Below are positions 1 through 58,989 of a stretch of DNA of 58,989 nucleotides, piece by piece. The stretch covers positions 1-58,989 of the forward strand of contig VGSJ01000009.1 in assembly GCA_016875015.1 (NCBI GenBank). Reading direction: 5' to 3'. The notes beneath the pieces were generated by a model. The model searched no databases. It was not told the DNA's origin and saw nothing but the letters and a program-made list of their open reading frames with translations. The stretch comes from Deltaproteobacteria bacterium. Its GTDB lineage: Bacteria > Desulfobacterota > Desulfobaccia > Desulfobaccales > 0-14-0-80-60-11. The stretch's first letter is position 1, and every line of letters begins with the position of its first letter. A program made the position numbers and the translations under genes.

Positions 1-2
1 GT

Positions 3-110
3 TTTAATCGTCGCTTTTGGGAAAATGAGCTTTTTGATCGCCTGGTCAAGGCTTGTATATCAACTGAAACTGTCACATATCATCAACTGACAACCCAGAA
101 ATCTTTATGA
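3..110 (+). CDS. C-terminal tail of a gene entering from the left edge (partial)
   Basis: One frame stays open from the window edge to TGA at 108-110 and gives 35 residues beginning FNRRFWENELFDRLVKAC. The tail is reminiscent of the last helices of XRE/ImmA-type proteins, where an aromatic-rich helix precedes a short helix-turn-helix-like segment, but this is too short to assign. The next gene converges on it, ending one base away. It may be chance reading through AT-rich DNA. Confidence 0.3.
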   Translation, partial: FNRRFWENELFDRLVKACISTETVTYHQLTTQKSL

Positions 111-111
111 G

Positions 112-774
112 CTAAGTCAATAGGCATTTAATTAAAATTGCATAGATATTTTGGGTTTTAATAGTAGGTTTATTAATAGTAAGGGCCCTCAGAAACTTCA
201 CCTCGGATTCCAGGGCATCATTCATTTTTTTCGAAGTCTCCTCAAGGATAACCACATCATTCATGAGTTTGTGAAAGTCTTGCTGATGTTGTCGATACCC
301 CAGACAGGTGTCGAGATATTGGCAATGACCGAGTGCGGTATCAAGTCTGTCCAAGTTTTGCTTTACTCGGCGGGAAAACCCTTGGATGCCAATGGCCAGA
401 TTTTTATAATGGTGCCTCAACGCCGCTACCATCACTTCAAATTCGTGATAAACATGAGATAGTTGATTACTTTTACTCTTAATGCGAAAATAAAACCACC
501 CCAAAATCAAGCCGAATAGGGCACTGGTAAGGGCATAAAGGAGAAGAGTGGGCCACCATTCTAAAGAGAAGCTTGCCAGAAAGATATTCCAGGGATTGAA
601 GGAAACCTGATCGTAAAAAAAGTCATGCAACCCGTATGCAATCTTAAAAAGAGGGTGCCCAACGCAGACGCCCAGGAGAATGCCCCCTAAAACCCAGAAA
701 GAATAATGCCACCAAGGAATTATCGCTTGCTTGGGAGAAGAGAGAGGCACCATTTGTTGATCTTTGTCAACCAT
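112..774 (-). CDS. Two-helix membrane protein with a histidine-kinase-like dimerisation region but no ATPase domain
   Basis: 220 residues. Two hydrophobic helices (about residues 23-45 and 75-97) are followed by a charged coiled region. ALRHHYKNLAIGIQGFSRRV (about 118-137) resembles the H-box helix of histidine kinase dimerisation domains; the second helix of such a hairpin could be about 165-200. The chain stops where a HATPase_c domain would normally begin, so it may be a truncated sensor kinase or a membrane protein of another kind. The start is preceded by a weak AAAGAG. The surrounding DNA is AT-rich, unlike most of the window, which fits acquired or decaying DNA. No partner response regulator is visible. 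Confidence 0.55.
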   Translation of the reverse strand: MVDKDQQMVPLSSPKQAIIPWWHYSFWVLGGILLGVCVGHPLFKIAYGLHDFFYDQVSFNPWNIFLASFSLEWWPTLLLYALTSALFGLILGWFYFRIKSKSNQLSHVYHEFEVMVAALRHHYKNLAIGIQGFSRRVKQNLDRLDTALGHCQYLDTCLGYRQHQQDFHKLMNDVVILEETSKKMNDALESEVKFLRALTINKPTIKTQNIYAILIKCLLT

Positions 775-1662
775 ATGAATTCTCTTTGTTGCCTATGGTT
801 TGCTAATACCGGGCAATCCTTGACTCTTCCTCAAAAAGAGGGAGTCTCATCGGTTCCAACTTGGGAAAAATTACTGTCGCAATTAAATCAACTGGTTGAT
901 AAGATTGCTAAATATTCTCGAACATGTCCTTAACTTAGGTCATATGGGGTACTCCAAAATTAAGGACGTTTTTAAAAAACTCCGAGATTCAACGTCATTT
1001 TTGAACCCGGGTCGCATGGCCAAAAACCTTGCTGAAAGGCCCACTTGATCGTTGATATTAGATAATAATCATTACTATATAAGTCAAGGCGTTGAACTAA
1101 ACTGCTCCTACAAATTAATCCACATGAAAATTTGGAAAGATGGACCTGGACTCTGAAACCTATGCGGAGTCTGGGTCAGAATAGCGCATCGCTCCGATGT
1201 GCAAAGACAAGTTAGCACAGGGAAACTTGGTTATCGTCTAAAGCGGACTCTGGTTTCTAAATCTTGCCACTAGAGCAACTTATCGATATTCTTTAGAATT
1301 TGGTGATATTGTCTGTATATCTCGCTATCCTCCCCGTTTAATTTCCGATTGGACACCACTTACTTCAACGCAAGATTTCCCTCCTGATACTCCCTTAAAA
1401 AAGCTTCATTCCACCAGGTACAAAGTCTCTCAGAAAACCTGGGAGAGCTGTGCAAAATTCCCAGCCAGCAGGTGCTGATCTACGAGATATTTGACTGTCT
1501 CGGGCACGTTGCTTAGAGCCAGACTGGTGTTACTGGTTTGTGCGTCTATAAAATCGTACAATTACTTGTATTTTGCCATTTAACGGGTCAAGCAAACTGT
1601 ACCGTGTAACTTTAACTACGTATTACGAAAAAGCTGCAAAAAATAGTAATGTTATCAAATTG
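775..1662. other. AT-rich spacer with no convincing gene
   Basis: About 890 bases between the kinase-like gene and the promoter of the phage-type regulator. A short open frame begins at 775, directly abutting the minus-strand start, but has no ribosome-binding site and no recognisable product. I see no tRNA, no complete transposase and no clear repeat. It may be decayed mobile DNA. Confidence 0.5.
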
Positions 1663-1690
1663 TTGTGGTGAGTACAATTTATTGTATAAT
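1663..1690 (+). promoter_or_regulatory. Putative sigma70 promoter for the phage-type regulator
   Basis: TTGTGG (1663-1668) lies 16 bases before a perfect TATAAT (1685-1690). The first arm of the downstream inverted-repeat cluster overlaps this -10 box. The predicted transcript would have a leader of about 165 bases before the start at 1864. Confidence 0.5.
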
Positions 1691-1769
1691 AGCTTAGTTA
1701 CGCAATAATGACAGTAATAATATAATTACGATGTGAGTAACATATCAATAAAATTAAGCTATTACTGTC
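1688..1769. repeat. Two interleaved inverted repeats, operator-like
   Basis: AATAGCTTA (1688-1696) pairs perfectly with TAAGCTATT (1755-1763), and GACAGTAATA (1710-1719) pairs perfectly with TATTACTGTC (1760-1769). The right arms overlap each other by four bases. The left end overlaps the predicted -10 box. This is what an operator bound by the adjacent DNA-binding protein, or an element attachment or replication site, could look like; which of these is not shown by the sequence. Confidence 0.5.
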
Positions 1770-1863
1770 GGAATAGATATTAATAGCAAGTTATATTGAG
1801 CACTTAGGCATACTGGATGCATCCTTTATAAGTATAAATACATTATTACTTATGGAGGCTGCA

Positions 1864-2565
1864 ATGAAAGACAAAGTAGACATCACCGGGATGACCTGGC
1901 AAGAAGTCGTGGCTCTAGTCAACTGCTCTAAGACCACAGCAAAGAACGCTCTGAAGCGCGGCTATTACGTGGTGAATTACAAAAAACGGACCTGCGTCCC
2001 CGGGCCCATAGATGCGGAGGGCTGCTACAAAATGGCTTGGTTTACTTTTGAGCGCTTTTTTCGGCATCGCTGCCCATGGAACATTGCCCCTGAAGATTGC
2101 GTGCAAGAGGCGGTCCTGCGGCTGGTGGAACTGGGCGGCCATCCACGGGCCGGTGAGCGCCGGTTCCAGTTTTACACCTGCAAACATGCCATTCAGGCAT
2201 ACATCACGAAGTACGGCCGGTCCAACGACCTGGGAGACTGGCGCACGAACCGGCAACGGTACAATGATGAGCGCAACGCCGAGCAACGGGCGTCAGGATC
2301 CAGCAGCCCCGATACCTGGCGCCGGTCGAAGCAGGCCACCGAAAAAATAGTCCGGGCGATTTACGAGATGGGTGAGGGAGTGAACCAGGCCCAACTGAGA
2401 CGGCATCTTGACATCAGTTCAGGAGGCGTCTCTAAGCGGGTGTCCATAGCGATTAAGGAAGGGCTGGTAGAAAACGGCGGCGGCATCACCGGCTGCAAGG
2501 GTCACGCTTTGAGAATCACGGGCAGGGGGCGGGCCTTTATCGGCGCTATGCAGGAGGCGGCATAA
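1864..2565 (+). CDS. Phage-type regulator: N-terminal HTH, sigma-region-2-like middle, C-terminal winged helix
   Basis: 233 residues from the ATG at 1864, chosen because GGAGG (1854-1858) sits 5 bases upstream; an in-frame ATG at 1852 would have no ribosome-binding site. The first ~40 residues contain a helix-turn-helix-like stretch (MTWQEVVALVNCSKTTAKNA). The middle (APEDCVQEAVLRLVE) resembles the core helix of sigma factor region 2. The last ~75 residues (VNQAQLRRHLDISSGGVSKR, then a basic wing) look like a MarR-like winged helix. Such composite regulators occur in prophages and integrative elements. It is followed after 48 bases by a small Cys-rich gene, probably co-transcribed. Confidence 0.6.
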   Translation: MKDKVDITGMTWQEVVALVNCSKTTAKNALKRGYYVVNYKKRTCVPGPIDAEGCYKMAWFTFERFFRHRCPWNIAPEDCVQEAVLRLVELGGHPRAGERRFQFYTCKHAIQAYITKYGRSNDLGDWRTNRQRYNDERNAEQRASGSSSPDTWRRSKQATEKIVRAIYEMGEGVNQAQLRRHLDISSGGVSKRVSIAIKEGLVENGGGITGCKGHALRITGRGRAFIGAMQEAA

Positions 2566-2613
2566 TCCACCACCGGGGGCCGTCGGGCCCCCTCTTCTAT
2601 TGGAGGCAAGGCG

Positions 2614-2937
2614 ATGACCTCTTTGGCGGCTGAGAAAATTGAAACCCTCCCCGGGCTGCATTCCTGTTTCACCTGCGCCGACAACCTGGGCTGCAATCTG
2701 GAGCCCCGGTGCGGGTCCATGGTCGGCTGCACCAAGTGGCGGTGCCGGGTCTGCCGGGCTCCGTGGTGGACGGTAGGTTATGACCATGAAGCCTGCAATG
2801 CCACGGGCGTTCCCAACGGCATAATCTACCATGACGGCGCTCACATAGCGCCGCTGCCGGAGGCATCCGGGCATTACTACCGGCATGGCGGGTATTGCAG
2901 CGTCCACGAGAGCTGGCGCTGCGGGATGTTAAGATAG
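2614..2937 (+). CDS. Small Cys-rich, probably metal-binding protein
   Basis: 107 residues with ten cysteines, eight of them between about residues 18 and 60 in CxxC-like spacings (SCFTC, WRCRVC), plus several histidines near the C-terminus. GGAGG lies eight bases before the ATG. The pattern suggests zinc-ribbon or treble-clef folding; I recognise no family. It follows the phage-type regulator and precedes the restriction-modification gene, so it belongs to the same accessory segment. Confidence 0.55.
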   Translation: MTSLAAEKIETLPGLHSCFTCADNLGCNLEPRCGSMVGCTKWRCRVCRAPWWTVGYDHEACNATGVPNGIIYHDGAHIAPLPEASGHYYRHGGYCSVHESWRCGMLR

Positions 2938-3280
2938 AGAGGTGGTTGCACGTTCCCGTCAATCTATAACCTCGGGGCCTTAAGGAATAAGCCCCCACAA
3001 CCGCCGCCCCCTGGTCCTGGGTAAGAAACAGGGCTGGATGGGATTCTGTCATGTCTCGATTGCCCTTTGAGGGGCCTGATTGCGGTCCCCGGCGGGCACC
3101 TGACCGGGGGGCTTTCCCAACCGTCTCCCGGTGTGACCAACAGTCTTCCCCCTCAAGTTCTAACCTTCCCTGAATATCTCCCCATAAAAAAGTTTAACGA
3201 TTATGCCCATCCGTGCCATAATGCCTTCGGGTGAGACTTGATGAATCCTCTCGAAAATTACCGGCGGGAAACTGGAAAAC
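2938..3280. other. Spacer between the Cys-rich gene and the type IIG gene
   Basis: No gene is supportable. A GC-rich inverted repeat around 3088-3112 could act as a terminator-like stem. An AT-rich stretch at about 3186-3226 (AAAAAAGTTTAACG, then CATAAT) may hold the promoter of the restriction-modification gene, but the match is weak. Confidence 0.4.
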
Positions 3281-6200
3281 TTGCTGAACGAGATGGGATG
3301 GGGGCAAGAGCGGATGGCATTATTTGAGTCTGTCGAAGCTGTGCTTAAGAATTATGCCCAAGAAGTAACCGCTAAATTTGCCTTTCCTATAGAGGTTAAT
3401 CCGGAGGACCAACTTAAGACCCCTATCGATGCCCTCCTTAAAGGTATCGGCGCCGCCATAGGTCTTGCACTCGGGGTCGTAACGGAAGTACATACAGATC
3501 AACTCGGGCGCCCCGATATGGGCATTGCGGTCAATGGACTTCTGGCCGGCCACGTGGAGCTGAAGGCCCCCGGCAAGGGCGCCAACCCGGAAAAGCTGAA
3601 GGGCGGCGACCGGGAGCAGTGGGAGCGCTTTAAGAATCTCCCCAACCTCATCTACACCGACGGCAACGACTGGGCCTTGTATCGCAGCGGCCAACTCGAA
3701 GGGAAAATGGTGCGGCTGGCCGGCGACGTCTCCACTGCCGGCCCGGACGCCATCGGTCCTGCCGACGCCGAGGCCATCCTGGCGTTGATGCAAGACTTTC
3801 TCCGCTGGGAGCCCATTGTCCCCTCGTCACCCTCCGCCCTGGCCAAAATGCTGGCCCCCCTCTGCCGCCTGCTGCGCGCCGATGTCCTGACCGCCCTCCA
3901 AAATCATGAGTCAAATCTATCTCTTTTGGCCGCGGATTGGCGCAAGTACCTCTTCCCGGACGCCGACGATTTCCAGTTCGCCGACGCCTATGCCCAGACC
4001 CTCACCTACGCCCTCTTGCTGGCCCGGCTCTCCGGCGAAGGCGCGGGCCTCTCCATCCCCCAGGCCGCGGCCGCCATCCGCACCGGCCATCGCCTGCTGG
4101 CCGACGCCCTGGGCATCCTCGGCGACCCCAAGGCCCGGGAGGAGATTGAGACCCCGGTGTCGGTGCTGGAAAGGGTGATCGGCGCGGTGGACCCTGCGGC
4201 CCTCACCAAGAAGGCCAAGGGCGACCCCTGGCTCTATTTCTACGAGGACTTTCTGGCCGCGTATGACCCGAAAATGCGCCGGGACCGGGGAGTGTACTAC
4301 ACCCCGGTGGAGGTCGTCCAGGCCCAGGTGAAACTCGTGGCCCAGTTGCTGGAAGAGCGCTTCGACGCCGACTATGCCTTTGTGAACGACAAGGTCATCA
4401 CCCTGGACCCCGGGGCCGGCACCGGCACCTATATCCTGGCCGCCCTGCAACACGGCCTCAACCGGGTGGAGCAGGAAAAAGGCTCCGGCATGCGGGCCAA
4501 TTTCGCCACCCAGGCCGCCCGAAACCTTCACGCCTTTGAGTTGTTGGTGGGCCCCTATGCCGTGGCGCATTTGCGGCTCACCCAGCAAATCCTGGCCGAG
4601 GGCGGTGAGATGCCCCCGGACGGCGTCCACGTCTATCTCACCGACACCCTGGAATCCCCCCGCCAGCCCCCGCCCGCGTACCCGATGCTCTATAAGGAAC
4701 TGGGGGAGGAATACAAACGGGCCCAAAAGGTCAAGGCCGACGCGCCGGTGCTGGTGGTGCTGGGCAATCCACCCTATGACCGTCAGCAGATTGAGGCGGC
4801 GGAGGCGGGACTGGTCAGGCGCAAGGGCGGCTGGGTGCGCTTCGGCGACGGCGGCCAGGAAGGCGAGAGCATTTTCAAGAGCTTCCTCAAACCCCTGGAG
4901 GCCCTGGGCTGGGGGGTGCACGCCAAGAACCTCTACAACGATTACGTCTATTTCTGGCGCTGGGCCTTGTGGAAGGTCTTTGAGAACCAGGGCGGCCCCG
5001 GCATCGTCAGCTTCATCACCGCCGCCTCCTACCTCCGGGGGCCGGGCTTCGCGGGCATGAGACAGGTGATGCGGGAGACCTTTGACGATCTGTGGATCAT
5101 CGACCTGGAAGGCGACAACCTGGGGGCGAGGAAAACTGAGAACGTCTTCGCCATCCAGACCCCGGTGGCCGTCGCGGTGGGGGTGCGCTACGGCGATCCC
5201 CAGCCGGACACCCCCGCGGCGGTGCGCTACACCCGGGTCAGCGGGACCCAGGCGGAAAAACTCAACACCCTGGCCCAGGTGAGCCGGTTTGCCGACCTGC
5301 CCTGGCGGGACTGCCTCCCCGGCTGGACTGACCTTTTCCTGCCCACCGGCGATAAGCCTTACTGGAATTGGCCGCTTCTGAATGACCTCTTTCCGTGGCA
5401 AGAAAACGGCGTTCAGTTCAAGCGCACCTGGCCTATTGGGGAGACACCGGAGGTGATAAGAAGGCGCTGGGATGCACTAATCCAAGAACCTCCTGAAAAG
5501 CGAGGGCCATTATTGCGGGAAACCGAAGCTCGCAACATTGCGAAGGCCTTTACCGATCCCATTTCGGGCAAGCAATTATCCTCATTGAGCAAACTGAAAC
5601 CCGGAGAACCAGCGGCGGAGCCGGTTCGCTATGCTTACCGGAGTTTTGACCGTCAATGGACCTTTCTGGATATCCGTCTCTGTGACCGCCCCAGGCCGAA
5701 TCTGCTGAGAGCCCACAGCGGCCACCAGGTATATCTCACCAGTCTCCTTACCGATGTTTTGGGCGAAGGGCCGGCCGCGGTAGCCGCGGCGTACATCCCG
5801 GACTTGCATCATTTTCGAGGCTCATTCGGTGGCGCTCATGTTATCCCTCTTTGGCGGGATTCCGAAGCCACGGAGCCCAACGTCACCGCCGGAGTGCTGG
5901 CGGCCCTGGCCCGGGCGTATGGCCAGCCTGTGACCGCGGCAGACCTCTTCGCCTATTGCTACGCTGTCCTATGTTCGCCGGATTATGTGCACCGCTTTTG
6001 GGACGAACTGACCATCCCCGGCCCCCGCCTCCCCCTCACCCGGGACGCGGAGCGGTTCGCCCGCGCCGCCGACCTGGGCCGCCGCCTCCTGTGGCTGCAC
6101 ACTTATGGCGAACGATTTATACCGCCGGGGCACAAGCCCGGCAGAATCCCTCCGGGCCAAGCCAGGTGCCTGAAAGGAACCCCGGCCGTCCCGGAAAAAT

Positions 6201-6577
6201 ATCCTGAAAAATTTTTCTACGATCTGGCCGGACAACAATTGCGCGTGGGGGAGGGGGTCTTCGGGCCGGTGCGCCCGGAGGTGTGGGAATTCAGCGTTTC
6301 CGGCCTTAAGGCGCTCCAATCCTGGCTGGCTTATCGGATGAAACAGGGGGCCGGTAAAAAGTCCTCGCCCCTGGATAAGATCAGACCTGCCGCCTGGCAG
6401 TTTGACGAGGAACTGCTGGACCTCTTATGGGTGTTGGAACACACGGTGGACCTGTGGCCTTCCTTAGCCCAGGCCCTCAATGACATTTTAGCCGGCGACC
6501 AATTCGCTGCCTCAGACTTCCCCGAGCCCAGGCCCGAAGAAAGAGGGGCAAAAGGGCATTTACCCCTCCTGGATTAA
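3281..6577 (+). CDS. Single-chain type IIG-like restriction-modification enzyme (nuclease + N6-adenine methylase + target recognition)
   Basis: 1098 residues from a TTG at 3281; ATGs at 3293 and 3314 are alternative starts and 3314 may be the true one. The N-terminus carries a PD-(D/E)xK nuclease signature: P78-D79, then E93-L-K95 in strand context. A gamma-type adenine methylase follows, with SAM motif I LDPGAGTGTYIL (375-386) and catalytic NPPY (496-499). The C-terminal ~450 residues would hold target recognition. Such enzymes both methylate and cut DNA. The order resembles type ISP enzymes without their helicase domain. No separate R, M or S gene lies beside it. It sits on the 3' side of a tRNA gene, a usual place for acquired islands. 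Confidence 0.85.
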   Translation: MLNEMGWGQERMALFESVEAVLKNYAQEVTAKFAFPIEVNPEDQLKTPIDALLKGIGAAIGLALGVVTEVHTDQLGRPDMGIAVNGLLAGHVELKAPGKGANPEKLKGGDREQWERFKNLPNLIYTDGNDWALYRSGQLEGKMVRLAGDVSTAGPDAIGPADAEAILALMQDFLRWEPIVPSSPSALAKMLAPLCRLLRADVLTALQNHESNLSLLAADWRKYLFPDADDFQFADAYAQTLTYALLLARLSGEGAGLSIPQAAAAIRTGHRLLADALGILGDPKAREEIETPVSVLERVIGAVDPAALTKKAKGDPWLYFYEDFLAAYDPKMRRDRGVYYTPVEVVQAQVKLVAQLLEERFDADYAFVNDKVITLDPGAGTGTYILAALQHGLNRVEQEKGSGMRANFATQAARNLHAFELLVGPYAVAHLRLTQQILAEGGEMPPDGVHVYLTDTLESPRQPPPAYPMLYKELGEEYKRAQKVKADAPVLVVLGNPPYDRQQIEAAEAGLVRRKGGWVRFGDGGQEGESIFKSFLKPLEALGWGVHAKNLYNDYVYFWRWALWKVFENQGGPGIVSFITAASYLRGPGFAGMRQVMRETFDDLWIIDLEGDNLGARKTENVFAIQTPVAVAVGVRYGDPQPDTPAAVRYTRVSGTQAEKLNTLAQVSRFADLPWRDCLPGWTDLFLPTGDKPYWNWPLLNDLFPWQENGVQFKRTWPIGETPEVIRRRWDALIQEPPEKRGPLLRETEARNIAKAFTDPISGKQLSSLSKLKPGEPAAEPVRYAYRSFDRQWTFLDIRLCDRPRPNLLRAHSGHQVYLTSLLTDVLGEGPAAVAAAYIPDLHHFRGSFGGAHVIPLWRDSEATEPNVTAGVLAALARAYGQPVTAADLFAYCYAVLCSPDYVHRFWDELTIPGPRLPLTRDAERFARAADLGRRLLWLHTYGERFIPPGHKPGRIPPGQARCLKGTPAVPEKYPEKFFYDLAGQQLRVGEGVFGPVRPEVWEFSVSGLKALQSWLAYRMKQGAGKKSSPLDKIRPAAWQFDEELLDLLWVLEHTVDLWPSLAQALNDILAGDQFAASDFPEPRPEERGAKGHLPLLD

Positions 6578-6648
6578 GCCGGCAGTGATTCTGGAGCAAA
6601 ATACGATACGACCCTTTTATGTTGGGGATAGTGTTGGGGACAAAAAGG

Positions 6649-6680
6649 TCAAGGGGTTAGGCTCTCCCCTAACCCCTTGA
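6649..6680 (-). terminator. Rho-independent terminator of the tRNA-Arg gene
   Basis: A 13-bp perfect stem (6649-6661 paired with 6668-6680) has a 6-base loop. Read on the minus strand it is followed by CCTTTTTG, giving a classical terminator 8 bases after the tRNA CCA end. The symmetric stem could also weakly terminate the type IIG gene on the plus strand. Confidence 0.85.
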
Positions 6681-6687
6681 AATTCCT

Positions 6688-6764
6688 TGGCGGGCGATGG
6701 GCGACTCGAACGCCCGGCCTTTGGTTCCGGAGACCAACGCTCTATCCACCTGAGCTAATCGCCC
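6688..6764 (-). tRNA. tRNA-Arg (anticodon CCG)
   Basis: A 77-nt cloverleaf on the minus strand. Acceptor stem GGGCGAT/ATCGCCC, discriminator G and encoded CCA. D stem GCTC/GAGC, anticodon stem TTGGT/ACCAA around loop CTCCGGA (anticodon CCG, reading CGG), and T arm GGGCG-TTCGAGT-CGCCC. U8 and A9 are in place. Its 3' end faces the accessory region to the left, so it is a plausible integration site, although no repeated tRNA 3' end was seen in the window. Confidence 0.95.
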
Positions 6765-6883
6765 GCGTGAAAAATAATATCAAATTAAGGCGCTCTGTCA
6801 AGGCGGATCGGACCGACGCCGGGTTGGCCAGGGAAGGGCGTCCGTGCCGGGGTGAAGGAGAAAGCGGTCCCTGCTCCTGAAAA

Positions 6884-6904
6884 GTTCAAAGTTCAAAGTT
6901 CAAA
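6884..6904. repeat. Three tandem copies of a 7-base unit
   Basis: GTTCAAA is repeated exactly three times, preceded by a partial unit. The 7-base period matches that of the A-tract repeats found elsewhere in the window, although the unit differs. Confidence 0.6.
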
Positions 6905-6928
6905 GTCAGGGGTATGCCCATCATGAAC

Positions 6929-7059
6929 TTTTCGTAATTTACGGGTGGGCCAAAGGCCCATGAAAAACTGTTCCGAAAAGTTCCTCAGCACAGGTTGAAA
7001 ACCCGTGCCACCATATCTTTTCATAATTTATGGGTGGGCCACAGGCCCATGAAGAACTG
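6929..7059. repeat. Imperfect 42-bp direct repeat in the spacer after tRNA-Arg
   Basis: 6929-6970 and 7018-7059 share about 38 of 42 bases, each containing a GGGTGGGCC...GGCCCAT palindrome. I see no gene in 6765-7502 apart from these repeats and the 53-bp palindromic element at 7214. The repeats could mark an old duplicated insertion. Confidence 0.55.
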
Positions 7060-7213
7060 CCTTGAAAAGCTGTTGTAGCTTATTCACCAAAGCTCTCTCT
7101 GGCGGGAAAAAGATTGCTTGCTCCAAAGCGTTCCCGGCATCGGCCCGGTCATCGCCCGCAGCCCCATCATACCAAGTTGCGCTCATAGAAGTAAGAAAAG
7201 CTTACGGTCTGTA

Positions 7214-7266
7214 GGGGCGCACCCGCGTGTGCGCCCATCCTGAGGGCGGACCCATGGGTCCGCCCC
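7214..7266. repeat. 53-bp double-palindrome element, copy 1
   Basis: Two GC-rich inverted repeats in tandem, GGGGCGCACCC...GTGCGCCC and GGGCGGACCC-ATG-GGTCCGCCC. A second copy of the same length, more degraded, is at 18490-18542. This is REP-like spacer DNA, possibly forming bidirectional stem-loops. Confidence 0.6.
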
Positions 7267-7502
7267 TTGTAAAAGATAAATTACTTGTATGATCGCAGTT
7301 TGGTATCAGTGGTCAGGAAAAAATGTAGCGTGCGCAACACCTTTGGTCTTCCCGCCGGAGTATGCCAGGGAAGAGCCTGGATGGATCCCCCTGATAACCG
7401 GGCAGGTTCAAGGCTCCGACCTCTCCCCGCCAAACCGGGGAGGCAGTGCGGTGGCAAGGGCCGATGGGAGATGGCTGCCGCGCTCTTGCCTTTCTGAAAA
7501 TC

Positions 7503-8030
7503 TCACTTGGCCAGGGTGGCCAGTTTTTTCAACTCCATCTGTTGAGCCACGTTTTTTAACACCTCAAGATTATCGATGCCCTCACCGTCGATTTTCACCC
7601 AGAACCGGTCCGCCACGCTGATGTTCAGTTCACCCTGCTTGTCCTGGTGGCGAAAGGTTTCAAAGGCCTTGAAACCCTGCACCTCGGTGGTGCGCACGGT
7701 CTCTTCGGTGCTCTCCATTTGTAGCTGTTGCCCCGTCAGGAAGGGGATGGTCTTCCCCAGGAAATCCATAATGATAACCTCCAGGGTCTGGCTACCGGCC
7801 TTGAACGAGACCCTGGCTTCGCTTACCATCACGGCGCCCTGTTTCAGGGTGGCGCCGCTGGCCTTGCCTTCCATGGTCCAGCCGGGGATTTTTATATCCA
7901 CAAAGGGCAACAGTTCTTTGAAATTGATCACTTCCGCCCAAGCCGGCACCACCAGACTGAAGATTATCCATGACAAACCAAGCAGGATGGCCAGCCTGCA
8001 CTTTGCTGATTTGGCTCGTTGACCGGGCAT
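7503..8030 (-). CDS. Exported protein of unknown function
   Basis: 175 residues from an ATG at 8030 with GGAGAG five bases upstream; longer in-frame starts lack a ribosome-binding site. Residues 1-31 form a signal peptide: basic KSAKCR, hydrophobic LAILLGLSWIIFSLVV, then PAWA before the cleavage point. The mature part is mainly beta-prone and ends in a charged helix with repeated leucines. I do not recognise the family. It is likely periplasmic. It stands alone between spacer repeats. Confidence 0.7.
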   Translation of the reverse strand: MPGQRAKSAKCRLAILLGLSWIIFSLVVPAWAEVINFKELLPFVDIKIPGWTMEGKASGATLKQGAVMVSEARVSFKAGSQTLEVIIMDFLGKTIPFLTGQQLQMESTEETVRTTEVQGFKAFETFRHQDKQGELNISVADRFWVKIDGEGIDNLEVLKNVAQQMELKKLATLAK

Positions 8031-8062
8031 TGCTCTCTCCTCTGGTCTTAAAAATTTTTCAG

Positions 8063-8120
8063 GGTGCGTTTTACGCACCGCGAGCTTATGGCCACGGCGG
8101 GCCCGGAGGCCCGCCCCACC
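8063..8120. repeat. Composite palindromic element, copy 1
   Basis: GGTGCGTTTTACGCACC (8063-8079) is followed by a GGCGGGCC...GGCCCGCC palindrome (8097-8116). Both parts recur in inverted order at 50834-50910, the first being an exact reverse complement. The rest of 8031-8374 shows no gene. Confidence 0.6.
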
Positions 8121-8374
8121 GACTTTTCATCGTTTCGGGTGGGGCAAGGTCCATGAATGGCGGTCTAACCTTGGGGACGGCTTTTACGGGAAAACTCCCG
8201 GGCTTCCTGAATCCTCCCGGGAAAATTTCCGCCAGACTGAAGGCTGGCCGCCGGCACTTGGGGCCCCTGTAAATCTCGGGTTCATCCCCGGGGACTGATT
8301 GACCAAAATTTTAGAATATTTTAAGCCGAGTTCCAAGAGGTTTTCATATCGGGATAGTAGGGTCCAGTGCGAAA

Positions 8375-9349
8375 TCAGGTCTCGGCAATCGCGTCCCAGG
8401 CCAGGCGGGCGGCCCCCACCAGGCCGGCGTCGTCGTCCAGTTGAGCCGGACAGACGCTTACCGCGTCCGGGGGAAACAGGGTGAGACGCCGGTGCAGCTC
8501 CTCCTGCAGGGGGGACTGAAACACCTTCCAGGCCCGGGCAAAGCGGCCCCCGATAACCACCCGGGAAAGCCCCAGGAGGTGCACCACCGCGGCAATGGCC
8601 TGTCCCAGGCTGCGCCCTACCCGGTCAAAGGCTCGCCGGGCCAAAGGATCCGCGTGCAATGCCGCCGCCACCAGGGTCTCGCCCTGAATGGCCTCGGGAT
8701 CGGCGGCGTAGAGTTCCCCCAGCCACGAAGAAGCCTGCTGGGCCAGTTGTTCTTTGACCCAGGCCACCGTCCAGAAGGCCGAGGCCATGGTCTCCAGGCA
8801 GCCCCGGTTGCCGCAGTGGCACTTGCGGCCCTTCGGGTCCACGGTTATGTGGCCGATTTCCCCGCTCGTGCCCTCGGCCCCGGACCACAACCGGCCGTTA
8901 AGGATCAGCCCGCCACCCACCCCGGTACCCAGGGTGATCCCCAGCATATGGTCATGGCCGACCCCGGCCCCCAGCCAGTGCTCCCCCAGGGCGAAAAGGT
9001 TGGCATCGTTTTCCAGGAACAGGGGCCAGTTGACCAGGAGGCCCAGGCGGTCAACCAGGCGGCAGTCATTCAACGCCGGCACGTTGGGGGAAAAGGCCAC
9101 CCGGCCTTCCCGGGGCAAAACCCGGCCCGGCACCCCGAGGCCTGCGGCCTTGATCTCCCAACCGCTCTCCCGGGCGGTTTCGCCGGCCGCGGTGAGGTCA
9201 GCCGCCAGGGCCGCCACCAGGGCCGCCTGATCGGGCATGGAGGCCGTGGGCCGTTCCCACCGGGAAAGAATCTTTCCCTGGGGGCTCACCAGAGCCAGGC
9301 GGACATTGGTGCCTCCCAGGTCGATGCCCACCACCGCCGGGTTTTTCAT
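8375..9349 (-). CDS. ROK-family sugar kinase (glucokinase-like)
   Basis: 324 residues. The N-terminal GIDLGGTNVRLALV is the ATP phosphate-binding loop, LGTGVGGGLI is the second ATPase motif, and GHITVDPKGRKCHCGNRGCLE matches the ROK zinc motif (His plus CxCGxxGCxE). Length and motifs fit glucokinase or N-acetylglucosamine kinase; transcriptional ROK members have an extra N-terminal HTH, absent here. It phosphorylates a cytosolic hexose. Its start overlaps the end of the preceding YrdC-type gene by four bases, so the two are co-translated. Confidence 0.9.
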   Translation of the reverse strand: MKNPAVVGIDLGGTNVRLALVSPQGKILSRWERPTASMPDQAALVAALAADLTAAGETARESGWEIKAAGLGVPGRVLPREGRVAFSPNVPALNDCRLVDRLGLLVNWPLFLENDANLFALGEHWLGAGVGHDHMLGITLGTGVGGGLILNGRLWSGAEGTSGEIGHITVDPKGRKCHCGNRGCLETMASAFWTVAWVKEQLAQQASSWLGELYAADPEAIQGETLVAAALHADPLARRAFDRVGRSLGQAIAAVVHLLGLSRVVIGGRFARAWKVFQSPLQEELHRRLTLFPPDAVSVCPAQLDDDAGLVGAARLAWDAIAET

Positions 9350-10020
9350 CTGGCGCCCCCTTTGGCCGGAATCCGCCCTGGCTCAGGTATAATCTCCGCC
9401 AGCGCGGCCGGTGGAATCGCCCCGATCCGGACCAGGCGCAATGATGCGCCGGTTACGTCCACAATGGTGGACGGCAATCCGCCCGGACAGGGACCCGCGT
9501 CCAGGATCAGGTCCACGCCCTCGCCGAATTCCTCGGCAACTTCCGCCGCGCGAATCAAGGGCGGGCGCCCGGAACGATTGGCGCTGGTGCCGGTGATGGG
9601 AAATCCCAGGGCGCTGATCAGGCGGCAGGTAAGCGGTTGGCGGGGTTGTCGCACCGCGATGGTCCCGGTGCCCGCGGTGAGCCGCCGGGGCAAATGGGGC
9701 AGGCCCGGAAAAATGATGGTCAGGGGGCCAGGCCAGAATTTTTCCATAAGCTGCCGGGCCTGGCCGGGGATCTCCCGAGCCACCTGATTGAGCATCTCCC
9801 GGCCGTCCACCAGCACCAGCACCGGTTTTTCCGGGGCCCGGCCTTTGAGGGTAAAGAGCCGGTCTAAGGCCTCCTCCTGAAAAGGGTTGACCGCCAGCCC
9901 GAAAAAAGTTTCCGTGGGCACCGCGATGACGCCGTTTAGCGTAAGGACCGTCCGCGCCTCGTTCCAGAAGGCCCCGGCATCCTCCTCCCGCCATTTCCAG
10001 ATGCGTCCCATAAGCCGCAT
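9346..10020 (-). CDS. YrdC/Sua5-family threonylcarbamoyl-AMP synthase
   Basis: 224 residues from the ATG at 10020, which has GGGGG just upstream; a TTG nine codons earlier is the alternative. The fold signature is clear: GVIAVPTETFFGLAVNPF, KGRAPEKPVLVLV, the WPGPLTIIF strand, and ITGTSANRSGRPP. The enzyme makes threonylcarbamoyl-AMP from threonine, bicarbonate and ATP, the first step of t6A modification at position 37 of ANN-decoding tRNAs. It lacks the C-terminal Sua5 domain, so it is of the short TsaC/YrdC type. It overlaps the ROK kinase gene by four bases. Confidence 0.88.
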   Translation of the reverse strand: MRLMGRIWKWREEDAGAFWNEARTVLTLNGVIAVPTETFFGLAVNPFQEEALDRLFTLKGRAPEKPVLVLVDGREMLNQVAREIPGQARQLMEKFWPGPLTIIFPGLPHLPRRLTAGTGTIAVRQPRQPLTCRLISALGFPITGTSANRSGRPPLIRAAEVAEEFGEGVDLILDAGPCPGGLPSTIVDVTGASLRLVRIGAIPPAALAEIIPEPGRIPAKGGAR

Positions 10021-10345
10021 GATACCCCCAGGATTTGCGGCTGGCAAGGATTGAGTTCCGGTTGCGCAATTTTGATGGTTTAGAAAAAGTCAAAAATTCC
10101 CTCCCCCCTTGAGGGGAGAAGGAATTAAACGCAAAAAAAACCTGAGATAATAACTTGTTGGTAAAGATTAGCTGGTATGGTCGAGGGGGATTGGGGGGGC
10201 AGGCTCCCTTAAGGGCCGCAAAGGGGCCGGTTCTCCCCGCCGGGCTTCCGAGTCTCCTCAACCACGGCCCGGTTTGCCGGAAAATGCCCCAGGTGCACCC
10301 TTCAACGCCCGGCCCCCAGGGAGATGGTGACGCCCTGATATGGGC
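10021..10345. other. Spacer without a gene
   Basis: An imperfect stem (AATTCCCTCCCC against GGGGAGAAGGAATT, about 10095-10128) is followed by an A-rich run. No open frame here has a recognisable product. It probably includes the promoter of the YrdC-ROK operon. Confidence 0.4.
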
Positions 10346-10582
10346 TCATTCCCCGCTGAGATAGTCGCCGAGACGTTTCCGGCTGTGCTCATCCTCGTGG
10401 CAGTAGACGCAGAGATTTTCCCAGTTGGAGCCGTCCGCGGGGTTATTCCTGGGATTGCCGTCCTTGTGGTGCACCGTTAAAAGCTGTCGGTTGCGATAAG
10501 TGAATTCCCGCCTGCACTTGGCGCAAATCAGCCCATGGATTCTCAGTGAGCGTTCCCGGTAGTTACTGACAGGGGTTACCAA
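10346..10582 (-). CDS. Small HNH endonuclease (YajD type)
   Basis: 78 residues, TTG start. CAKC (about 20-23) and CVYC (about 58-61) provide the zinc-binding cysteines; HHKDGNPRNN carries the HH and N of the beta-beta-alpha metal site and is followed by NWENLCVYCHEDEH. Length and motif order match stand-alone YajD-like HNH proteins. The substrate is unknown. It lies upstream of, and in the same orientation as, the YrdC gene but 300 bases away, so it is probably separate. Confidence 0.82.
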   Translation of the reverse strand: MVTPVSNYRERSLRIHGLICAKCRREFTYRNRQLLTVHHKDGNPRNNPADGSNWENLCVYCHEDEHSRKRLGDYLSGE

Positions 10583-10782
10583 CCTGCGCCATCCTCACAA
10601 ATCCGGCGGCGGGCGTTAGTCCACCGCAGTGTTGGGGGGCGAATCTCTTCCCCGAACTGATGGCCCAAAGCGCACCTCACCCCGCGGGACCTTTCCCGGG
10701 TAAAGCAGAGAAATAAGGTCCTGGTTTCCACCTCAGCAAGGATCGGGGCGCGCTTTTAAGAAGCAATCGCTTTCGGGTTGAT

Positions 10783-11223
10783 TTAAGAAGACGCCTTACG
10801 CCTCCCACCCTGGGCTCCCAAGCCTCTTTCCTTGGCCAATTTGCTGCGCTGTTCCGAATACTCTTTGCACACCAGCGGAAATTTCTTCGGATCCAGGCCA
10901 AATCTCTGGAAATATTCCTTCGGCATCAAGTTGTGAGCCTTACGCAGATGAGTTTTTAAGGTTTTCATCTTTTTGCCGCATTCCAGGCAGACCACGTATT
11001 TTGCCTTGACGATATCCTTCAAGGGCACCGGCGGTTTTTTTACCATTCCCGGCTCGCCGCTCTTTTCCGTGGATAGATCCTCCAGAGCTGCCCCGCTCTC
11101 CAAAGAAGACAAAACATTGTATATCTCTTTAATTTCGTCTACCAATTCATCGGGGCTGAGTTCGCTCATGGAGGCGTGGGACATTACAATTTGTGCGGTT
11201 AACTTTAACACTTCGCTGGCCAT
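10783..11223 (-). CDS. Ros/MucR-family zinc-finger transcriptional regulator
   Basis: 146 residues. The N-terminal helix (LKLTAQIVMSHASMSELSPD) is the family's oligomerisation segment. The zinc finger is CLECGKKMKTLKTHLRKAHNL (C-x2-C-x9-H-x4-H), followed by the conserved PKEYFQRFGLDPKKFPLVCKEYSEQRSKLAKERGLG. MucR/Ros proteins bind AT-rich DNA and act as global or H-NS-like regulators. GGGAGG stands seven bases before the ATG. A strong promoter lies in the AT-rich leader, which may itself be a target for autoregulation. Confidence 0.92.
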   Translation of the reverse strand: MASEVLKLTAQIVMSHASMSELSPDELVDEIKEIYNVLSSLESGAALEDLSTEKSGEPGMVKKPPVPLKDIVKAKYVVCLECGKKMKTLKTHLRKAHNLMPKEYFQRFGLDPKKFPLVCKEYSEQRSKLAKERGLGAQGGRRKASS

Positions 11224-11276
11224 GTGGATCCTCCCTGTCTCTTTTATTTATGGGATTTCGTTGCAGTAGATGGGTT

Positions 11277-11305
11277 AATATTTAATAATCATCTTGCTTT
11301 GTCAA
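11277..11305 (-). promoter_or_regulatory. Promoter of the mucR-like gene
   Basis: On the minus strand, a perfect TTGACA (11305-11300) is followed after 17 bases by AATATT (11282-11277), giving a leader of about 45 bases to the start at 11223. The surrounding 80 bases are very AT-rich, as expected for a site that a Ros/MucR protein could bind. Confidence 0.65.
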
Positions 11306-11508
11306 GAAATATTATCTTAAAAAGTTAATTCTTGTTTCTTTATCACGGTGGGCCAAACCATAATTGCTTCGGCCTAGAAAAATAATCCCTGGGCCCGGGT
11401 TGTTGCCGGAGTTAGCTCCAGCAAGTCAAAATCAGTCTTGGAACGAGGCGCTTTTGGGATTATGCCAGGTAATCGAAGCTGAGGGTGCGGCCAGGACCGG
11501 AAAAAAAT

Positions 11509-13641
11509 CTATTGGCCTTTGAGTTCGTAACGCTTGATGAATTGGCGGAGGGCATCTTTCTGCGGTTTGCTTAGCCATTCGCTCTCCGAAAGGGTACGGG
11601 TCCGCTCCAGAATGATTCCCGGATCCAGAAAGGGCGTCAGGCCTTTTTGGTTCAGGCGGTATCGGGGACTGCCGTCCCCCTGGATCATAGAGTGACTAAA
11701 GTCCTTTTCCATAAATTTTTCCAGCAGAAGAGCTAAGTTGTGGTCGTCGCGCCCCATTTGGCCAACCCAGGTTATGGGTTCAGCGTCCCCTGCCAGGGTT
11801 TTCCAAAGCGCTAAGATTTCCGGCAGGCTGGGGCACTTGAGGAGGGACTCGTCAGTGGCCGCGTTCCGTATTTTTGAGAGCACCAAACCTTCCAGGCTGA
11901 CCAGATCGCTATGACGGATCAGGGTTTCCGGCTTCTGGCGCTCCTCGCCGGCCTGCTTGTTGCTGAGTTTGCCCAACTCCATGACGATCTTGGCGCTGAT
12001 AAAAACTGCCCTCCCCTGGGTGATGGCTTGCCGCAGGGCGTCAAAGCGGCGGTCCCACGGCAGGCGCCGCAGCAGTTGCAAGATTATCCGGGCTACGCGC
12101 TGGTCGTTGCCGATGGGAAGCTTACCCGAGCTCTCGTCTTCGGACCGGATAAACTGATCGCCCACATCAAACAGACTGAGGAAAATCGACGGGATGGACT
12201 CCTCGGCAATCTCCTTGCCGGTATAATCCGTCACCCGGTCCAGAAAAGCATGGAGACGGGTGAAGCCGTCGGGGCGAGTCTGGCCTGCCAGTTCCAGCAG
12301 ACGGGCCGAAAATTCCTGGGGGTTGTCGGCCAGGGATAAAATAACCATGATTTCGGCATTGGAGATGTCTCCCTGGGGCAGCGCCAGATGGAAAAATATT
12401 GGAAAGATATCCGGACTGCAGATGCGGAGTTGCTTGCGCCAGGTGGCCTCATTGGGGGGGTCGTACCCGAGGTCCCCCCACATTTCTCCCAACTTGGGAA
12501 AGAGTTGCGACAGCAGTCCCCGGACCGCTTCCCGATTTTCCTCCGCGATCTGGCTGACCCAGGATTCCTGAAAGGTCCGCAGTTGGTCGATCTTATTGGA
12601 CACCCATTCCCGGCCGGTGAATTTTTCCGGATAAGTCCGGATCATGTTATAAGCCTCGGGACAGAAGATGCGCAGGGTCTCGATCCCGATAAAATCCACG
12701 GGGTTCACTTCACCCTGGACGGCCGGGTAGGTGACGCTCAGCGTATTGGTCAGCAAATTGATCTTCCGGGGGGTGCTGATGAAATGTTCAATCCCCCTCA
12801 TAAAGACATTGCCCCAATAGGTTTGGTCGAAAAGTCCTTCTGGTGTGCCCGCCATGATGTTTTCCAGCCTGGCAAAGAGTAAACGGGACAATGAAGACCG
12901 GTCGGGCAAGGGCAGTTCAAAGGGGAACTGGACAATTTTTTCCAGGTAGCTTTCCCCGGAGATACCCTGGGATTCTCGCAAGGCTTCGATCACCACTTTT
13001 TTGTCGAAGGTGAGGAGATAAACGACGTTGGGGAAATCGGCCACGGATTTGATCACCCCGAAGAGCTGCCGGATCTCTTCCGGATTCAGGCGGTCGATGT
13101 CGTCCACGGTGACGAAAATCCGCCGGGGTTGCTTTCGGAGCTCCTCGGCAATTTCCATTTTCAGTTTGATGACGTTTTTAACGGAAGATTTCAGGGGGGT
13201 AAACTCCACCGCAATTTTGCCGATGGCAATGTAAGGAATGTGGATGCTCGCGGGCAACTCCGACACCATATCGGCAAACTCGGCGATTTTTCCCTGCAAA
13301 AGGGTCAGGTCAACATCGCTGGTGGCCAGTGAGGCTTGTAGTTGGTCAAAGAAATGCTTGGCCAGTTTTTCGTGCCCGGAAAACCACCAGGGGTTGAAGG
13401 GCACGATGATGGGTTGCTCATCCACGGGGGCTTCTTTAAAGTAATGGAACAAAAAATTCAACAGCGTGGTCTTGCCCGAGCCCCAGGGGCCATATATGGC
13501 CACCACAAATCCCTCGGCCGGCACCATTCTGGTTAAGGAGAAGGCCAGATGCCTGGCGAAGAGGGCATAACCCAGCTGGTCCTCTTGCGGCTCTATCAGA
13601 GGTTTATCGGCCGAGAGCGTGCAATAATGCTTTTTGGACAA
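11509..13641 (-). CDS. KAP-family P-loop NTPase
   Basis: 710 residues from a TTG start; the next in-frame Met (39) would cut into the fold. Walker A is GPWGSGKTT (51-59) and Walker B is RIFVTVDDIDRL (174-185), followed by the typical NPEEIRQLFGVIK. PFNPWWFSG (81-89) is another KAP hallmark. The remaining ~400 residues are helical and unassigned; the membrane helices that many KAP proteins insert between Walker A and B are not evident. Family members include PifA, the F-plasmid phage-exclusion protein, so a defence role is possible but not shown. It stands alone, upstream of the mucR-like gene in the same direction, 285 bases apart. Confidence 0.85.
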   Translation of the reverse strand: MSKKHYCTLSADKPLIEPQEDQLGYALFARHLAFSLTRMVPAEGFVVAIYGPWGSGKTTLLNFLFHYFKEAPVDEQPIIVPFNPWWFSGHEKLAKHFFDQLQASLATSDVDLTLLQGKIAEFADMVSELPASIHIPYIAIGKIAVEFTPLKSSVKNVIKLKMEIAEELRKQPRRIFVTVDDIDRLNPEEIRQLFGVIKSVADFPNVVYLLTFDKKVVIEALRESQGISGESYLEKIVQFPFELPLPDRSSLSRLLFARLENIMAGTPEGLFDQTYWGNVFMRGIEHFISTPRKINLLTNTLSVTYPAVQGEVNPVDFIGIETLRIFCPEAYNMIRTYPEKFTGREWVSNKIDQLRTFQESWVSQIAEENREAVRGLLSQLFPKLGEMWGDLGYDPPNEATWRKQLRICSPDIFPIFFHLALPQGDISNAEIMVILSLADNPQEFSARLLELAGQTRPDGFTRLHAFLDRVTDYTGKEIAEESIPSIFLSLFDVGDQFIRSEDESSGKLPIGNDQRVARIILQLLRRLPWDRRFDALRQAITQGRAVFISAKIVMELGKLSNKQAGEERQKPETLIRHSDLVSLEGLVLSKIRNAATDESLLKCPSLPEILALWKTLAGDAEPITWVGQMGRDDHNLALLLEKFMEKDFSHSMIQGDGSPRYRLNQKGLTPFLDPGIILERTRTLSESEWLSKPQKDALRQFIKRYELKGQ

Positions 13642-13871
13642 TATTCAATCTCGCAATTGAGCCCGGCCCGCCCTCCCTGCCGGGGGCAGATCTTGACCTT
13701 CCCTATCGTGGAGCCGCTTCTCGGGGAGATAAAGCGGCAGCGGTTTTTGCCTGTCCCTGCTTTATGGTTCGGTTTTTCCCCCCCGAACTTAAATCAAAAA
13801 ACGCCTCTCTTCCGATAAAAGCCCATATTTTGCCTGATAGCGTCATTTTTTTATTCGATCTATCCTTCGCC

Positions 13872-14098
13872 CCCGAGCTTTCAAAAAATCCGGGAACGCA
13901 TTTATCAACGACAGGGAGAAAGTGATTAATTCCCCCTCACCCTCACCCTCACCCTTTCCCATTGGGGGAGAGGGAATAAAGAAGGAGATCCGGTAATTCT
14001 CCCTCTCCCCCCGGCGGGGGGAGAGGGCTGGGGTGAGGGGGGGCATCCTCGCCCCAGCAACCCATCGAAATCGCCAAACCTTAAGTGAACCGTATTGG
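13872..14098. repeat. Family A repeat, copy 1 (227 bp)
   Basis: Begins CCCGAGCTTTCAAAAAATCC and ends AACCTTAAGTGAACCGTATTGG. It carries a long palindrome of the CCCTCTCCCCC-CGG-GGGGGAGAGGG type. A near-identical 222-bp copy is at 18720-18941; the difference is mainly in a CCCTCACC run. Chance open frames through it give Pro/Ser-rich peptides and are not genes. The rest of 13642-14334 shows no gene. Confidence 0.85.
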
Positions 14099-14217
14099 GG
14101 TTAAATCCGGGAACGGGTGGTTTGGAGGGCAGGCCCGCGGGCCTGTAAACTATACGGTACCCTAAAGCAGAATAATTATGGCAGAAGCCGATGAAACCGG
14201 GTAAACTTGTCAATTAC

Positions 14218-14256
14218 GTACGGCTCAAGTACGTACGGCTCAAGGTACGGCTCAAG
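14218..14256. repeat. Three copies of a 12-base unit
   Basis: GTACGGCTCAAG occurs at 14218-14229, 14233-14244 and 14245-14256, the first two separated by TAC. It precedes the small gene at 14335. It could be binding-site iteration or slippage; no function is assigned. Confidence 0.7.
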
Positions 14257-14334
14257 GCCGGTTGGCCGCATCGGATCGCACTGCCCGGTGGCGTTGGATG
14301 TCTTGGATTACTTTACCGCGGCAAGGAATGATAC

Positions 14335-14598
14335 ATGTCCAGAGGAAAAGAACGCCCCGAAATGGGATTGAAGTTAGAAGTGACCGTGATCCCCTCCAAG
14401 TACCTGGATTGGACCCTGGCCGATATCGCCCGTCATTTTGGCAACGGCCCGCTGTTGTGGCCGGGCGGGGCCGGGCGCGCCCAGGGAATCAAATTTGTTC
14501 CCTATGAAATCAAGAAAAAACGGGGTCGCAAACCCAAGCCGAAATCGCCCCCGGCCCTACAGCCTGAACCGGACTATGCCGGCAAGACCTCAACCTGA
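14335..14598 (+). CDS. Small basic protein with an AT-hook-like tail
   Basis: 87 residues with AAGGA about eight bases before the ATG. The N-terminal half ([25 protein letters not shown]) is a mixed beta-helix segment; the tail [11 protein letters not shown] resembles an AT-hook, though the core is GRKP rather than GRP. I do not recognise the family. It is 31 bases upstream of uvrA in the same direction and could share its transcript. Confidence 0.5.
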
Positions 14599-14629
14599 CC
14601 GTCCCGGTCCGGCTGTCTGACGATAATTA

Positions 14630-17446
<2,817 letters not shown>

Positions 17447-17547
17447 CTGCTAACATAATGAAGATAAGAAATTAAGTTAAGCCACCGGGTTACCCGTTAT
17501 CGCAACTCAGCCGCGGCCCCCGGGTATTCCTCGATTGCAGGGCAGCC

Positions 17548-18429
17548 ATGCTCCCGATGTCCAGAACGGCGATCCTATCGTTGGCCCTGGGGCTCACCTT
17601 GCTGGCGGCGGCGTGCGCTTCGGCGCCCTATACCGGACGCCGCCAGCTCCTGTTCACCTCCGAAGGCCGCGAGACCAAGATGGGCTACCAGGCCTTCGAG
17701 CAGATCAAGCGTCAATACAAGCTCGCCGGAAACCCGGACACGAACGCCCTGGTGACGCAGGTAGGCCGGCGCATCGCCGACGCGGCCCAGCGCCCCGATT
17801 ACCGCTGGGAATTTGTGGTCTTGGAAGGCAAGGAGGCCAACGCTTTCTGTCTGCCCGGGGGCAAGGTCGGCATCTTCACCGGCCTCCTGAAATACACCAA
17901 GGACGAGGCCGGAATGGCCACGGTGATCTCCCACGAAGTGGCCCACGCCCTGGCCCGCCACGCCGGGGAGCGGTTGAGCCAATCCATGCTGGCCCAGGCC
18001 GGGGGCATCGGGCTGGGGGCGGCGCTGGGCGGGGTGGGCTCCCTCGCCGGCACGGCCATCATGCAGGGCTACAGCCTGGGCGCCCAACTGGGTATTCTCC
18101 TGCCCTACAGCCGGACCCAGGAATCCGAGGCGGACCGCGTCGGCCTCATCCTCATGGCCAAGGCGGGGTACGACCCGGCCCAGGCCCTGGAGTTCTGGAA
18201 GCGCATGATGACCACGGACAAGGGAGGTAAGCTGCCCCAGTTCATGTCCTCCCACCCCAACGACGCCAGCCGCCTGCGCGAACTCCAGGAATTTCTGCCC
18301 GAGGCCCGGAAATACTCTGTCCCCGCCCAGGAGGCCCAAAGCCCGCCCCCGCCCGGAATACCCGCGGCAACGCGGCCCTCGTTAGCCCCCGCCGCCCCGG
18401 CGGCCGGGCGCTGGATTCCGGCGCCCTGA
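17548..18429 (+). CDS. M48-family metalloprotease, lipoprotein
   Basis: 293 residues; the second ATG (codon 4) may be the true start. A signal sequence ends in LAAAC, a lipobox, so the protein is probably anchored in the periplasm. HEVAH is the HExxH zinc site, and ESEADRVGL provides the third, glutamate ligand. The layout matches BepA/LoiP-like M48 proteases involved in outer-membrane protein quality control, but without C-terminal TPR repeats; instead there is a Pro/Ala-rich tail. It follows uvrA by about 100 bases, possibly independently transcribed. Confidence 0.9.
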   Translation: MLPMSRTAILSLALGLTLLAAACASAPYTGRRQLLFTSEGRETKMGYQAFEQIKRQYKLAGNPDTNALVTQVGRRIADAAQRPDYRWEFVVLEGKEANAFCLPGGKVGIFTGLLKYTKDEAGMATVISHEVAHALARHAGERLSQSMLAQAGGIGLGAALGGVGSLAGTAIMQGYSLGAQLGILLPYSRTQESEADRVGLILMAKAGYDPAQALEFWKRMMTTDKGGKLPQFMSSHPNDASRLRELQEFLPEARKYSVPAQEAQSPPPPGIPAATRPSLAPAAPAAGRWIPAP

Positions 18430-18489
18430 TAAGCCTCGCCCACGTCTGATAACAGGTCGTTTTTGCACGAGCATGGTCTATCTTTTGTC

Positions 18490-18542
18490 GGGGCCGACCT
18501 GCGTGTCGGCCCAGGCTCAGGGCGGACACATGGGTTAGCCCC
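18490..18542. repeat. 53-bp double-palindrome element, copy 2 (degraded)
   Basis: Same length and order as 7214-7266: a GGGGCCGACC...GTCGGCCC palindrome, then GGGCGGACACATGGGTTAGCCCC, whose second stem has several mismatches. This copy appears older than the one at 7214. Confidence 0.5.
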
Positions 18543-18610
18543 TGCTGACCCGTTCGGTAGAAATTAGCGTTAGATTTCACCAGGAGCGCTCATGGCGCCG
18601 GGGCGGGGAA

Positions 18611-18692
18611 GTCCCCCTTTCCTAAAGGGGGGGTTAGGAGGATTATCAAGTGGTTAATTATAATCCCCCCTGCCCCCTTTTTCAAAGGGGGA
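18611..18692. repeat. Family B repeat, copy 1
   Basis: Two stems of the type CCCCCTTT-AAAGGGGG flank a core GGATTATCAAGTGGTTA. The second copy, with the same architecture and an almost identical core, is at 36761-36846. This lies in the gene-free stretch 18430-19084, which holds only repeats. Confidence 0.7.
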
Positions 18693-18719
18693 TTTCGGGG
18701 CAATGCTGTTCACTTAGCA

Positions 18720-18941
18720 CCCGAGCTTTCAAAAAATCCGGGAACGCATTTATCAACGACAGGGAGAAAGTGATTAATTCCCCCTCACCCCAGCCCTCTC
18801 CCCCATTGGGGGAGAGGGAATAAAGAAGGATATCCGGTAATTCTACCTCTCCCCCCGGCGGGGGGAGAGGGCTGGGGTGAGGGGGGCATCCTCGCCCCAG
18901 CAACCCATCGAAATAGCCAAACCTTAAGTGAACCGTATTGG
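18720..18941. repeat. Family A repeat, copy 2 (222 bp)
   Basis: Matches 13872-14098 end to end, in the same orientation, 4.8 kb away. It begins immediately downstream of a family B repeat, so two repeat families are stacked between the M48 gene and the flavin-binding gene. Confidence 0.85.
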
Positions 18942-19084
18942 ATTTAGGGGAATTTGGTTTTTCCCGGTAAAGCCTGCGGCTACAGCCTCTATTTATAAAA
19001 GATTGGGGGTGGGGAATTGGGGGAGTTTTTCGTAAGGGAAATGGCCCGTCACGAAAAAGCCCTTTGCCTCCTCCCCCAAAAAAC

Positions 19085-19579
19085 CTAAACCCCGCCCTTC
19101 AATTCCGCGAACGCGGCCTGTTCGAAGGCTTGGGCCTTGTCCGACCGGGGCACCGAGGCCGGCCCCTGGGTCACCCGCTGGGCCGGGGAGGTGTCCTGTT
19201 TGACTTTGGTAACCTGCATCTCCCAGATGGCCATGGCGTCGCTCATGGCCATAGGCTCTTTGACGAGGCGCATGACGCCATGGACCCCCATGACCAGGTC
19301 GTTGGCCCCGATAATTTCCAGGGAGACCCGGCCGTCCCGGCGCAGGTTGGCGGAAGTGCCGCTGTTCCGGAGCAGCCCCACCAGCAGGGTTTTCTCATCT
19401 TTGGCATAGATGAGGGAAACGGGGCTGGTGTTGGGGGCGCCGCCCTCTCCCACGGTCCCGGCCACCACGATGATCTTGTTGGGGTTCTGGTTGAACAGAG
19501 CCATCAGGTCAATGATCTGCTCTTCCCCGGGCTTCCGGGCCACGTTCACCTTCAGTCCGTTGCCTACCACTCTGGCCAT
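19085..19579 (-). CDS. Pyridoxamine 5'-phosphate oxidase-like FMN-binding protein
   Basis: 164 residues with AGGAGG before the ATG. The N-terminal ~110 residues form the split-barrel pattern of the PNPOx-like superfamily: NKIIVVAGTVGEGGAPNTSPVSLIYAKDEKTLLVGLLRNSGTSANL-type strands with the FMN-contacting R/NxxxN segment, then RRDGRVSLEII. The C-terminal ~40 residues are charged and probably disordered. Many members reduce or bind F420, FMN or haem; the substrate here is unknown. It is monocistronic, convergent with the M48 gene. Confidence 0.75.
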   Translation of the reverse strand: MARVVGNGLKVNVARKPGEEQIIDLMALFNQNPNKIIVVAGTVGEGGAPNTSPVSLIYAKDEKTLLVGLLRNSGTSANLRRDGRVSLEIIGANDLVMGVHGVMRLVKEPMAMSDAMAIWEMQVTKVKQDTSPAQRVTQGPASVPRSDKAQAFEQAAFAELKGGV

Positions 19580-19776
19580 AACTTTCCTCCTGGTATGGGC
19601 AATTCACGTTGTTAGAGGATTCAAGGTATTGATCCCCTATTAATCTGGGATCACCCTTCGGCCTTACAATTTCCCCTCCCTCGCTGGGCTAGCCATCACC
19701 CACAAATCAGGAATAGGATAAAATTTGTGGGTAATGCTCAGCCCGGTGGGACGGGGAAAAAGTTTGCAATTTTCCC

Positions 19777-20838
19777 TCAAGATGCCTTTCCCGCCAATCC
19801 GCCAAAATGCTGCGCCATTCGCTCCAGCACTTCCGCCGGGGTCAGTTCGACCAGGCAGCGGCTGATTTTAGAGCCCTGGCAGCCGTCCTGGCCGCAGGGC
19901 AGGCAATCCCAATCCTGGTTGATCACCAGGTGGCCCTTGCCCCAGGGGCCCCAGTTGAATACCCCACTGGGGCCGAAGAGCGCCACCGCCGGGGTGTTCA
20001 CCGCCGCGGCCAGATGCATGGGGGCGCTGTCCATCCCGAAGAACAGGCGGGCTTTACTGATGAGGGTCCCCAACTCCTTCAGGTTCAAGCGGCCCGTCAG
20101 ATCCACGGGCGCGGCCCGGCACTCCTGATGCACCGCGGCCAGCAGTTCCTGCTCATGCGCGGCCCGGGTTCCGGTGAGCACCACAGGCAAGTCCCACTCC
20201 TCTTGGAAAAATTCGATCACCCGGGCGTAGCCGGTGGGTGTCCAGCACTTGAAACGCCAGCCGGCCCCGGGATGCATCACTGCGAAAGGCTTTTCGGCCA
20301 GCCCCAAGGACATGAGCAGGTCTCGCACTTTCCGCTCCACTGCCGCATCCCCAAAAAACTGCAACCGGGGATTCACCGGTTCGATGCCCAAAGCCCGCAC
20401 GGCCGCAAGGTTTTGGTCCACCATATGCATTTTCACCGGTGGGCGGGGGAGCAGCCGCGTAAAACAGCCGTGGCGCTGCCAGAAGGGCTGCCGGGGGTGG
20501 GCAAAGCCGAGGCGCTCCCGGGCCCCGGTGAGGCGCGTGTAGATGGCGCCCCGGTCGCCGCCGGAGAGCTCCAGCACCAGGTCGAAGCGTTGCCGCCGGA
20601 GGTCTCGGATGAACCGGAGGGCCTGCCCCCAGGTCTCGCCCCGCCGGTCCACCACCAGGAGGCCGTCCAGCCCCGGGTGGCCGGAGACCATATCCTCGGC
20701 GCCCCGGGGAACCAGGCAGGTCAGCCGGCACTCGGGCCAGGCCTCCTTCAGGGCGGCGATCACCGGGGTGCTCACCAGGACGTCCCCCGGCTGCTTGAGC
20801 TTGATTACCAGGATGCGCTTATAAGTCGCGGTCGGCAT
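19777..20838 (-). CDS. GT9 heptosyltransferase, WaaQ/RfaQ-like
   Basis: 353 residues from the ATG at 20838; an upstream in-frame ATG would extend it into lpxA without adding conserved sequence. N-terminal RILVIKLKQPGDVLVSTPVI is the GT9 start; AVMHPGAGWRFKCW, FFGMDSAPMHLAAA and VALFGPSG are the nucleotide-sugar-binding motifs. NWGPWGKGHLVINQDWDCLPCGQ is typical of the putative heptosyltransferase III group, which adds a side-branch heptose to the LPS inner core. It overlaps the end of lpxA by 20 bases and is the last gene of the LPS run. Confidence 0.85.
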   Translation of the reverse strand: MPTATYKRILVIKLKQPGDVLVSTPVIAALKEAWPECRLTCLVPRGAEDMVSGHPGLDGLLVVDRRGETWGQALRFIRDLRRQRFDLVLELSGGDRGAIYTRLTGARERLGFAHPRQPFWQRHGCFTRLLPRPPVKMHMVDQNLAAVRALGIEPVNPRLQFFGDAAVERKVRDLLMSLGLAEKPFAVMHPGAGWRFKCWTPTGYARVIEFFQEEWDLPVVLTGTRAAHEQELLAAVHQECRAAPVDLTGRLNLKELGTLISKARLFFGMDSAPMHLAAAVNTPAVALFGPSGVFNWGPWGKGHLVINQDWDCLPCGQDGCQGSKISRCLVELTPAEVLERMAQHFGGLAGKAS

Positions 20839-21622
20839 CGCGGCTATCTTTAGGACCCGTGGCCACGCCACGTTTGGCGGCGCGGATGAATTCCAGGAGG
20901 TGGGCTACTTCCGGGGTCAGGTCCACTTCCTGCTCCACCCGGGCGCACGCGGCCTTGAGGTTGCCCCGGCGGAAAAATAGCAGGCGGAAGGCCTGGCGCA
21001 GGGCGGCAATGGTTGGGGAAGCGAAGCCGGCCCGTTTCAACCCCACCAGATTGACCCCCTTGACCGTGTGGGTGTCATCGATAACCGCGTAAGGGGGGAT
21101 GTCCCGGGAGGCCCGGGAGCCGCCCCGCATGATGGCCAGGGTGCCCACCCGGATGAACTGGTGCAGGAGACAGTTGGCCGAGATAAAGGCCCGATCCGCC
21201 ACCTCCACGTAGCCGCCTACCAGGGCGCCGTTGACCACCACCACGTGATCCCCCAGACAGGAGTTGTGGGCCATGTGGCTCAAGGCCATGAGAAAATTGT
21301 GATTGCCCACCCGGGTGGCGCTGCCCGGTTTGGTCCCCCGGTGGATGGTGACGTACTCCCGGATGCGGTTGTGGTCACCGATGATGGTGTAGCTCTCCTC
21401 TCCGGTGAAGGCGTAATCCTGGGGTTCGTAGCCGATAATGGCCCCGAAGCCGATGAGGTTGTGCGCCCCGATGGTGGTGTAGGGGCCGATGTAGGCGTGG
21501 GCCAGGATGCGGGTGCCGGCGCCGATGGTGCTGGGGCCGTCAATGATGACCCCCGGCCCCACCGACACATCGGGGGCCAGTTCCACCCCGGGGGCGACGC
21601 GGGCGCTGGGGTCAATGGCCAT
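20819..21622 (-). CDS. lpxA: Acyl-ACP--UDP-N-acetylglucosamine O-acyltransferase (LpxA)
   Basis: 267 residues, usual for LpxA. The left-handed beta-helix hexapeptide repeats fill the first ~180 residues; IREYVTIHRGT and the catalytic-histidine segment SHMAHNSCLG align with IREFCTLNRGT and AHIAHDCTVG of the E. coli enzyme, and GVNLVGLKRAGF begins the C-terminal helical domain. It adds the first 3-hydroxyacyl chain to UDP-GlcNAc in lipid A synthesis. It is not in the usual lpxD-fabZ-lpxA-lpxB arrangement but among core glycosyltransferases, so a second LpxA may exist elsewhere. Its start overlaps the end of the GT2 gene by 11 bases. Confidence 0.88.
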   Translation of the reverse strand: MAIDPSARVAPGVELAPDVSVGPGVIIDGPSTIGAGTRILAHAYIGPYTTIGAHNLIGFGAIIGYEPQDYAFTGEESYTIIGDHNRIREYVTIHRGTKPGSATRVGNHNFLMALSHMAHNSCLGDHVVVVNGALVGGYVEVADRAFISANCLLHQFIRVGTLAIMRGGSRASRDIPPYAVIDDTHTVKGVNLVGLKRAGFASPTIAALRQAFRLLFFRRGNLKAACARVEQEVDLTPEVAHLLEFIRAAKRGVATGPKDSRDADRDL

Positions 21623-22376
21623 CTAAGTCCCTCCCCCTGGCAAGCTCCCGGAGATAGTGATATTTCAGAAACTTGTACATGCTCATGAGCACCGCCAGTT
21701 CATACCCCATCGTCCCCTCCAGAAACCCCCGCCGGATGAAATAGAGATGGAAAAAGGAGAAAAAGGGCCTGACGAATAATTCTCCCGGAAAGGGGCGCCG
21801 GCCCGCCTTGGCCAATTCCTGCGCCGCCAGGCGGGCGTACCGGTCCATGCGGGCGACGTATTCGCTGACGCTCCGGTAGCTGTAATGCTCTAACGGGGTC
21901 GTAAGGGTCCCCACGGACCCGGCCACCACCACTTCCTCGTGGACCTCCCGGTCCCTAAAGCGGCCCCGGCCCCGGCGAAACAGGCGCAGGGTGTAATCGG
22001 GGTACCAGCCCAAATGCCTGATCCAACGGCCGCAGAAATAGTTTTTCCGCGCCACCCGGTAACCGTCCCGGGGGTCGTCGGAGGCGACCACCGCCAGAAT
22101 TTCCTCCTGCAAGGCCGGCGGCACCCGCTCATCCGTGTCCAGGCTGAAGACCCACTCACCCCGGGCCTGGTCCAGGGCATAATTTTTGGTCCGGCCAAAG
22201 CCCTCCCAGGGGGCGATCAGTACCCGGTCGGTATAGGCCCGGGCCAGCTCCACGGTGCGGTCGGTGCTGCCCGTGTCCACCACCACGATTTCGTCCGCGA
22301 AGCTCGCGGACGCCAGGCAATCGCCGATGTTGGCCTCCTGATTCAGGGCGATGACGAAGACGGACAGTCGGGGCAT
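21612..22376 (-). CDS. GT2 glycosyltransferase, WaaE/KdtX-like
   Basis: 254 residues. LSVFVIALNQEANIGDCLASA and VVDTGSTDRTVELA form the nucleotide-binding start of family GT2, and FSLDTDERVPPAL contains the metal-binding DxD. YPDYTLRLFRRG, then HE, is the acceptor-side pattern of the WaaE group, which adds a beta-1,4-glucose to the inner-core heptose. The C-terminal third carries a hydrophobic, aromatic membrane-facing helix (RPFFSFFHLYFIRRGFLEG). It is translationally coupled to lpxA. Confidence 0.87.
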   Translation of the reverse strand: MPRLSVFVIALNQEANIGDCLASASFADEIVVVDTGSTDRTVELARAYTDRVLIAPWEGFGRTKNYALDQARGEWVFSLDTDERVPPALQEEILAVVASDDPRDGYRVARKNYFCGRWIRHLGWYPDYTLRLFRRGRGRFRDREVHEEVVVAGSVGTLTTPLEHYSYRSVSEYVARMDRYARLAAQELAKAGRRPFPGELFVRPFFSFFHLYFIRRGFLEGTMGYELAVLMSMYKFLKYHYLRELARGRDLDGH

Positions 22377-22380
22377 AAAT

Positions 22381-22504
22381 ACGGTTTTTGGTTTTTCGTT
22401 TTTGGCTTTTAGTGCTATGTTTTAGGCGTTCAGATTTTAGTCCCGCGGCTAAGTTTGTCCACCAGGGCTTCTACTAAAAACTAAAAACCAAAAACTAAAA
22501 ACTA
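22381..22504. repeat. A-tract repeats with 7-base period, two opposite blocks
   Basis: 22381-22411 reads as 7-base units with T-runs (GGTTTTT, GGTTTTT, CGTTTTT) and 22473-22503 as units CTAAAAA, CTAAAAA, CCAAAAA, CTAAAAA. The two blocks are roughly inverted, about 60 bases apart, so the spacer between the Trm112-like and GT2 genes could fold into one weak long stem. Confidence 0.6.
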
Positions 22505-22675
22505 TCATTTCAACGGTTTTGCCTCATCAATGAGCATGATGGGGATGTCGTCCTTGATTTCGTAAATCAGGCGGCACGCTTCGCAGATGAGGCCGTCGCC
22601 CTTGTCATTCAACCGAATATCCCCTTTGCACTTGGGACAGGCCAGGATTTCCAGGAGTTCTTTGCTGATGGGCAT
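22505..22675 (-). CDS. Trm112/YcaR-family zinc-ribbon protein
   Basis: 56 residues from the ATG at 22675 (GGAGG seven bases upstream); a longer in-frame reading has no ribosome-binding site. LLEILACPKCKGDIRL and GLICEACRLIYEIKDDIPIML give the CxxC...CxxC ribbon and the IxDDIPIML ending of this family. In E. coli the homologue ycaR sits beside lpxK and kdsB, and the same association with LPS genes is seen here. The bacterial role is undefined; eukaryotic Trm112 activates methyltransferases. Confidence 0.88.
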   Translation of the reverse strand: MPISKELLEILACPKCKGDIRLNDKGDGLICEACRLIYEIKDDIPIMLIDEAKPLK

Positions 22676-22760
22676 ATTTCCTCCAAAATGGGGTGGGGCA
22701 TCTATCTCAGATGACGGCCGCGGTTGGGGCCGGGCAATTACCTCAATATACCGCATATTA

Positions 22761-23807
22761 TCAGCTAATGGGCCGGACAGACAAGATTTTCTCGCACGCG
22801 GCCTCAATCATCTCCGGGGTGAGGTCTGTGAGGCACCGGGGGGCGAGGCACTGGCGCTTAAAGCAGGGGCTGCACGAAAGCCCCAGGCGGACTACCTGGT
22901 GGCCGGAGCCGAAGGGGCCGGTGCGCCAGGGGGCGGTGGGGCCGAACAGGGCCGCCACCGGCGTGCCCAGGGCGGCGGCCAGGTGCATGGCCCCGGTGTC
23001 GGTGGTGACGGCCAACCGGGTTTTTCGTAAGATGGCGGCGAGCTGTGCCAGAGAGGTGGCTCCTGCCAGATTGAGCAACGGCGCCTGGCTCTGCCGCACC
23101 AGGCCTGCGGCCAACTCCCGGTCGGCGGCGCTCCCGGTGACGGCCACCTGGAACCCCTGGCCGTGGAGCCACTCCGAAAGGCTCGCCCAGGACGCCGGGG
23201 GCCAGAGTTTGGAGACCCAGCGGGCCCCGGGGTGGAGCACCGCCAGGGGCCGATCAGCCTTACCCGGTATCAGCGCCGAAATATCCACCGCTTCGCCCAG
23301 ACCCAGACGGAAGCGGGGCAGGGTAGGGGGGGCGCCCAGGTATTGGGCCAAATTCAGGTAGCGCCAGACCGCGTGGGCCTCCGGGTCAAACGGCTTCACC
23401 CGCTCGGTGAGCGCCAGGTAACTCAACTCCCGGGTCCGGTCATAGCCCACCTTGCGGGGACTTTTGGCCAGGGCCACCCACACGGCGCTCTTGAGCAGTC
23501 CCTGGACGTCCACCACCAGGTCGAAGGGGCGGGCGCGGAGCTGCTGAACGAGCCGGCGGCAGGCGGCCGGATTGGCGCCGGACCAAAACTCGGCGGGGCG
23601 CAGGCGGGGGGCAATCCAGACTTCGTTGAGGGCGGGGTGGCCGGCCAACAAGGGCGCATACGCGGCCTCCGCCAGCCAGGTGATGTGGGCGCGGGGATAG
23701 GCGACCCGCAGGGCCTCCAGGAAGGGCAGGGCATGAAGCACATCCCCGAAGGAACTGAGCTTGACCAAAAGGATTCGAGGCTGGCTGTGTCGATGCGAGG
23801 AGGACAT
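22761..23807 (-). CDS. ADP-heptose:LPS heptosyltransferase, WaaC-like
   Basis: 348 residues. RILLVKLSSFGDVLHALPFLEAL is the heptosyltransferase I N-terminal motif; AVLHPGARWVSKLWP, TTDTGAMHLAAALGTPVAALFGPT and the C-terminal SCSPCFKRQC are GT9 features. It should add the first L-glycero-D-manno-heptose to Kdo. It lies between gmhB and the Trm112-like gene in the same direction. Distinguishing WaaC from WaaF by eye is uncertain, but the neighbouring gene at 24487 fits WaaF better. Confidence 0.83.
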   Translation of the reverse strand: MSSSHRHSQPRILLVKLSSFGDVLHALPFLEALRVAYPRAHITWLAEAAYAPLLAGHPALNEVWIAPRLRPAEFWSGANPAACRRLVQQLRARPFDLVVDVQGLLKSAVWVALAKSPRKVGYDRTRELSYLALTERVKPFDPEAHAVWRYLNLAQYLGAPPTLPRFRLGLGEAVDISALIPGKADRPLAVLHPGARWVSKLWPPASWASLSEWLHGQGFQVAVTGSAADRELAAGLVRQSQAPLLNLAGATSLAQLAAILRKTRLAVTTDTGAMHLAAALGTPVAALFGPTAPWRTGPFGSGHQVVRLGLSCSPCFKRQCLAPRCLTDLTPEMIEAACEKILSVRPIS

Positions 23808-23929
23808 CCGTAATGGTCCCTGCGATTAGTGGCGCGGGGGAGGCGCCCACACCGCCCCAACAAAGTTGGCGAAGTGTGGAGTGCGCACTGCGCACCATGC
23901 CTTTGCCCAAGAACATCGCCTAAAAAAAC

Positions 23930-24490
23930 CTACTTCTTCCCCAAATCCTGCAAAATCCACTCCACCGCCTCCGGGAGATCAGGCGCGACATGGACCGGCT
24001 GAACGCTTTGCGCCGCCCGGAGATAGTCATACTCTCCCTGGCCGTAGCCGGTGAGCACCAGGATGCCTTTAGCCCCGGCGTTGGCCGCGGTCTGTATATC
24101 CTTATAACGGTCACCCACGACATAGGAGCGGGCCAGGTCCAGATCCAGATCCAGGGCCGCCTGCTCCATCAGGGTAGGCTGGGGTTTGCGGCAGGCGCAG
24201 CCGTCCGCCGGGCCGTGGAGACAGGTGTAGATGCCGTCCAGGTGCGCTCCCCCGGCCGCCAGGATTTTTTGCAAGAGGACGTGAATCTCATCTACCAGGG
24301 AAGCGGGGAAATAGCCCCGGGCCGCCCCGGATTGGTTCGTGACGACCACCACCTTGATCCCCGCCTCATTGAGCCGGCGAATGGCCGGACCAACCTGGGG
24401 GAGCAGCCGGAACCGGTTCAGGTGATTGATATAGCCCATTTCTTCGTTGATGGTGCCGTCCCGGTCCAGGAACACCGCGGGTTGACTCAT
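23930..24490 (-). CDS. gmhB: D-glycero-beta-D-manno-heptose-1,7-bisphosphate 7-phosphatase
   Basis: 186 residues from the ATG at 24490, which has AAGGA upstream and overlaps the stop of waaF by four bases. FLDRDGTINEE is the HAD nucleophile motif with DxD, VVTNQSGAARGY is motif II, CACRKPQPTL holds the GmhB-type zinc cysteines and motif III lysine, and VVGDRYKDIQTA is motif IV. It removes the 7-phosphate in the ADP-heptose pathway, supplying the heptosyltransferases next to it. Confidence 0.92.
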   Translation of the reverse strand: MSQPAVFLDRDGTINEEMGYINHLNRFRLLPQVGPAIRRLNEAGIKVVVVTNQSGAARGYFPASLVDEIHVLLQKILAAGGAHLDGIYTCLHGPADGCACRKPQPTLMEQAALDLDLDLARSYVVGDRYKDIQTAANAGAKGILVLTGYGQGEYDYLRAAQSVQPVHVAPDLPEAVEWILQDLGKK

Positions 24491-25638
24491 GAGTCGTCCT
24501 TGAGCCAGGAATGGGCCGCCGCCGCAACCTCGTCCACGCTGATGGCGGTCAGGCAGGCATAATCCGCCTCGCAGGTGCGCTTGAAGCACGGGCTGCACGG
24601 CAGGGGATGGTGAATCACCGTGGCCCGGGAGGTGAAGGGGCCGGTGGCCCCGGGGTCGGTGGAGCCGAACAGGGCCACCAGCGGCACCGAGAGCGCGGCC
24701 GCGGCGTGCATCAACCCCGAGTCGTTGGTGACCAAAAGATTGAGTTGGGACAGCACCCCCAGGACCTCCCGCAGGCTGGTCCGCCCCACCAGATCCACCA
24801 CCGGCCCCTGAAGCTGCTGCTTGACCAGATCCGCCACCGGCCGCTCATCGTCGGCCCCCAGCAGCACCAGGCGAGATCCGAACTCCCGTTCCAGTTCCCG
24901 GCCAAGGGCGGCGAAGCGCGAAGGCTCCCAGCGTTTGGCCGGGCCGAAAGCCGCGCCGGGGCTTAATCCCACCCAGGGGCCCCGGCCGGGGAGCTCGGCC
25001 GCGGACAGGACCTGGGCCGCCATGGCCTCTTCCTCGGGTTCCAGGTAGAGGGTGGGGGGCGTAAAGGTGGTCACTCCTCCCAGGGCCTTGAGTAAGCCCA
25101 GAAGATAAAAGACGGTGTGCAAACCGGCCAGTTCCCGGCAGTTGGAGACGGCCTCCTTGAGAAAGAGGCGGCGGGCGTCGGTGTTATACCCCACCCGGGA
25201 CGGCACCCCCACCAGCCATAATCCCAGGGCGGACTCCATGGAGTTGGGCAAAGCCAGGGCCACGTCGAAGCGCCCGCGCAGCTCCCACAGGACTTGCCAC
25301 TTGCCCCGGCCCGACGGGTAGCGGATGATCTCCGTCACCCCGGGCTGCCCGGCAAAAAGCGGGGCCACCCGGGGCGCCGCCAGCACCGTGATCTCGGTCA
25401 GGGGAAAGAGCCGCCGCAACCCCGACAGCACCGGCAGGCTCATGACCGCATCCCCTACCCAGTTGGGCGCTCGCACCAGGACCCGCCGCACCACTTCGGG
25501 GTCCCGGGTAAACCGGCGGGATACCTGAAGCTGCTGGAACCGCTGCCGGACCTCGGGAGGCAGGGGCAGGTCGGTGAGCCTGCGGGGTTTTTCTTTTTTT
25601 TCTTTAGGGGCGTCAGTCATACGTGAGGCGCAATCCAT
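24487..25638 (-). CDS. waaF: Lipopolysaccharide heptosyltransferase II (WaaF)
   Basis: 383 residues. The start is uncertain: the ATG at 25638 has AAGGAGAGG about 12 bases upstream, while the ATG at 25620 has none. VRRVLVRAPNWVGDAVMSLPVL is the characteristic WaaF opening, followed by VGLSPGAAFGPAKRWEPS, VTNDSGLMHAAAALSVPLVALFGSTDP and SPCFKRTCEADYACL. It adds the second core heptose. It carries an extra ~50-residue charged N-terminus compared with E. coli WaaF. It is coupled to gmhB. Confidence 0.9.
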   Translation of the reverse strand: MDCASRMTDAPKEKKEKPRRLTDLPLPPEVRQRFQQLQVSRRFTRDPEVVRRVLVRAPNWVGDAVMSLPVLSGLRRLFPLTEITVLAAPRVAPLFAGQPGVTEIIRYPSGRGKWQVLWELRGRFDVALALPNSMESALGLWLVGVPSRVGYNTDARRLFLKEAVSNCRELAGLHTVFYLLGLLKALGGVTTFTPPTLYLEPEEEAMAAQVLSAAELPGRGPWVGLSPGAAFGPAKRWEPSRFAALGRELEREFGSRLVLLGADDERPVADLVKQQLQGPVVDLVGRTSLREVLGVLSQLNLLVTNDSGLMHAAAALSVPLVALFGSTDPGATGPFTSRATVIHHPLPCSPCFKRTCEADYACLTAISVDEVAAAAHSWLKDDS

Positions 25639-25689
25639 GAGGAGCTACGCCCTCTCCTTAAACCAAAACGCCATCAAACGACTATTATT

Positions 25690-25770
25690 TGTCATTCTGA
25701 GCGTAGCGAAGAATCTCTCTTTTTAAGCCACTGAGATTCTTCACTCCGCGGCGCTCCGTTCAGAATGACA
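25690..25770. repeat. Inverted-repeat spacer element
   Basis: TGTCATTCTGAGCG at the left pairs imperfectly with CGTTCAGAATGACA at the right, and AAGAATCTC pairs with GAGATTCTT inside. Elements beginning GTCATTCTGA are common dispersed palindromes in bacterial genomes. The rest of the waaF-lpxK spacer shows no gene. Confidence 0.7.
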
Positions 25771-25913
25771 TCAATATTCAATGTTTTTTGACTGCAACTT
25801 CGTATTAGATGGCGGCAGAGAAGACCCGCTCCCGCATTGTAAAACATTTTCGCCGGGTACGGTAGAGGGAGCCCGGAGGCGCAAAGATCCGGCAGCCTGG
25901 CGAAGGTGCGGCC

Positions 25914-27017
25914 TCATCCCTCCTGTAAGCTCCGGTCCAGGAGTTCCAGGACCTGCTCGGGTTCCCCCAGCCGGGCCTCCACTTCCAGGACCCACAGGCG
26001 GACTCCACCGTCCCAGCGCTCTCCCAGCCGGGCCCAATCCTTGCCGGTGGTGACCAGGCCCCCGGCCCCCAAGGCCCGGGCCGTTTCAGTGAGATTATCC
26101 AATTCCTCATGGCTGAAGGCATGATGGTCGGGAAAGATTCGGAAGCCTTTCAGGTCCACCCCCAATGCCTGCAAGGTGGCGGCAAAGACTTCCGGGCGGG
26201 CCAGGCCGGCAAAAGCCATGAGGGCCTGGTGGCGCAGGGCCGCCGGCGCCTGGGCCTGCCCCCCGGGATACGCCGTGACCGAGAGCGGGGCGATGGTCGC
26301 GGTCAACAGCGGCTTGTCCGGGAAGGCCCGGTGGATAGTCGCGAACTGCGCCTGGTGGCGCTCCCGGTCAAACCGGGTCAGGATGAGGCTCTGGGCCGCG
26401 GCCAGAGCGGCGAGGGGCTCTCGTAACGGCCCCCGGGGCAAGAGATGGCCGTTGCCGAAGGGCGAGGCCGCATCCAGCAGCACCAGGTCCAGGTCCCGGT
26501 GCAGCTGAAAATGCTGGAAGCCGTCGTCCAGCAGAAAAAGGTCCGGTTTGCACTTCTCCCAGGCGGCCATCCCCGCCGCATAACGGCAGGCCCCGGTGTA
26601 AACCGCCACCCCGGGCAGGGTCCGGGCCAGCCAGTAAGGCTCTTCTCCCACCTCTGGGGGTTTTCCGTAAGTATTCTGCCCGTCGGAGATGCAAGTGACG
26701 CTGCGGCTCCGCCCCCCGTAGCCCCGGCTGAGGATGGCCACCCGCTTACCCCGGTCCCGCCACAGCCGGGCCAGAAAGGCCACCACGGGGGTCTTGCCGG
26801 CGCCGCCCACCGTCAGGTTCCCCACGCTCACCACCGGGGCCGGCAGGCGCCTGGCCTTTCGCAGCCCCCGGGCATAAAGGGCCCGCCGGCCGCTGGCCCC
26901 CAGGCCATAGAGCCGGGCCAGGACCGCGGCCCCGGTGCAAAGGACGGGGCCGGGAGGCGGGCCGGCGCCCCGGTCCCCATGAAGCCGCCGGAACAGGTTA
27001 TGCCAGTAAAGCCGCAT
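25914..27017 (-). CDS. lpxK: Tetraacyldisaccharide 4'-kinase (LpxK)
   Basis: 367 residues. [22 protein letters not shown] (about 60-82) is the LpxK P-loop with its leading SVGNLTxGGxGKTP signature; ILSRGYGG and [22 protein letters not shown] are further family hallmarks, and [12 protein letters not shown] lies in the C-terminal part. It phosphorylates the lipid A disaccharide at the 4' position at the inner membrane. An N-terminal hydrophobic helix precedes the kinase fold. It is the first gene of the minus-strand LPS run. Confidence 0.95.
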
Positions 27018-27216
27018 ACTTTACCTTATAAACGATTTCAGCGCCTCCCGGCAATATTTCTGGGCCTAGTCCTTGACCAGGCGCCGGGCGCTTGTCTTAG
27101 ACCGGAGACAAAGGCAACCCAGGTGGGGAGACCTGGGTAACTGTTTAATATGGGATATCCTCCTGTGGCAGGAGACAGGTTTTTCTTCCACGAACCGGCG
27201 ATTATCGGCGCGGCTA

Positions 27217-27318
27217 ATACCGTGTTCCCTTTGAAATGAAACAAACCATCCAGATAACCTATTGATATCTCTCGTAGGGGCGGGTTTAAAACCCGCCCCT
27301 ACAAAACGAACACGGTAT
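27217..27318 (-). mobile_element. 102-bp MITE-like element, copy 1
   Basis: Bounded by 11-bp terminal inverted repeats ATACCGTGTTC and GAACACGGTAT. It contains a perfect 14-bp-arm hairpin GTAGGGGCGGGTTT/AAACCCGCCCCTAC. The reverse complement occurs at 32434-32535 with a single difference in the hairpin loop. No coding capacity. The strand is assigned arbitrarily relative to copy 2. Target duplications cannot be resolved from two copies. Confidence 0.8.
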
Positions 27319-27356
27319 AACTCCCCAACAGCCCCCTATCCTCCCAAGACCGCCAT

Positions 27357-28382
27357 TCAATACGTCAGGATTACCTGAATGACGTCTTCCGGGTGGCGGT
27401 CGATCAATTCATAAGCCTGGGCCGCCTGATCGAAGGGAAACCGGTGCGTGATAAAGCGGGCCGGCTGCACCTGGGCCAGCATCTGCCAGGTGGCATGATA
27501 ACGCCGGGTTTTGTTCCAGCGGCCGGTAAGCTCCGGGGCGATGCTGCTGACCTGGCTGCCGATGAGCCGCATCCGGCTGCGGTGGAAGTGGCCCCCCAGG
27601 TTCAGGTCTGACCGCTTGAGCCCGTACCAGGAGCCGATGACCACCCGGCCGCTGAACCCGGTGGCCGCGATGGCCTGGTCCAGGGCCGCGGGGTTGCCGG
27701 AGATCTCATAGCAGAGGTCTGCCCCGGGATAGGTGCCGCCTCCCTGGAGACCGGCGGCCAGACGCGCCAGGGCGTCCGGGGCCGAGGGGTCCAGGCTCAG
27801 GTAGGCCCCCAGGTCTTCGGAGAGCAGGCGGCGCCTGGGATAGAGGTCCAGGGTCACCAGGGACGACAGGGGCCAGCGGCTCAAGAGGGTGGTGAGGAGC
27901 AGACCCACGATGCCCTGGCCGAAGATGGCCACCTGTTCTCCCATGAGGGGTTGGCCGTCCAACAGGAAGGTCACCGCGGTTTCCATGTTGGGGAAGAACA
28001 CCGCATCTTCGGGGGTCAGGCCGGCGGGCAATTCGAGCAGTTCGTCGGGGGTGGCCAGGAAATGGCTTTCGTGGGGATTAAAGGCGAAGACCAGCCGGCC
28101 TTCCCAGCCGGGGGCCACGCCCCGGCCCAGTTCCAGGACCTGGCCCACCGCGGCGTAGCCATATTTCAATGGAAAAGAAAAATCTCCGGCCAGGGCGGTG
28201 ATGGTCTCATCCCTGGCCAGGTCAACCGGCGCCAACCCCCGGTAGACCAACAACTCGGTGCCCGGGCTGATGGCGGAAATGATGGTCGAAACCAGCACCT
28301 GGCCAAAAGCCGGGGAGGGGAGGATTTCCGTTTGCCGCGCCACCTGCCGGGGCCCGGTGAAATAGAGGGCCTGCCGTTCCAT
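27357..28382 (-). CDS. Medium-chain dehydrogenase/reductase, zinc-type alcohol dehydrogenase-like
   Basis: 341 residues. The N-terminal GroES-like domain (GQVLVSTIISAISPGTELLVYRG) lacks the usual CGTD catalytic cysteine; GEQVAIFGQGIVGLLLTTLLSRWPL is the Rossmann nucleotide-binding site. It resembles the BchC-like and threonine-dehydrogenase-like group rather than classical zinc dehydrogenases. Its ATG directly follows the TGA of the RibD-type reductase (TGAATG), so the two are translationally coupled. In some bacteria such dehydrogenases sit with RibD-type and pterin genes, which suggests a reduced pteridine or sugar product, but the substrate is unknown. Confidence 0.75.
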   Translation of the reverse strand: MERQALYFTGPRQVARQTEILPSPAFGQVLVSTIISAISPGTELLVYRGLAPVDLARDETITALAGDFSFPLKYGYAAVGQVLELGRGVAPGWEGRLVFAFNPHESHFLATPDELLELPAGLTPEDAVFFPNMETAVTFLLDGQPLMGEQVAIFGQGIVGLLLTTLLSRWPLSSLVTLDLYPRRRLLSEDLGAYLSLDPSAPDALARLAAGLQGGGTYPGADLCYEISGNPAALDQAIAATGFSGRVVIGSWYGLKRSDLNLGGHFHRSRMRLIGSQVSSIAPELTGRWNKTRRYHATWQMLAQVQPARFITHRFPFDQAAQAYELIDRHPEDVIQVILTY

Positions 28383-29114
28383 TCAGCCGTCCCAGTCCGG
28401 TTCCCCGCGCAGCACCAAATCGTCGCCCAGTTGCTGGTAGCTGAGGTGCTTGAGGCGCGGCAAGCGCCGTCGGGAGGAATGCCCTAAGTGGTCCACCACC
28501 CGGAGACCGCCGACGAGCAGGGGGGCGATGGTCAGGACCACCTGGTCCACCAACCGGGAGGATAGAAAACTCGCAATAATCTGGGCGCCCCCTTCCACCA
28601 TCAGGCTGTTGATGCCGATTAACCCCAGGTGTCTTAGGAGACCGGCCAGATCGACCCAGCCGTTGCTCCCCGGCAGCACGAGGACCCGAGCCCCCGCCGC
28701 TTCCAGGGCCTGCTGCCGCTCGGCGTCGGCGCCTTCGTTGGTGGCAATTAAGGGGGAACGGCGGTTTTTCAAGAGGTTGGCATACGGGGGAAAACGGAGG
28801 CGGCTGTCCACCACTACCGGTTGGGGGTCTGGTCCCGCCGCCAGCCTGACGTTGAGGCGGGGATTGTCGGCCAGCACCGTGCCGATGCCCACCAGAATGG
28901 CCTCGTGGGAGGCTCGGAGGCCGTGAGTCATGGCCATGGCCTGGGGGCCGCTGAGCGCCAGGGGGCGTCCGGGGCGGTCGGCAATGCTGCCGTCCAGACT
29001 CTGGGCGTAACTGAGGGTGACGAAGGGGCGGTCGGTGCGCCGGCGGTGCGCCGGGGCGGCCCGCAAGCACTCGCCTACTTGATCCAGGATGGGGATCTCG
29101 TTTTCCACCGCCAT
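28383..29114 (-). CDS. RibD C-terminal-type reductase (DHFR-like fold)
   Basis: 243 residues from the ATG at 29114, eight bases after AAGGAG (an ATG two codons earlier is too close to it). RPFVTLSYAQSLDGSIA, SGPQAMAMTHGLRASHEAILVGIGTVLADNPRLNVR and NSLMVEGGAQIIASFL are the RibD reductase-domain motifs. There is no deaminase domain, so it is a stand-alone reductase of the riboflavin or pteridine type: it would use NADPH to reduce a ribosyl-pyrimidine or related substrate. The coupled dehydrogenase downstream argues against ordinary riboflavin synthesis as its job. Confidence 0.82.
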   Translation of the reverse strand: MAVENEIPILDQVGECLRAAPAHRRRTDRPFVTLSYAQSLDGSIADRPGRPLALSGPQAMAMTHGLRASHEAILVGIGTVLADNPRLNVRLAAGPDPQPVVVDSRLRFPPYANLLKNRRSPLIATNEGADAERQQALEAAGARVLVLPGSNGWVDLAGLLRHLGLIGINSLMVEGGAQIIASFLSSRLVDQVVLTIAPLLVGGLRVVDHLGHSSRRRLPRLKHLSYQQLGDDLVLRGEPDWDG

Positions 29115-29120
29115 GCCCAT

Positions 29121-29461
29121 TTCTCCTTGCCCCGCGCCTCCGGGGTGGGCGCCCGGGGGTCATCCTGAGAAAAATTGTTACCTGAATTAACCGGGTCAGA
29201 CACCTTTGCCTCTAACATGGGGATAAAGGGGGGCGTTGTCAAGTTGGGTCCAGGGCGAAAGCCCCCATATAAAAAAGTTGCCACCTAACAAATAATATTA
29301 AGATAAGGAAAATTTGTCATCGAACGAAGTTTTTCCGGGCAAAATGACCCGGGGATGTCCGGGAAAATTAACCGATAACCGCTAATATGGCTATTCCAGA
29401 AGCTTGCTGGCAAAATCACCAATAGTCCTGCCACTGCCCATAATTTTTTTCTGTGCCCCCC
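29121..29461. other. Divergent spacer between the RibD-type gene and the chrB-like gene
   Basis: AT-rich on its right half. It contains no gene; it should hold the minus-strand promoter for the RibD-dehydrogenase pair and, at its right end, the promoter of the chrB-like operon. Confidence 0.5.
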
Positions 29462-29489
29462 TTGACTTCGTAATAGTTATTTCTATAAT
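29462..29489 (+). promoter_or_regulatory. Sigma70 promoter of the chrB-like operon
   Basis: TTGACT (29462-29467), a 16-base spacer and a perfect TATAAT (29484-29489). The predicted start of transcription is about 10 bases before the ATG at 29507, so the leader is very short. TTAT-TTCT-ATAA forms a small inverted repeat across the -10 box and could be an operator for ChrB, which in other bacteria represses its own operon. Confidence 0.75.
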
Positions 29490-29506
29490 TGTAATAGGTG
29501 TTTCAT

Positions 29507-30463
29507 ATGTGGCTCATATTTTCCTGCACCATTCCGGCCAAGCATTCCAACGCCCGGGTTAAGGTCTGGAGGCGCCTCGTGGCCGTGGGGGCGGTGCAGA
29601 TTAAAAGCTCCCTGTATGTGCTGCCCGCCAGCGAAGCCAACCACGAACATTTCCAGTGGCTGGCCCGGGAAATAGAAGACCTGGGGGGGGAGGCGGTGTT
29701 CTTCCAGTGCCCGGCGGCGGAAAACCTGACTGAGACCGAGATCAAGGCGCTCTTCGGCAAGCAAAGAGATGAAGACTATTCCCGGCTCATTGAAGAGATT
29801 CTGAGCTTCACCAAAGCGTTGGAGGTGGGCGTCCAGGAGCAGGAGGAAAAGGCCAGGGAACTTAAAACGGCAATAAAAAAATTCACCAGGAGATTCCAGA
29901 CCATTCGAGAAATCGACTTTTTCCCTACCGGGCAGGGAGAGCAGACTGCCATGCTCCTGGCCTCCCTGCCTGAGCGGTTGAAAGGCTTGGCCGACGAAGG
30001 GGCAAGCCCCAGACCATGGGCGGTTTTGAATAAAGAAGACTACCAGGAGAAAACCTGGATCACCCGGGAGCGGCCGTATATCGACCGGCTCGCCTCCTTC
30101 TGGCTGGTGAAGCGATTTATCGATAAAGACGCCAACCTAGAGTTCATCTCTCCCAAACAGGAGATGAAAAGGGAACCGGCGCGGGTCTATTTCGACCTGG
30201 CGGGAGGTGAGTTCACCCACCGGGAGCGAATGATCACCTTTGAGGTCCTGGCCGCCTCCTTTGGATTAGAGGATCGGGGCATTGCTCACTTGGCGGCGCT
30301 GGTCCGCGCCCTCGACCTGAAAGAGGATCTGGACCGGGCGGAAGAAGCCAAGACTCTCAAGGACCTCGTGGACGGTTTGGTGAAAATCACCCCTGATGAC
30401 CATGAACTGGTCAAGCGATCCCTCCTCTTCTTCGACGCTCTTTATGCTGCCTATAGCCTATAA
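29507..30463 (+). CDS. chrB: ChrB-type chromate-resistance regulator
   Basis: 318 residues from the ATG at 29507 (an upstream GTG at 29498 is possible). The N-terminal part (WLIFSCTIPAKHSNARVKVWRRL) is the ChrB N-terminal, winged-helix-like region; the C-terminal half begins ITRERPYIDRLASFWLVKRFIDKDANLEFI and continues FTHRERMITFEVL, the ChrB C-domain. The linker (about 85-135) is charged and helical. ChrB proteins sense chromate and repress chr operons. Here the gene heads an operon with a DUF2148 protein and an MFS transporter; no chrA is visible. Confidence 0.9.
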   Translation: MWLIFSCTIPAKHSNARVKVWRRLVAVGAVQIKSSLYVLPASEANHEHFQWLAREIEDLGGEAVFFQCPAAENLTETEIKALFGKQRDEDYSRLIEEILSFTKALEVGVQEQEEKARELKTAIKKFTRRFQTIREIDFFPTGQGEQTAMLLASLPERLKGLADEGASPRPWAVLNKEDYQEKTWITRERPYIDRLASFWLVKRFIDKDANLEFISPKQEMKREPARVYFDLAGGEFTHRERMITFEVLAASFGLEDRGIAHLAALVRALDLKEDLDRAEEAKTLKDLVDGLVKITPDDHELVKRSLLFFDALYAAYSL

Positions 30464-30475
30464 AGGAGAAACATC

Positions 30476-31027
30476 ATGAAAGACGTAGCCGTGCATGTGG
30501 CGCACCTAATGGCCGCCGGGGCCAGAACTGCCCCCAAAGGCGGCGGCAAGGATTTCCTGGAAATCGTGGTTATCTTTACTCCGGTCGACCTGAAGAGGAT
30601 CGCTGATAAAATGAGGGAATACGCCCCCGGAAGCACCAACGAGACTTATTGGGTCAGAGACGCGGCCAACATCGAGGAGGCCCAGGCGCTGGTTCTCATC
30701 GGCCTGGCCCAATCCCGGGCGGCCGGCTATGACTGCGGCGGCTGCGGCTACCCCTCGTGCCGGGAGTTCGAGAAACATCGGGAAACCAAAGAAAAAGAGA
30801 TGGGTTACGGCGGACCCCACTGCGTCATGCGGATGATGGACATCGGCGTAGCCCTCTCTTCGGCAGCCAAGACCGCCAGCCTCCTTAACGTGGACAACCG
30901 CATCCAGCAGCGGGTGGGGGCCGCGGCCCGGGCCCTGGGTCTGATTCAAGCGGACGTGGTCATGGGCATTCCGGTGGGAATCTACGGCAAGAATATCTTT
31001 TTTGACCGCAAGGCGCCGGGCAAATAA
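30476..31027 (+). CDS. DUF2148 ferredoxin-domain protein
   Basis: 183 residues with AAAGGAG seven bases before the ATG and a 12-base gap from chrB. The cluster-binding region is YDCGGCGYPSCREFEKHRE followed by GPHCVMRMMDIGVALSSAAKTA, giving four conserved cysteines, and GYDCGGCGYPSC resembles the [4Fe-4S] motif of CO-dehydrogenase-type and RnfB-type proteins. The ending IPVGIYGKNIFFDR is typical of DUF2148. The family's function is unknown; a redox role under chromate or oxidative stress is an inference from the neighbours. Confidence 0.88.
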   Translation: MKDVAVHVAHLMAAGARTAPKGGGKDFLEIVVIFTPVDLKRIADKMREYAPGSTNETYWVRDAANIEEAQALVLIGLAQSRAAGYDCGGCGYPSCREFEKHRETKEKEMGYGGPHCVMRMMDIGVALSSAAKTASLLNVDNRIQQRVGAAARALGLIQADVVMGIPVGIYGKNIFFDRKAPGK

Positions 31028-31043
31028 GGGATTCGCGTTCACC

Positions 31044-32264
31044 ATGAATACGTTCAACACCCTGTGCGCGGTGGGCTTCCTGGCCAGGACCTCCTATGCC
31101 CTGGCCCGCACCCCCGTTCTGGCGCTGTTTGCCGTCTCCCTGGGCGCCGGGCCCGAGGCCATCGGCTTTTGCGTCGCCATCTCCACCATCACCGGCATCT
31201 TTTTCAAGATGCCGGCCGGGGTGGTGGCGGATGTCCTGGGCAAGACCAGGACCCTCTTCGCGGGGTTAGCCTGTTTTGCCTTTATCCCTTTTGCTTACCT
31301 GCTGGTCTCCTCCTATCAGGCCCTGGTTGTGGTGCGTTTCTTCCACGGCTTCGCCACGGCCATTTACGGCCCCGTGGCCATGGCGGTGGTGGTCCAGGTG
31401 GCGGGTAACCGCCGGGGAGAGATGCTGTCCTGGTTTTCTTCCGTCACCATCCTGGGAAATCTCCTGGGCGCCCCCCTGGGGGGATTCCTGCTGACGCGCT
31501 TATCCGCCGGGGCCGCACCCCATCTGAGCCACTTCCACATCATCTATGGGGTGGTGGCAGCCTGCGGCATGGCGTCTTTCCTCCTGGCCCTCTGGGCGCT
31601 GCGCCGCCAGACCTGGGAACCGGAAGCCCCAAAGAAACGGACCCTGGCCGCGGTCTTGGCCCAGTTTAAAACCGGGGTGCGGGAAATCCTCATGGACCGC
31701 CGGGTCTTTCTCACCAGCAATATGGAGGGGGTGCAAAATCTGTCCCTGGGCGCCCTGGAGGCCTTCTTGCCCATTTATGCCGTAACGGTGGCCCACCTCT
31801 CGGCCCTGCAGGCGGGTCTGCTCTGGGGGGTGCAGATGGCGGCCACCATTGCCTCCAAACCCATTATGGGGCGCATCTCCGACCGCTATGGCCGCCAACC
31901 CCTCCTCTTTTGGGGGATGTGGGTCTGCGCCCTCCCTTTCGCCCTGATTCCCTGGTTCCAGGACTTTGCCGTGCTCATGGCCCTGGCGGCCCTGTTCGGC
32001 TTAGGGGAGGCCGTGGTAACTTCGTCCGCGGCGGCCCTGGTGGCTGACTACTGCCGGCAGGACCATTTGGGTGCGGCCATGGGCGCCTTCGGCACCATCT
32101 TCGACATCGGCCACGCCGCCGGACCTCTCCTGGCGGGGGCCCTGATCGGTCTCTGGGGTGGTTTGGACTACCGGGTCCCCTTTGCCAGCATCGCGGCCCT
32201 GTTAATCATTGCCGCCTTAATTTTTAAGGGCTTCATCAATGGGGGCAAGAGGCAGGGGCTCTAA
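31044..32264 (+). CDS. Major facilitator superfamily transporter
   Basis: 406 residues from the ATG at 31044, which lies 16 bases after the DUF2148 stop; an in-frame TTG at 31002 inside the previous gene is less likely. About twelve hydrophobic helices are visible. KMPAGVVADVLGKTRTL is the loop 2-3 motif and GRISDRYGRQPLL the equivalent between helices 8 and 9. It is an inner-membrane drug or ion antiporter type; the substrate is not evident. As third gene of the chrB operon it may take the place of ChrA as exporter. Confidence 0.87.
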   Translation: MNTFNTLCAVGFLARTSYALARTPVLALFAVSLGAGPEAIGFCVAISTITGIFFKMPAGVVADVLGKTRTLFAGLACFAFIPFAYLLVSSYQALVVVRFFHGFATAIYGPVAMAVVVQVAGNRRGEMLSWFSSVTILGNLLGAPLGGFLLTRLSAGAAPHLSHFHIIYGVVAACGMASFLLALWALRRQTWEPEAPKKRTLAAVLAQFKTGVREILMDRRVFLTSNMEGVQNLSLGALEAFLPIYAVTVAHLSALQAGLLWGVQMAATIASKPIMGRISDRYGRQPLLFWGMWVCALPFALIPWFQDFAVLMALAALFGLGEAVVTSSAAALVADYCRQDHLGAAMGAFGTIFDIGHAAGPLLAGALIGLWGGLDYRVPFASIAALLIIAALIFKGFINGGKRQGL

Positions 32265-32433
32265 ACGATTCTCTGGGGGAAACGGGTTGCCTCATATGGA
32301 ATGATCAAAATTCGATCTGACCATCATCAAACCGAGACCAGATTAGACCTGACACTTGGGCCTAAAACTTTAAATGTCGCCAGGGTCTTCGCTATACCTA
32401 ATATATCCATATCAACACTCCTTAATGGATTTT

Positions 32434-32535
32434 ATACCGTGTTCGTTTTGTAGGGGCGGGTTTGAAACCCGCCCCTACGAGAGATATCAATAGGTTATCT
32501 GGATGGTTTGTTTCATTTCAAAGGGAACACGGTAT
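32434..32535 (+). mobile_element. 102-bp MITE-like element, copy 2 (inverted relative to copy 1)
   Basis: Same terminal inverted repeats and internal hairpin as 27217-27318, in the opposite orientation, 101 of 102 bases identical. It lies in the gene-free stretch 32265-32788, which otherwise shows no gene. Confidence 0.8.
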
Positions 32536-32788
32536 TATAAGGGCGCATAGATAGCGAGGCCGTTGAAAAAGCCCATTTCAGGTTGTCGTGATCTCCGCTC
32601 GAGGAATGCTGGGTTGCGCTCAAAAGGATAGCTTCTGTCTTGGAAAAGTTCCCAGTAGTCGGTGGTCAGGAAAAAATGTCGGGTGGGCACTGCCCTTCAT
32701 CCTCATTATCCGTGCTTTTCATGGTCTTGGAGTGCGCCGCCGGCCCAGGCGCGGCTGACCTGAACCGGGTTTCGCCGCGCCCAAACCC

Positions 32789-34480
32789 TCAGGGATGGTT
32801 GACCAGCAGGCGCTTGCCCGGCAGGGTCAAGGCCGCGGCGGCGTCTTTAAGGAAAGGTTCCGGCGGGGTGGCGTGGTCCAGGAGCAAAAAGACTTTTCTG
32901 GGTCCCTGCCACAGCTCCTGTAGACGTTCTGGGGTGATGAGGTAGTCCGCGGCGGGGGGCACCGGGTAAGGAAACTGGGGCAGGCCGTGGCGCTTGACCA
33001 TGAGGATGCGGCGCCGGGCGTAAAATTCCAGGGAGGCCCCGTATTCAAACTCTTCGATGGGCCCCATGATGAGCAGGTCCTGGGGGGAGGCCACCCGCCG
33101 GACGTATTCGGCCGCGGCTTTGTCGGACAAAAGCGGCGTGAGGACGGTCATGGTCTGGAAGGTGAACCAGGCAATGGCCGCGGCCAGGACGCCGTAGGCG
33201 GCCACCGTCAGGCGGGGACGCCTAAGCCGGGCGGCCAGGACCCCCGCCAGGGCCACCGCCGGTATGAACCAGGTGGCTTGCCGGGCCAGGGGAGAGATGA
33301 GGCTGACCATGCCGCTGAATTCCCGGCGATTGTCCACGCAGACCCGCTCCAGATAGGGCAGCAGCACCAGGAGCGAGAGCCCTAAGAGGCCCAGGGCCAG
33401 CAGGGTCCAGGGGATGAGCCGGTCTTGCGGGGTGTCCAGATACCGCTTGATGCGCCACCCCAAAATCAGGGCCAGGGCCGGCAGGGCCGGCAGGGAGTAA
33501 TATTCGATGCGGCTGGACGACAGGGTAAAGAAGCCCAGGATGACCGCAGCCCAGATGAACAGAAGCCGCCCCGCAGCCCCCACTTCCCGGCCGGGCCGGG
33601 TGGCCTGCCAGAAACGGTAGAGGGCTTCCGGCAGGATGAAGGTCCAGGGCATCAGCCAGATGCCCAGAAACACATAGAAACCGGCGAGGGTGAAGGAGTT
33701 GACGTCCGGGGGCTCCCGCCGTCCCAGGAACCGCATGATCTGTTCGTTGACGATCTGGAACTTGAGAAAGCCGGGATTGGCCAGCTCCGTCGCCAACCCC
33801 CAGGCAACCAGGAGGGTTGCCGCCAGGGCGAGCCCCCCGGGGGAGAAAAACAGCCGCAACAGGTTGTGCTCCCGCACGTGCCAGGCATAGAGGAGGCCGA
33901 TCAAGCCGGGAAAGACCAGCCCGATGAAACCCTTGCTGAGAAACCCGGCCACCAGGGCCAAAAAGAACAAGGCCGTCCACCGGAAACCCGGCTGGGCCTC
34001 CCAGCGCACCAGGGCATACAACGCCGCCAACAGGGACAGGGTGATCAGGTGGTCGGTGAGAATCAGCAGGTGCAGGACGAAAAAGCCGATGCAGGTAAGG
34101 AGAATGACCCCCCCCAGCCAGGCGGCAAGTTGGCCCACCAGGCGCCGGCCGATGAGGTAGGTGAGCCAGACTTCCCCCCCGGTTATGGCCAGGGTGGGGA
34201 CCCGGGCGCTCCATTCCGAGACCCCCAGGAGCTTGTACCCCAACAATTGGAGCCAGTAGAGCAGGTGGGGTTTGTCCAGGTAGGGCGCCCCGTTGAGGGT
34301 GGGGGTCAGCCAGGACCCCGCGGCCAGCATTTCCTGGGGGATCAGGGCGTACATGGCTTCCGACCGCAGGAGGGGCAGCTGCCAGAAGAGGGGCAGGTAC
34401 AACCCGAGACAAACCAGCGCCAGAGTGGCGCCGTTCATCAGGCGGGAAGCGGAGGCGGGGGGGCTTAAGGGGCTATCCAC
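32789..34480 (-). CDS. GT39-type glycosyltransferase, ArnT/PMT-like
   Basis: 563 residues. The opening periplasmic loop LRSEAMYALIPQEMLAAGSW and LNGAPYLDKPHLLYWLQLLG is the ArnT signature (E followed by EM, then a KP box). About twelve membrane helices fill the first ~430 residues, followed by a soluble C-terminal domain. ArnT-type enzymes move a sugar from undecaprenyl phosphate to lipid A or another periplasmic acceptor. It ends the hopanoid gene run (shc-hpnA-hpnH), 90 bases after hpnH, so a glycosylated hopanoid is a possible target but lipid A is equally possible. Confidence 0.82.
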   Translation of the reverse strand: MDSPLSPPASASRLMNGATLALVCLGLYLPLFWQLPLLRSEAMYALIPQEMLAAGSWLTPTLNGAPYLDKPHLLYWLQLLGYKLLGVSEWSARVPTLAITGGEVWLTYLIGRRLVGQLAAWLGGVILLTCIGFFVLHLLILTDHLITLSLLAALYALVRWEAQPGFRWTALFFLALVAGFLSKGFIGLVFPGLIGLLYAWHVREHNLLRLFFSPGGLALAATLLVAWGLATELANPGFLKFQIVNEQIMRFLGRREPPDVNSFTLAGFYVFLGIWLMPWTFILPEALYRFWQATRPGREVGAAGRLLFIWAAVILGFFTLSSSRIEYYSLPALPALALILGWRIKRYLDTPQDRLIPWTLLALGLLGLSLLVLLPYLERVCVDNRREFSGMVSLISPLARQATWFIPAVALAGVLAARLRRPRLTVAAYGVLAAAIAWFTFQTMTVLTPLLSDKAAAEYVRRVASPQDLLIMGPIEEFEYGASLEFYARRRILMVKRHGLPQFPYPVPPAADYLITPERLQELWQGPRKVFLLLDHATPPEPFLKDAAAALTLPGKRLLVNHP

Positions 34481-34572
34481 AATGATATATACTCGAGAGA
34501 GTTTTCTTATCAGGTCAGGGGCTTTTTTCTAAGTTCCCCGGCCCCCTCTCTCAAAATTTCGGTTTAATCCCC

Positions 34573-35568
34573 TCAAGTAAGATTCCACCGGAGCATGGTC
34601 CAGATATCCGTCAGGCCGCTCATCTGGCGGACCACCGTGGGTTCGAAGCCGGAATGCATCATACACTGGGCGCAACGGGGGTCCCGGCCCACCCCGTAGT
34701 CCTCCCACCGGGTCTTTCGCATCATATCGGCAAAAGTGGGGTAGTGGGTGTCCACGATCTGGTAGCAGGGGGCCCGCCAGCCCATGGGATTGCGGGTGGG
34801 GTTGGCCCAGGGGGTGCACTCGTAGTCCCGCTCCCCCCGGAGGAAGCTCAGGTACAAAGGCGTGCTGAAGAACTTGAAACGGTGGCCGTTGGCGGTTAAA
34901 CGGTTGAACTTGTCATTGATTTCCTCCCGGCTGAGAAACAGCCCGTCATCGACCCCGGTGAAGCTGAAGGCCGGGGACACCAGGAGGCCGTCCACGCCGA
35001 TATGCCCCAGGTAGGAGAACAGGATCTCGATCTCCTGGATGTCGGTTTCCTTAAAGATGGTGGTATTGGTGCAGACCCGAAACCCCTGGGCCTTGGCGGC
35101 CTTGATGGCCTTGACGGCCAGGTTGAACAGCCCTGGCCGCCCCAGCAGCTTATCGTGGGTGGGGGCCAGGCCGTCCACGTGGAGGCTCAGGGTCAACCGG
35201 TCGGATCGGGGCAGCCGGGGCAGGGATTTTTCCAGTAAAATGGCGTTGGTGCAAAGATAAATGTGCTTCCCGCGGTGCACCAACTCGGCCAACAGCTCAA
35301 AGACCGGGGGGTAGAGCAGGGGCTCGCCCCCGGTAATGGTGACCACCGGGGCGCCGCAGTCCTCCACGGCCTGAAGGCACTCCTCCAGGGTAAGGGCCTG
35401 TCCCAAAGTTTCCCGGTACTCCTGGATGCGGCCGCACCCCTGGCAGGACAGATTACACTGGTGGGTGGGCTCCAGCATGAGGACCAGGGGGAATTTTCCT
35501 TCACCCCGGAGGCGCTGCTTCATGAGGTAACGGGTTAAATCAAAGCTTAAACTCAACGGGAAACGCAA
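34573..35568 (-). CDS. hpnH: Hopanoid biosynthesis radical SAM protein HpnH (adenosylhopane synthase)
   Basis: 331 residues. PTHQCNLSCQGCGRIQEYR contains the radical SAM cluster motif at C38, C42 and C45. TITGGEPLLYPP is the GGEP SAM-binding motif, and the opening MRFPLSLSFDLTRYLMKQRL is characteristic of HpnH. It joins the 5'-deoxyadenosyl group to diploptene, the first step in making C35 hopanoids. It follows hpnA in the same direction with about 100 bases between, with shc further upstream. Confidence 0.95.
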   Translation of the reverse strand: MRFPLSLSFDLTRYLMKQRLRGEGKFPLVLMLEPTHQCNLSCQGCGRIQEYRETLGQALTLEECLQAVEDCGAPVVTITGGEPLLYPPVFELLAELVHRGKHIYLCTNAILLEKSLPRLPRSDRLTLSLHVDGLAPTHDKLLGRPGLFNLAVKAIKAAKAQGFRVCTNTTIFKETDIQEIEILFSYLGHIGVDGLLVSPAFSFTGVDDGLFLSREEINDKFNRLTANGHRFKFFSTPLYLSFLRGERDYECTPWANPTRNPMGWRAPCYQIVDTHYPTFADMMRKTRWEDYGVGRDPRCAQCMMHSGFEPTVVRQMSGLTDIWTMLRWNLT

Positions 35569-35671
35569 GGTTCTCCTCTCCTCTGTGCCTGGATTCGGGG
35601 CGGGGCCAACTGCCCACCGCCGACTCCTGGCTTCCCGGAAATCTTCAACCTATACTCACGAACCTGACGGA

Positions 35672-36709
35672 TCACGCATACCCATGGTTGCGGAACCAAT
35701 CCACCGCGTCAGCCAGGGCCTGGCGCACCGGGGTGAGGCTGAGTCCTAAATATTGTACTGCTTTCCGGTTGTCAAAGTACATATATTTCTTGGCCATGCG
35801 GATCGCCGCGACGGGCATGCGGGGCGGGCGGCGGCGGATGTAGGTGGCGAGGAACTCGTCCACGTAGGCCATGGCCAGGACCGGCCAGTAGGGCAGTTTC
35901 ACCTTCGGGGCCGGGAGGCCCGTGAGGTCCGCCAGCAGGTGGAAGATCTGGGAGAGGCTGAGGTTCTCATGCCCCAGGATGTATTTTGCCCCGATTCGGC
36001 CCTGGGCTTCGGCCAGGAGGTGCCCCCGGGCCACATCCCGGACATGGATGAGATTGAGGCCGGTTTCCAGGTAGGCCGGCATCCGGCGCTTGAGGAAATC
36101 CACGATCATCTGACCGGTGGGGGTGGGGCGGAAGTCCCAGGGGCCTACGGGGGTGCTGGGATTGACCACCACCAGGGGCAGGCCCTGGCGGGCGAAATCC
36201 AGAGCCACCGCCTCAGCCATGAACTTGGAGCGCTTATAGTGGCCCACCATCTCCGTCAGGGTGACCGGGGTGTCCTCGGCGCCGGGGGCGCCGTCCCCGG
36301 GGTTCCCCAGGGCGCCCACGGTGCTGGTATAGACCACCCGCTCCAGTCCCTGGGCCGCGGCTGCCGCCAGCAGGTTTCGGGTGCCGTCCACGTTGACGGC
36401 GTACATGGTGGCCGGGTCCGGCACCCAGAGCCGGTAGTCCGCGGCCACGTGGAAGAGGCGGGTGCAGCCCGTGATGGCCCGGTTAAGCGAATCCGGGTCC
36501 CTAAGGTCGCCAACGGCGACCTCCACGGCCAGGCCGGCCAGGGCCGGATGGTCCGGATTGCGGGCCAGGACCCGAACTTCCCGGCCCGCGGCCAGGAGTT
36601 CCTCCACCACGGCCCGGCCCACGAAGCCGGCGCCGCCGGTCACCAGGGTTTTTCCGAGAAAAGGGTTTCCGGTTTTCAGTTTTCGGTTTTCGGTAGCGGA
36701 TGAAGTCAT
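35672..36709 (-). CDS. hpnA: Hopanoid-associated sugar epimerase HpnA
   Basis: 345 residues. TLVTGGAGFVGRAVVEELLAAGREVRVLAR is the NAD-binding start of an extended SDR; HYKRSKFMAEAVAL supplies the YxxxK active site. Sequence and position fit HpnA, implicated in forming the side chain of bacteriohopanetetrol derivatives. The first ~18 residues (TSSATENRKLKTGNPFLGK) are encoded by a dispersed 7-base A-tract repeat and have no counterpart in the fold, so the reading frame has captured repeat DNA; no closer start codon is present. Confidence 0.9.
   Translation of the reverse strand: MTSSATENRKLKTGNPFLGKTLVTGGAGFVGRAVVEELLAAGREVRVLARNPDHPALAGLAVEVAVGDLRDPDSLNRAITGCTRLFHVAADYRLWVPDPATMYAVNVDGTRNLLAAAAAQGLERVVYTSTVGALGNPGDGAPGAEDTPVTLTEMVGHYKRSKFMAEAVALDFARQGLPLVVVNPSTPVGPWDFRPTPTGQMIVDFLKRRMPAYLETGLNLIHVRDVARGHLLAEAQGRIGAKYILGHENLSLSQIFHLLADLTGLPAPKVKLPYWPVLAMAYVDEFLATYIRRRPPRMPVAAIRMAKKYMYFDNRKAVQYLGLSLTPVRQALADAVDWFRNHGYA
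36661..36695. repeat. 7-base A-tract repeat inside the hpnA start region
   Basis: On the minus strand it reads CGAAAAC, CGAAAAC, TGAAAAC, matching the unit at 49613-49640. It lies within the first codons of hpnA. Confidence 0.6.
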
Positions 36710-36760
36710 TCTCTTGTCACAATGCCTAGGTTAGGAACGGCGCCCTAACAGAGTATTTAA

Positions 36761-36846
36761 AATCCCCCTTTTCTAAAGGGGGATTTAGGGGGATTATCAA
36801 GCGGTTATTTAATCCCCAATCTTACCCCCCTTTAGAAAAGGGGGAA
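36761..36846. repeat. Family B repeat, copy 2
   Basis: TCCCCCTTTTCTAAAGGGGG, core GGATTATCAAGCGGTTA, then a second stem CCCCCCTTTAGAAAAGGGGG. Copy 1 is at 18611-18692. It fills the spacer between shc and hpnA and could reduce read-through between them. Confidence 0.7.
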
Positions 36847-37007
36847 TTTTTCCCCATCTTTAATCGGCGTTAGATTAAGGCAATCAATCACCAGGAAAAC
36901 TGCGGGAGATTTTCTGATATTTTCAGACCGGATCATGAATACGGCATATCCAATATCGTGTCGGACAGCACTGGGGGAGGGGATTCTTGCCGGTGATCTC
37001 GCCTTGG

Positions 37008-38978
37008 TCAGTCGCCGTGATTGCCGCCCGCCGGCGTTTTGAGCGCCTGCACATAAGCCCCCAGGGCCATCAAGGGAAAACAGTCCCGATAGAGGTGATA
37101 GCGAATCATGAAGTGGTTGGGGAAGCCGGTGCCGGTGAAGTGCGCCTCGTCCCAGCGGCCCTGGGCGTTCTGGGTCTTGACCAGGTAGTCAACCCCCGCC
37201 TTCACTTCCGGGGCCTGGACTTCGCCCGCGGCGAGGAGCCCCAAGAGGGCCCAGGCGGTCTGGGAGGCGGTGGACGGCCCCTGGCCCATTAGTTCCGGGT
37301 GGCGGTAAGATTCGCAGACCTCGCCCCAACCGCCGTCGGGGTTCTGGCGGGCCTTGACCCAATCCACCGCCCGCCGGACGTAGGGCCGGCTCATGTCCTC
37401 GCCGATGCGTTCCAGGGCCGCCAGGACCGACCAGGTGCCATAAAGGTAATTAACCCCCCAACGCCCCCACCAGGGGCCCTCGGGGTGCTGGGTGCGGCGC
37501 AGGAAGGCCAGGGCCCGCTCGGCCGCGGGGTGGTCCAGACCGTGGCCGAAGGCCCCCAGCATCTCCAGGATGCGGGCGGTGATGTCCTCGGTGGGCGGGT
37601 CCACCAGGGCCTTCAGGTCCCCGAAGGGAATGGCGTTGAGCCACTCCTTGGTATTATCCTTGTCAAACGAGGCGAAACCGCCGTTTTTCGACTGCATGCC
37701 CAGGCACCAGTTGATGCCCCGCTGCAGGGCCGCCTGGTGCCTGGCCGTATCCGCCAGGCCGTCCTTTAAGGCCACCAGGACCACGGAGCTGTCATCGACG
37801 TCGGGATACCAGTTGTTGTGAAACTCAAAGGCCCAGCCCCCAGGCGGCAAGTCCGGGCATTTGACGCACCAGTCCCCGGGTTTGAAAATCTGTTGGGCCA
37901 GCAGCCAGGAGGTGGCCTGGGTCATGACGGTATGCTCCGGCGGCAGCCCCGCCGCCGCCAGGGCCCGGATGGCCAGGGCGGTGTCCCACACCGGGGAGAT
38001 GCAGGATTGGAGCCAGGTCCGGTCATCTTCTTCCAGGGTAAAGAACTCCAGGGCCTTCAGGCCCCGCTGGATGACGTCGTGCTCCCGGTCATAGCCTAAA
38101 CAGTGCAGGGCCAGGAGAGAGTTGACCATGGGCGGCTGGATGCCGGCCCAGTCGCCGCTGTCCTCCTGGTGTTCCAGGATCCACTTCTCGGCTTGCTTGA
38201 TGGCGAAGTTCCGGGGCCAGGGAAGCCGTATCCAGGCGTAGAGCTTGAGAATGCGGTCCAGGATGACAAAGAAGTTTTCCAGGGGGGAAGCTTCGCGTTT
38301 CCAGGCCACCCGGTGCTGGGAAAAGGGCTCGTCGGAGGACAGGAAAAGTTCCCGGATTCCCTGCTCCGGCGGCAGGGGCCGAACCGGGCGCTTGGCCATG
38401 ATGATCATCAGGGGGACCACGGTGGCCCGGGTCCAACTGGAAAATTCATAGATGCTCAGCCCGGACCAGGGCGGCAGCAGCATGAACTCCACGGGCAAGA
38501 GCGGGATGCCGTCCCAGCTTACCTGGCCGAACAGGGCCAGGAAGATGCGGGTAAAGACCCGGGTCTTCAGGACGCCCCCCCGGGCCAGGACAAACTCCCG
38601 GGCTTTGAGCATACGGGAGTCTGCCGCCGACAGGCCCGCCATTTTCAGGGCCAGGTAGGCTTCCACCGTGGTGCTGATCTCGCCCCGGTCACCATGCCAG
38701 ATGGGCCAACCGCCGTTCGGGAGCTGCTTATCCAGGATATCCGCGGCCATCCGGGGCACCTTGGCCTCATCCAGTCCCAAAAACCGGTGGAGCATGATAT
38801 ACTCCGCGGTAATGGTGACGTTGGACTCCAGCTCGGCCCACCAGTAACCCGCCGGGTCCTGCATCTTCATCATGGCGGCGGTGGCCCGCTTAACGGCGCG
38901 GTCGATGCGGTTGAGGTGTATCCTGGGAAGCGCGTCAATCACGGACTGGCTGCGCACGGAAATGGTTTCCCCCCCCAT
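37008..38978 (-). CDS. shc: Squalene--hopene cyclase
   Basis: 656 residues, the usual size. The catalytic DxDD is D393-V-D395-D396 in WYPDVDDSSVVL. Several QW repeats are visible, for example GYWWAELESN, DSGDWAGIQPP, NGGFASFDKD, PEGPWWGRWGVNYLYGTW and NPDGGWGE. The enzyme cyclises squalene to hopene (diploptene) in the inner membrane, the scaffold that HpnH and HpnA then extend. It is the first gene of the hopanoid run; the squalene-forming genes hpnCDE are not in the window. Confidence 0.97.
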   Translation of the reverse strand: MGGETISVRSQSVIDALPRIHLNRIDRAVKRATAAMMKMQDPAGYWWAELESNVTITAEYIMLHRFLGLDEAKVPRMAADILDKQLPNGGWPIWHGDRGEISTTVEAYLALKMAGLSAADSRMLKAREFVLARGGVLKTRVFTRIFLALFGQVSWDGIPLLPVEFMLLPPWSGLSIYEFSSWTRATVVPLMIIMAKRPVRPLPPEQGIRELFLSSDEPFSQHRVAWKREASPLENFFVILDRILKLYAWIRLPWPRNFAIKQAEKWILEHQEDSGDWAGIQPPMVNSLLALHCLGYDREHDVIQRGLKALEFFTLEEDDRTWLQSCISPVWDTALAIRALAAAGLPPEHTVMTQATSWLLAQQIFKPGDWCVKCPDLPPGGWAFEFHNNWYPDVDDSSVVLVALKDGLADTARHQAALQRGINWCLGMQSKNGGFASFDKDNTKEWLNAIPFGDLKALVDPPTEDITARILEMLGAFGHGLDHPAAERALAFLRRTQHPEGPWWGRWGVNYLYGTWSVLAALERIGEDMSRPYVRRAVDWVKARQNPDGGWGEVCESYRHPELMGQGPSTASQTAWALLGLLAAGEVQAPEVKAGVDYLVKTQNAQGRWDEAHFTGTGFPNHFMIRYHLYRDCFPLMALGAYVQALKTPAGGNHGD

Positions 38979-39067
38979 TTCTTTCCCCCCGAATTGTTTT
39001 CTGAATCAGCATACTATACCATGCTGGCCCAAAAATCCCGAATTAATTCACTGAGTATGTTAAGTTT

Positions 39068-39487
39068 ATGATGGTGGACCATCAGGGTTGCGGCCGCGGC
39101 TGTGAATATTTTTTCCATATTTTACAGGCCAATGGGGTTGGCCTGGCCTATTTCCTCGGCTCCCAAAAAGAATTGGGGCCGGCCCTGCTCCGGGGCGAGG
39201 ACGTGGCAGGCAAACCGGACAGCGACCTGGACCTGGGCGTGGTGTTGCTGGAACATCCCCTGGATTATTGGGAGGGACAAAAGCTGCGGCAACGCCTGGA
39301 ACACGGCCTCGCATCCCTCTTTGCCCCCCTGCGCCTGCATCTTCTGCTGCTGGAAGAAGAAAACGCCCACGTGCAATATGCCGCCATTCGGTCTATTCAG
39401 GTCTATGCCGTTAATCCCGAATTTGTCCGCCGGTACCGCCGCCAGGTCCTGACCCTCTATGGCGATTGGCACTCCTGGTGGTCTTGA
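39068..39487 (+). CDS. Orphan nucleotidyltransferase-domain protein (MNT type)
   Basis: 139 residues. GLAYFLGSQ (about 24-32) and PDSDLDLGVVLL (about 50-61) match the GS...DxD pattern of minimal nucleotidyltransferases, with an insert of about 17 residues between. MNT proteins often pair with a HEPN protein as toxin-antitoxin modules, but no HEPN gene adjoins it. No clear ribosome-binding site precedes either of the two adjacent ATGs. It is divergent from shc, 89 bases away. Confidence 0.7.
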   Translation: MMVDHQGCGRGCEYFFHILQANGVGLAYFLGSQKELGPALLRGEDVAGKPDSDLDLGVVLLEHPLDYWEGQKLRQRLEHGLASLFAPLRLHLLLLEEENAHVQYAAIRSIQVYAVNPEFVRRYRRQVLTLYGDWHSWWS

Positions 39488-39766
39488 CCTTAGGCGCCCC
39501 GACAATTCACCCTCATCAATCGGAAAAAATTCTTGGCAATCGATAGAAGCTCGGGGAAGCCCGGCGGAATTTTTTGGATGAGTTAATCAACTGAACCAAA
39601 ATGCCGCGTATATCTTGAGGAACGCCGCCTGGGCCGGTTTATTTCTTCTCCCCGATGGCAGGTGAAGGTCGTCGGTCCCATTTTCACCCCCGGTGGGTTA
39701 CAGGTTGCTCTTGCCGATGATCGGTATTATCTTAATTGAAGATTAAATATGAGCTTGACGTTCCGG
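39488..39766. other. Spacer upstream of lon
   Basis: No gene is supportable. There is a short GC-rich stem near 39545-39570 followed by TTTTTT that may end the nucleotidyltransferase transcript. Confidence 0.4.
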
Positions 39767-39795
39767 TTGACCCTCAGGGGAAATTCTGCTATGGG
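39767..39795 (+). promoter_or_regulatory. Possible lon promoter
   Basis: TTGACC (39767-39772), a 17-base spacer and TATGGG (39790-39795), about 105 bases before the lon start. The -10 box is weak (4 of 6), and a heat-shock promoter cannot be excluded. Confidence 0.35.
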
Positions 39796-39901
39796 AGAGG
39801 CATATTGAAAATGATGGTCTTCAGCCACCCCGGAGTTCCACCCCGCCAGTCGACCGGCGCGCCCTCACCTATCGACCTATCCTCATCTCTCAGGAGATAA
39901 C

Positions 39902-42319
39902 ATGGCAACCACCGAAGATGAAAAACATGAGATCACCATCCCCTCCGACCTGCCCATGTTGGCGGTGCGGGACGTGGTGGTTTTCCCCAATATGGTGCTC
40001 CCGTTGTTTGTGGGTCGGGAAACCTCGGTGCTGGCTATTGAAGCGGCCCTGGCCCAAGACCGTTTGATCTTGCTGGCCACCCAAAAAGATCAATCCGTGG
40101 AAAACCCCGACCCCGCCGACATTTACCACGTGGGCACAGTCAGCCTCATTTTGCGGATGCTGAAACTGCCGGACGGACGCTTGAAAATCCTGGTCCAGGG
40201 GAAAGCCAAGGCTATGGTCCAGGAATATCTCAAAGAGCGCCCCTACTTCCAGGTGGCCTTGGAGGTCTTGCCGGAAACCACCGTCGCCGATATCTCCCCC
40301 GAGGCCGAGGCCCTGATGCGCAACGCCCGGGAGATGTCAGAAAAAATCCTCACCCTCAAGGGCATCATGTCACCGGATCTGCTGGCCATCCTGGAGTCCA
40401 TCGAGGACCCCGGCCACCTGGCCGACCTGGTGGCGGCCAATTTGCGCCTCAAGATCGAAGAGGCCCAGATGGTGCTGGAGGAAATGGATCCCATCCGCAG
40501 TCTCATCAAGGTCAATGATTTCCTGCGCAAGGAGATGGAAGTCTCCGCCATCCAGGCCAAGATCCAGAACCAGGCCCGGGAGGAGATGGACCGCACCCAG
40601 CGGGAATACTTCCTCCGGGAGCAGTTGCGGGCCATCAAGAAGGAACTGGGCGACCTGGACGAGACCACCAAGGAGATGGAAGAGTACCGTCTCAAGATCG
40701 CCCAGGCCAGGATGCCCAAGCAGGCGGAAGAGGATGCCCTCAAACAGCTGTCCCGCTTGGAGCAGATGCATCCCGACGCGGCCGAGGCCTCCATCGTCCG
40801 CACCTATCTGGACTGGCTGGTGTCCCTGCCCTGGAGCAAGAGCACCCGGGACAAATTGGAAGTCAAAGAGGCCAAGATCATCCTGGATGAGGACCATTTC
40901 AACCTGGAAAAGGTCAAAGACCGCATCCTGGAGTACCTGAGCGTCCGCAAACTCAACAAGAAGATGAAAGGCCCCATCCTCTGTTTCGTGGGCCCCCCGG
41001 GAGTGGGCAAGACCTCCCTGGGGCAGTCCATTGCCCGGGCCATGGGGCGCAAGTTCGTGCGCATCTCCCTGGGGGGGATGCGGGACGAGGCCGAGATCCG
41101 GGGCCACCGCCGCACCTATATCGGCGCTCTGCCGGGGCGGATCATTCAGGGGATCAAAAACGCCGGTTCCAACAACCCGGTGTTCATCCTGGACGAAGTT
41201 GACAAGATCGGCATGGACTTTAGGGGCGACCCCGCCGCCGCCCTCCTGGAGGTGCTGGACCCGGAGCAGAACCACTCCTTCAGCGACCACTACCTCAATG
41301 TGGCCTTTGACCTGTCCCGGGTGATGTTCATCACCACCGCCAACCTGGTGGACCCCATTCCCTCGGCCCTGCGGGACCGCATGGAGGTTATCCGCCTGGC
41401 GGGCTACACCGAGGATGAGAAATTGGCCATCGTGCTCCGCCACCTCCTGCCCCGGCAGTTGACGGAACACGGCCTGCGCTCCAAGGATTTTAAGATTTCC
41501 ACCGAGGTGATCAGGCGGGTCATCATGAACTACACCCTGGAGGCGGGGCTCCGGAACCTGGAGCGGGAAATCGGCTCCCTGTGCCGGAAAGTGGCCCGGC
41601 GCATCGCCGAAGGCGAAAAAGGGCCTTTCGCCGTCACCGGGGGAAACCTGCACCGCTACCTGGGACCGCCCCGCTTTCTCCCGGATGGCGAGGTGGAAAA
41701 CGAAGTGGGGGTGGCTACGGGCCTGGCCTGGACCCAGGTGGGGGGCGAGACCCTGGCGGTGGAAGCCAGCCTGATGAAAGGCAAAGGCCAACTCACCCTG
41801 ACGGGCCAGTTGGGCGACGTGATGAAGGAGTCGGGCCAGGCGGCCTTGAGCTACGCCCGGGCCCGGGCCGACCGCCTGAATCTGGCGCCGGATTTCTACG
41901 AGAAGCTGGATATCCATATCCACGTCCCCGCGGGCTCCACCCCCAAGGACGGCCCCTCGGCCGGGGTCACCATGGCCACCGCCCTGGTTTCCGCCCTCAC
42001 CCAGATCCCGGTGCGCCGGGACGTGGCCATGACCGGCGAAATCACCCTCCGGGGCAAGGTGCTGCCCATCGGCGGCCTCAAGGAGAAGGCCATCGCCGCG
42101 CTCCGGGCCCGGGTCAAGAAGGTCATTATCCCCGCGGCCAACAAGAAAGACCTGGTGGAAATTCCCAAGAACGTCAAGCGCCGTCTCAAGTTCGTGGCGG
42201 TGGCCGACATGGATGAGGTGCTGAACGAAGCCCTGATGCGGTCGCCCTTCAAGGAGAGCAAAAAAACCGGGATCCCCGTCGGGCGGCTGATCACCCCGCC
42301 TTCCCGGCCGGTGGTCTGA
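39902..42319 (+). CDS. lon: ATP-dependent protease Lon
   Basis: 805 residues with AGGAGA before the ATG. The N-terminal LON domain (LPMLAVRDVVVFPNMVLPLFVGR) is followed by a coiled region, an AAA+ module with Walker A GPPGVGKTSLG and FILDEVDKIG, and the C-terminal protease domain. The catalytic dyad is Ser686 in DGPSAG and Lys729 in GGLKEK, spaced 43 residues as in E. coli. It degrades misfolded and regulatory proteins in the cytosol. Complete and of normal length. A GC-rich stem (42339-42360) follows the stop. Confidence 0.98.
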   Translation: MATTEDEKHEITIPSDLPMLAVRDVVVFPNMVLPLFVGRETSVLAIEAALAQDRLILLATQKDQSVENPDPADIYHVGTVSLILRMLKLPDGRLKILVQGKAKAMVQEYLKERPYFQVALEVLPETTVADISPEAEALMRNAREMSEKILTLKGIMSPDLLAILESIEDPGHLADLVAANLRLKIEEAQMVLEEMDPIRSLIKVNDFLRKEMEVSAIQAKIQNQAREEMDRTQREYFLREQLRAIKKELGDLDETTKEMEEYRLKIAQARMPKQAEEDALKQLSRLEQMHPDAAEASIVRTYLDWLVSLPWSKSTRDKLEVKEAKIILDEDHFNLEKVKDRILEYLSVRKLNKKMKGPILCFVGPPGVGKTSLGQSIARAMGRKFVRISLGGMRDEAEIRGHRRTYIGALPGRIIQGIKNAGSNNPVFILDEVDKIGMDFRGDPAAALLEVLDPEQNHSFSDHYLNVAFDLSRVMFITTANLVDPIPSALRDRMEVIRLAGYTEDEKLAIVLRHLLPRQLTEHGLRSKDFKISTEVIRRVIMNYTLEAGLRNLEREIGSLCRKVARRIAEGEKGPFAVTGGNLHRYLGPPRFLPDGEVENEVGVATGLAWTQVGGETLAVEASLMKGKGQLTLTGQLGDVMKESGQAALSYARARADRLNLAPDFYEKLDIHIHVPAGSTPKDGPSAGVTMATALVSALTQIPVRRDVAMTGEITLRGKVLPIGGLKEKAIAALRARVKKVIIPAANKKDLVEIPKNVKRRLKFVAVADMDEVLNEALMRSPFKESKKTGIPVGRLITPPSRPVV

Positions 42320-42338
42320 GGGGAGACTGCCAAGCGTA

Positions 42339-42360
42339 GGGGCGGTGAGCGCACCGCCCC
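42339..42360. repeat. GC-rich palindrome after lon
   Basis: GGGGCGGTG-AGCG-CACCGCCCC, a perfect 9-bp stem with a 4-base loop, preceded by GTAG and followed by CAC as in the GTAGGGGCG...CCCCTAC hairpins elsewhere in the window. No T-run follows, so its role as terminator is doubtful. Confidence 0.55.
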
Positions 42361-42383
42361 CACAACGGCCTTAGGGATGAAGT

Positions 42384-43274
42384 GTGCCGACCAGAGGTGA
42401 TACCCAAGTGCTGGCCAAATTTCTCGATGAGGGTATAACGCATGGTGATGCCTTGGACTTACTGCCACGCCTTCCCCAAGGCAGCATCGACCTTTTCTTC
42501 ACGAGTCCACCGTATGCCGATGCCCGGGCATATAGTCGGATACACCCAGACCATTATGTAGACTGGTTCCTCCCTTTTGCCCTGGCAATGTATCATGCTG
42601 CGAAGGAAAGTGGCAGCCTCATCCTTAATATCAAGAATCGCGTAGCCAAACAGGGTCCGCTAAAAGGTCAGAGGCACCCATACGTTTATGAGTTAGTTAT
42701 TGCCCTTCAACGGATGGGTTGGCGTTGGGTCGAGACTTACATTTGGGCCAAACCAAATGCAGTTCCGGGTAAGTTTGGTCCACGGACCAAGGATAGCTTT
42801 GAGTACGTTTACCACTTTGCACGGGGCGTCAGGCCATATTTTGACTTGAATGCCGTGAGAATCCCCTATAAAGCAGACTCCGCCGAGATCGCGAGGCGCA
42901 AACTGGACACACTTGGCAGGCGCAACACCGAGGCCGGTTTCGGCCGTGACCGAACAAAGACGTATCTACTGGGCGGGGCGGACCCAGGGAACGTGGTGAC
43001 TGTGGCTCAGACGTACAACCAGCATCGAGGCGTTGCACATACGGCAGCAATGCCGGAGGGACTCGCCGAGTTTTTCATTAGGATCGCCAGCCCCGAGGGC
43101 GGGATCGTGATCGACCCATTCGCCGGTGGGGGGACTACCGTGATTGTGGCTCGTCGCCTTGGACGTAAGGCGGCGGGATTCGAAATTCATGAGCCCTTCG
43201 TTGATGAATCCCGTCGCCGCATCGCTGAAAATTCTGCCTTTGATATTCCCGGATATCTATTCAAGATCGGGTAA
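42384..43274 (+). CDS. Type II DNA methyltransferase, beta class (N4-cytosine or N6-adenine)
   Basis: 296 residues from a GTG start. The catalytic motif TSPPY (40-44) comes first and the SAM-binding motif DPFAGGGTTVIVARRLGRKAAGFEI is near the C-terminus, which is the beta-class order. TSPPY is commonest in N4-cytosine enzymes but also occurs in N6-adenine ones. It protects host sites from the endonuclease gene that starts four bases after its stop. Codon use is visibly more AT-rich than in lon and corC on either side, suggesting acquisition. Confidence 0.92.
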   Translation: MPTRGDTQVLAKFLDEGITHGDALDLLPRLPQGSIDLFFTSPPYADARAYSRIHPDHYVDWFLPFALAMYHAAKESGSLILNIKNRVAKQGPLKGQRHPYVYELVIALQRMGWRWVETYIWAKPNAVPGKFGPRTKDSFEYVYHFARGVRPYFDLNAVRIPYKADSAEIARRKLDTLGRRNTEAGFGRDRTKTYLLGGADPGNVVTVAQTYNQHRGVAHTAAMPEGLAEFFIRIASPEGGIVIDPFAGGGTTVIVARRLGRKAAGFEIHEPFVDESRRRIAENSAFDIPGYLFKIG

Positions 43275-43278
43275 ATCT

Positions 43279-44388
43279 GTGCAAAATATCCAGGACACAA
43301 TCACCAAGATTGCCGAAGTGAACAGTTGGGACCAGCGAATCGCGCAGATTCGTTTGATTCCTCAGAACCATGGGACTAATGAGCATCCAAGCATTTACGC
43401 TGAAATTGCAAGATTGCTGTACGTGCCGCACCTTGCCGCTGATTTCGCTTACATACACGAGGATCCTTTTTACGGACGAGAGTATTTCGAGCAGGTTTAC
43501 GCCGCTACTGACGAGGCAACGGCGGGATTCACAAAGGTGATGGAAGCCGAGTTGACATCGGTTTTGGTGAGTAATCCTAGAACTCTTCTGGTGTTCCGTA
43601 CGATCATGGGCCTCACTAAGGGGGAGTTTGCTCACGCAACAATCGTGGCAGGGGAGCCGATCGGCCTAAGCCCATTGTCAGCGAACAAGGTGGACGCAAT
43701 GGAGCGAAACGGGACGACAACCACCGATGAGCAAGCCAAGGTCGCGGCCAAGACCCTTTGCCAGATCATTGATGGCTCTCTGTTCGGTGTTCCGCCGGGT
43801 GGCCTTGCCAGTAAGCAAGCCAAACCGGACACCAAAAATGGGTGGCCGAGTGTACGCCTCTTCGCTTCCAATGGAGTGCCATTTTCACTGTTTCTGCATC
43901 AACGTCACTATGGTGGCGCGTTCCGACAGGTGTTGGACGCCACATCCACCAAGCGGGGCGATCTGATCGAGGACGCGGTAGAGATGCTATTCAGAGAAAA
44001 TGGTGTTCCATACATTCGCACGGGCAGCCGCAACCAGGGCGAAATTGCTGCTCGGTTTGAGGTCCGAGTTGCACCGGCGCCAGACTTTGTGGTATTCGAT
44101 AAGTCAGGAACACTCCGAGCGATCCTTGAATGCAAAGGAACAAATGACGGAGGCACGGCTCGCGACAAGGCGCTTCGCTTTGTGAAACTGCGGGGAGAGT
44201 CGAATCGACTGGGTGGTATCCCACTTATCGCGGTTTTAGGTGGCATCGGTTGGGCGCGAGTCAACGATGCATTGGGGCCAGTGGTTCGAGACACGGATGG
44301 ACGCGTCTTCACTCTATCGACCCTTTCGGCAATGCTCGAAGTGGCGCCCTTCCCGTCCCTGATCGGACTTGAGCCCGCTCCATCCTGA
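43279..44388 (+). CDS. Type II restriction endonuclease, PD-(D/E)xK
   Basis: 369 residues from the GTG at 43279, four bases after the methylase stop; the frame is open further upstream but only as overlap with the methylase gene. The nuclease signature is P268-D269-F...E284-C-K286 (APDFVVFDKS, then AILECKGTNDGG). The N-terminal ~250 residues are helical, perhaps for recognition and dimerisation. I do not recognise the specificity. Tight spacing implies co-transcription, with translation of the nuclease after the methylase. Confidence 0.82.
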   Translation: MQNIQDTITKIAEVNSWDQRIAQIRLIPQNHGTNEHPSIYAEIARLLYVPHLAADFAYIHEDPFYGREYFEQVYAATDEATAGFTKVMEAELTSVLVSNPRTLLVFRTIMGLTKGEFAHATIVAGEPIGLSPLSANKVDAMERNGTTTTDEQAKVAAKTLCQIIDGSLFGVPPGGLASKQAKPDTKNGWPSVRLFASNGVPFSLFLHQRHYGGAFRQVLDATSTKRGDLIEDAVEMLFRENGVPYIRTGSRNQGEIAARFEVRVAPAPDFVVFDKSGTLRAILECKGTNDGGTARDKALRFVKLRGESNRLGGIPLIAVLGGIGWARVNDALGPVVRDTDGRVFTLSTLSAMLEVAPFPSLIGLEPAPS

Positions 44389-44475
44389 TTTTATGTCAAG
44401 TTAATTACGAAACACTACAAGAGACCATCATTAAAAACCTTTGGGGCAATATCTCTAAGACGCAACCCTGACGAA

Positions 44476-45747
44476 GTGGACGACATCTTTTCCAACCCTT
44501 ATCTCTTGCGCTGGCTGGCCCTGGGCGGGCTGCTTATCCTCTATATTCTCTTCGCCGCCGCCGAAACCTCCCTCTTCGCCCTGGGTCCCCTGGACCGCCT
44601 GCGGCTCAAAGAACGCAGCGCGGCCCGGGGGGCGCTGGTGGAATCGCTCCTCAAAAAGCCGCAACGTTTATTGGTCACGCTGGTTATGGGGGTGGAGATC
44701 TTCACCATCCTGGCTTCGGTGTTGGCCACTTCCCTGGCGTTAAGCATTTGGGGGGACCGGGGCAAGTGGATGGCCCTGCTGGTGATGTCGCCTACCCTGC
44801 TGCTCCTGGGAGAAATCATTCCCAAGTCGATGGCCCTCACTTACCCGACGCAGCTGGCGCTGCGCCTGGCGCCGCTGGTGCGGGCGGCCCTGACGGTCTT
44901 TGCACCGATGCGGGTGGTGCTGCTGCAGATCAGCCGGGGAATCCTGGCCACCCTGGGTTTTCGCCCCGATTTGCAGGTGCCCGCCGTGCATCAGGAAGAT
45001 TTTGTCCGCATGGTGGAAGAAAGCCATCGGGGCGGGATGATCGCCGCCCTGGAACGGGATTTCATTCAGAACTTGTTGGACTTTGGGGAGATCAGGGTCA
45101 GTCAAATCATGGTGCCCCGGCCCGACATGTTCACTCTGCCCATCGATATGCCTTTCCCGGAAATGATCCAGGCCATCAAGCGGTCCCGGTTCTCTCGGGT
45201 GCCCATTTATGAGGAGACCCACGAACAAGTGCTGGGGGTCCTTCATGCCAAGGACATCCTGGATCTGTGCCATCGCCACCCCTGTGAGGGAGACCTGCCC
45301 CGGCAGCTTCTCCGGCCGGCCTATTACGTCCCGGAAAACAAGCGGGCCTTCGACTTGTTGACCGAACTCCAGGCCCAACACCAACGCCTGGCCCTGGTGG
45401 TGGACGAATACGGCGCCCTGGTGGGCCTGGTGTCGGTGGAAGACCTGCTGGAGGAACTCTGCGGCGACATTACTCAGGAGTTTCGGCCGGAGGAAGACCC
45501 CCTGAAAGAGGTGGCTCCCGGGGTCTGGCGGGTCAAAGGGACCATGTCGCTGGTGGATATCAACGACGCCCTGGACCTGGATTTGCCGGCGGAGGAATTC
45601 GACACCATAGGCGGCCTGGTCCTTGACCTCTTCGGCTCCCTGCCTCGGGAGGGCCGGATCATTGCGTATGACCATCTGACTTTTCGCGTTTTGAAGATAA
45701 AGGGTGCCCGTATCCTGGACCTGGAAGTGCGGCGGCAAAGCCTATGA
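44476..45747 (+). CDS. CNNM/CorC-family membrane protein (DUF21, CBS pair, CorC_HlyC), first copy
   Basis: 423 residues from a GTG start. DUF21 membrane domain with four hydrophobic helices (LLRWLALGGLLILYILFAAAETSLFAL onward), a CBS pair beginning VSQIMVPRPDMFTLPIDMPFPEMI, containing RFSRVPIYEETHEQVLGVLHAKDIL and LVVDEYGALVGLVSVEDLLEELCGDI, then the C-terminal transporter-associated domain. The family includes magnesium transporters and haemolysin-like proteins. It overlaps the second copy by four bases (ATGA), so the two probably form a heteromeric or paired unit. Confidence 0.92.
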   Translation: MDDIFSNPYLLRWLALGGLLILYILFAAAETSLFALGPLDRLRLKERSAARGALVESLLKKPQRLLVTLVMGVEIFTILASVLATSLALSIWGDRGKWMALLVMSPTLLLLGEIIPKSMALTYPTQLALRLAPLVRAALTVFAPMRVVLLQISRGILATLGFRPDLQVPAVHQEDFVRMVEESHRGGMIAALERDFIQNLLDFGEIRVSQIMVPRPDMFTLPIDMPFPEMIQAIKRSRFSRVPIYEETHEQVLGVLHAKDILDLCHRHPCEGDLPRQLLRPAYYVPENKRAFDLLTELQAQHQRLALVVDEYGALVGLVSVEDLLEELCGDITQEFRPEEDPLKEVAPGVWRVKGTMSLVDINDALDLDLPAEEFDTIGGLVLDLFGSLPREGRIIAYDHLTFRVLKIKGARILDLEVRRQSL

Positions 45748-46988
45748 TTCTCGGCTTTTTTTTCATCTTTATCCCATTCTTGCTCCTGGAGGCATTTTTC
45801 TCCGCGGCGGAAATCTCCCTTATTTCCGCCAACCGGCGCCGGCTTAGACAATGGGCCGAACAGGGGGTTCGGGGCGCGGCCCAAGCCTTGAAATTGCTGA
45901 ACCGGCCCGAGCGCATGGTGGCCACCACCCTGTTGGGCTCCAACCTGTCGGAGATCACCAATACCATCCTGGTCACCGCTTTTTTGCTGGAAGCCATGGG
46001 ACCCGGCGGGGAGATCGTCGCCATGCTCCTCCTGCCGCCGTTAATCCTGATCCTGGCGGAAATTATCCCCAAATCCATCGGCCGCCAGCACCCCAATCGC
46101 CTGGCCCGGCGCCTGGGACCCATCCTCCTGGTGGTCTCCTGGGTCCTCTATCCCCTCACCTTCATCTTTGCGGGCCTGAGCCGGGCGGTGCTCTGGCTGA
46201 CCGGGGCCCGCCATACCAGCCGGTTGCCCTTCATCAGCCGGGAGGATTTGCACCTGGTGGTGAAGAAAAGCGGGCCGGAAGTGGATTTGGAGACCCCCGA
46301 ACGGCGGATCATCCACCGCATCCTCCAGTTTTCCCTGCGCACCGTCAAGGAAGTGATGGTGCCGCTCATCCGGGTGGCGGCCATCCCGGACACGTTGACC
46401 GTGGGCCAGGCCCTGGAAGAATTCCGCACCTCCCGCTTTTCCCGGCTGCCGGTTTACCACCACCGCATCGACAACCTCATCGGGGTGCTGCATGATTTCG
46501 ATCTGCTGGGCGAGGACGGCACAGACAGCCCCATCGGCGCCTTCATGCGCCCGGTCACCTATGTGCCGGAACTCAAGAAGATCGACCGGCTGCTCTCCGA
46601 GATGCAGCGTCTGGGAATCCACCTGGCCGCGGTGGTGGACGAATACGGCGGCGCCGTGGGCATCGTCACCATTGAGGACCTCCTGGAGGAGATCGTGGGG
46701 GAGATCAGCGATGAATTCGACCAGGAGGTGGCGCCCTTTAAAAAACTGGGGGAGGGCCACTACCTGATCAGCGCCCGCACCGAAATCAAGTCCCTGAACG
46801 AGACCCTGCACCTGGAGCTGCCCCCGGGGGATTACGAGACCCTGGCCGGATTTCTCATCTCCGAGCTGGGGGACCTGCCCCGGGCCGGCGAGCACCTGCA
46901 ATACCGCAATCTCAAATTCACCGTGCGCCAGGCCGAGGCCCGGGCCGTAAAGGAGGTCGAACTATTTGTCGACATTGCCCCAGAGTGA
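45744..46988 (+). CDS. CNNM/CorC-family membrane protein, second copy
   Basis: 414 residues with the same three-part architecture: DUF21 helices ([29 protein letters not shown]), CBS pair ([65 protein letters not shown]) and CorC_HlyC end. It is coupled to the first copy. Its last 31 codons form the left copy of the 94-bp duplication that flanks the AT-rich gene downstream. GTAAAGGAGG within those codons is also the natural Shine-Dalgarno for larC in the right copy. Confidence 0.92.
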
Positions 46989-46991
46989 GCG
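46898..46991 (+). repeat. 94-bp direct repeat, left copy (3' end of second corC)
   Basis: Covers the last 30 codons and stop of the second CorC-type gene plus GCG. The right copy is at 48231-48324 with six differences in 94 bases; four of the six are silent in the CorC frame. Confidence 0.9.
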
Positions 46992-47210
46992 TTGACACTT
47001 TCGCAATAAGTTAAAAATCCCCGATGCTTCTGATAACGAGATGAAATCTGGAATTTTTCGGCGTGAGTTGATAATTGTCGAAGATGGCAAGTAATCAATA
47101 ATGGCCTGAATGCCTATTTAAAAAAACTTTCCCTCCGCGATTTGTGCTATCATACTTCGCGTATCCAAGGATTCCTCATAGCATCAAAAATAGCCTTTTG
47201 TGAGACAGAA

Positions 47211-48152
47211 ATGCCTAACGATCTTCACGCATTGAATACCTTTGAAATTACTAAGATTGTTTGGAATACTCTTGCTGAGTTAGCAAGGACTGACAAGGCA
47301 TTAGATTCAAAGGAATATTTTATTCTCGAAGGATTTGTAGGCGAACTTGGTACCCCAACTTCCGTTTATGAAATCTCTTTGAATAAATGGAAGCCTCCGC
47401 AATCTCAGGTTTATGTCGTGAGGTCGGATAATTCATTCAAATATATTGTCCGCAAAATCTACTATTCTGCAATTAGTATGGGATTGATTATTCCAGGAAA
47501 TATTAGTGAAGAAATAGGTTATCGGCCTGGCGCCTTCCAGTTTACTCTTGAAGGGATCAAATATTTTTCAAATGGATTCATCTCTGTAGATGATCCTGGC
47601 TATCTTGGCATTGCTCTAAAAGAATTGCAAAAAAGACTTCCATCAATTGATAATGGAAAGATTGAACTTTTACTTGAGTCGCAGCGATGTATAAAAGCAG
47701 GATGCTATAGGGCAGGAATGGTGGTTCTGGGAGTAGCGAATGAAGATATGTGTTTTGCGTTATTAGATTCAATTCCATTGAGCTGCAATCCCCCTCCCCC
47801 AGCGTCACCTTTGAACTCAGATTGGAATAGCTGTAATAACTCCATGCTTTCATTTTCTAGGAGATGGAAGCCAGGAATTAGGATTCTGGAGGAAATTAAA
47901 AATAAGATTCGTAAATCTGCAAAGGGAGAAACATGGTTCCAATGGTGGGAAATGATTCCTGGATCGCTTTATACTTTGGGGGAGGCTGTTAGAATAGCGC
48001 GTAATACAGCCGCTCACGATTCTAATCGTTTATTTTCAAAGGCTGAAGTTGCTTTGTTATTATCAGCTATGCCAACTCAGCTTGAAATGCTATCAAACAT
48101 CACTGAATTTTTGAAATCTCCCCTCCCTCATTTAAATCCGATTCAGATTTAA
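47211..48152 (+). CDS. AT-rich orphan gene with a HEPN-like RNxxxH motif
   Basis: 313 residues from the ATG at 47211; the frame is open for 23 more codons upstream. Mostly helical. R264-N-T-A-A-H269, in AVRIARNTAAHDSNRLFSKAEVALLL, matches the Rx4H (RNxxxH) motif of HEPN RNases, in the usual place near the C-terminal helix. A CRIKAGCYRAGMVVLG-like helix (about residues 160-180) precedes it. The arrangement recalls DUF4145-type proteins; the family was not confirmed. The gene is strongly AT-rich in a GC-rich region and lies between the two 94-bp repeats, so it was acquired. An RNase or antiviral role is inference. Confidence 0.72.
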   Translation: MPNDLHALNTFEITKIVWNTLAELARTDKALDSKEYFILEGFVGELGTPTSVYEISLNKWKPPQSQVYVVRSDNSFKYIVRKIYYSAISMGLIIPGNISEEIGYRPGAFQFTLEGIKYFSNGFISVDDPGYLGIALKELQKRLPSIDNGKIELLLESQRCIKAGCYRAGMVVLGVANEDMCFALLDSIPLSCNPPPPASPLNSDWNSCNNSMLSFSRRWKPGIRILEEIKNKIRKSAKGETWFQWWEMIPGSLYTLGEAVRIARNTAAHDSNRLFSKAEVALLLSAMPTQLEMLSNITEFLKSPLPHLNPIQI

Positions 48153-48230
48153 TTTAACATAGACATATGGGTATGAGATTTGAATGATGAGGGACGGTAG
48201 GGCGGGAAAGCGCAGCGCATCCCGCCTTTT

Positions 48231-48324
48231 GCAAAACCGCAATCTCAAATTCACCGTCCGCAAGGCCGAGGCCCGGGCCGTAAAGGAGGTTGAACTCTTT
48301 GTCGACATTGCCCCGGAGTGAGCG
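48231..48324 (+). repeat. 94-bp direct repeat, right copy (displaced corC 3' end, carries larC start)
   Basis: Encodes the corC C-terminus again ([20 protein letters not shown]..., stop at 48318-48320) without the rest of the gene. It provides AAAGGAGG (48282-48289) and the TTG start of larC at 48299. The left copy is at 46898-46991. Confidence 0.9.
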
Positions 48325-49477
48325 CTGGGCGTTTTTTGATTGTTTTGCCGGCATCAGCGGCGATATGACCCTGGGGGCCTTGATTGATTTGGGGCTGCCG
48401 GTGGAGGAGCTGCAAGGGCTGCTCCCGGCCTTGGGGCTGGCCGGGGTTTCGCTTACGGCCCGGCGGGTAACCAAGCAGCACCTCACCGGCGTCAAGGTGG
48501 AGATCGAGGCCGGGGCGCCCCAGCCGGCCCGCACTTACACGGAGATCTGCGCCTTGATCGAGGCGGCGGGTCTGACCGAGACGGTTAAGGCCCGGAGCCT
48601 TACCTCCTTCCGTCTCCTGGGGGAGGTTGAGGCCCGGATTCACGGCCAGCCCCTGGAAACGGTCCACTTCCACGAGTTGGGGGCCCTGGACACCATCGTG
48701 GATGTGGTGGGCGTGGCCCACGGCTTGGAGTACCTGGGCATCTCCCGGGTCTTTTGCAGCCCTTTGCCCATGGGCTGGGGCATGATCGCCGCGGGCCACG
48801 GGCGGCTGCCCAACCCGGCCCCCGCCACCCTGGAGCTCTTGCAAGGCCTGCCGGTTTACGGCACCGACCTGCCGGGAGAGCTGGTCACCCCCACCGGCGC
48901 GGTGATCCTGAAAGCCTGGGAGGCCCGGTGCGAACCCTGTCCCCCCATGACCCTGGCGGCGGTGGGCTACGGCGCCGGCTCACGAGACCTGCCGGGGCAC
49001 CCCAATCTCCTGCGCCTCTACCTGGGGACGCCGCTGGCTCCCGCGCCGGGCCTCCGGGAAAAAGTTTTGGTCCTGGAAACCCACCTGGACGACATGAACC
49101 CGGAGTGGTACGAGCCCCTCATCAATGGCCTTTTTGCCGCCGGGGCCCTGGACGTGGCGCTCACCCCCATCCAGATGAAAAAGAGCCGCCCCGGGGTAAG
49201 CCTCACCGTCATCGGCCCCCTGGCGGCGAAAGAAGGGCTGCTGGATAAGCTATTCGCCGACTCCACCACCCTGGGGGTGCGGCTCATGGAAGTGGAGCGG
49301 GTTACGGCCCGGCGCTGGCCGGAGACCATCGAGACCCCGTACGGCCCGCTTCAGGTGAAGGTGATGGAGTACGGCGGCCGCCGCCGACTGCTGCCGGAGT
49401 ACGTGGCCTGCCGCCGGATGGCCGAGGCCCAGGGCGTACCCCTGATCGAGATCTACCGGCTGGTTCCCCGGGAGTAA
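48299..49477 (+). CDS. larC: Nickel-pincer cofactor biosynthesis protein LarC
   Basis: 392 residues from TTG at 48299, nine bases after GGAGG; a TTG at 48290 directly follows the same site and is less likely. RWAFFDCFAGISGDMTLGALIDLG is the LarC opening, HFHELGALDTIVDVVG and LETHLDDMNPEWYEPLINGLFAAGALDVALTPIQMKKSRPGV the two further signatures. LarC inserts nickel in a CTP-dependent step to finish the cofactor of lactate racemase and related enzymes. It is one uninterrupted chain; in lactobacilli the gene is split. larB, larE and larA are not adjacent. Confidence 0.95.
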   Translation: MSTLPRSERWAFFDCFAGISGDMTLGALIDLGLPVEELQGLLPALGLAGVSLTARRVTKQHLTGVKVEIEAGAPQPARTYTEICALIEAAGLTETVKARSLTSFRLLGEVEARIHGQPLETVHFHELGALDTIVDVVGVAHGLEYLGISRVFCSPLPMGWGMIAAGHGRLPNPAPATLELLQGLPVYGTDLPGELVTPTGAVILKAWEARCEPCPPMTLAAVGYGAGSRDLPGHPNLLRLYLGTPLAPAPGLREKVLVLETHLDDMNPEWYEPLINGLFAAGALDVALTPIQMKKSRPGVSLTVIGPLAAKEGLLDKLFADSTTLGVRLMEVERVTARRWPETIETPYGPLQVKVMEYGGRRRLLPEYVACRRMAEAQGVPLIEIYRLVPRE

Positions 49478-49543
49478 CAAAGGAAAGTGGATCAGGCGAG
49501 ATTGGGATTTTGTTATTCAAATCATCACGGCTGATAACTTCTT

Positions 49544-49594
49544 ATACCGCTTTCCATTTCAAATGCAACAAACTTAATCTGTAACTTATTGACA
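49544..49594 (-). mobile_element. Decayed partial copy of the 102-bp MITE-like element
   Basis: ATACCGCTTTCCATTTCAAATGCAACAAAC aligns without gaps to the first half of the element at 27217, and AACTTATTGACA matches AACCTATTGATA further on; about two thirds of ~50 bases are identical. The hairpin half is missing. Confidence 0.55.
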
Positions 49595-49612
49595 ATTCAT
49601 ATTGATTTTAAC

Positions 49613-49640
49613 AGAAAACCGAAAACGGAAAACAGAAAAC
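49613..49640. repeat. Four 7-base A-tract units
   Basis: AGAAAAC, CGAAAAC, GGAAAAC, AGAAAAC, immediately after the decayed MITE piece and just before the end of the GT4 gene. Related blocks are at 22381, 22473, 36661 and 57738. Confidence 0.7.
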
Positions 49641-49644
49641 GGTA

Positions 49645-50781
49645 TTAAACTCCGCCCCCAAACTTCTGTTTAACTAACTCCCCATAAATCTCATTGATCT
49701 CCCGGCCCAGGCGGTCCAGGGAGTAATGCTCCCGGACGTGCTTCCTGGCGTTTTGCCCCAGTTTTTTGGCAAAATCCGAGGCTCCCAGCAGCCGCGTGAG
49801 GGCCTCGGCCAGGGCCCCGGCGTCCCGGGGGGGGATCAACAAACCGTTTTCGCCATCCGTCACCACCTCCGGCAGCCCTCCCACCTCGGTGGCGATCACC
49901 GGCAATCCTGCGGCCATAGCCTCCAAGAGGGCCAGGGACACCCCTTCGCTGTAGCTGGGCAGCACGAAGATGTCCATGGCGTTCAAGAGGTCGGGCACAT
50001 CCCGGCGCGGCCCCAGGAAATGCACCTGACCGGCGAGGCCCAGGCTCTCCGCCAACCGCCGCACCTCGTCCATCCTGCGGCCGCCCCCCACGATGAGGGC
50101 GTGGACGGGATGGCGCTCACGGATTTGGGCCATGGCGGTGAACAGTTCTTGATGGCCCTTGCCCCAGTGATCCAGGCGGCCCACCAACCCGATCACCGTT
50201 GAACCTTCGGGCAGCCCCAGTTCCCGGCGCATCAGGGGACCGGGGCGGGCCGCGTCAATGGCGGCGACATCCACCCCGTTGGCCACTACTCTGACTTTGG
50301 CGGGATTCAAACCACCCTGAGTTACAAGATAGTCCCGCACCCCCCGGGAGACCGCGAGACTCAGGTCGGTAAACCGCCCCAGGAACCGGCAGATGAACCG
50401 GCGCTTGGCGTTAAACCGAGTGAAGCCGTGCCAGTGGTCGATAACGATGGGCGCCTGCATCAGGGCCGCGGCCAGGCGGGCATAATTCCCCGGGACATAG
50501 CTGTTCACGTGCAGCAGATCGACGCGGCGGCGGTAGATGACCCAGCAGAGTTGAAAGAAGAAGCGGAGCCAGACCCAGCCGTTCAGCCCCGGCATCAGGA
50601 AATCCACGGTAGGGAGGCGCCCGGGGATGACTTTTTCCGCATCCGGCGTCAGCAGGCCGCAGATTACCTGGAAGCGGTCCGGGTTCAAACGCGCCGCCGC
50701 CTCCACCAGCACCATTTCGGCGCCCGCGCCCCGCTCCGGTTTGATGATGAACAGCACGGTGATTTGGTTAGCTTGATCCAT
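49645..50781 (-). CDS. GT4 glycosyltransferase
   Basis: 378 residues from the ATG at 50781; an earlier in-frame start would run into a repeat. ITVLFIIKPERGAGAEMVLVE is the acceptor-side glycine-rich loop; VIGLVGRLDHWGKGHQELFTAMA, the RDVPDLLNAMDIFVLPSYSEGVSLALLEAMAAGLPVIATEVGGLPE segment with its E-x7-E, and NGLLIPPRD are the donor-side GT4 motifs. The product is probably a surface polysaccharide or LPS outer core. It lies 150 bases downstream of the SGNH gene in the same direction. Confidence 0.9.
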   Translation of the reverse strand: MDQANQITVLFIIKPERGAGAEMVLVEAAARLNPDRFQVICGLLTPDAEKVIPGRLPTVDFLMPGLNGWVWLRFFFQLCWVIYRRRVDLLHVNSYVPGNYARLAAALMQAPIVIDHWHGFTRFNAKRRFICRFLGRFTDLSLAVSRGVRDYLVTQGGLNPAKVRVVANGVDVAAIDAARPGPLMRRELGLPEGSTVIGLVGRLDHWGKGHQELFTAMAQIRERHPVHALIVGGGRRMDEVRRLAESLGLAGQVHFLGPRRDVPDLLNAMDIFVLPSYSEGVSLALLEAMAAGLPVIATEVGGLPEVVTDGENGLLIPPRDAGALAEALTRLLGASDFAKKLGQNARKHVREHYSLDRLGREINEIYGELVKQKFGGGV

Positions 50782-50833
50782 AAATCGCGCGGGCGCCGGC
50801 CAGGACGTCTGCCCTGCCAACCTAAGATTTTCC

Positions 50834-50910
50834 GGTGGGGCGGGCCTCCGTGCCCGCCCCACCCGCAGGGTCCAGACTCCCTATGGGGCGCCTGGTGCGT
50901 AAAACGCACC
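50834..50910. repeat. Composite palindromic element, copy 2 (inverted relative to 8063-8120)
   Basis: GGTGGGGCGGGCCTCCGTGC...GCCCGCCCCACC is followed by GGTGCGTAAAACGCACC (50894-50910), the exact reverse complement of 8063-8079. Confidence 0.65.
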
Positions 50911-50928
50911 CTTGCTTGGGCCCCGTAA

Positions 50929-52107
50929 TCACCGGGGCGCCAGGGGCTGCAGGCGCTCGCTGATAAGTTGGGCGGCCAGTTGCGACCCCTGGGTGTTGAG
51001 ATGCACCACATCATACATGTACTTCTGATCCTGGGGGATCAAGGCCGCCAGGTCGATGACGAGAACGCCGTTCTGCTTCCCCACCTCCCGGATGGCCTGG
51101 TTAAACCCGGCATAGAGCTCCATGAACTCGCGCACCGGGATCCCGGAATCAGCCTCAAAGCCCTGGATGGCCTTAAGGACCTTGGGGTCGGGGTTGGCCT
51201 GGTAGCGGTTGAACTGGGTCATGAGCACCGGCGTGATTCGCCGGGCTCGGCAGATGTTGATGAAGGTGGTCAGGTTCATCTGGAACTCATCGATGATGTG
51301 CGCCTGGTCCACCGTGAGCTTCTGCCCCCGGACATGGGCAAACTCGTCGTCCGGGTCCTTCACCTTTTTGCCAAAGATTTTTTTGCTCAGGACCCGGGTG
51401 GCGGCGTGGAGGTTGGGGATATACAGGTCCCGGGCCAGGGTGGACAGGGCTTTAAGACCCGTGAGATTCTTATAGAAAGAGAAATTGACGATAGCCGCCC
51501 GGGTGGGGTTTTTGCTCCAGTAAGTTCGGTCGTAGATGAGGGCCACCAGGTCGTTGATATTGTGCATCATGACGACGGCGTCGGGCCGGACCGGGATAAT
51601 CTTATTCAATAAAATATCCAGGGAATGCAAGGAGTTGTTGCCGCCGACCCCTGAATTGATCGAGGTGATCTTTTTTCCGGTTTTCTGGGCCAGGAGGTTG
51701 CCCACCAGGTAAGGGAAGCGGTTTTCTTCCTCCACGTAGATGCAGGCGACGGTGGAGCCGCCCAGAAAGACCAGGGTGAGGTCCGGTTTCTCATAGCGGT
51801 TATAAGGCAGCAGGAAGCCCTGGGCGTCGGTTCTGACCCGGTAGGGTTTCCGGACCAGGCCGTCGGACTCTCGCACGGCCCTATCCGGGGGGACATCCAC
51901 CGTGTCGATGTGGGGCAGGATCTCCCGCAAATTGATGTAGCGCCTCTCCGTAAACAGCACCAGGTTATGGGTGTGGTTGATAGAGGCCAGGAGCTTTTCG
52001 GCGCCATAGGTGGCCGCCAGCAAAACCACCACGATAAAAAAGCCGATGGTCTGCTTGGGATGGCGTTCAAACCAGTTTTGCGGGGATTGGCCTTGCTGAT
52101 CTGCCAT
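50929..52107 (-). CDS. Membrane-anchored SGNH/GDSL-fold hydrolase
   Basis: 392 residues. One N-terminal membrane helix (QTIGFFIVVVLLAATYGAEKLLA, about 19-41) leaves the rest outside the cytoplasm. SGNH blocks: nucleophile Ser in LVFLGGSTVAC, Gly in NSGVGGNNS, Asn in MMHNINDLVAL and the catalytic D-x-x-H in DVVHLNTQG. Such proteins add or remove acetyl groups on surface sugars. It is upstream of the GT4 gene and likely works on the same glycan. Confidence 0.85.
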   Translation of the reverse strand: MADQQGQSPQNWFERHPKQTIGFFIVVVLLAATYGAEKLLASINHTHNLVLFTERRYINLREILPHIDTVDVPPDRAVRESDGLVRKPYRVRTDAQGFLLPYNRYEKPDLTLVFLGGSTVACIYVEEENRFPYLVGNLLAQKTGKKITSINSGVGGNNSLHSLDILLNKIIPVRPDAVVMMHNINDLVALIYDRTYWSKNPTRAAIVNFSFYKNLTGLKALSTLARDLYIPNLHAATRVLSKKIFGKKVKDPDDEFAHVRGQKLTVDQAHIIDEFQMNLTTFINICRARRITPVLMTQFNRYQANPDPKVLKAIQGFEADSGIPVREFMELYAGFNQAIREVGKQNGVLVIDLAALIPQDQKYMYDVVHLNTQGSQLAAQLISERLQPLAPR

Positions 52108-52417
52108 GGTCTCAGGCTCGTTGAGAGGCCCTTGTCTGTAGCCAGGAGGGGCGGTTCAGTCCGGCGCCACGTCCCGGCGGGATTATTCCCCTTATTATAC
52201 CAAAAACTCTCAGAACCGCCGCACCAGATTTTCCGGCCGCCGCCCCGAACTCCCCGGCCTTTTAGGATCTACGGGGTAAAACACCCCATCACCCGATACC
52301 GATTCCCCCAGCATCAGCGTTTTTCGGATGGCCGCGCCCGCAGAAGCCGCGTTCAGAGAAAAAAGGGTCCGGGCTATTAAGCTAAGAAATCAAGCAAGTT
52401 AAAATATACTAGAGAAA
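52108..52417. other. Spacer before the CoA-transferase operon
   Basis: No gene. A -10-like TATACT (52405-52410) has no good -35 partner. The 180 bases at the left hold the divergent promoter of the SGNH gene, not resolvable by eye. Confidence 0.45.
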
Positions 52418-52431
52418 AATTGGCGCCAATT
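52418..52431. promoter_or_regulatory. Perfect 14-bp palindrome, putative operator
   Basis: AATTGGCGCCAATT is its own reverse complement. It lies 9 bases before the sigma54-like promoter; the TTGGC half-site recurs at 52439. It may bind a regulator of the CoA-transferase operon. Confidence 0.5.
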
Positions 52432-52439
52432 GCACTAGT

Positions 52440-52455
52440 TGGCACAGATTTAGCT
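52440..52455 (+). promoter_or_regulatory. Putative sigma54 (-24/-12) promoter
   Basis: TGGCACAGATTTAGCT matches the sigma54 consensus TGGCACG-N4-TTGCW with the obligatory GG and GC ten bases apart and two mismatches. The transcript would begin near 52466 and carry the hairpin leader before the first CoA-transferase gene. Confidence 0.55.
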
Positions 52456-52499
52456 AATGATAGTTCAGGGTAAACACGAATTTAAGGGACTTCCATAGC

Positions 52500-52527
52500 C
52501 TGGCTCCTTCGGGTGAGCCAGATTTTT
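52500..52527 (+). terminator. Leader hairpin with U-run, possible attenuator
   Basis: CTGGCTC (52500-52506) and GAGCCAG (52515-52521) form a 7-bp stem with an 8-base loop, followed by ATTTTT. It lies between the predicted transcription start and the first gene, so it could attenuate the operon or terminate read-through from further left. Confidence 0.5.
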
Positions 52528-52567
52528 CGCGAAAGGAGGTGGCTGCCGTTCAACCGCGGAAGGCTGG

Positions 52568-52589
52568 ACTTGAGCGGACTCAAGTTTTC
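52568..52589 (+). promoter_or_regulatory. Second leader stem-loop
   Basis: ACTTGAG (52568-52574) and CTCAAGT (52579-52585) with loop CGGA are followed by TTTCC. Together with the hairpin at 52500 it gives the 5' leader two structured elements; no known riboswitch class was recognised. Confidence 0.4.
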
Positions 52590-52633
52590 CTAAGGTAGAA
52601 TTCCGAATCAACGGTAATAAAGGAGGATTCTGA

Positions 52634-54064
52634 ATGTCCGAAGATCTTAAAAAAGAGATTTTAGAAGCACCGTTACTGTGGCCTCTAAACCCAATTCCCA
52701 CTTTTGAAGAAGTCTATGACCCGAAAATCTGCACAGAAGCGTCTCGGGAAATCTCCACCATCTTTGAGGGGTGGCTGCATCCCAAGCACGAGATGGCCAA
52801 GCCTGAGGCCTTGGCCAAAATCCGGGTCCTGGAGTGCGGCCACGGCGGCTTGCAGTGCAACGCCATGCAGGGGGGCGGCTACTTATCCGAGCTAGGGGCC
52901 AACGTCATCATGGTGGAACCCCCGGGAGGGTCTCCCATCCGGAAGCTGGCGGCCTTCGGGCGCAAGCGCTACATGTTCAAAGACAACGTCAACGGCGATC
53001 TGTGCGGCGGCACTTTCCTGCACGAATGCCGTAACAAGCAGTCCATCACCCTGGACCTGACCAAGGAAGAAGGCCGGGCCGTTCTGAAGAAGCTGGTTGT
53101 CCACGCGGATGTGCTCGTGGAAAACTATGCCCCCGGGCAGTTCGACGAATGGGGCATCGGTTACCGCCAGCTTTCCAAGATCAACCCCCGCCTGGTTTAT
53201 GTCTGGAACGGACAGAAAGGCCAGTGGGGCCCTCTGAAGGACCAACCCGGGGAACTTTATCCGTCCTCGCCCTGTGCCAACGGCTGGTGCCATGCCACCG
53301 GGCTGCCCAAGAGCTTCGGGGGCACCCCCCTGCGGGCCGGCGAGCGGGCCGACGATATTCTGGCCGGCAACCTGACGGCCCACAGCACCATCGCCGCCCT
53401 GATCTTCCGGGAAACCTCCGGGAAAGGCCAGTTCATCGAAGTCACCTCAGCGGAGGCCCACGCACGCATCCATGACTATGCCTGGGGTTGGTACGGCATG
53501 GACGGGTCCTCCAAACCCCGCTACGGCAACTGGGACCTGGCCATCAACATCTACTCGGTTAACCCCTGCAAAGACGGCTACATGATGGTGGGCGGCGGCC
53601 ATGACCGGCTGTGGTACCGCATCTGGAAGACTGTGGGCAAAGACCGCCCCGAGCTGGAAGACATGATCCTGGACGAGCCCACCCTGCGGGTGGTCATCGA
53701 CCGGGTCGGCCACGACCAGCAGACCAAGACCTGCACCATCCTCACCGACTGGATGAAGGACTGGACCCGGGAAGAGTGCCGGGCCAAGTTGCTGGCGGAA
53801 GAAGTGGCCGCGGGCGGCGTCTCCTTCATCGACGAAGTTTCGGAAGAGCCCCACTTCAAATACCGGGGCATGGTGCGGTCCATCGACACGTCGCATTACG
53901 GCAAGGTGCTGTTCTGCGGCTCCGTGTTCTACAGCCACCGGACTCCGGGCCGGGTCAAAAACCTGGGCCGTCCCGTGGGCTACGACAACAGCGATGTCTA
54001 TCGCAAATTCTGCAACTTCGACACCGCCAAGCTGAATGAGCTTTACGGCAAAGGGCTCATCTAA
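52634..54064 (+). CDS. Class III CoA-transferase (CaiB/BaiF family), first subunit
   Basis: 476 residues with AAAGGAGG before the ATG. IRVLECGHGGLQCNAMQGGGYLSELGANVIMVEPPGG is the family opening, HECRNKQSITLDLTKEEGRAVLKKLVVHADVLVENYAPGQFDEWGIG the central signature. An Asp pair at about 240 (RADDILAGNL) sits where the catalytic aspartate of formyl-CoA transferase aligns. It is about 70 residues longer than the usual 400. It should exchange CoA between two carboxylic acids. Paired with the next gene, 18 bases away, as in heteromeric benzylsuccinate CoA-transferases (BbsEF); the substrate is not known. Confidence 0.88.
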   Translation: MSEDLKKEILEAPLLWPLNPIPTFEEVYDPKICTEASREISTIFEGWLHPKHEMAKPEALAKIRVLECGHGGLQCNAMQGGGYLSELGANVIMVEPPGGSPIRKLAAFGRKRYMFKDNVNGDLCGGTFLHECRNKQSITLDLTKEEGRAVLKKLVVHADVLVENYAPGQFDEWGIGYRQLSKINPRLVYVWNGQKGQWGPLKDQPGELYPSSPCANGWCHATGLPKSFGGTPLRAGERADDILAGNLTAHSTIAALIFRETSGKGQFIEVTSAEAHARIHDYAWGWYGMDGSSKPRYGNWDLAINIYSVNPCKDGYMMVGGGHDRLWYRIWKTVGKDRPELEDMILDEPTLRVVIDRVGHDQQTKTCTILTDWMKDWTREECRAKLLAEEVAAGGVSFIDEVSEEPHFKYRGMVRSIDTSHYGKVLFCGSVFYSHRTPGRVKNLGRPVGYDNSDVYRKFCNFDTAKLNELYGKGLI

Positions 54065-54082
54065 TAAAGGGGGTTAGGAAAT

Positions 54083-55444
54083 ATGACCGAACACCTGGAT
54101 AAACTACCCTTTGAGGATTATTGCAAGACTATCTTCAATAAGGACGCGCTTTTTGATAAACCCGAGTCCCTGAATGGGTATCGGGTGCTGTCCTGCACCC
54201 AGTACATCCTGGGCCCCTGCGCCGCCGCTTACTTAGGTGAACTGGGCGCCGAGGTCATCAAGATCGAGGTCCCCCGTTTGGGTGAGCCCATGCGTCACTG
54301 CTCGCCTTACAATGAAACCTGGTTCTATCCCGTGTCCCGGTGGAACCCGGGCCGCGGCACATCGCCGGCTTTCCAGGGCGCCAACCACAACGAATACTTC
54401 ATTACCATGGACTACCGCAAGCCGGAAGCCAAGGAAATCTTCTACAACCTGGTGCAGAAAACCGACGCCATGGTGTGGAACTACCGGCCCGGCACCTTCG
54501 ACCGCTGGAAGATCGGCTACGGCGCCTGCAAAGAGGTCAACCCCCGCATCGTTCTGGCTTGGTGCGGCGGTTTCGGCGGCTTCGGCCCCGGCCGGAACTG
54601 GGCGTCCTACGACATCCTGGGGCAGGCCAAAGGCGGCGTGTTCTCCTTCACCGGCCACCGGGCCGGAAGGGCCAGCGCCGGCTTCCCCAGCAAACACACC
54701 ACCTGGATCATGGACTACTCCATCGGCATGCTGGTCTCCACCGCCATGCTGGCCGGCCTCTACTGGCGGGACACGGTCTCTGGCGTGGGCAACTACTTCG
54801 AGTGCTCCCAGGTGCAAGGCTCCACCCGCTACACCGAATACGCCCTGCCCCTGTGGGGCCGCAGCGGCGTCGTGCGGATGCGCTGGGGCAACTGGGACAC
54901 GGAAATCTGCGTCAACGGCATCTGCGCCTGCGGCCTGACTTCCTATCCCCATTCGGACCATCCGGCGGAGCAGGAAGAGGGCTACATCTGCGTCCAGGCC
55001 TATACGGACGAGGACTTCGCCAACCTGATGAACCTCATCGGCCGCCCCGACCTGGGCAAAAAGTACGCCACCCACGACGATCGCGTCGAGGCCCTGGCCC
55101 AGGAAGAGATCTATCCGGCCATTGAGGACTTCCTGAAAGACAAGACCAAGGAAGAGGCCAACCGCATCTTCTCCATCGCCGGGATCATCTCCCAGCCCCT
55201 GCTCACCATCATGGAAGCCGCCAACTGCGACCACTGGCTGGAGCGGGGCGCCCTGGGCTGGTACGATGACCCCTACTACGGCGATGTCTTCACTCAGAAG
55301 GTCATGTACAAGATGAGCGAGTCCCCGCCGCGGCTGAAACACGTGCACCGGCCGGTGGGCTGCGATAATGAAGAAATCTACCAGCGGGTTATCGGTCTCA
55401 GCGCGGACCAGATCCGGGAAATGGAAGCCAAAGAGATCATCTAA
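54083..55444 (+). CDS. Class III CoA-transferase (CaiB/BaiF family), second subunit
   Basis: 453 residues, AAAGGGGG upstream. GYRVLSCTQYILGPCAAAYLGELGAEVIKIEVPRLGEPMR opens the fold, AMVWNYRPGTFDRWKIGYGACKEVNPRIVLAWCGGFGGFGPGRNW is the central signature, and Asp211 in TWIMDYSIGMLV is the candidate catalytic residue. The C-terminal part (TDEDFANLMNLIGRPDLGKKY) is typical of the family. Both paralogues keep an Asp at the expected place, so either or both could be active. Confidence 0.88.
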   Translation: MTEHLDKLPFEDYCKTIFNKDALFDKPESLNGYRVLSCTQYILGPCAAAYLGELGAEVIKIEVPRLGEPMRHCSPYNETWFYPVSRWNPGRGTSPAFQGANHNEYFITMDYRKPEAKEIFYNLVQKTDAMVWNYRPGTFDRWKIGYGACKEVNPRIVLAWCGGFGGFGPGRNWASYDILGQAKGGVFSFTGHRAGRASAGFPSKHTTWIMDYSIGMLVSTAMLAGLYWRDTVSGVGNYFECSQVQGSTRYTEYALPLWGRSGVVRMRWGNWDTEICVNGICACGLTSYPHSDHPAEQEEGYICVQAYTDEDFANLMNLIGRPDLGKKYATHDDRVEALAQEEIYPAIEDFLKDKTKEEANRIFSIAGIISQPLLTIMEAANCDHWLERGALGWYDDPYYGDVFTQKVMYKMSESPPRLKHVHRPVGCDNEEIYQRVIGLSADQIREMEAKEII

Positions 55445-55522
55445 CCGGAACGCGGGGGGCCGGGTTAGCGTGCCGGCCTGCCTTTGCTACACCTCTATCC
55501 ATTACGGGAGGATTGACTCGAT

Positions 55523-55936
55523 ATGACTGAATTCAAAATATCGTTGATGTATGATTGTCCGAAATGCAAGGCCCGGAATTTCCTGGACCCTTACAGCTAT
55601 TGGGACTACAAGGGCAACTTCAAATGCAGCGGCTGTGATGTCCTCTACTATGCCGAGTGGGAAAACGGCCAGCGAGTCGTGGACCCGGAAGCCCCCAAGG
55701 GCACGGACTTCATCCTGCCGGGCTACGCCGAGACCGAAGACCTGAAGCCCCTGTCCGGGCCAGGCAAGACCTCGGCCCCGCCCTTTGCCAGCGCCACCTT
55801 CTTGGGCAAGCCCAAGAATTGCACCGTGTCGGTTCGGGGTAAACTCGTCGCCTGCACCCAGCTTACTCCGGAAGACCTGGACGGGAGCGCTTGGAAACGC
55901 ATCACGGCCCAGCGCACGTACGGGAAATCCTGGTAG
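55523..55936 (+). CDS. Small four-Cys zinc-ribbon-like protein, possibly BssB-type
   Basis: 137 residues with GGGAGG before the ATG. C12xxC15 and C35xxC38 flank the short strand region DPYSYWDYKGNFKCSGCDVLYYAEWENGQRV. The arrangement recalls the beta subunit of benzylsuccinate synthase-type enzymes, a small iron-sulphur protein, but it is longer; the last ~70 residues (about 70-137) have no recognised domain. It follows the two CoA-transferase genes. Alternatively a simple zinc ribbon that assists the transferases. Confidence 0.65.
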   Translation: MTEFKISLMYDCPKCKARNFLDPYSYWDYKGNFKCSGCDVLYYAEWENGQRVVDPEAPKGTDFILPGYAETEDLKPLSGPGKTSAPPFASATFLGKPKNCTVSVRGKLVACTQLTPEDLDGSAWKRITAQRTYGKSW

Positions 55937-55974
55937 TCGCTGCGTAACTACGGAAGATAGGAGGAATCCTCAAT

Positions 55975-56163
55975 ATGGCGATTCTCTGTGACGATTGCAA
56001 GTCCTTCAAATACACCTACGACCCGCAGATCGACAAAGTATTGTTCGGGCACTGCCGGGCCATTGAATATCCTTTCATGCTGGGCGTTTTCAAGGAAGCG
56101 CGGCCAGGGGCGTTTACCGCTCCCAAAGACTGCAAGTTCTTCCAAGAAAAGAAGAAAAAGTAG
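55975..56163 (+). CDS. 62-residue four-Cys protein, possibly BssC-type
   Basis: AGGAGG lies before the ATG. The cysteines are C5, C8, C27 and C53 (LCDDCKSF; GHCRAIEY; PKDCKFF), a size and spacing resembling the gamma subunit of benzylsuccinate synthase-like glycyl-radical enzymes, which binds one [4Fe-4S] cluster. The tail is lysine-rich. No glycyl-radical alpha subunit or activating enzyme is found in the window, so its partner is unknown. Followed by a terminator-like stem. Confidence 0.62.
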   Translation: MAILCDDCKSFKYTYDPQIDKVLFGHCRAIEYPFMLGVFKEARPGAFTAPKDCKFFQEKKKK

Positions 56164-56184
56164 GATAGACTAACTATCTAACCG

Positions 56185-56207
56185 GGGGCGTCGCCTGGCG
56201 GCGCCCC
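56185..56207 (+). terminator. GC-rich stem-loop ending the CoA-transferase operon
   Basis: GGGGCGTCGCC and GGCGGCGCCCC pair over 11 positions with one G-U, around a very short loop, then TATCTTTTATCT. It separates the CoA-transferase group from the small genes that follow. Confidence 0.6.
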
Positions 56208-56236
56208 TATCTTTTATCTGGACTCCTGAGACTTAT

Positions 56237-56554
56237 ATGAAAGACTACTCGCTCTATTATTGCGACCGGCGCCTGGATGAAGCCGAGGTGGTGGAACTCC
56301 TGAAGCTGGCCTGGGATGAACTCTACGAGCTGGAGTTTGACGCGGTCTTCGGGACCTGGCGGGGGGCGCACTTTGAGCCGGAAACGGACACGGTGCACAT
56401 CACCTGGGAAACCATGTATGCCGGTCCGCCCCTGATGATCTCCATTCACCGGGTCACCCGGGCCATCAGGATGGACTATCCCCGGGATGAATTTGTTGAG
56501 ATCGAACAGGTCGAAATCGAGCGCATCCGCAGCCTGCCGCCGAAGAAGAGATAA
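56237..56554 (+). CDS. 105-residue acidic protein of unknown function
   Basis: Alpha-beta composition with many aromatic and acidic residues (KDYSLYYCDRRLDEAEVVELLKLAWDELY; HITWETMYAGPPLMISIHRVTR). No motif I recognise. No strong ribosome-binding site. It lies after the terminator-like stem, in the same direction as its neighbours; its link to the CoA-transferases is uncertain. Confidence 0.55.
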   Translation: MKDYSLYYCDRRLDEAEVVELLKLAWDELYELEFDAVFGTWRGAHFEPETDTVHITWETMYAGPPLMISIHRVTRAIRMDYPRDEFVEIEQVEIERIRSLPPKKR

Positions 56555-56655
56555 GCGCAAAACAAGGGTGGGCGCTGCCCGCCAAAACCTTAGAGAAGAA
56601 CAGCCGGGGGCGGGTGTTCCATTTGAAGATCAAGATGGAGGCAGGAGAGGCATAG

Positions 56656-56865
56656 ATGTCTATTGACGGTTATATTGATTATCAACGCCGGGAATTTTGT
56701 AAGGATGTGCAATGTCCGGTACAGATGGACCTGGATGGCCAACAACCGGGCTCGGATGCTTATGAAAAGATAAGACAGGCTTGTCAGACAAATTGTAGAT
56801 ATACCACGTATCAATTTCACCATTGGTTGATCAATAAAGGTTATTTGCTGGTCCGGCCTGGATAA
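56656..56865 (+). CDS. 69-residue four-Cys protein of unknown function
   Basis: AGGAGAGG precedes the ATG. Cysteines C15, C20, C43 and C47 (EFCKDVQCPVQ; ACQTNCRYTTYQFHHW) are spaced in two pairs with an acidic linker; HH near the end could also bind metal. The ending FHHWLINKGYLLVRPG is aromatic and basic. Not a recognised family; probably a metal- or iron-sulphur-binding small protein. It is 49 bases upstream of the aldolase start. Confidence 0.6.
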   Translation: MSIDGYIDYQRREFCKDVQCPVQMDLDGQQPGSDAYEKIRQACQTNCRYTTYQFHHWLINKGYLLVRPG

Positions 56866-56914
56866 TATTTTTTTGAATGATGGTAATAATGCTCAAGGGA
56901 TAGGAGATATACGC

Positions 56915-57721
56915 ATGGATTGGGGAATGAAAAATCGCTTAAGCCAACTTATGCCCAATGGCAAATGTTTTTTTATGCCGATTGATCATGGTTATTTTCA
57001 AGGGCCGACCCGGAATCTGGAGAAGCCGGGAGAGACCGTAAAACCGCTTCTGCCTTACGCGGATGCGATCTTTGTCACCCGAGGGGTATTGCGGGCGGCG
57101 CTAGACCCCATAACCAGTAAACCGATTGTCCTGCGAGTCTCCGGATGTACCAGCATGGTGGGCAAGGATTTGGCGAATGAGGAACTCACCACCTCGATTG
57201 CCGAAATTATCCGCTTGAACGCCTCGGCCGTGGGGCTCTCGGTCTTTATCGGCAGTGAATATGAAAAGGAGACCCTCAAGAACCTGGCCACTCTGGTCAA
57301 TGCGTGCGAGGATTATGGCATCCCGGTGATGGCGGTTACCGCGGTCGGCAGGGAATTGGACCAACGGGAGGCCCGTTATCTGAAATTATGCTGTCGCATC
57401 GCCGCGGAACTGGGCGCCAGGGTGGTGAAGACGTATTGGTGTGAAGAACATTTTGATCAAGTCGTGAACGGCTGTCCGGTGCCGGTCATTATGGCCGGTG
57501 GACCCAAGTGTGAGACCGAACTGGAAGTGCTGGAATTTGTGCATGATGGTATCCAGAAGGGAGCCGTAGGGATCAATTTAGGCCGAAATGTCTGGCAGAG
57601 CGCTCATCCGGTGGCCATGGCGAAAGCCTTAAGGGCCATCGTCCATGACAATGTTTCCGTCAAGCAGGCTCACGATATCCTCAAGCAGACCAAAGAAGAT
57701 AAGCCGAAAGCGAAACCTTAA
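56915..57721 (+). CDS. DhnA/LsrF-type class I aldolase
   Basis: 268 residues from the ATG at 56915, with GGAGAT upstream; a TTG 14 codons earlier is possible. FMPIDHGYFQGPT holds the conserved Asp-His, VVKTYW (Lys172) the Schiff-base lysine, and PVIMAGGPK the phosphate-binding strand. Members include LsrF (thiolase acting on phospho-AI-2), archaeal-type fructose-bisphosphate aldolase and ADH synthase; which applies is not clear. No lsrK, lsrR or lsr transporter is nearby. It is followed after 39 bases by a zinc dehydrogenase. Confidence 0.83.
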   Translation: MDWGMKNRLSQLMPNGKCFFMPIDHGYFQGPTRNLEKPGETVKPLLPYADAIFVTRGVLRAALDPITSKPIVLRVSGCTSMVGKDLANEELTTSIAEIIRLNASAVGLSVFIGSEYEKETLKNLATLVNACEDYGIPVMAVTAVGRELDQREARYLKLCCRIAAELGARVVKTYWCEEHFDQVVNGCPVPVIMAGGPKCETELEVLEFVHDGIQKGAVGINLGRNVWQSAHPVAMAKALRAIVHDNVSVKQAHDILKQTKEDKPKAKP

Positions 57722-57760
57722 TCTCATTTGCTTTTAACATAAAACAGAAAACAGAATTCT

Positions 57761-58738
57761 ATGCTGGTCGCGAAATACTACAACAATAACGATATCCGCC
57801 TGGAGGAATTTTCCATCCCGAAGATCGGGCCGGGGGAGATTCTGGTAAGGGTCCGGGCCAGCGGTATCTGCGGCACCGATGTGATGGAATGGTACCGGAT
57901 TCAGAAGGCTCCCCGGATTTTGGGCCATGAGATCGCCGGCGAGATCGTTGAGTCGAAATCAGATAACTACCGAACCGGCCAGAGAGTGTTCGTCAGCCAT
58001 CATGTGCCGTGTAATACGTGCGCATATTGTCGGGAAGATAATCATACGGCCTGCGATACCTTGCATTCAGGCAACTATGATCCCGGCGGCTACAGTGAAT
58101 TTGTCCGGGTCCCCAAGATTAATGTGGATTATGGGGTGTATGTCTTGCCGGATCAGGTTTCCTATGCCGAAGGCACCATGATCGAGCCGCTGGCCTGCGG
58201 GGTAAGAGGACTCGGGCTGATTGATATCCGGGCCAACCACACCGTTTTGATCCTGGGCTGCGGGGTCTCCGGCATCCTGAATATTCAGCTGGCCAAGTTA
58301 ACCGGCGCCCGGGTGGTGGCCACCGAGATGAATGAGTATCGCTTGCAGAAAGCTCAAGAGTTCGGCGCCGACCAGGTGATACATGCGGCTCAAGACCTTA
58401 ATATCAGGGCGGATCGGGTCATCATCTGCACCGGCGCCTATGCCGCGGTGGAGCAAGCGTTCCGTTGCGTAGACAAGAAGGGAATTATCCTCCTCTTTGC
58501 CATCCCCAACCGGGATATCGCCATCCCCATCCCGGACTTTTGGCGCAATGAACTTACGGTGACCTCATCCTACGGCGCCGCCCCGGTCGATTTAGAGGCC
58601 GCGCTGGAACTCATTGCCAATCAGACCATCAATGTCAAAGACACCATAACCCAGACCCTGCCTTTATCCCAAATCCAAGCAGCTTTCAAAATTGTCGCCG
58701 AGGCCAAGGAATCTTTAAAGGTGGTGTTGGAGCCTTAG
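57761..58738 (+). CDS. Zinc-dependent alcohol dehydrogenase, medium-chain
   Basis: 325 residues. Catalytic zinc ligands C in SGICGTD and H-E in LGHEIAGE; the structural zinc loop CNTCAYCREDNHTACD has four cysteines; VLILGCGVSGILNIQLAKLTGARVVATE is the NAD-binding Rossmann motif. Length and motifs fit the sorbitol/threonine-dehydrogenase group. With the aldolase before it, it may form a sugar or polyol breakdown pair. A 7-base A-tract repeat remnant precedes its start. Confidence 0.9.
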   Translation: MLVAKYYNNNDIRLEEFSIPKIGPGEILVRVRASGICGTDVMEWYRIQKAPRILGHEIAGEIVESKSDNYRTGQRVFVSHHVPCNTCAYCREDNHTACDTLHSGNYDPGGYSEFVRVPKINVDYGVYVLPDQVSYAEGTMIEPLACGVRGLGLIDIRANHTVLILGCGVSGILNIQLAKLTGARVVATEMNEYRLQKAQEFGADQVIHAAQDLNIRADRVIICTGAYAAVEQAFRCVDKKGIILLFAIPNRDIAIPIPDFWRNELTVTSSYGAAPVDLEAALELIANQTINVKDTITQTLPLSQIQAAFKIVAEAKESLKVVLEP

Positions 58739-58954
58739 TGAACTGAGCTTAGCTCCTACAAGTCCCGTCAGATACCTCGCCTTGCCTCATGATATCGATT
58801 GTGATAGCGTATAACAAAACCGTTATCGATGGAGATCATCATGAATCGGATGTTCCAGACCTAAAATCATATAACAGATTGAATATAATTGATATATTGT
58901 GTTTTTTGGTAAAATATGTAGCCACTAATCTAATAGATAAATTAGATAAAAAGC
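58739..58954. other. AT-rich spacer after the zinc dehydrogenase
   Basis: No convincing gene. A 63-codon open frame starting at 58789 lacks a ribosome-binding site and overlaps the promoter-like site at 58955. It is strongly AT-rich compared with the operons before it. Confidence 0.4.
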
Positions 58955-58983
58955 TTGACATTCAAATTAGTTTAAAATAGTAT
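58955..58983 (+). promoter_or_regulatory. Promoter-like site leading out of the window
   Basis: A perfect TTGACA (58955-58960), a 17-base spacer and TAGTAT (58978-58983) suggest a gene starting just past the right edge. Confidence 0.45.
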
Positions 58984-58989
58984 CGTACT

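Follow-up and report, generated by a model that had tools for sequence, protein, structure and literature searches.

Paralogous class III CoA-transferases encoded in one operon with two small cysteine-rich proteins in Desulfobacterota

Introduction

What is the role of an operon that joins two class III CoA-transferases to two small cysteine-rich proteins, and does such an operon belong to a fumarate-addition pathway? We address this question for a locus in a window of 58,989 nucleotides (the whole stretch of DNA analysed here), which corresponds to contig C9 in a genome (G000) of 3.1 Mb and 99.96% completeness from the order Desulfobaccales. Enzymes of class III are not known to carry cofactors, and those described are simple homodimers or heterodimers. 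An earlier note on this DNA had described two CoA-transferases of unusual length followed by two four-cysteine proteins that recall the BssB and BssC subunits of benzylsuccinate synthase (BSS), with no glycyl-radical enzyme beside them. It offered two readings of the set, either as an accessory module of a hydrocarbon or aromatic pathway encoded elsewhere, or as a novel complex of CoA-transferases that brings small iron-sulphur or zinc proteins of its own.

Results

The four genes lie in a row on the + strand, and all four open reading frames were confirmed. The genes for CoA1 (52634..54064, 476 aa) and CoA2 (54083..55444, 453 aa), both class III CoA-transferase subunits, are followed by those for S137 (55523..55936, 137 aa), a zinc-ribbon- or rubredoxin-like small protein according to its predicted model, and S62 (55975..56163, 62 aa), a four-cysteine protein that is a candidate HiPIP-like or zinc small subunit. 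The earlier observation of two class III CoA-transferases and two small proteins is thus confirmed. A sigma-54 (-24/-12) promoter (TGGCACAGATTTAGCT, 52440..52455, + strand), which reads TGGCAC-N5-TAGCT, is located 194 nt upstream of the CoA1 start; when the 59-kb window was scanned with a relaxed sigma-54 pattern, this was the sole match. Its core is identical and found in the same place in each of the eight relatives whose sequence extends upstream, while the surrounding DNA is variable. At the other end of the set, an intrinsic terminator (56184..56213, + strand) consists of a GGGGGCGTCGCC-TGGC-GGCGCCCC hairpin and then TATCTTTT; a GC-rich hairpin and a T-rich tract are present directly 3' of S62 in 11 of 11 relatives, and the variants of the stem still pair. 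Since the conserved sigma-54 site and the conserved terminator frame CoA1, CoA2, S137 and S62, these genes form one transcription unit of exactly four genes, and the description of the locus as a sigma54-type operon holds.

A 5' leader of ~168 nt (52466..52633, + strand; its start was placed from the -12 element) precedes CoA1. Alignments of 8-9 relatives (window positions 52490-52633) revealed two conserved blocks, GAAAGGRGGTGR and GCGGAC; also kept is a stretch, TTTCC, that could pair with the Shine-Dalgarno sequence. Folding scores are weak, and neither a known riboswitch nor any other Rfam family matches the leader. It is possible that the leader acts as a cis-regulatory RNA or as a protein site.

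Both transferases match the class III CoA-transferase family PF02515 (CoA1, 240.6 bits, E 3.7e-71; CoA2, 256.7 bits, E 4.9e-76; cut-off 23.3) over nearly the entire profile (positions 1-359 and 1-360, respectively, of 366), and they are the only two class III CoA-transferases in the source genome. They had been described as 60-70 residues longer than usual, which, with E. coli YfdE, Frc and CaiB (381-416 aa) as a yardstick, is a fair estimate for CoA1 and too high for CoA2. The extra length is mainly N-terminal, the first residue of the Pfam domain being 60 in CoA1 and 30 in CoA2. The two proteins share 29% identity and fall into two sister clades (support 100/100 and 100/99). In this tree, which includes few outgroups, with long branches, the two clades together lie apart from E. 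coli Frc, YfdE and CaiB and from the BbsE and BbsF proteins that a genuine bss-bbs cluster (L101) encodes. In the column of Frc Asp169, CoA1 carries D241 (Asp in 19 of 21 homologues) and CoA2 carries D211 (Asp in 48 of 48). Judged from their sequences, CoA1 and CoA2 are ancient paralogues, each retaining the predicted catalytic Asp.

The column of Frc Glu140 is occupied by Tyr209 in CoA1 of the window clade and by Asp or Glu elsewhere. This hints at an asymmetry between CoA1 and CoA2, and because of the tyrosine at this position CoA1 of the window clade may be the less active partner. Asp177 of CoA2 (in 'YDILGQ') had been considered as the catalytic residue, lost in CoA1 as Tyr209, and was rejected since its column maps to Frc Glu140. 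The idea of one dead subunit, as in BbsEF, was also dropped because the mapping onto Frc places an equivalent of Asp169 in both proteins.

S137 contains six cysteines, four of which (C12, C15, C35 and C38) lie in a CxxC-x19-CxxC ribbon, a predicted zinc ribbon, and are invariant or nearly so in a family of 45. The predicted model is confident over residues 11-80, which roughly make up the ribbon (pLDDT 86-96 in blocks of ten), and of low confidence in the C-terminal tail, which ends in helices. This protein matches no curated family in Pfam or NCBIfam and no PDB sequence, and its model has no significant fold match in the PDB. The absence of a Pfam or NCBIfam match, together with a CxxC-x19-CxxC ribbon in place of C-x2-C-xn-C-xn-C, contradicts the proposed likeness of S137 to BssB.

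S62, for which the earlier count of four cysteines is exact (it is not for S137), has the layout C-x2-C-x18-C-x25-C (C5, C8, C27 and C53), invariant in 32 homologues, and likewise matches no curated family (Pfam, NCBIfam) and no PDB sequence. Its AlphaFold model is of moderate confidence (pLDDT 68). When this model was compared with 350,542 PDB chains using Foldseek, three hits were obtained, the top one being the BSS gamma subunit (9pzj_C) over the full length; at this model confidence the match is not significant (E 4.9, prob 0.06, TM 0.40-0.44). The BssC family PF08201 gave no match to S62 at E up to 1, nor up to 10, the hhalign probability against BSS and MASS gamma profiles was 10-35%, and comparisons with BssC HMMs in both directions (438 ORF decoys, 2,080 shuffles) scored at shuffle level. 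S62 was rejected as a proven BssC homologue, its HMM scores being no better than those of shuffles. In the same sequence tests BssB and BssC likewise miss each other, although both are HiPIP-like (PMC12358834), and because of this, sequence neither proves nor excludes kinship between S62 and BssC. For S62 the notion of a Bss-like small subunit is not groundless, given its four-cysteine layout and a top fold hit that is not significant; the lack of a profile match speaks against it.

Among 297 genomes of the phylum Desulfobacterota, CoA2 (E at most 1e-60) and S137 (E below 1e-6) occur in identical sets of 30 genomes, representing 21 genera and nine families, and their genes are adjacent in all 30. 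An S62-like four-cysteine ORF adjoins S137 in the window-clade loci that have sequence there, in seven of seven loci of type A (see below) and in all loci of type B inspected. That CoA2 and S137 co-occur without exception, and that S62-like proteins adjoin them in every locus inspected, favours the second of the two readings offered earlier, that of a new CoA-transferase complex with small iron-sulphur or zinc proteins. Searches of plasmids and of the literature returned nothing closer to the four-gene set.

The set was found in three types. The window type, the only one carried by the source genome, is restricted to Desulfobaccales. Type A, found in seven genomes (L061-L067), additionally includes proteins of 68, ~490 and 124 aa and an AMP-forming acyl-CoA ligase; its ~490-aa and 124-aa proteins have no match in Pfam or NCBIfam. 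Type B occurs in most of the Desulfobaccales searched and also beyond this order, with extra proteins of ~95 and ~145 aa and a metallo-beta-lactamase/TPR protein at the end of the cluster (e.g., L071:7417-9472). The S62 proteins of the three types are linked by sequence, as an HMM built from the window type and type A finds type B (5.6e-5). In five of the type B loci examined, a PAS/sigma-54 activator gene is a direct neighbour, confirmed by Pfam in one of them. The idea that sigma-54 also controls types A and B was rejected, a strong site being present only in one type B locus (L073). A type B set is also present, at about 0.6 Mb, in Desulfobacca acetoxidans DSM 11109 (G024), which is described as an oxidiser of acetate by the CODH pathway that does not use propionate, butyrate or lactate, which were among the donors tested (PMC3156406).

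In one type A genome (G201, L063:10181-10840) the S62-like frame is open through into the region of the neighbouring 124-aa protein; this is a possible fusion of the two, which suggests contact between these proteins. Examples of the ~490-aa and 124-aa proteins and of the 68-aa protein, which is DUF4177-like, are encoded at L064:2737-4215, L064:4222-4425 and L064:8313-8684. In several genomes the type A clusters lie beside genes for complex I or ATP synthase, and the ~95-aa and ~145-aa proteins of type B are without a known family. A more distant pair of CoA-transferases (~445 and 475 aa), 32-35% identical to CoA2, was observed at L109, L110, L111, L112, L113 and L114; it is present in some set-bearing genomes and has no S137- or S62-like neighbour.

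Discussion

We consider it probable that the product of the operon is a heteromeric CoA-transferase of class III in which S137 is a rubredoxin/zinc-ribbon subunit and S62 a small iron-sulphur or zinc subunit. CoA1 and CoA2 would be joined in one hetero-oligomeric complex and would exchange CoA between two carboxylates in a ping-pong reaction via an acyl-aspartate, while S137 and S62 would be metal-carrying subunits, bound to it stoichiometrically, with a part in its stability, its assembly or its redox gating. The accessory role proposed for these two proteins is modelled on the HiPIP-like and rubredoxin-like subunits of fumarate-adding glycyl-radical enzymes; alternatively, both could act as regulators or as metallochaperones without being subunits at all. 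Since type B occurs in a described acetate oxidiser, a small acid of central anaerobic metabolism is a likelier substrate than a hydrocarbon-derived one.

A rival reading takes S137 and S62 as subunits of the BssB/BssC type and CoA1 and CoA2 as transferases of the BbsEF type in a hydrocarbon pathway, with the catalytic subunit for fumarate addition encoded elsewhere. In agreement with this reading, S62 shares the pattern C-x2-C-xn-G-x-C-xn-C-x2-[FY] with BssC and has BSS gamma as its top, albeit non-significant, full-length fold match, and the adjacent pair of class III CoA-transferase genes recalls bbsEF. However, neither a PFL-like (glycyl-radical enzyme) domain nor BssC (PF08201) was found anywhere in the nearly complete source genome, and no glycyl-radical gene was seen beside the set in any locus inspected. 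BssC scores above its cut-off in 15 of the 297 genomes and in none of the 30 that bear the set; an overlap of zero is expected by chance with P about 0.19, and points to independence rather than avoidance. Furthermore, the textbook bss-bbs cluster of another Desulfobacterota genome (L101, G313:C4:1-20000; activase, bssC, bssA, bssB and bbsA-G), which served as a positive control, looks quite unlike the set. Its bbsE and bbsF are also two adjacent paralogous genes of the same fold family, but their products are ~410 aa long, are only 21-24% identical to CoA1 and CoA2, which lie outside them in the tree, and keep the catalytic Asp in one protein (D178) with Tyr174 in the other, whereas CoA1 and CoA2 both keep it; the bbs cluster also lacks S137 and S62. 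We regard a part in fumarate addition as very improbable. The reading as an accessory module of a hydrocarbon or aromatic pathway is largely refuted, as profile searches do not assign S137 or S62 to BssB or BssC and the neighbourhoods inspected in relatives are without a glycyl-radical enzyme, and with it a false lead to hydrocarbon metabolism in Desulfobaccales is removed.

The transferases might instead serve to activate acetate, in place of acetyl-CoA synthetase and acetate kinase, in those Desulfobaccales that oxidise it, such as D. acetoxidans (PMC3156406). Consistent with this, AcsA (threshold E 1e-100) is present in none of ten set-bearing genomes and acetate kinase in one of them. Against it, all ten genomes have several matches each to the alpha model of ADP-forming acetyl-CoA synthetase, mostly under the curated cut-off, AMP-forming ligases are also present, and when acetate is oxidised by the CODH route, succinyl-CoA is not regenerated to act as donor. 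Because ADP-forming synthetase-like proteins are found in all ten genomes, we do not favour acetate activation as the main role; it is possible, and quite unlikely. A different role could be read from the genes past the terminator, which are all on the + strand: S105 (56237..56554, 105 aa; same order in 10 of 10 relatives with downstream sequence), S69 (56656..56865, 69 aa; in eight of these ten), a DhnA/LsrF-like class I aldolase (56873..57721) and a zinc-dependent, threonine-dehydrogenase-like alcohol dehydrogenase (57761..58738; PF08240 and PF00107). In such a pathway the dehydrogenase and the thiolytic aldolase would turn a hydroxyketone into an acyl-CoA, and CoA1 and CoA2 would hand the CoA to another acid. 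The aldolase scores above the cut-off of its LsrF-type family (3-hydroxy-5-phosphonooxypentane-2,4-dione thiolase, NF006081; 351.4 bits, cut-off 297), and in the relatives S105, the aldolase and the dehydrogenase come after the set, the positions of the latter two being conserved. Nevertheless, the conserved terminator divides the set from the aldolase and dehydrogenase group and rules out a shared transcription unit, and since types A and B have no adjoining DhnA and alcohol dehydrogenase, this explanation, which we find unlikely, would fit the window clade at most.

The heteromeric transferase with two bound metalloproteins, which we prefer, has partial parallels among known systems. The BSS gamma (TutF/BssC, PF08201) and MASS gamma (MasC) subunits resemble S62 in their size (~60 aa) and in a C-x2-C-xn-C-xn-C layout with closely similar spacing; their HiPIP-like fold carries a [4Fe-4S] cluster (PMC12358834). 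They differ from S62 in that no significant sequence or profile link connects them, and in that their partner is a glycyl-radical enzyme while that of S62 would be a CoA-transferase. The rubredoxin-like MASS delta subunit (MasE) is, like S137, a small CxxC...CxxC protein, and accompanies a HiPIP-like partner as S137 would accompany S62, but there is no profile similarity between the two (hhalign probability 1.4%), and S137 is longer, has a C-terminal tail and lacks a PDB fold match. The closest parallel in the literature, compared here by its description, is the 'Magic' benzene cluster of Ca. Anaerobenzenivorax, also of the Desulfobacterota, in which two adjacent type III CoA-transferases precede an uncharacterised protein and an AMP-binding enzyme is also encoded (PMC13101534). 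In addition, that cluster has genes for FAD oxidoreductases, MaoC proteins and an Fe-S protein; nothing of this kind adjoins the set in the window.

The fold family of CoA1 and CoA2 is already known, and their pairing with two dedicated small cysteine proteins was not found in the literature searched. That a paralogous pair is inherited together with a zinc-ribbon protein and a four-cysteine protein across nine families of Desulfobacterota suggests metal-dependent assembly or redox control, and gives two unnamed families of small proteins a testable home. A bolder proposal is a metalloprotein-gated CoA-transferase, in which HiPIP-like iron-sulphur and rubredoxin-like subunits would place the flow of acyl-CoA under redox or oxygen control; we found no precedent for this in the literature and hold it to be rather doubtful.

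Several observations lie outside this argument. Four Desulfobaccales genomes (G000, G024, G022 and G013), that of D. acetoxidans included, have no AcsA (E 1e-100), no acetate kinase and several ADP-forming synthetase-like proteins. Elsewhere in the window, positions 3293-6577 encode a protein of 1094 aa that contains the specificity domain of Type ISP restriction-modification systems (PF18135), and positions 11509-13641 encode a 710-aa KAP-family P-loop NTPase (PF07693).
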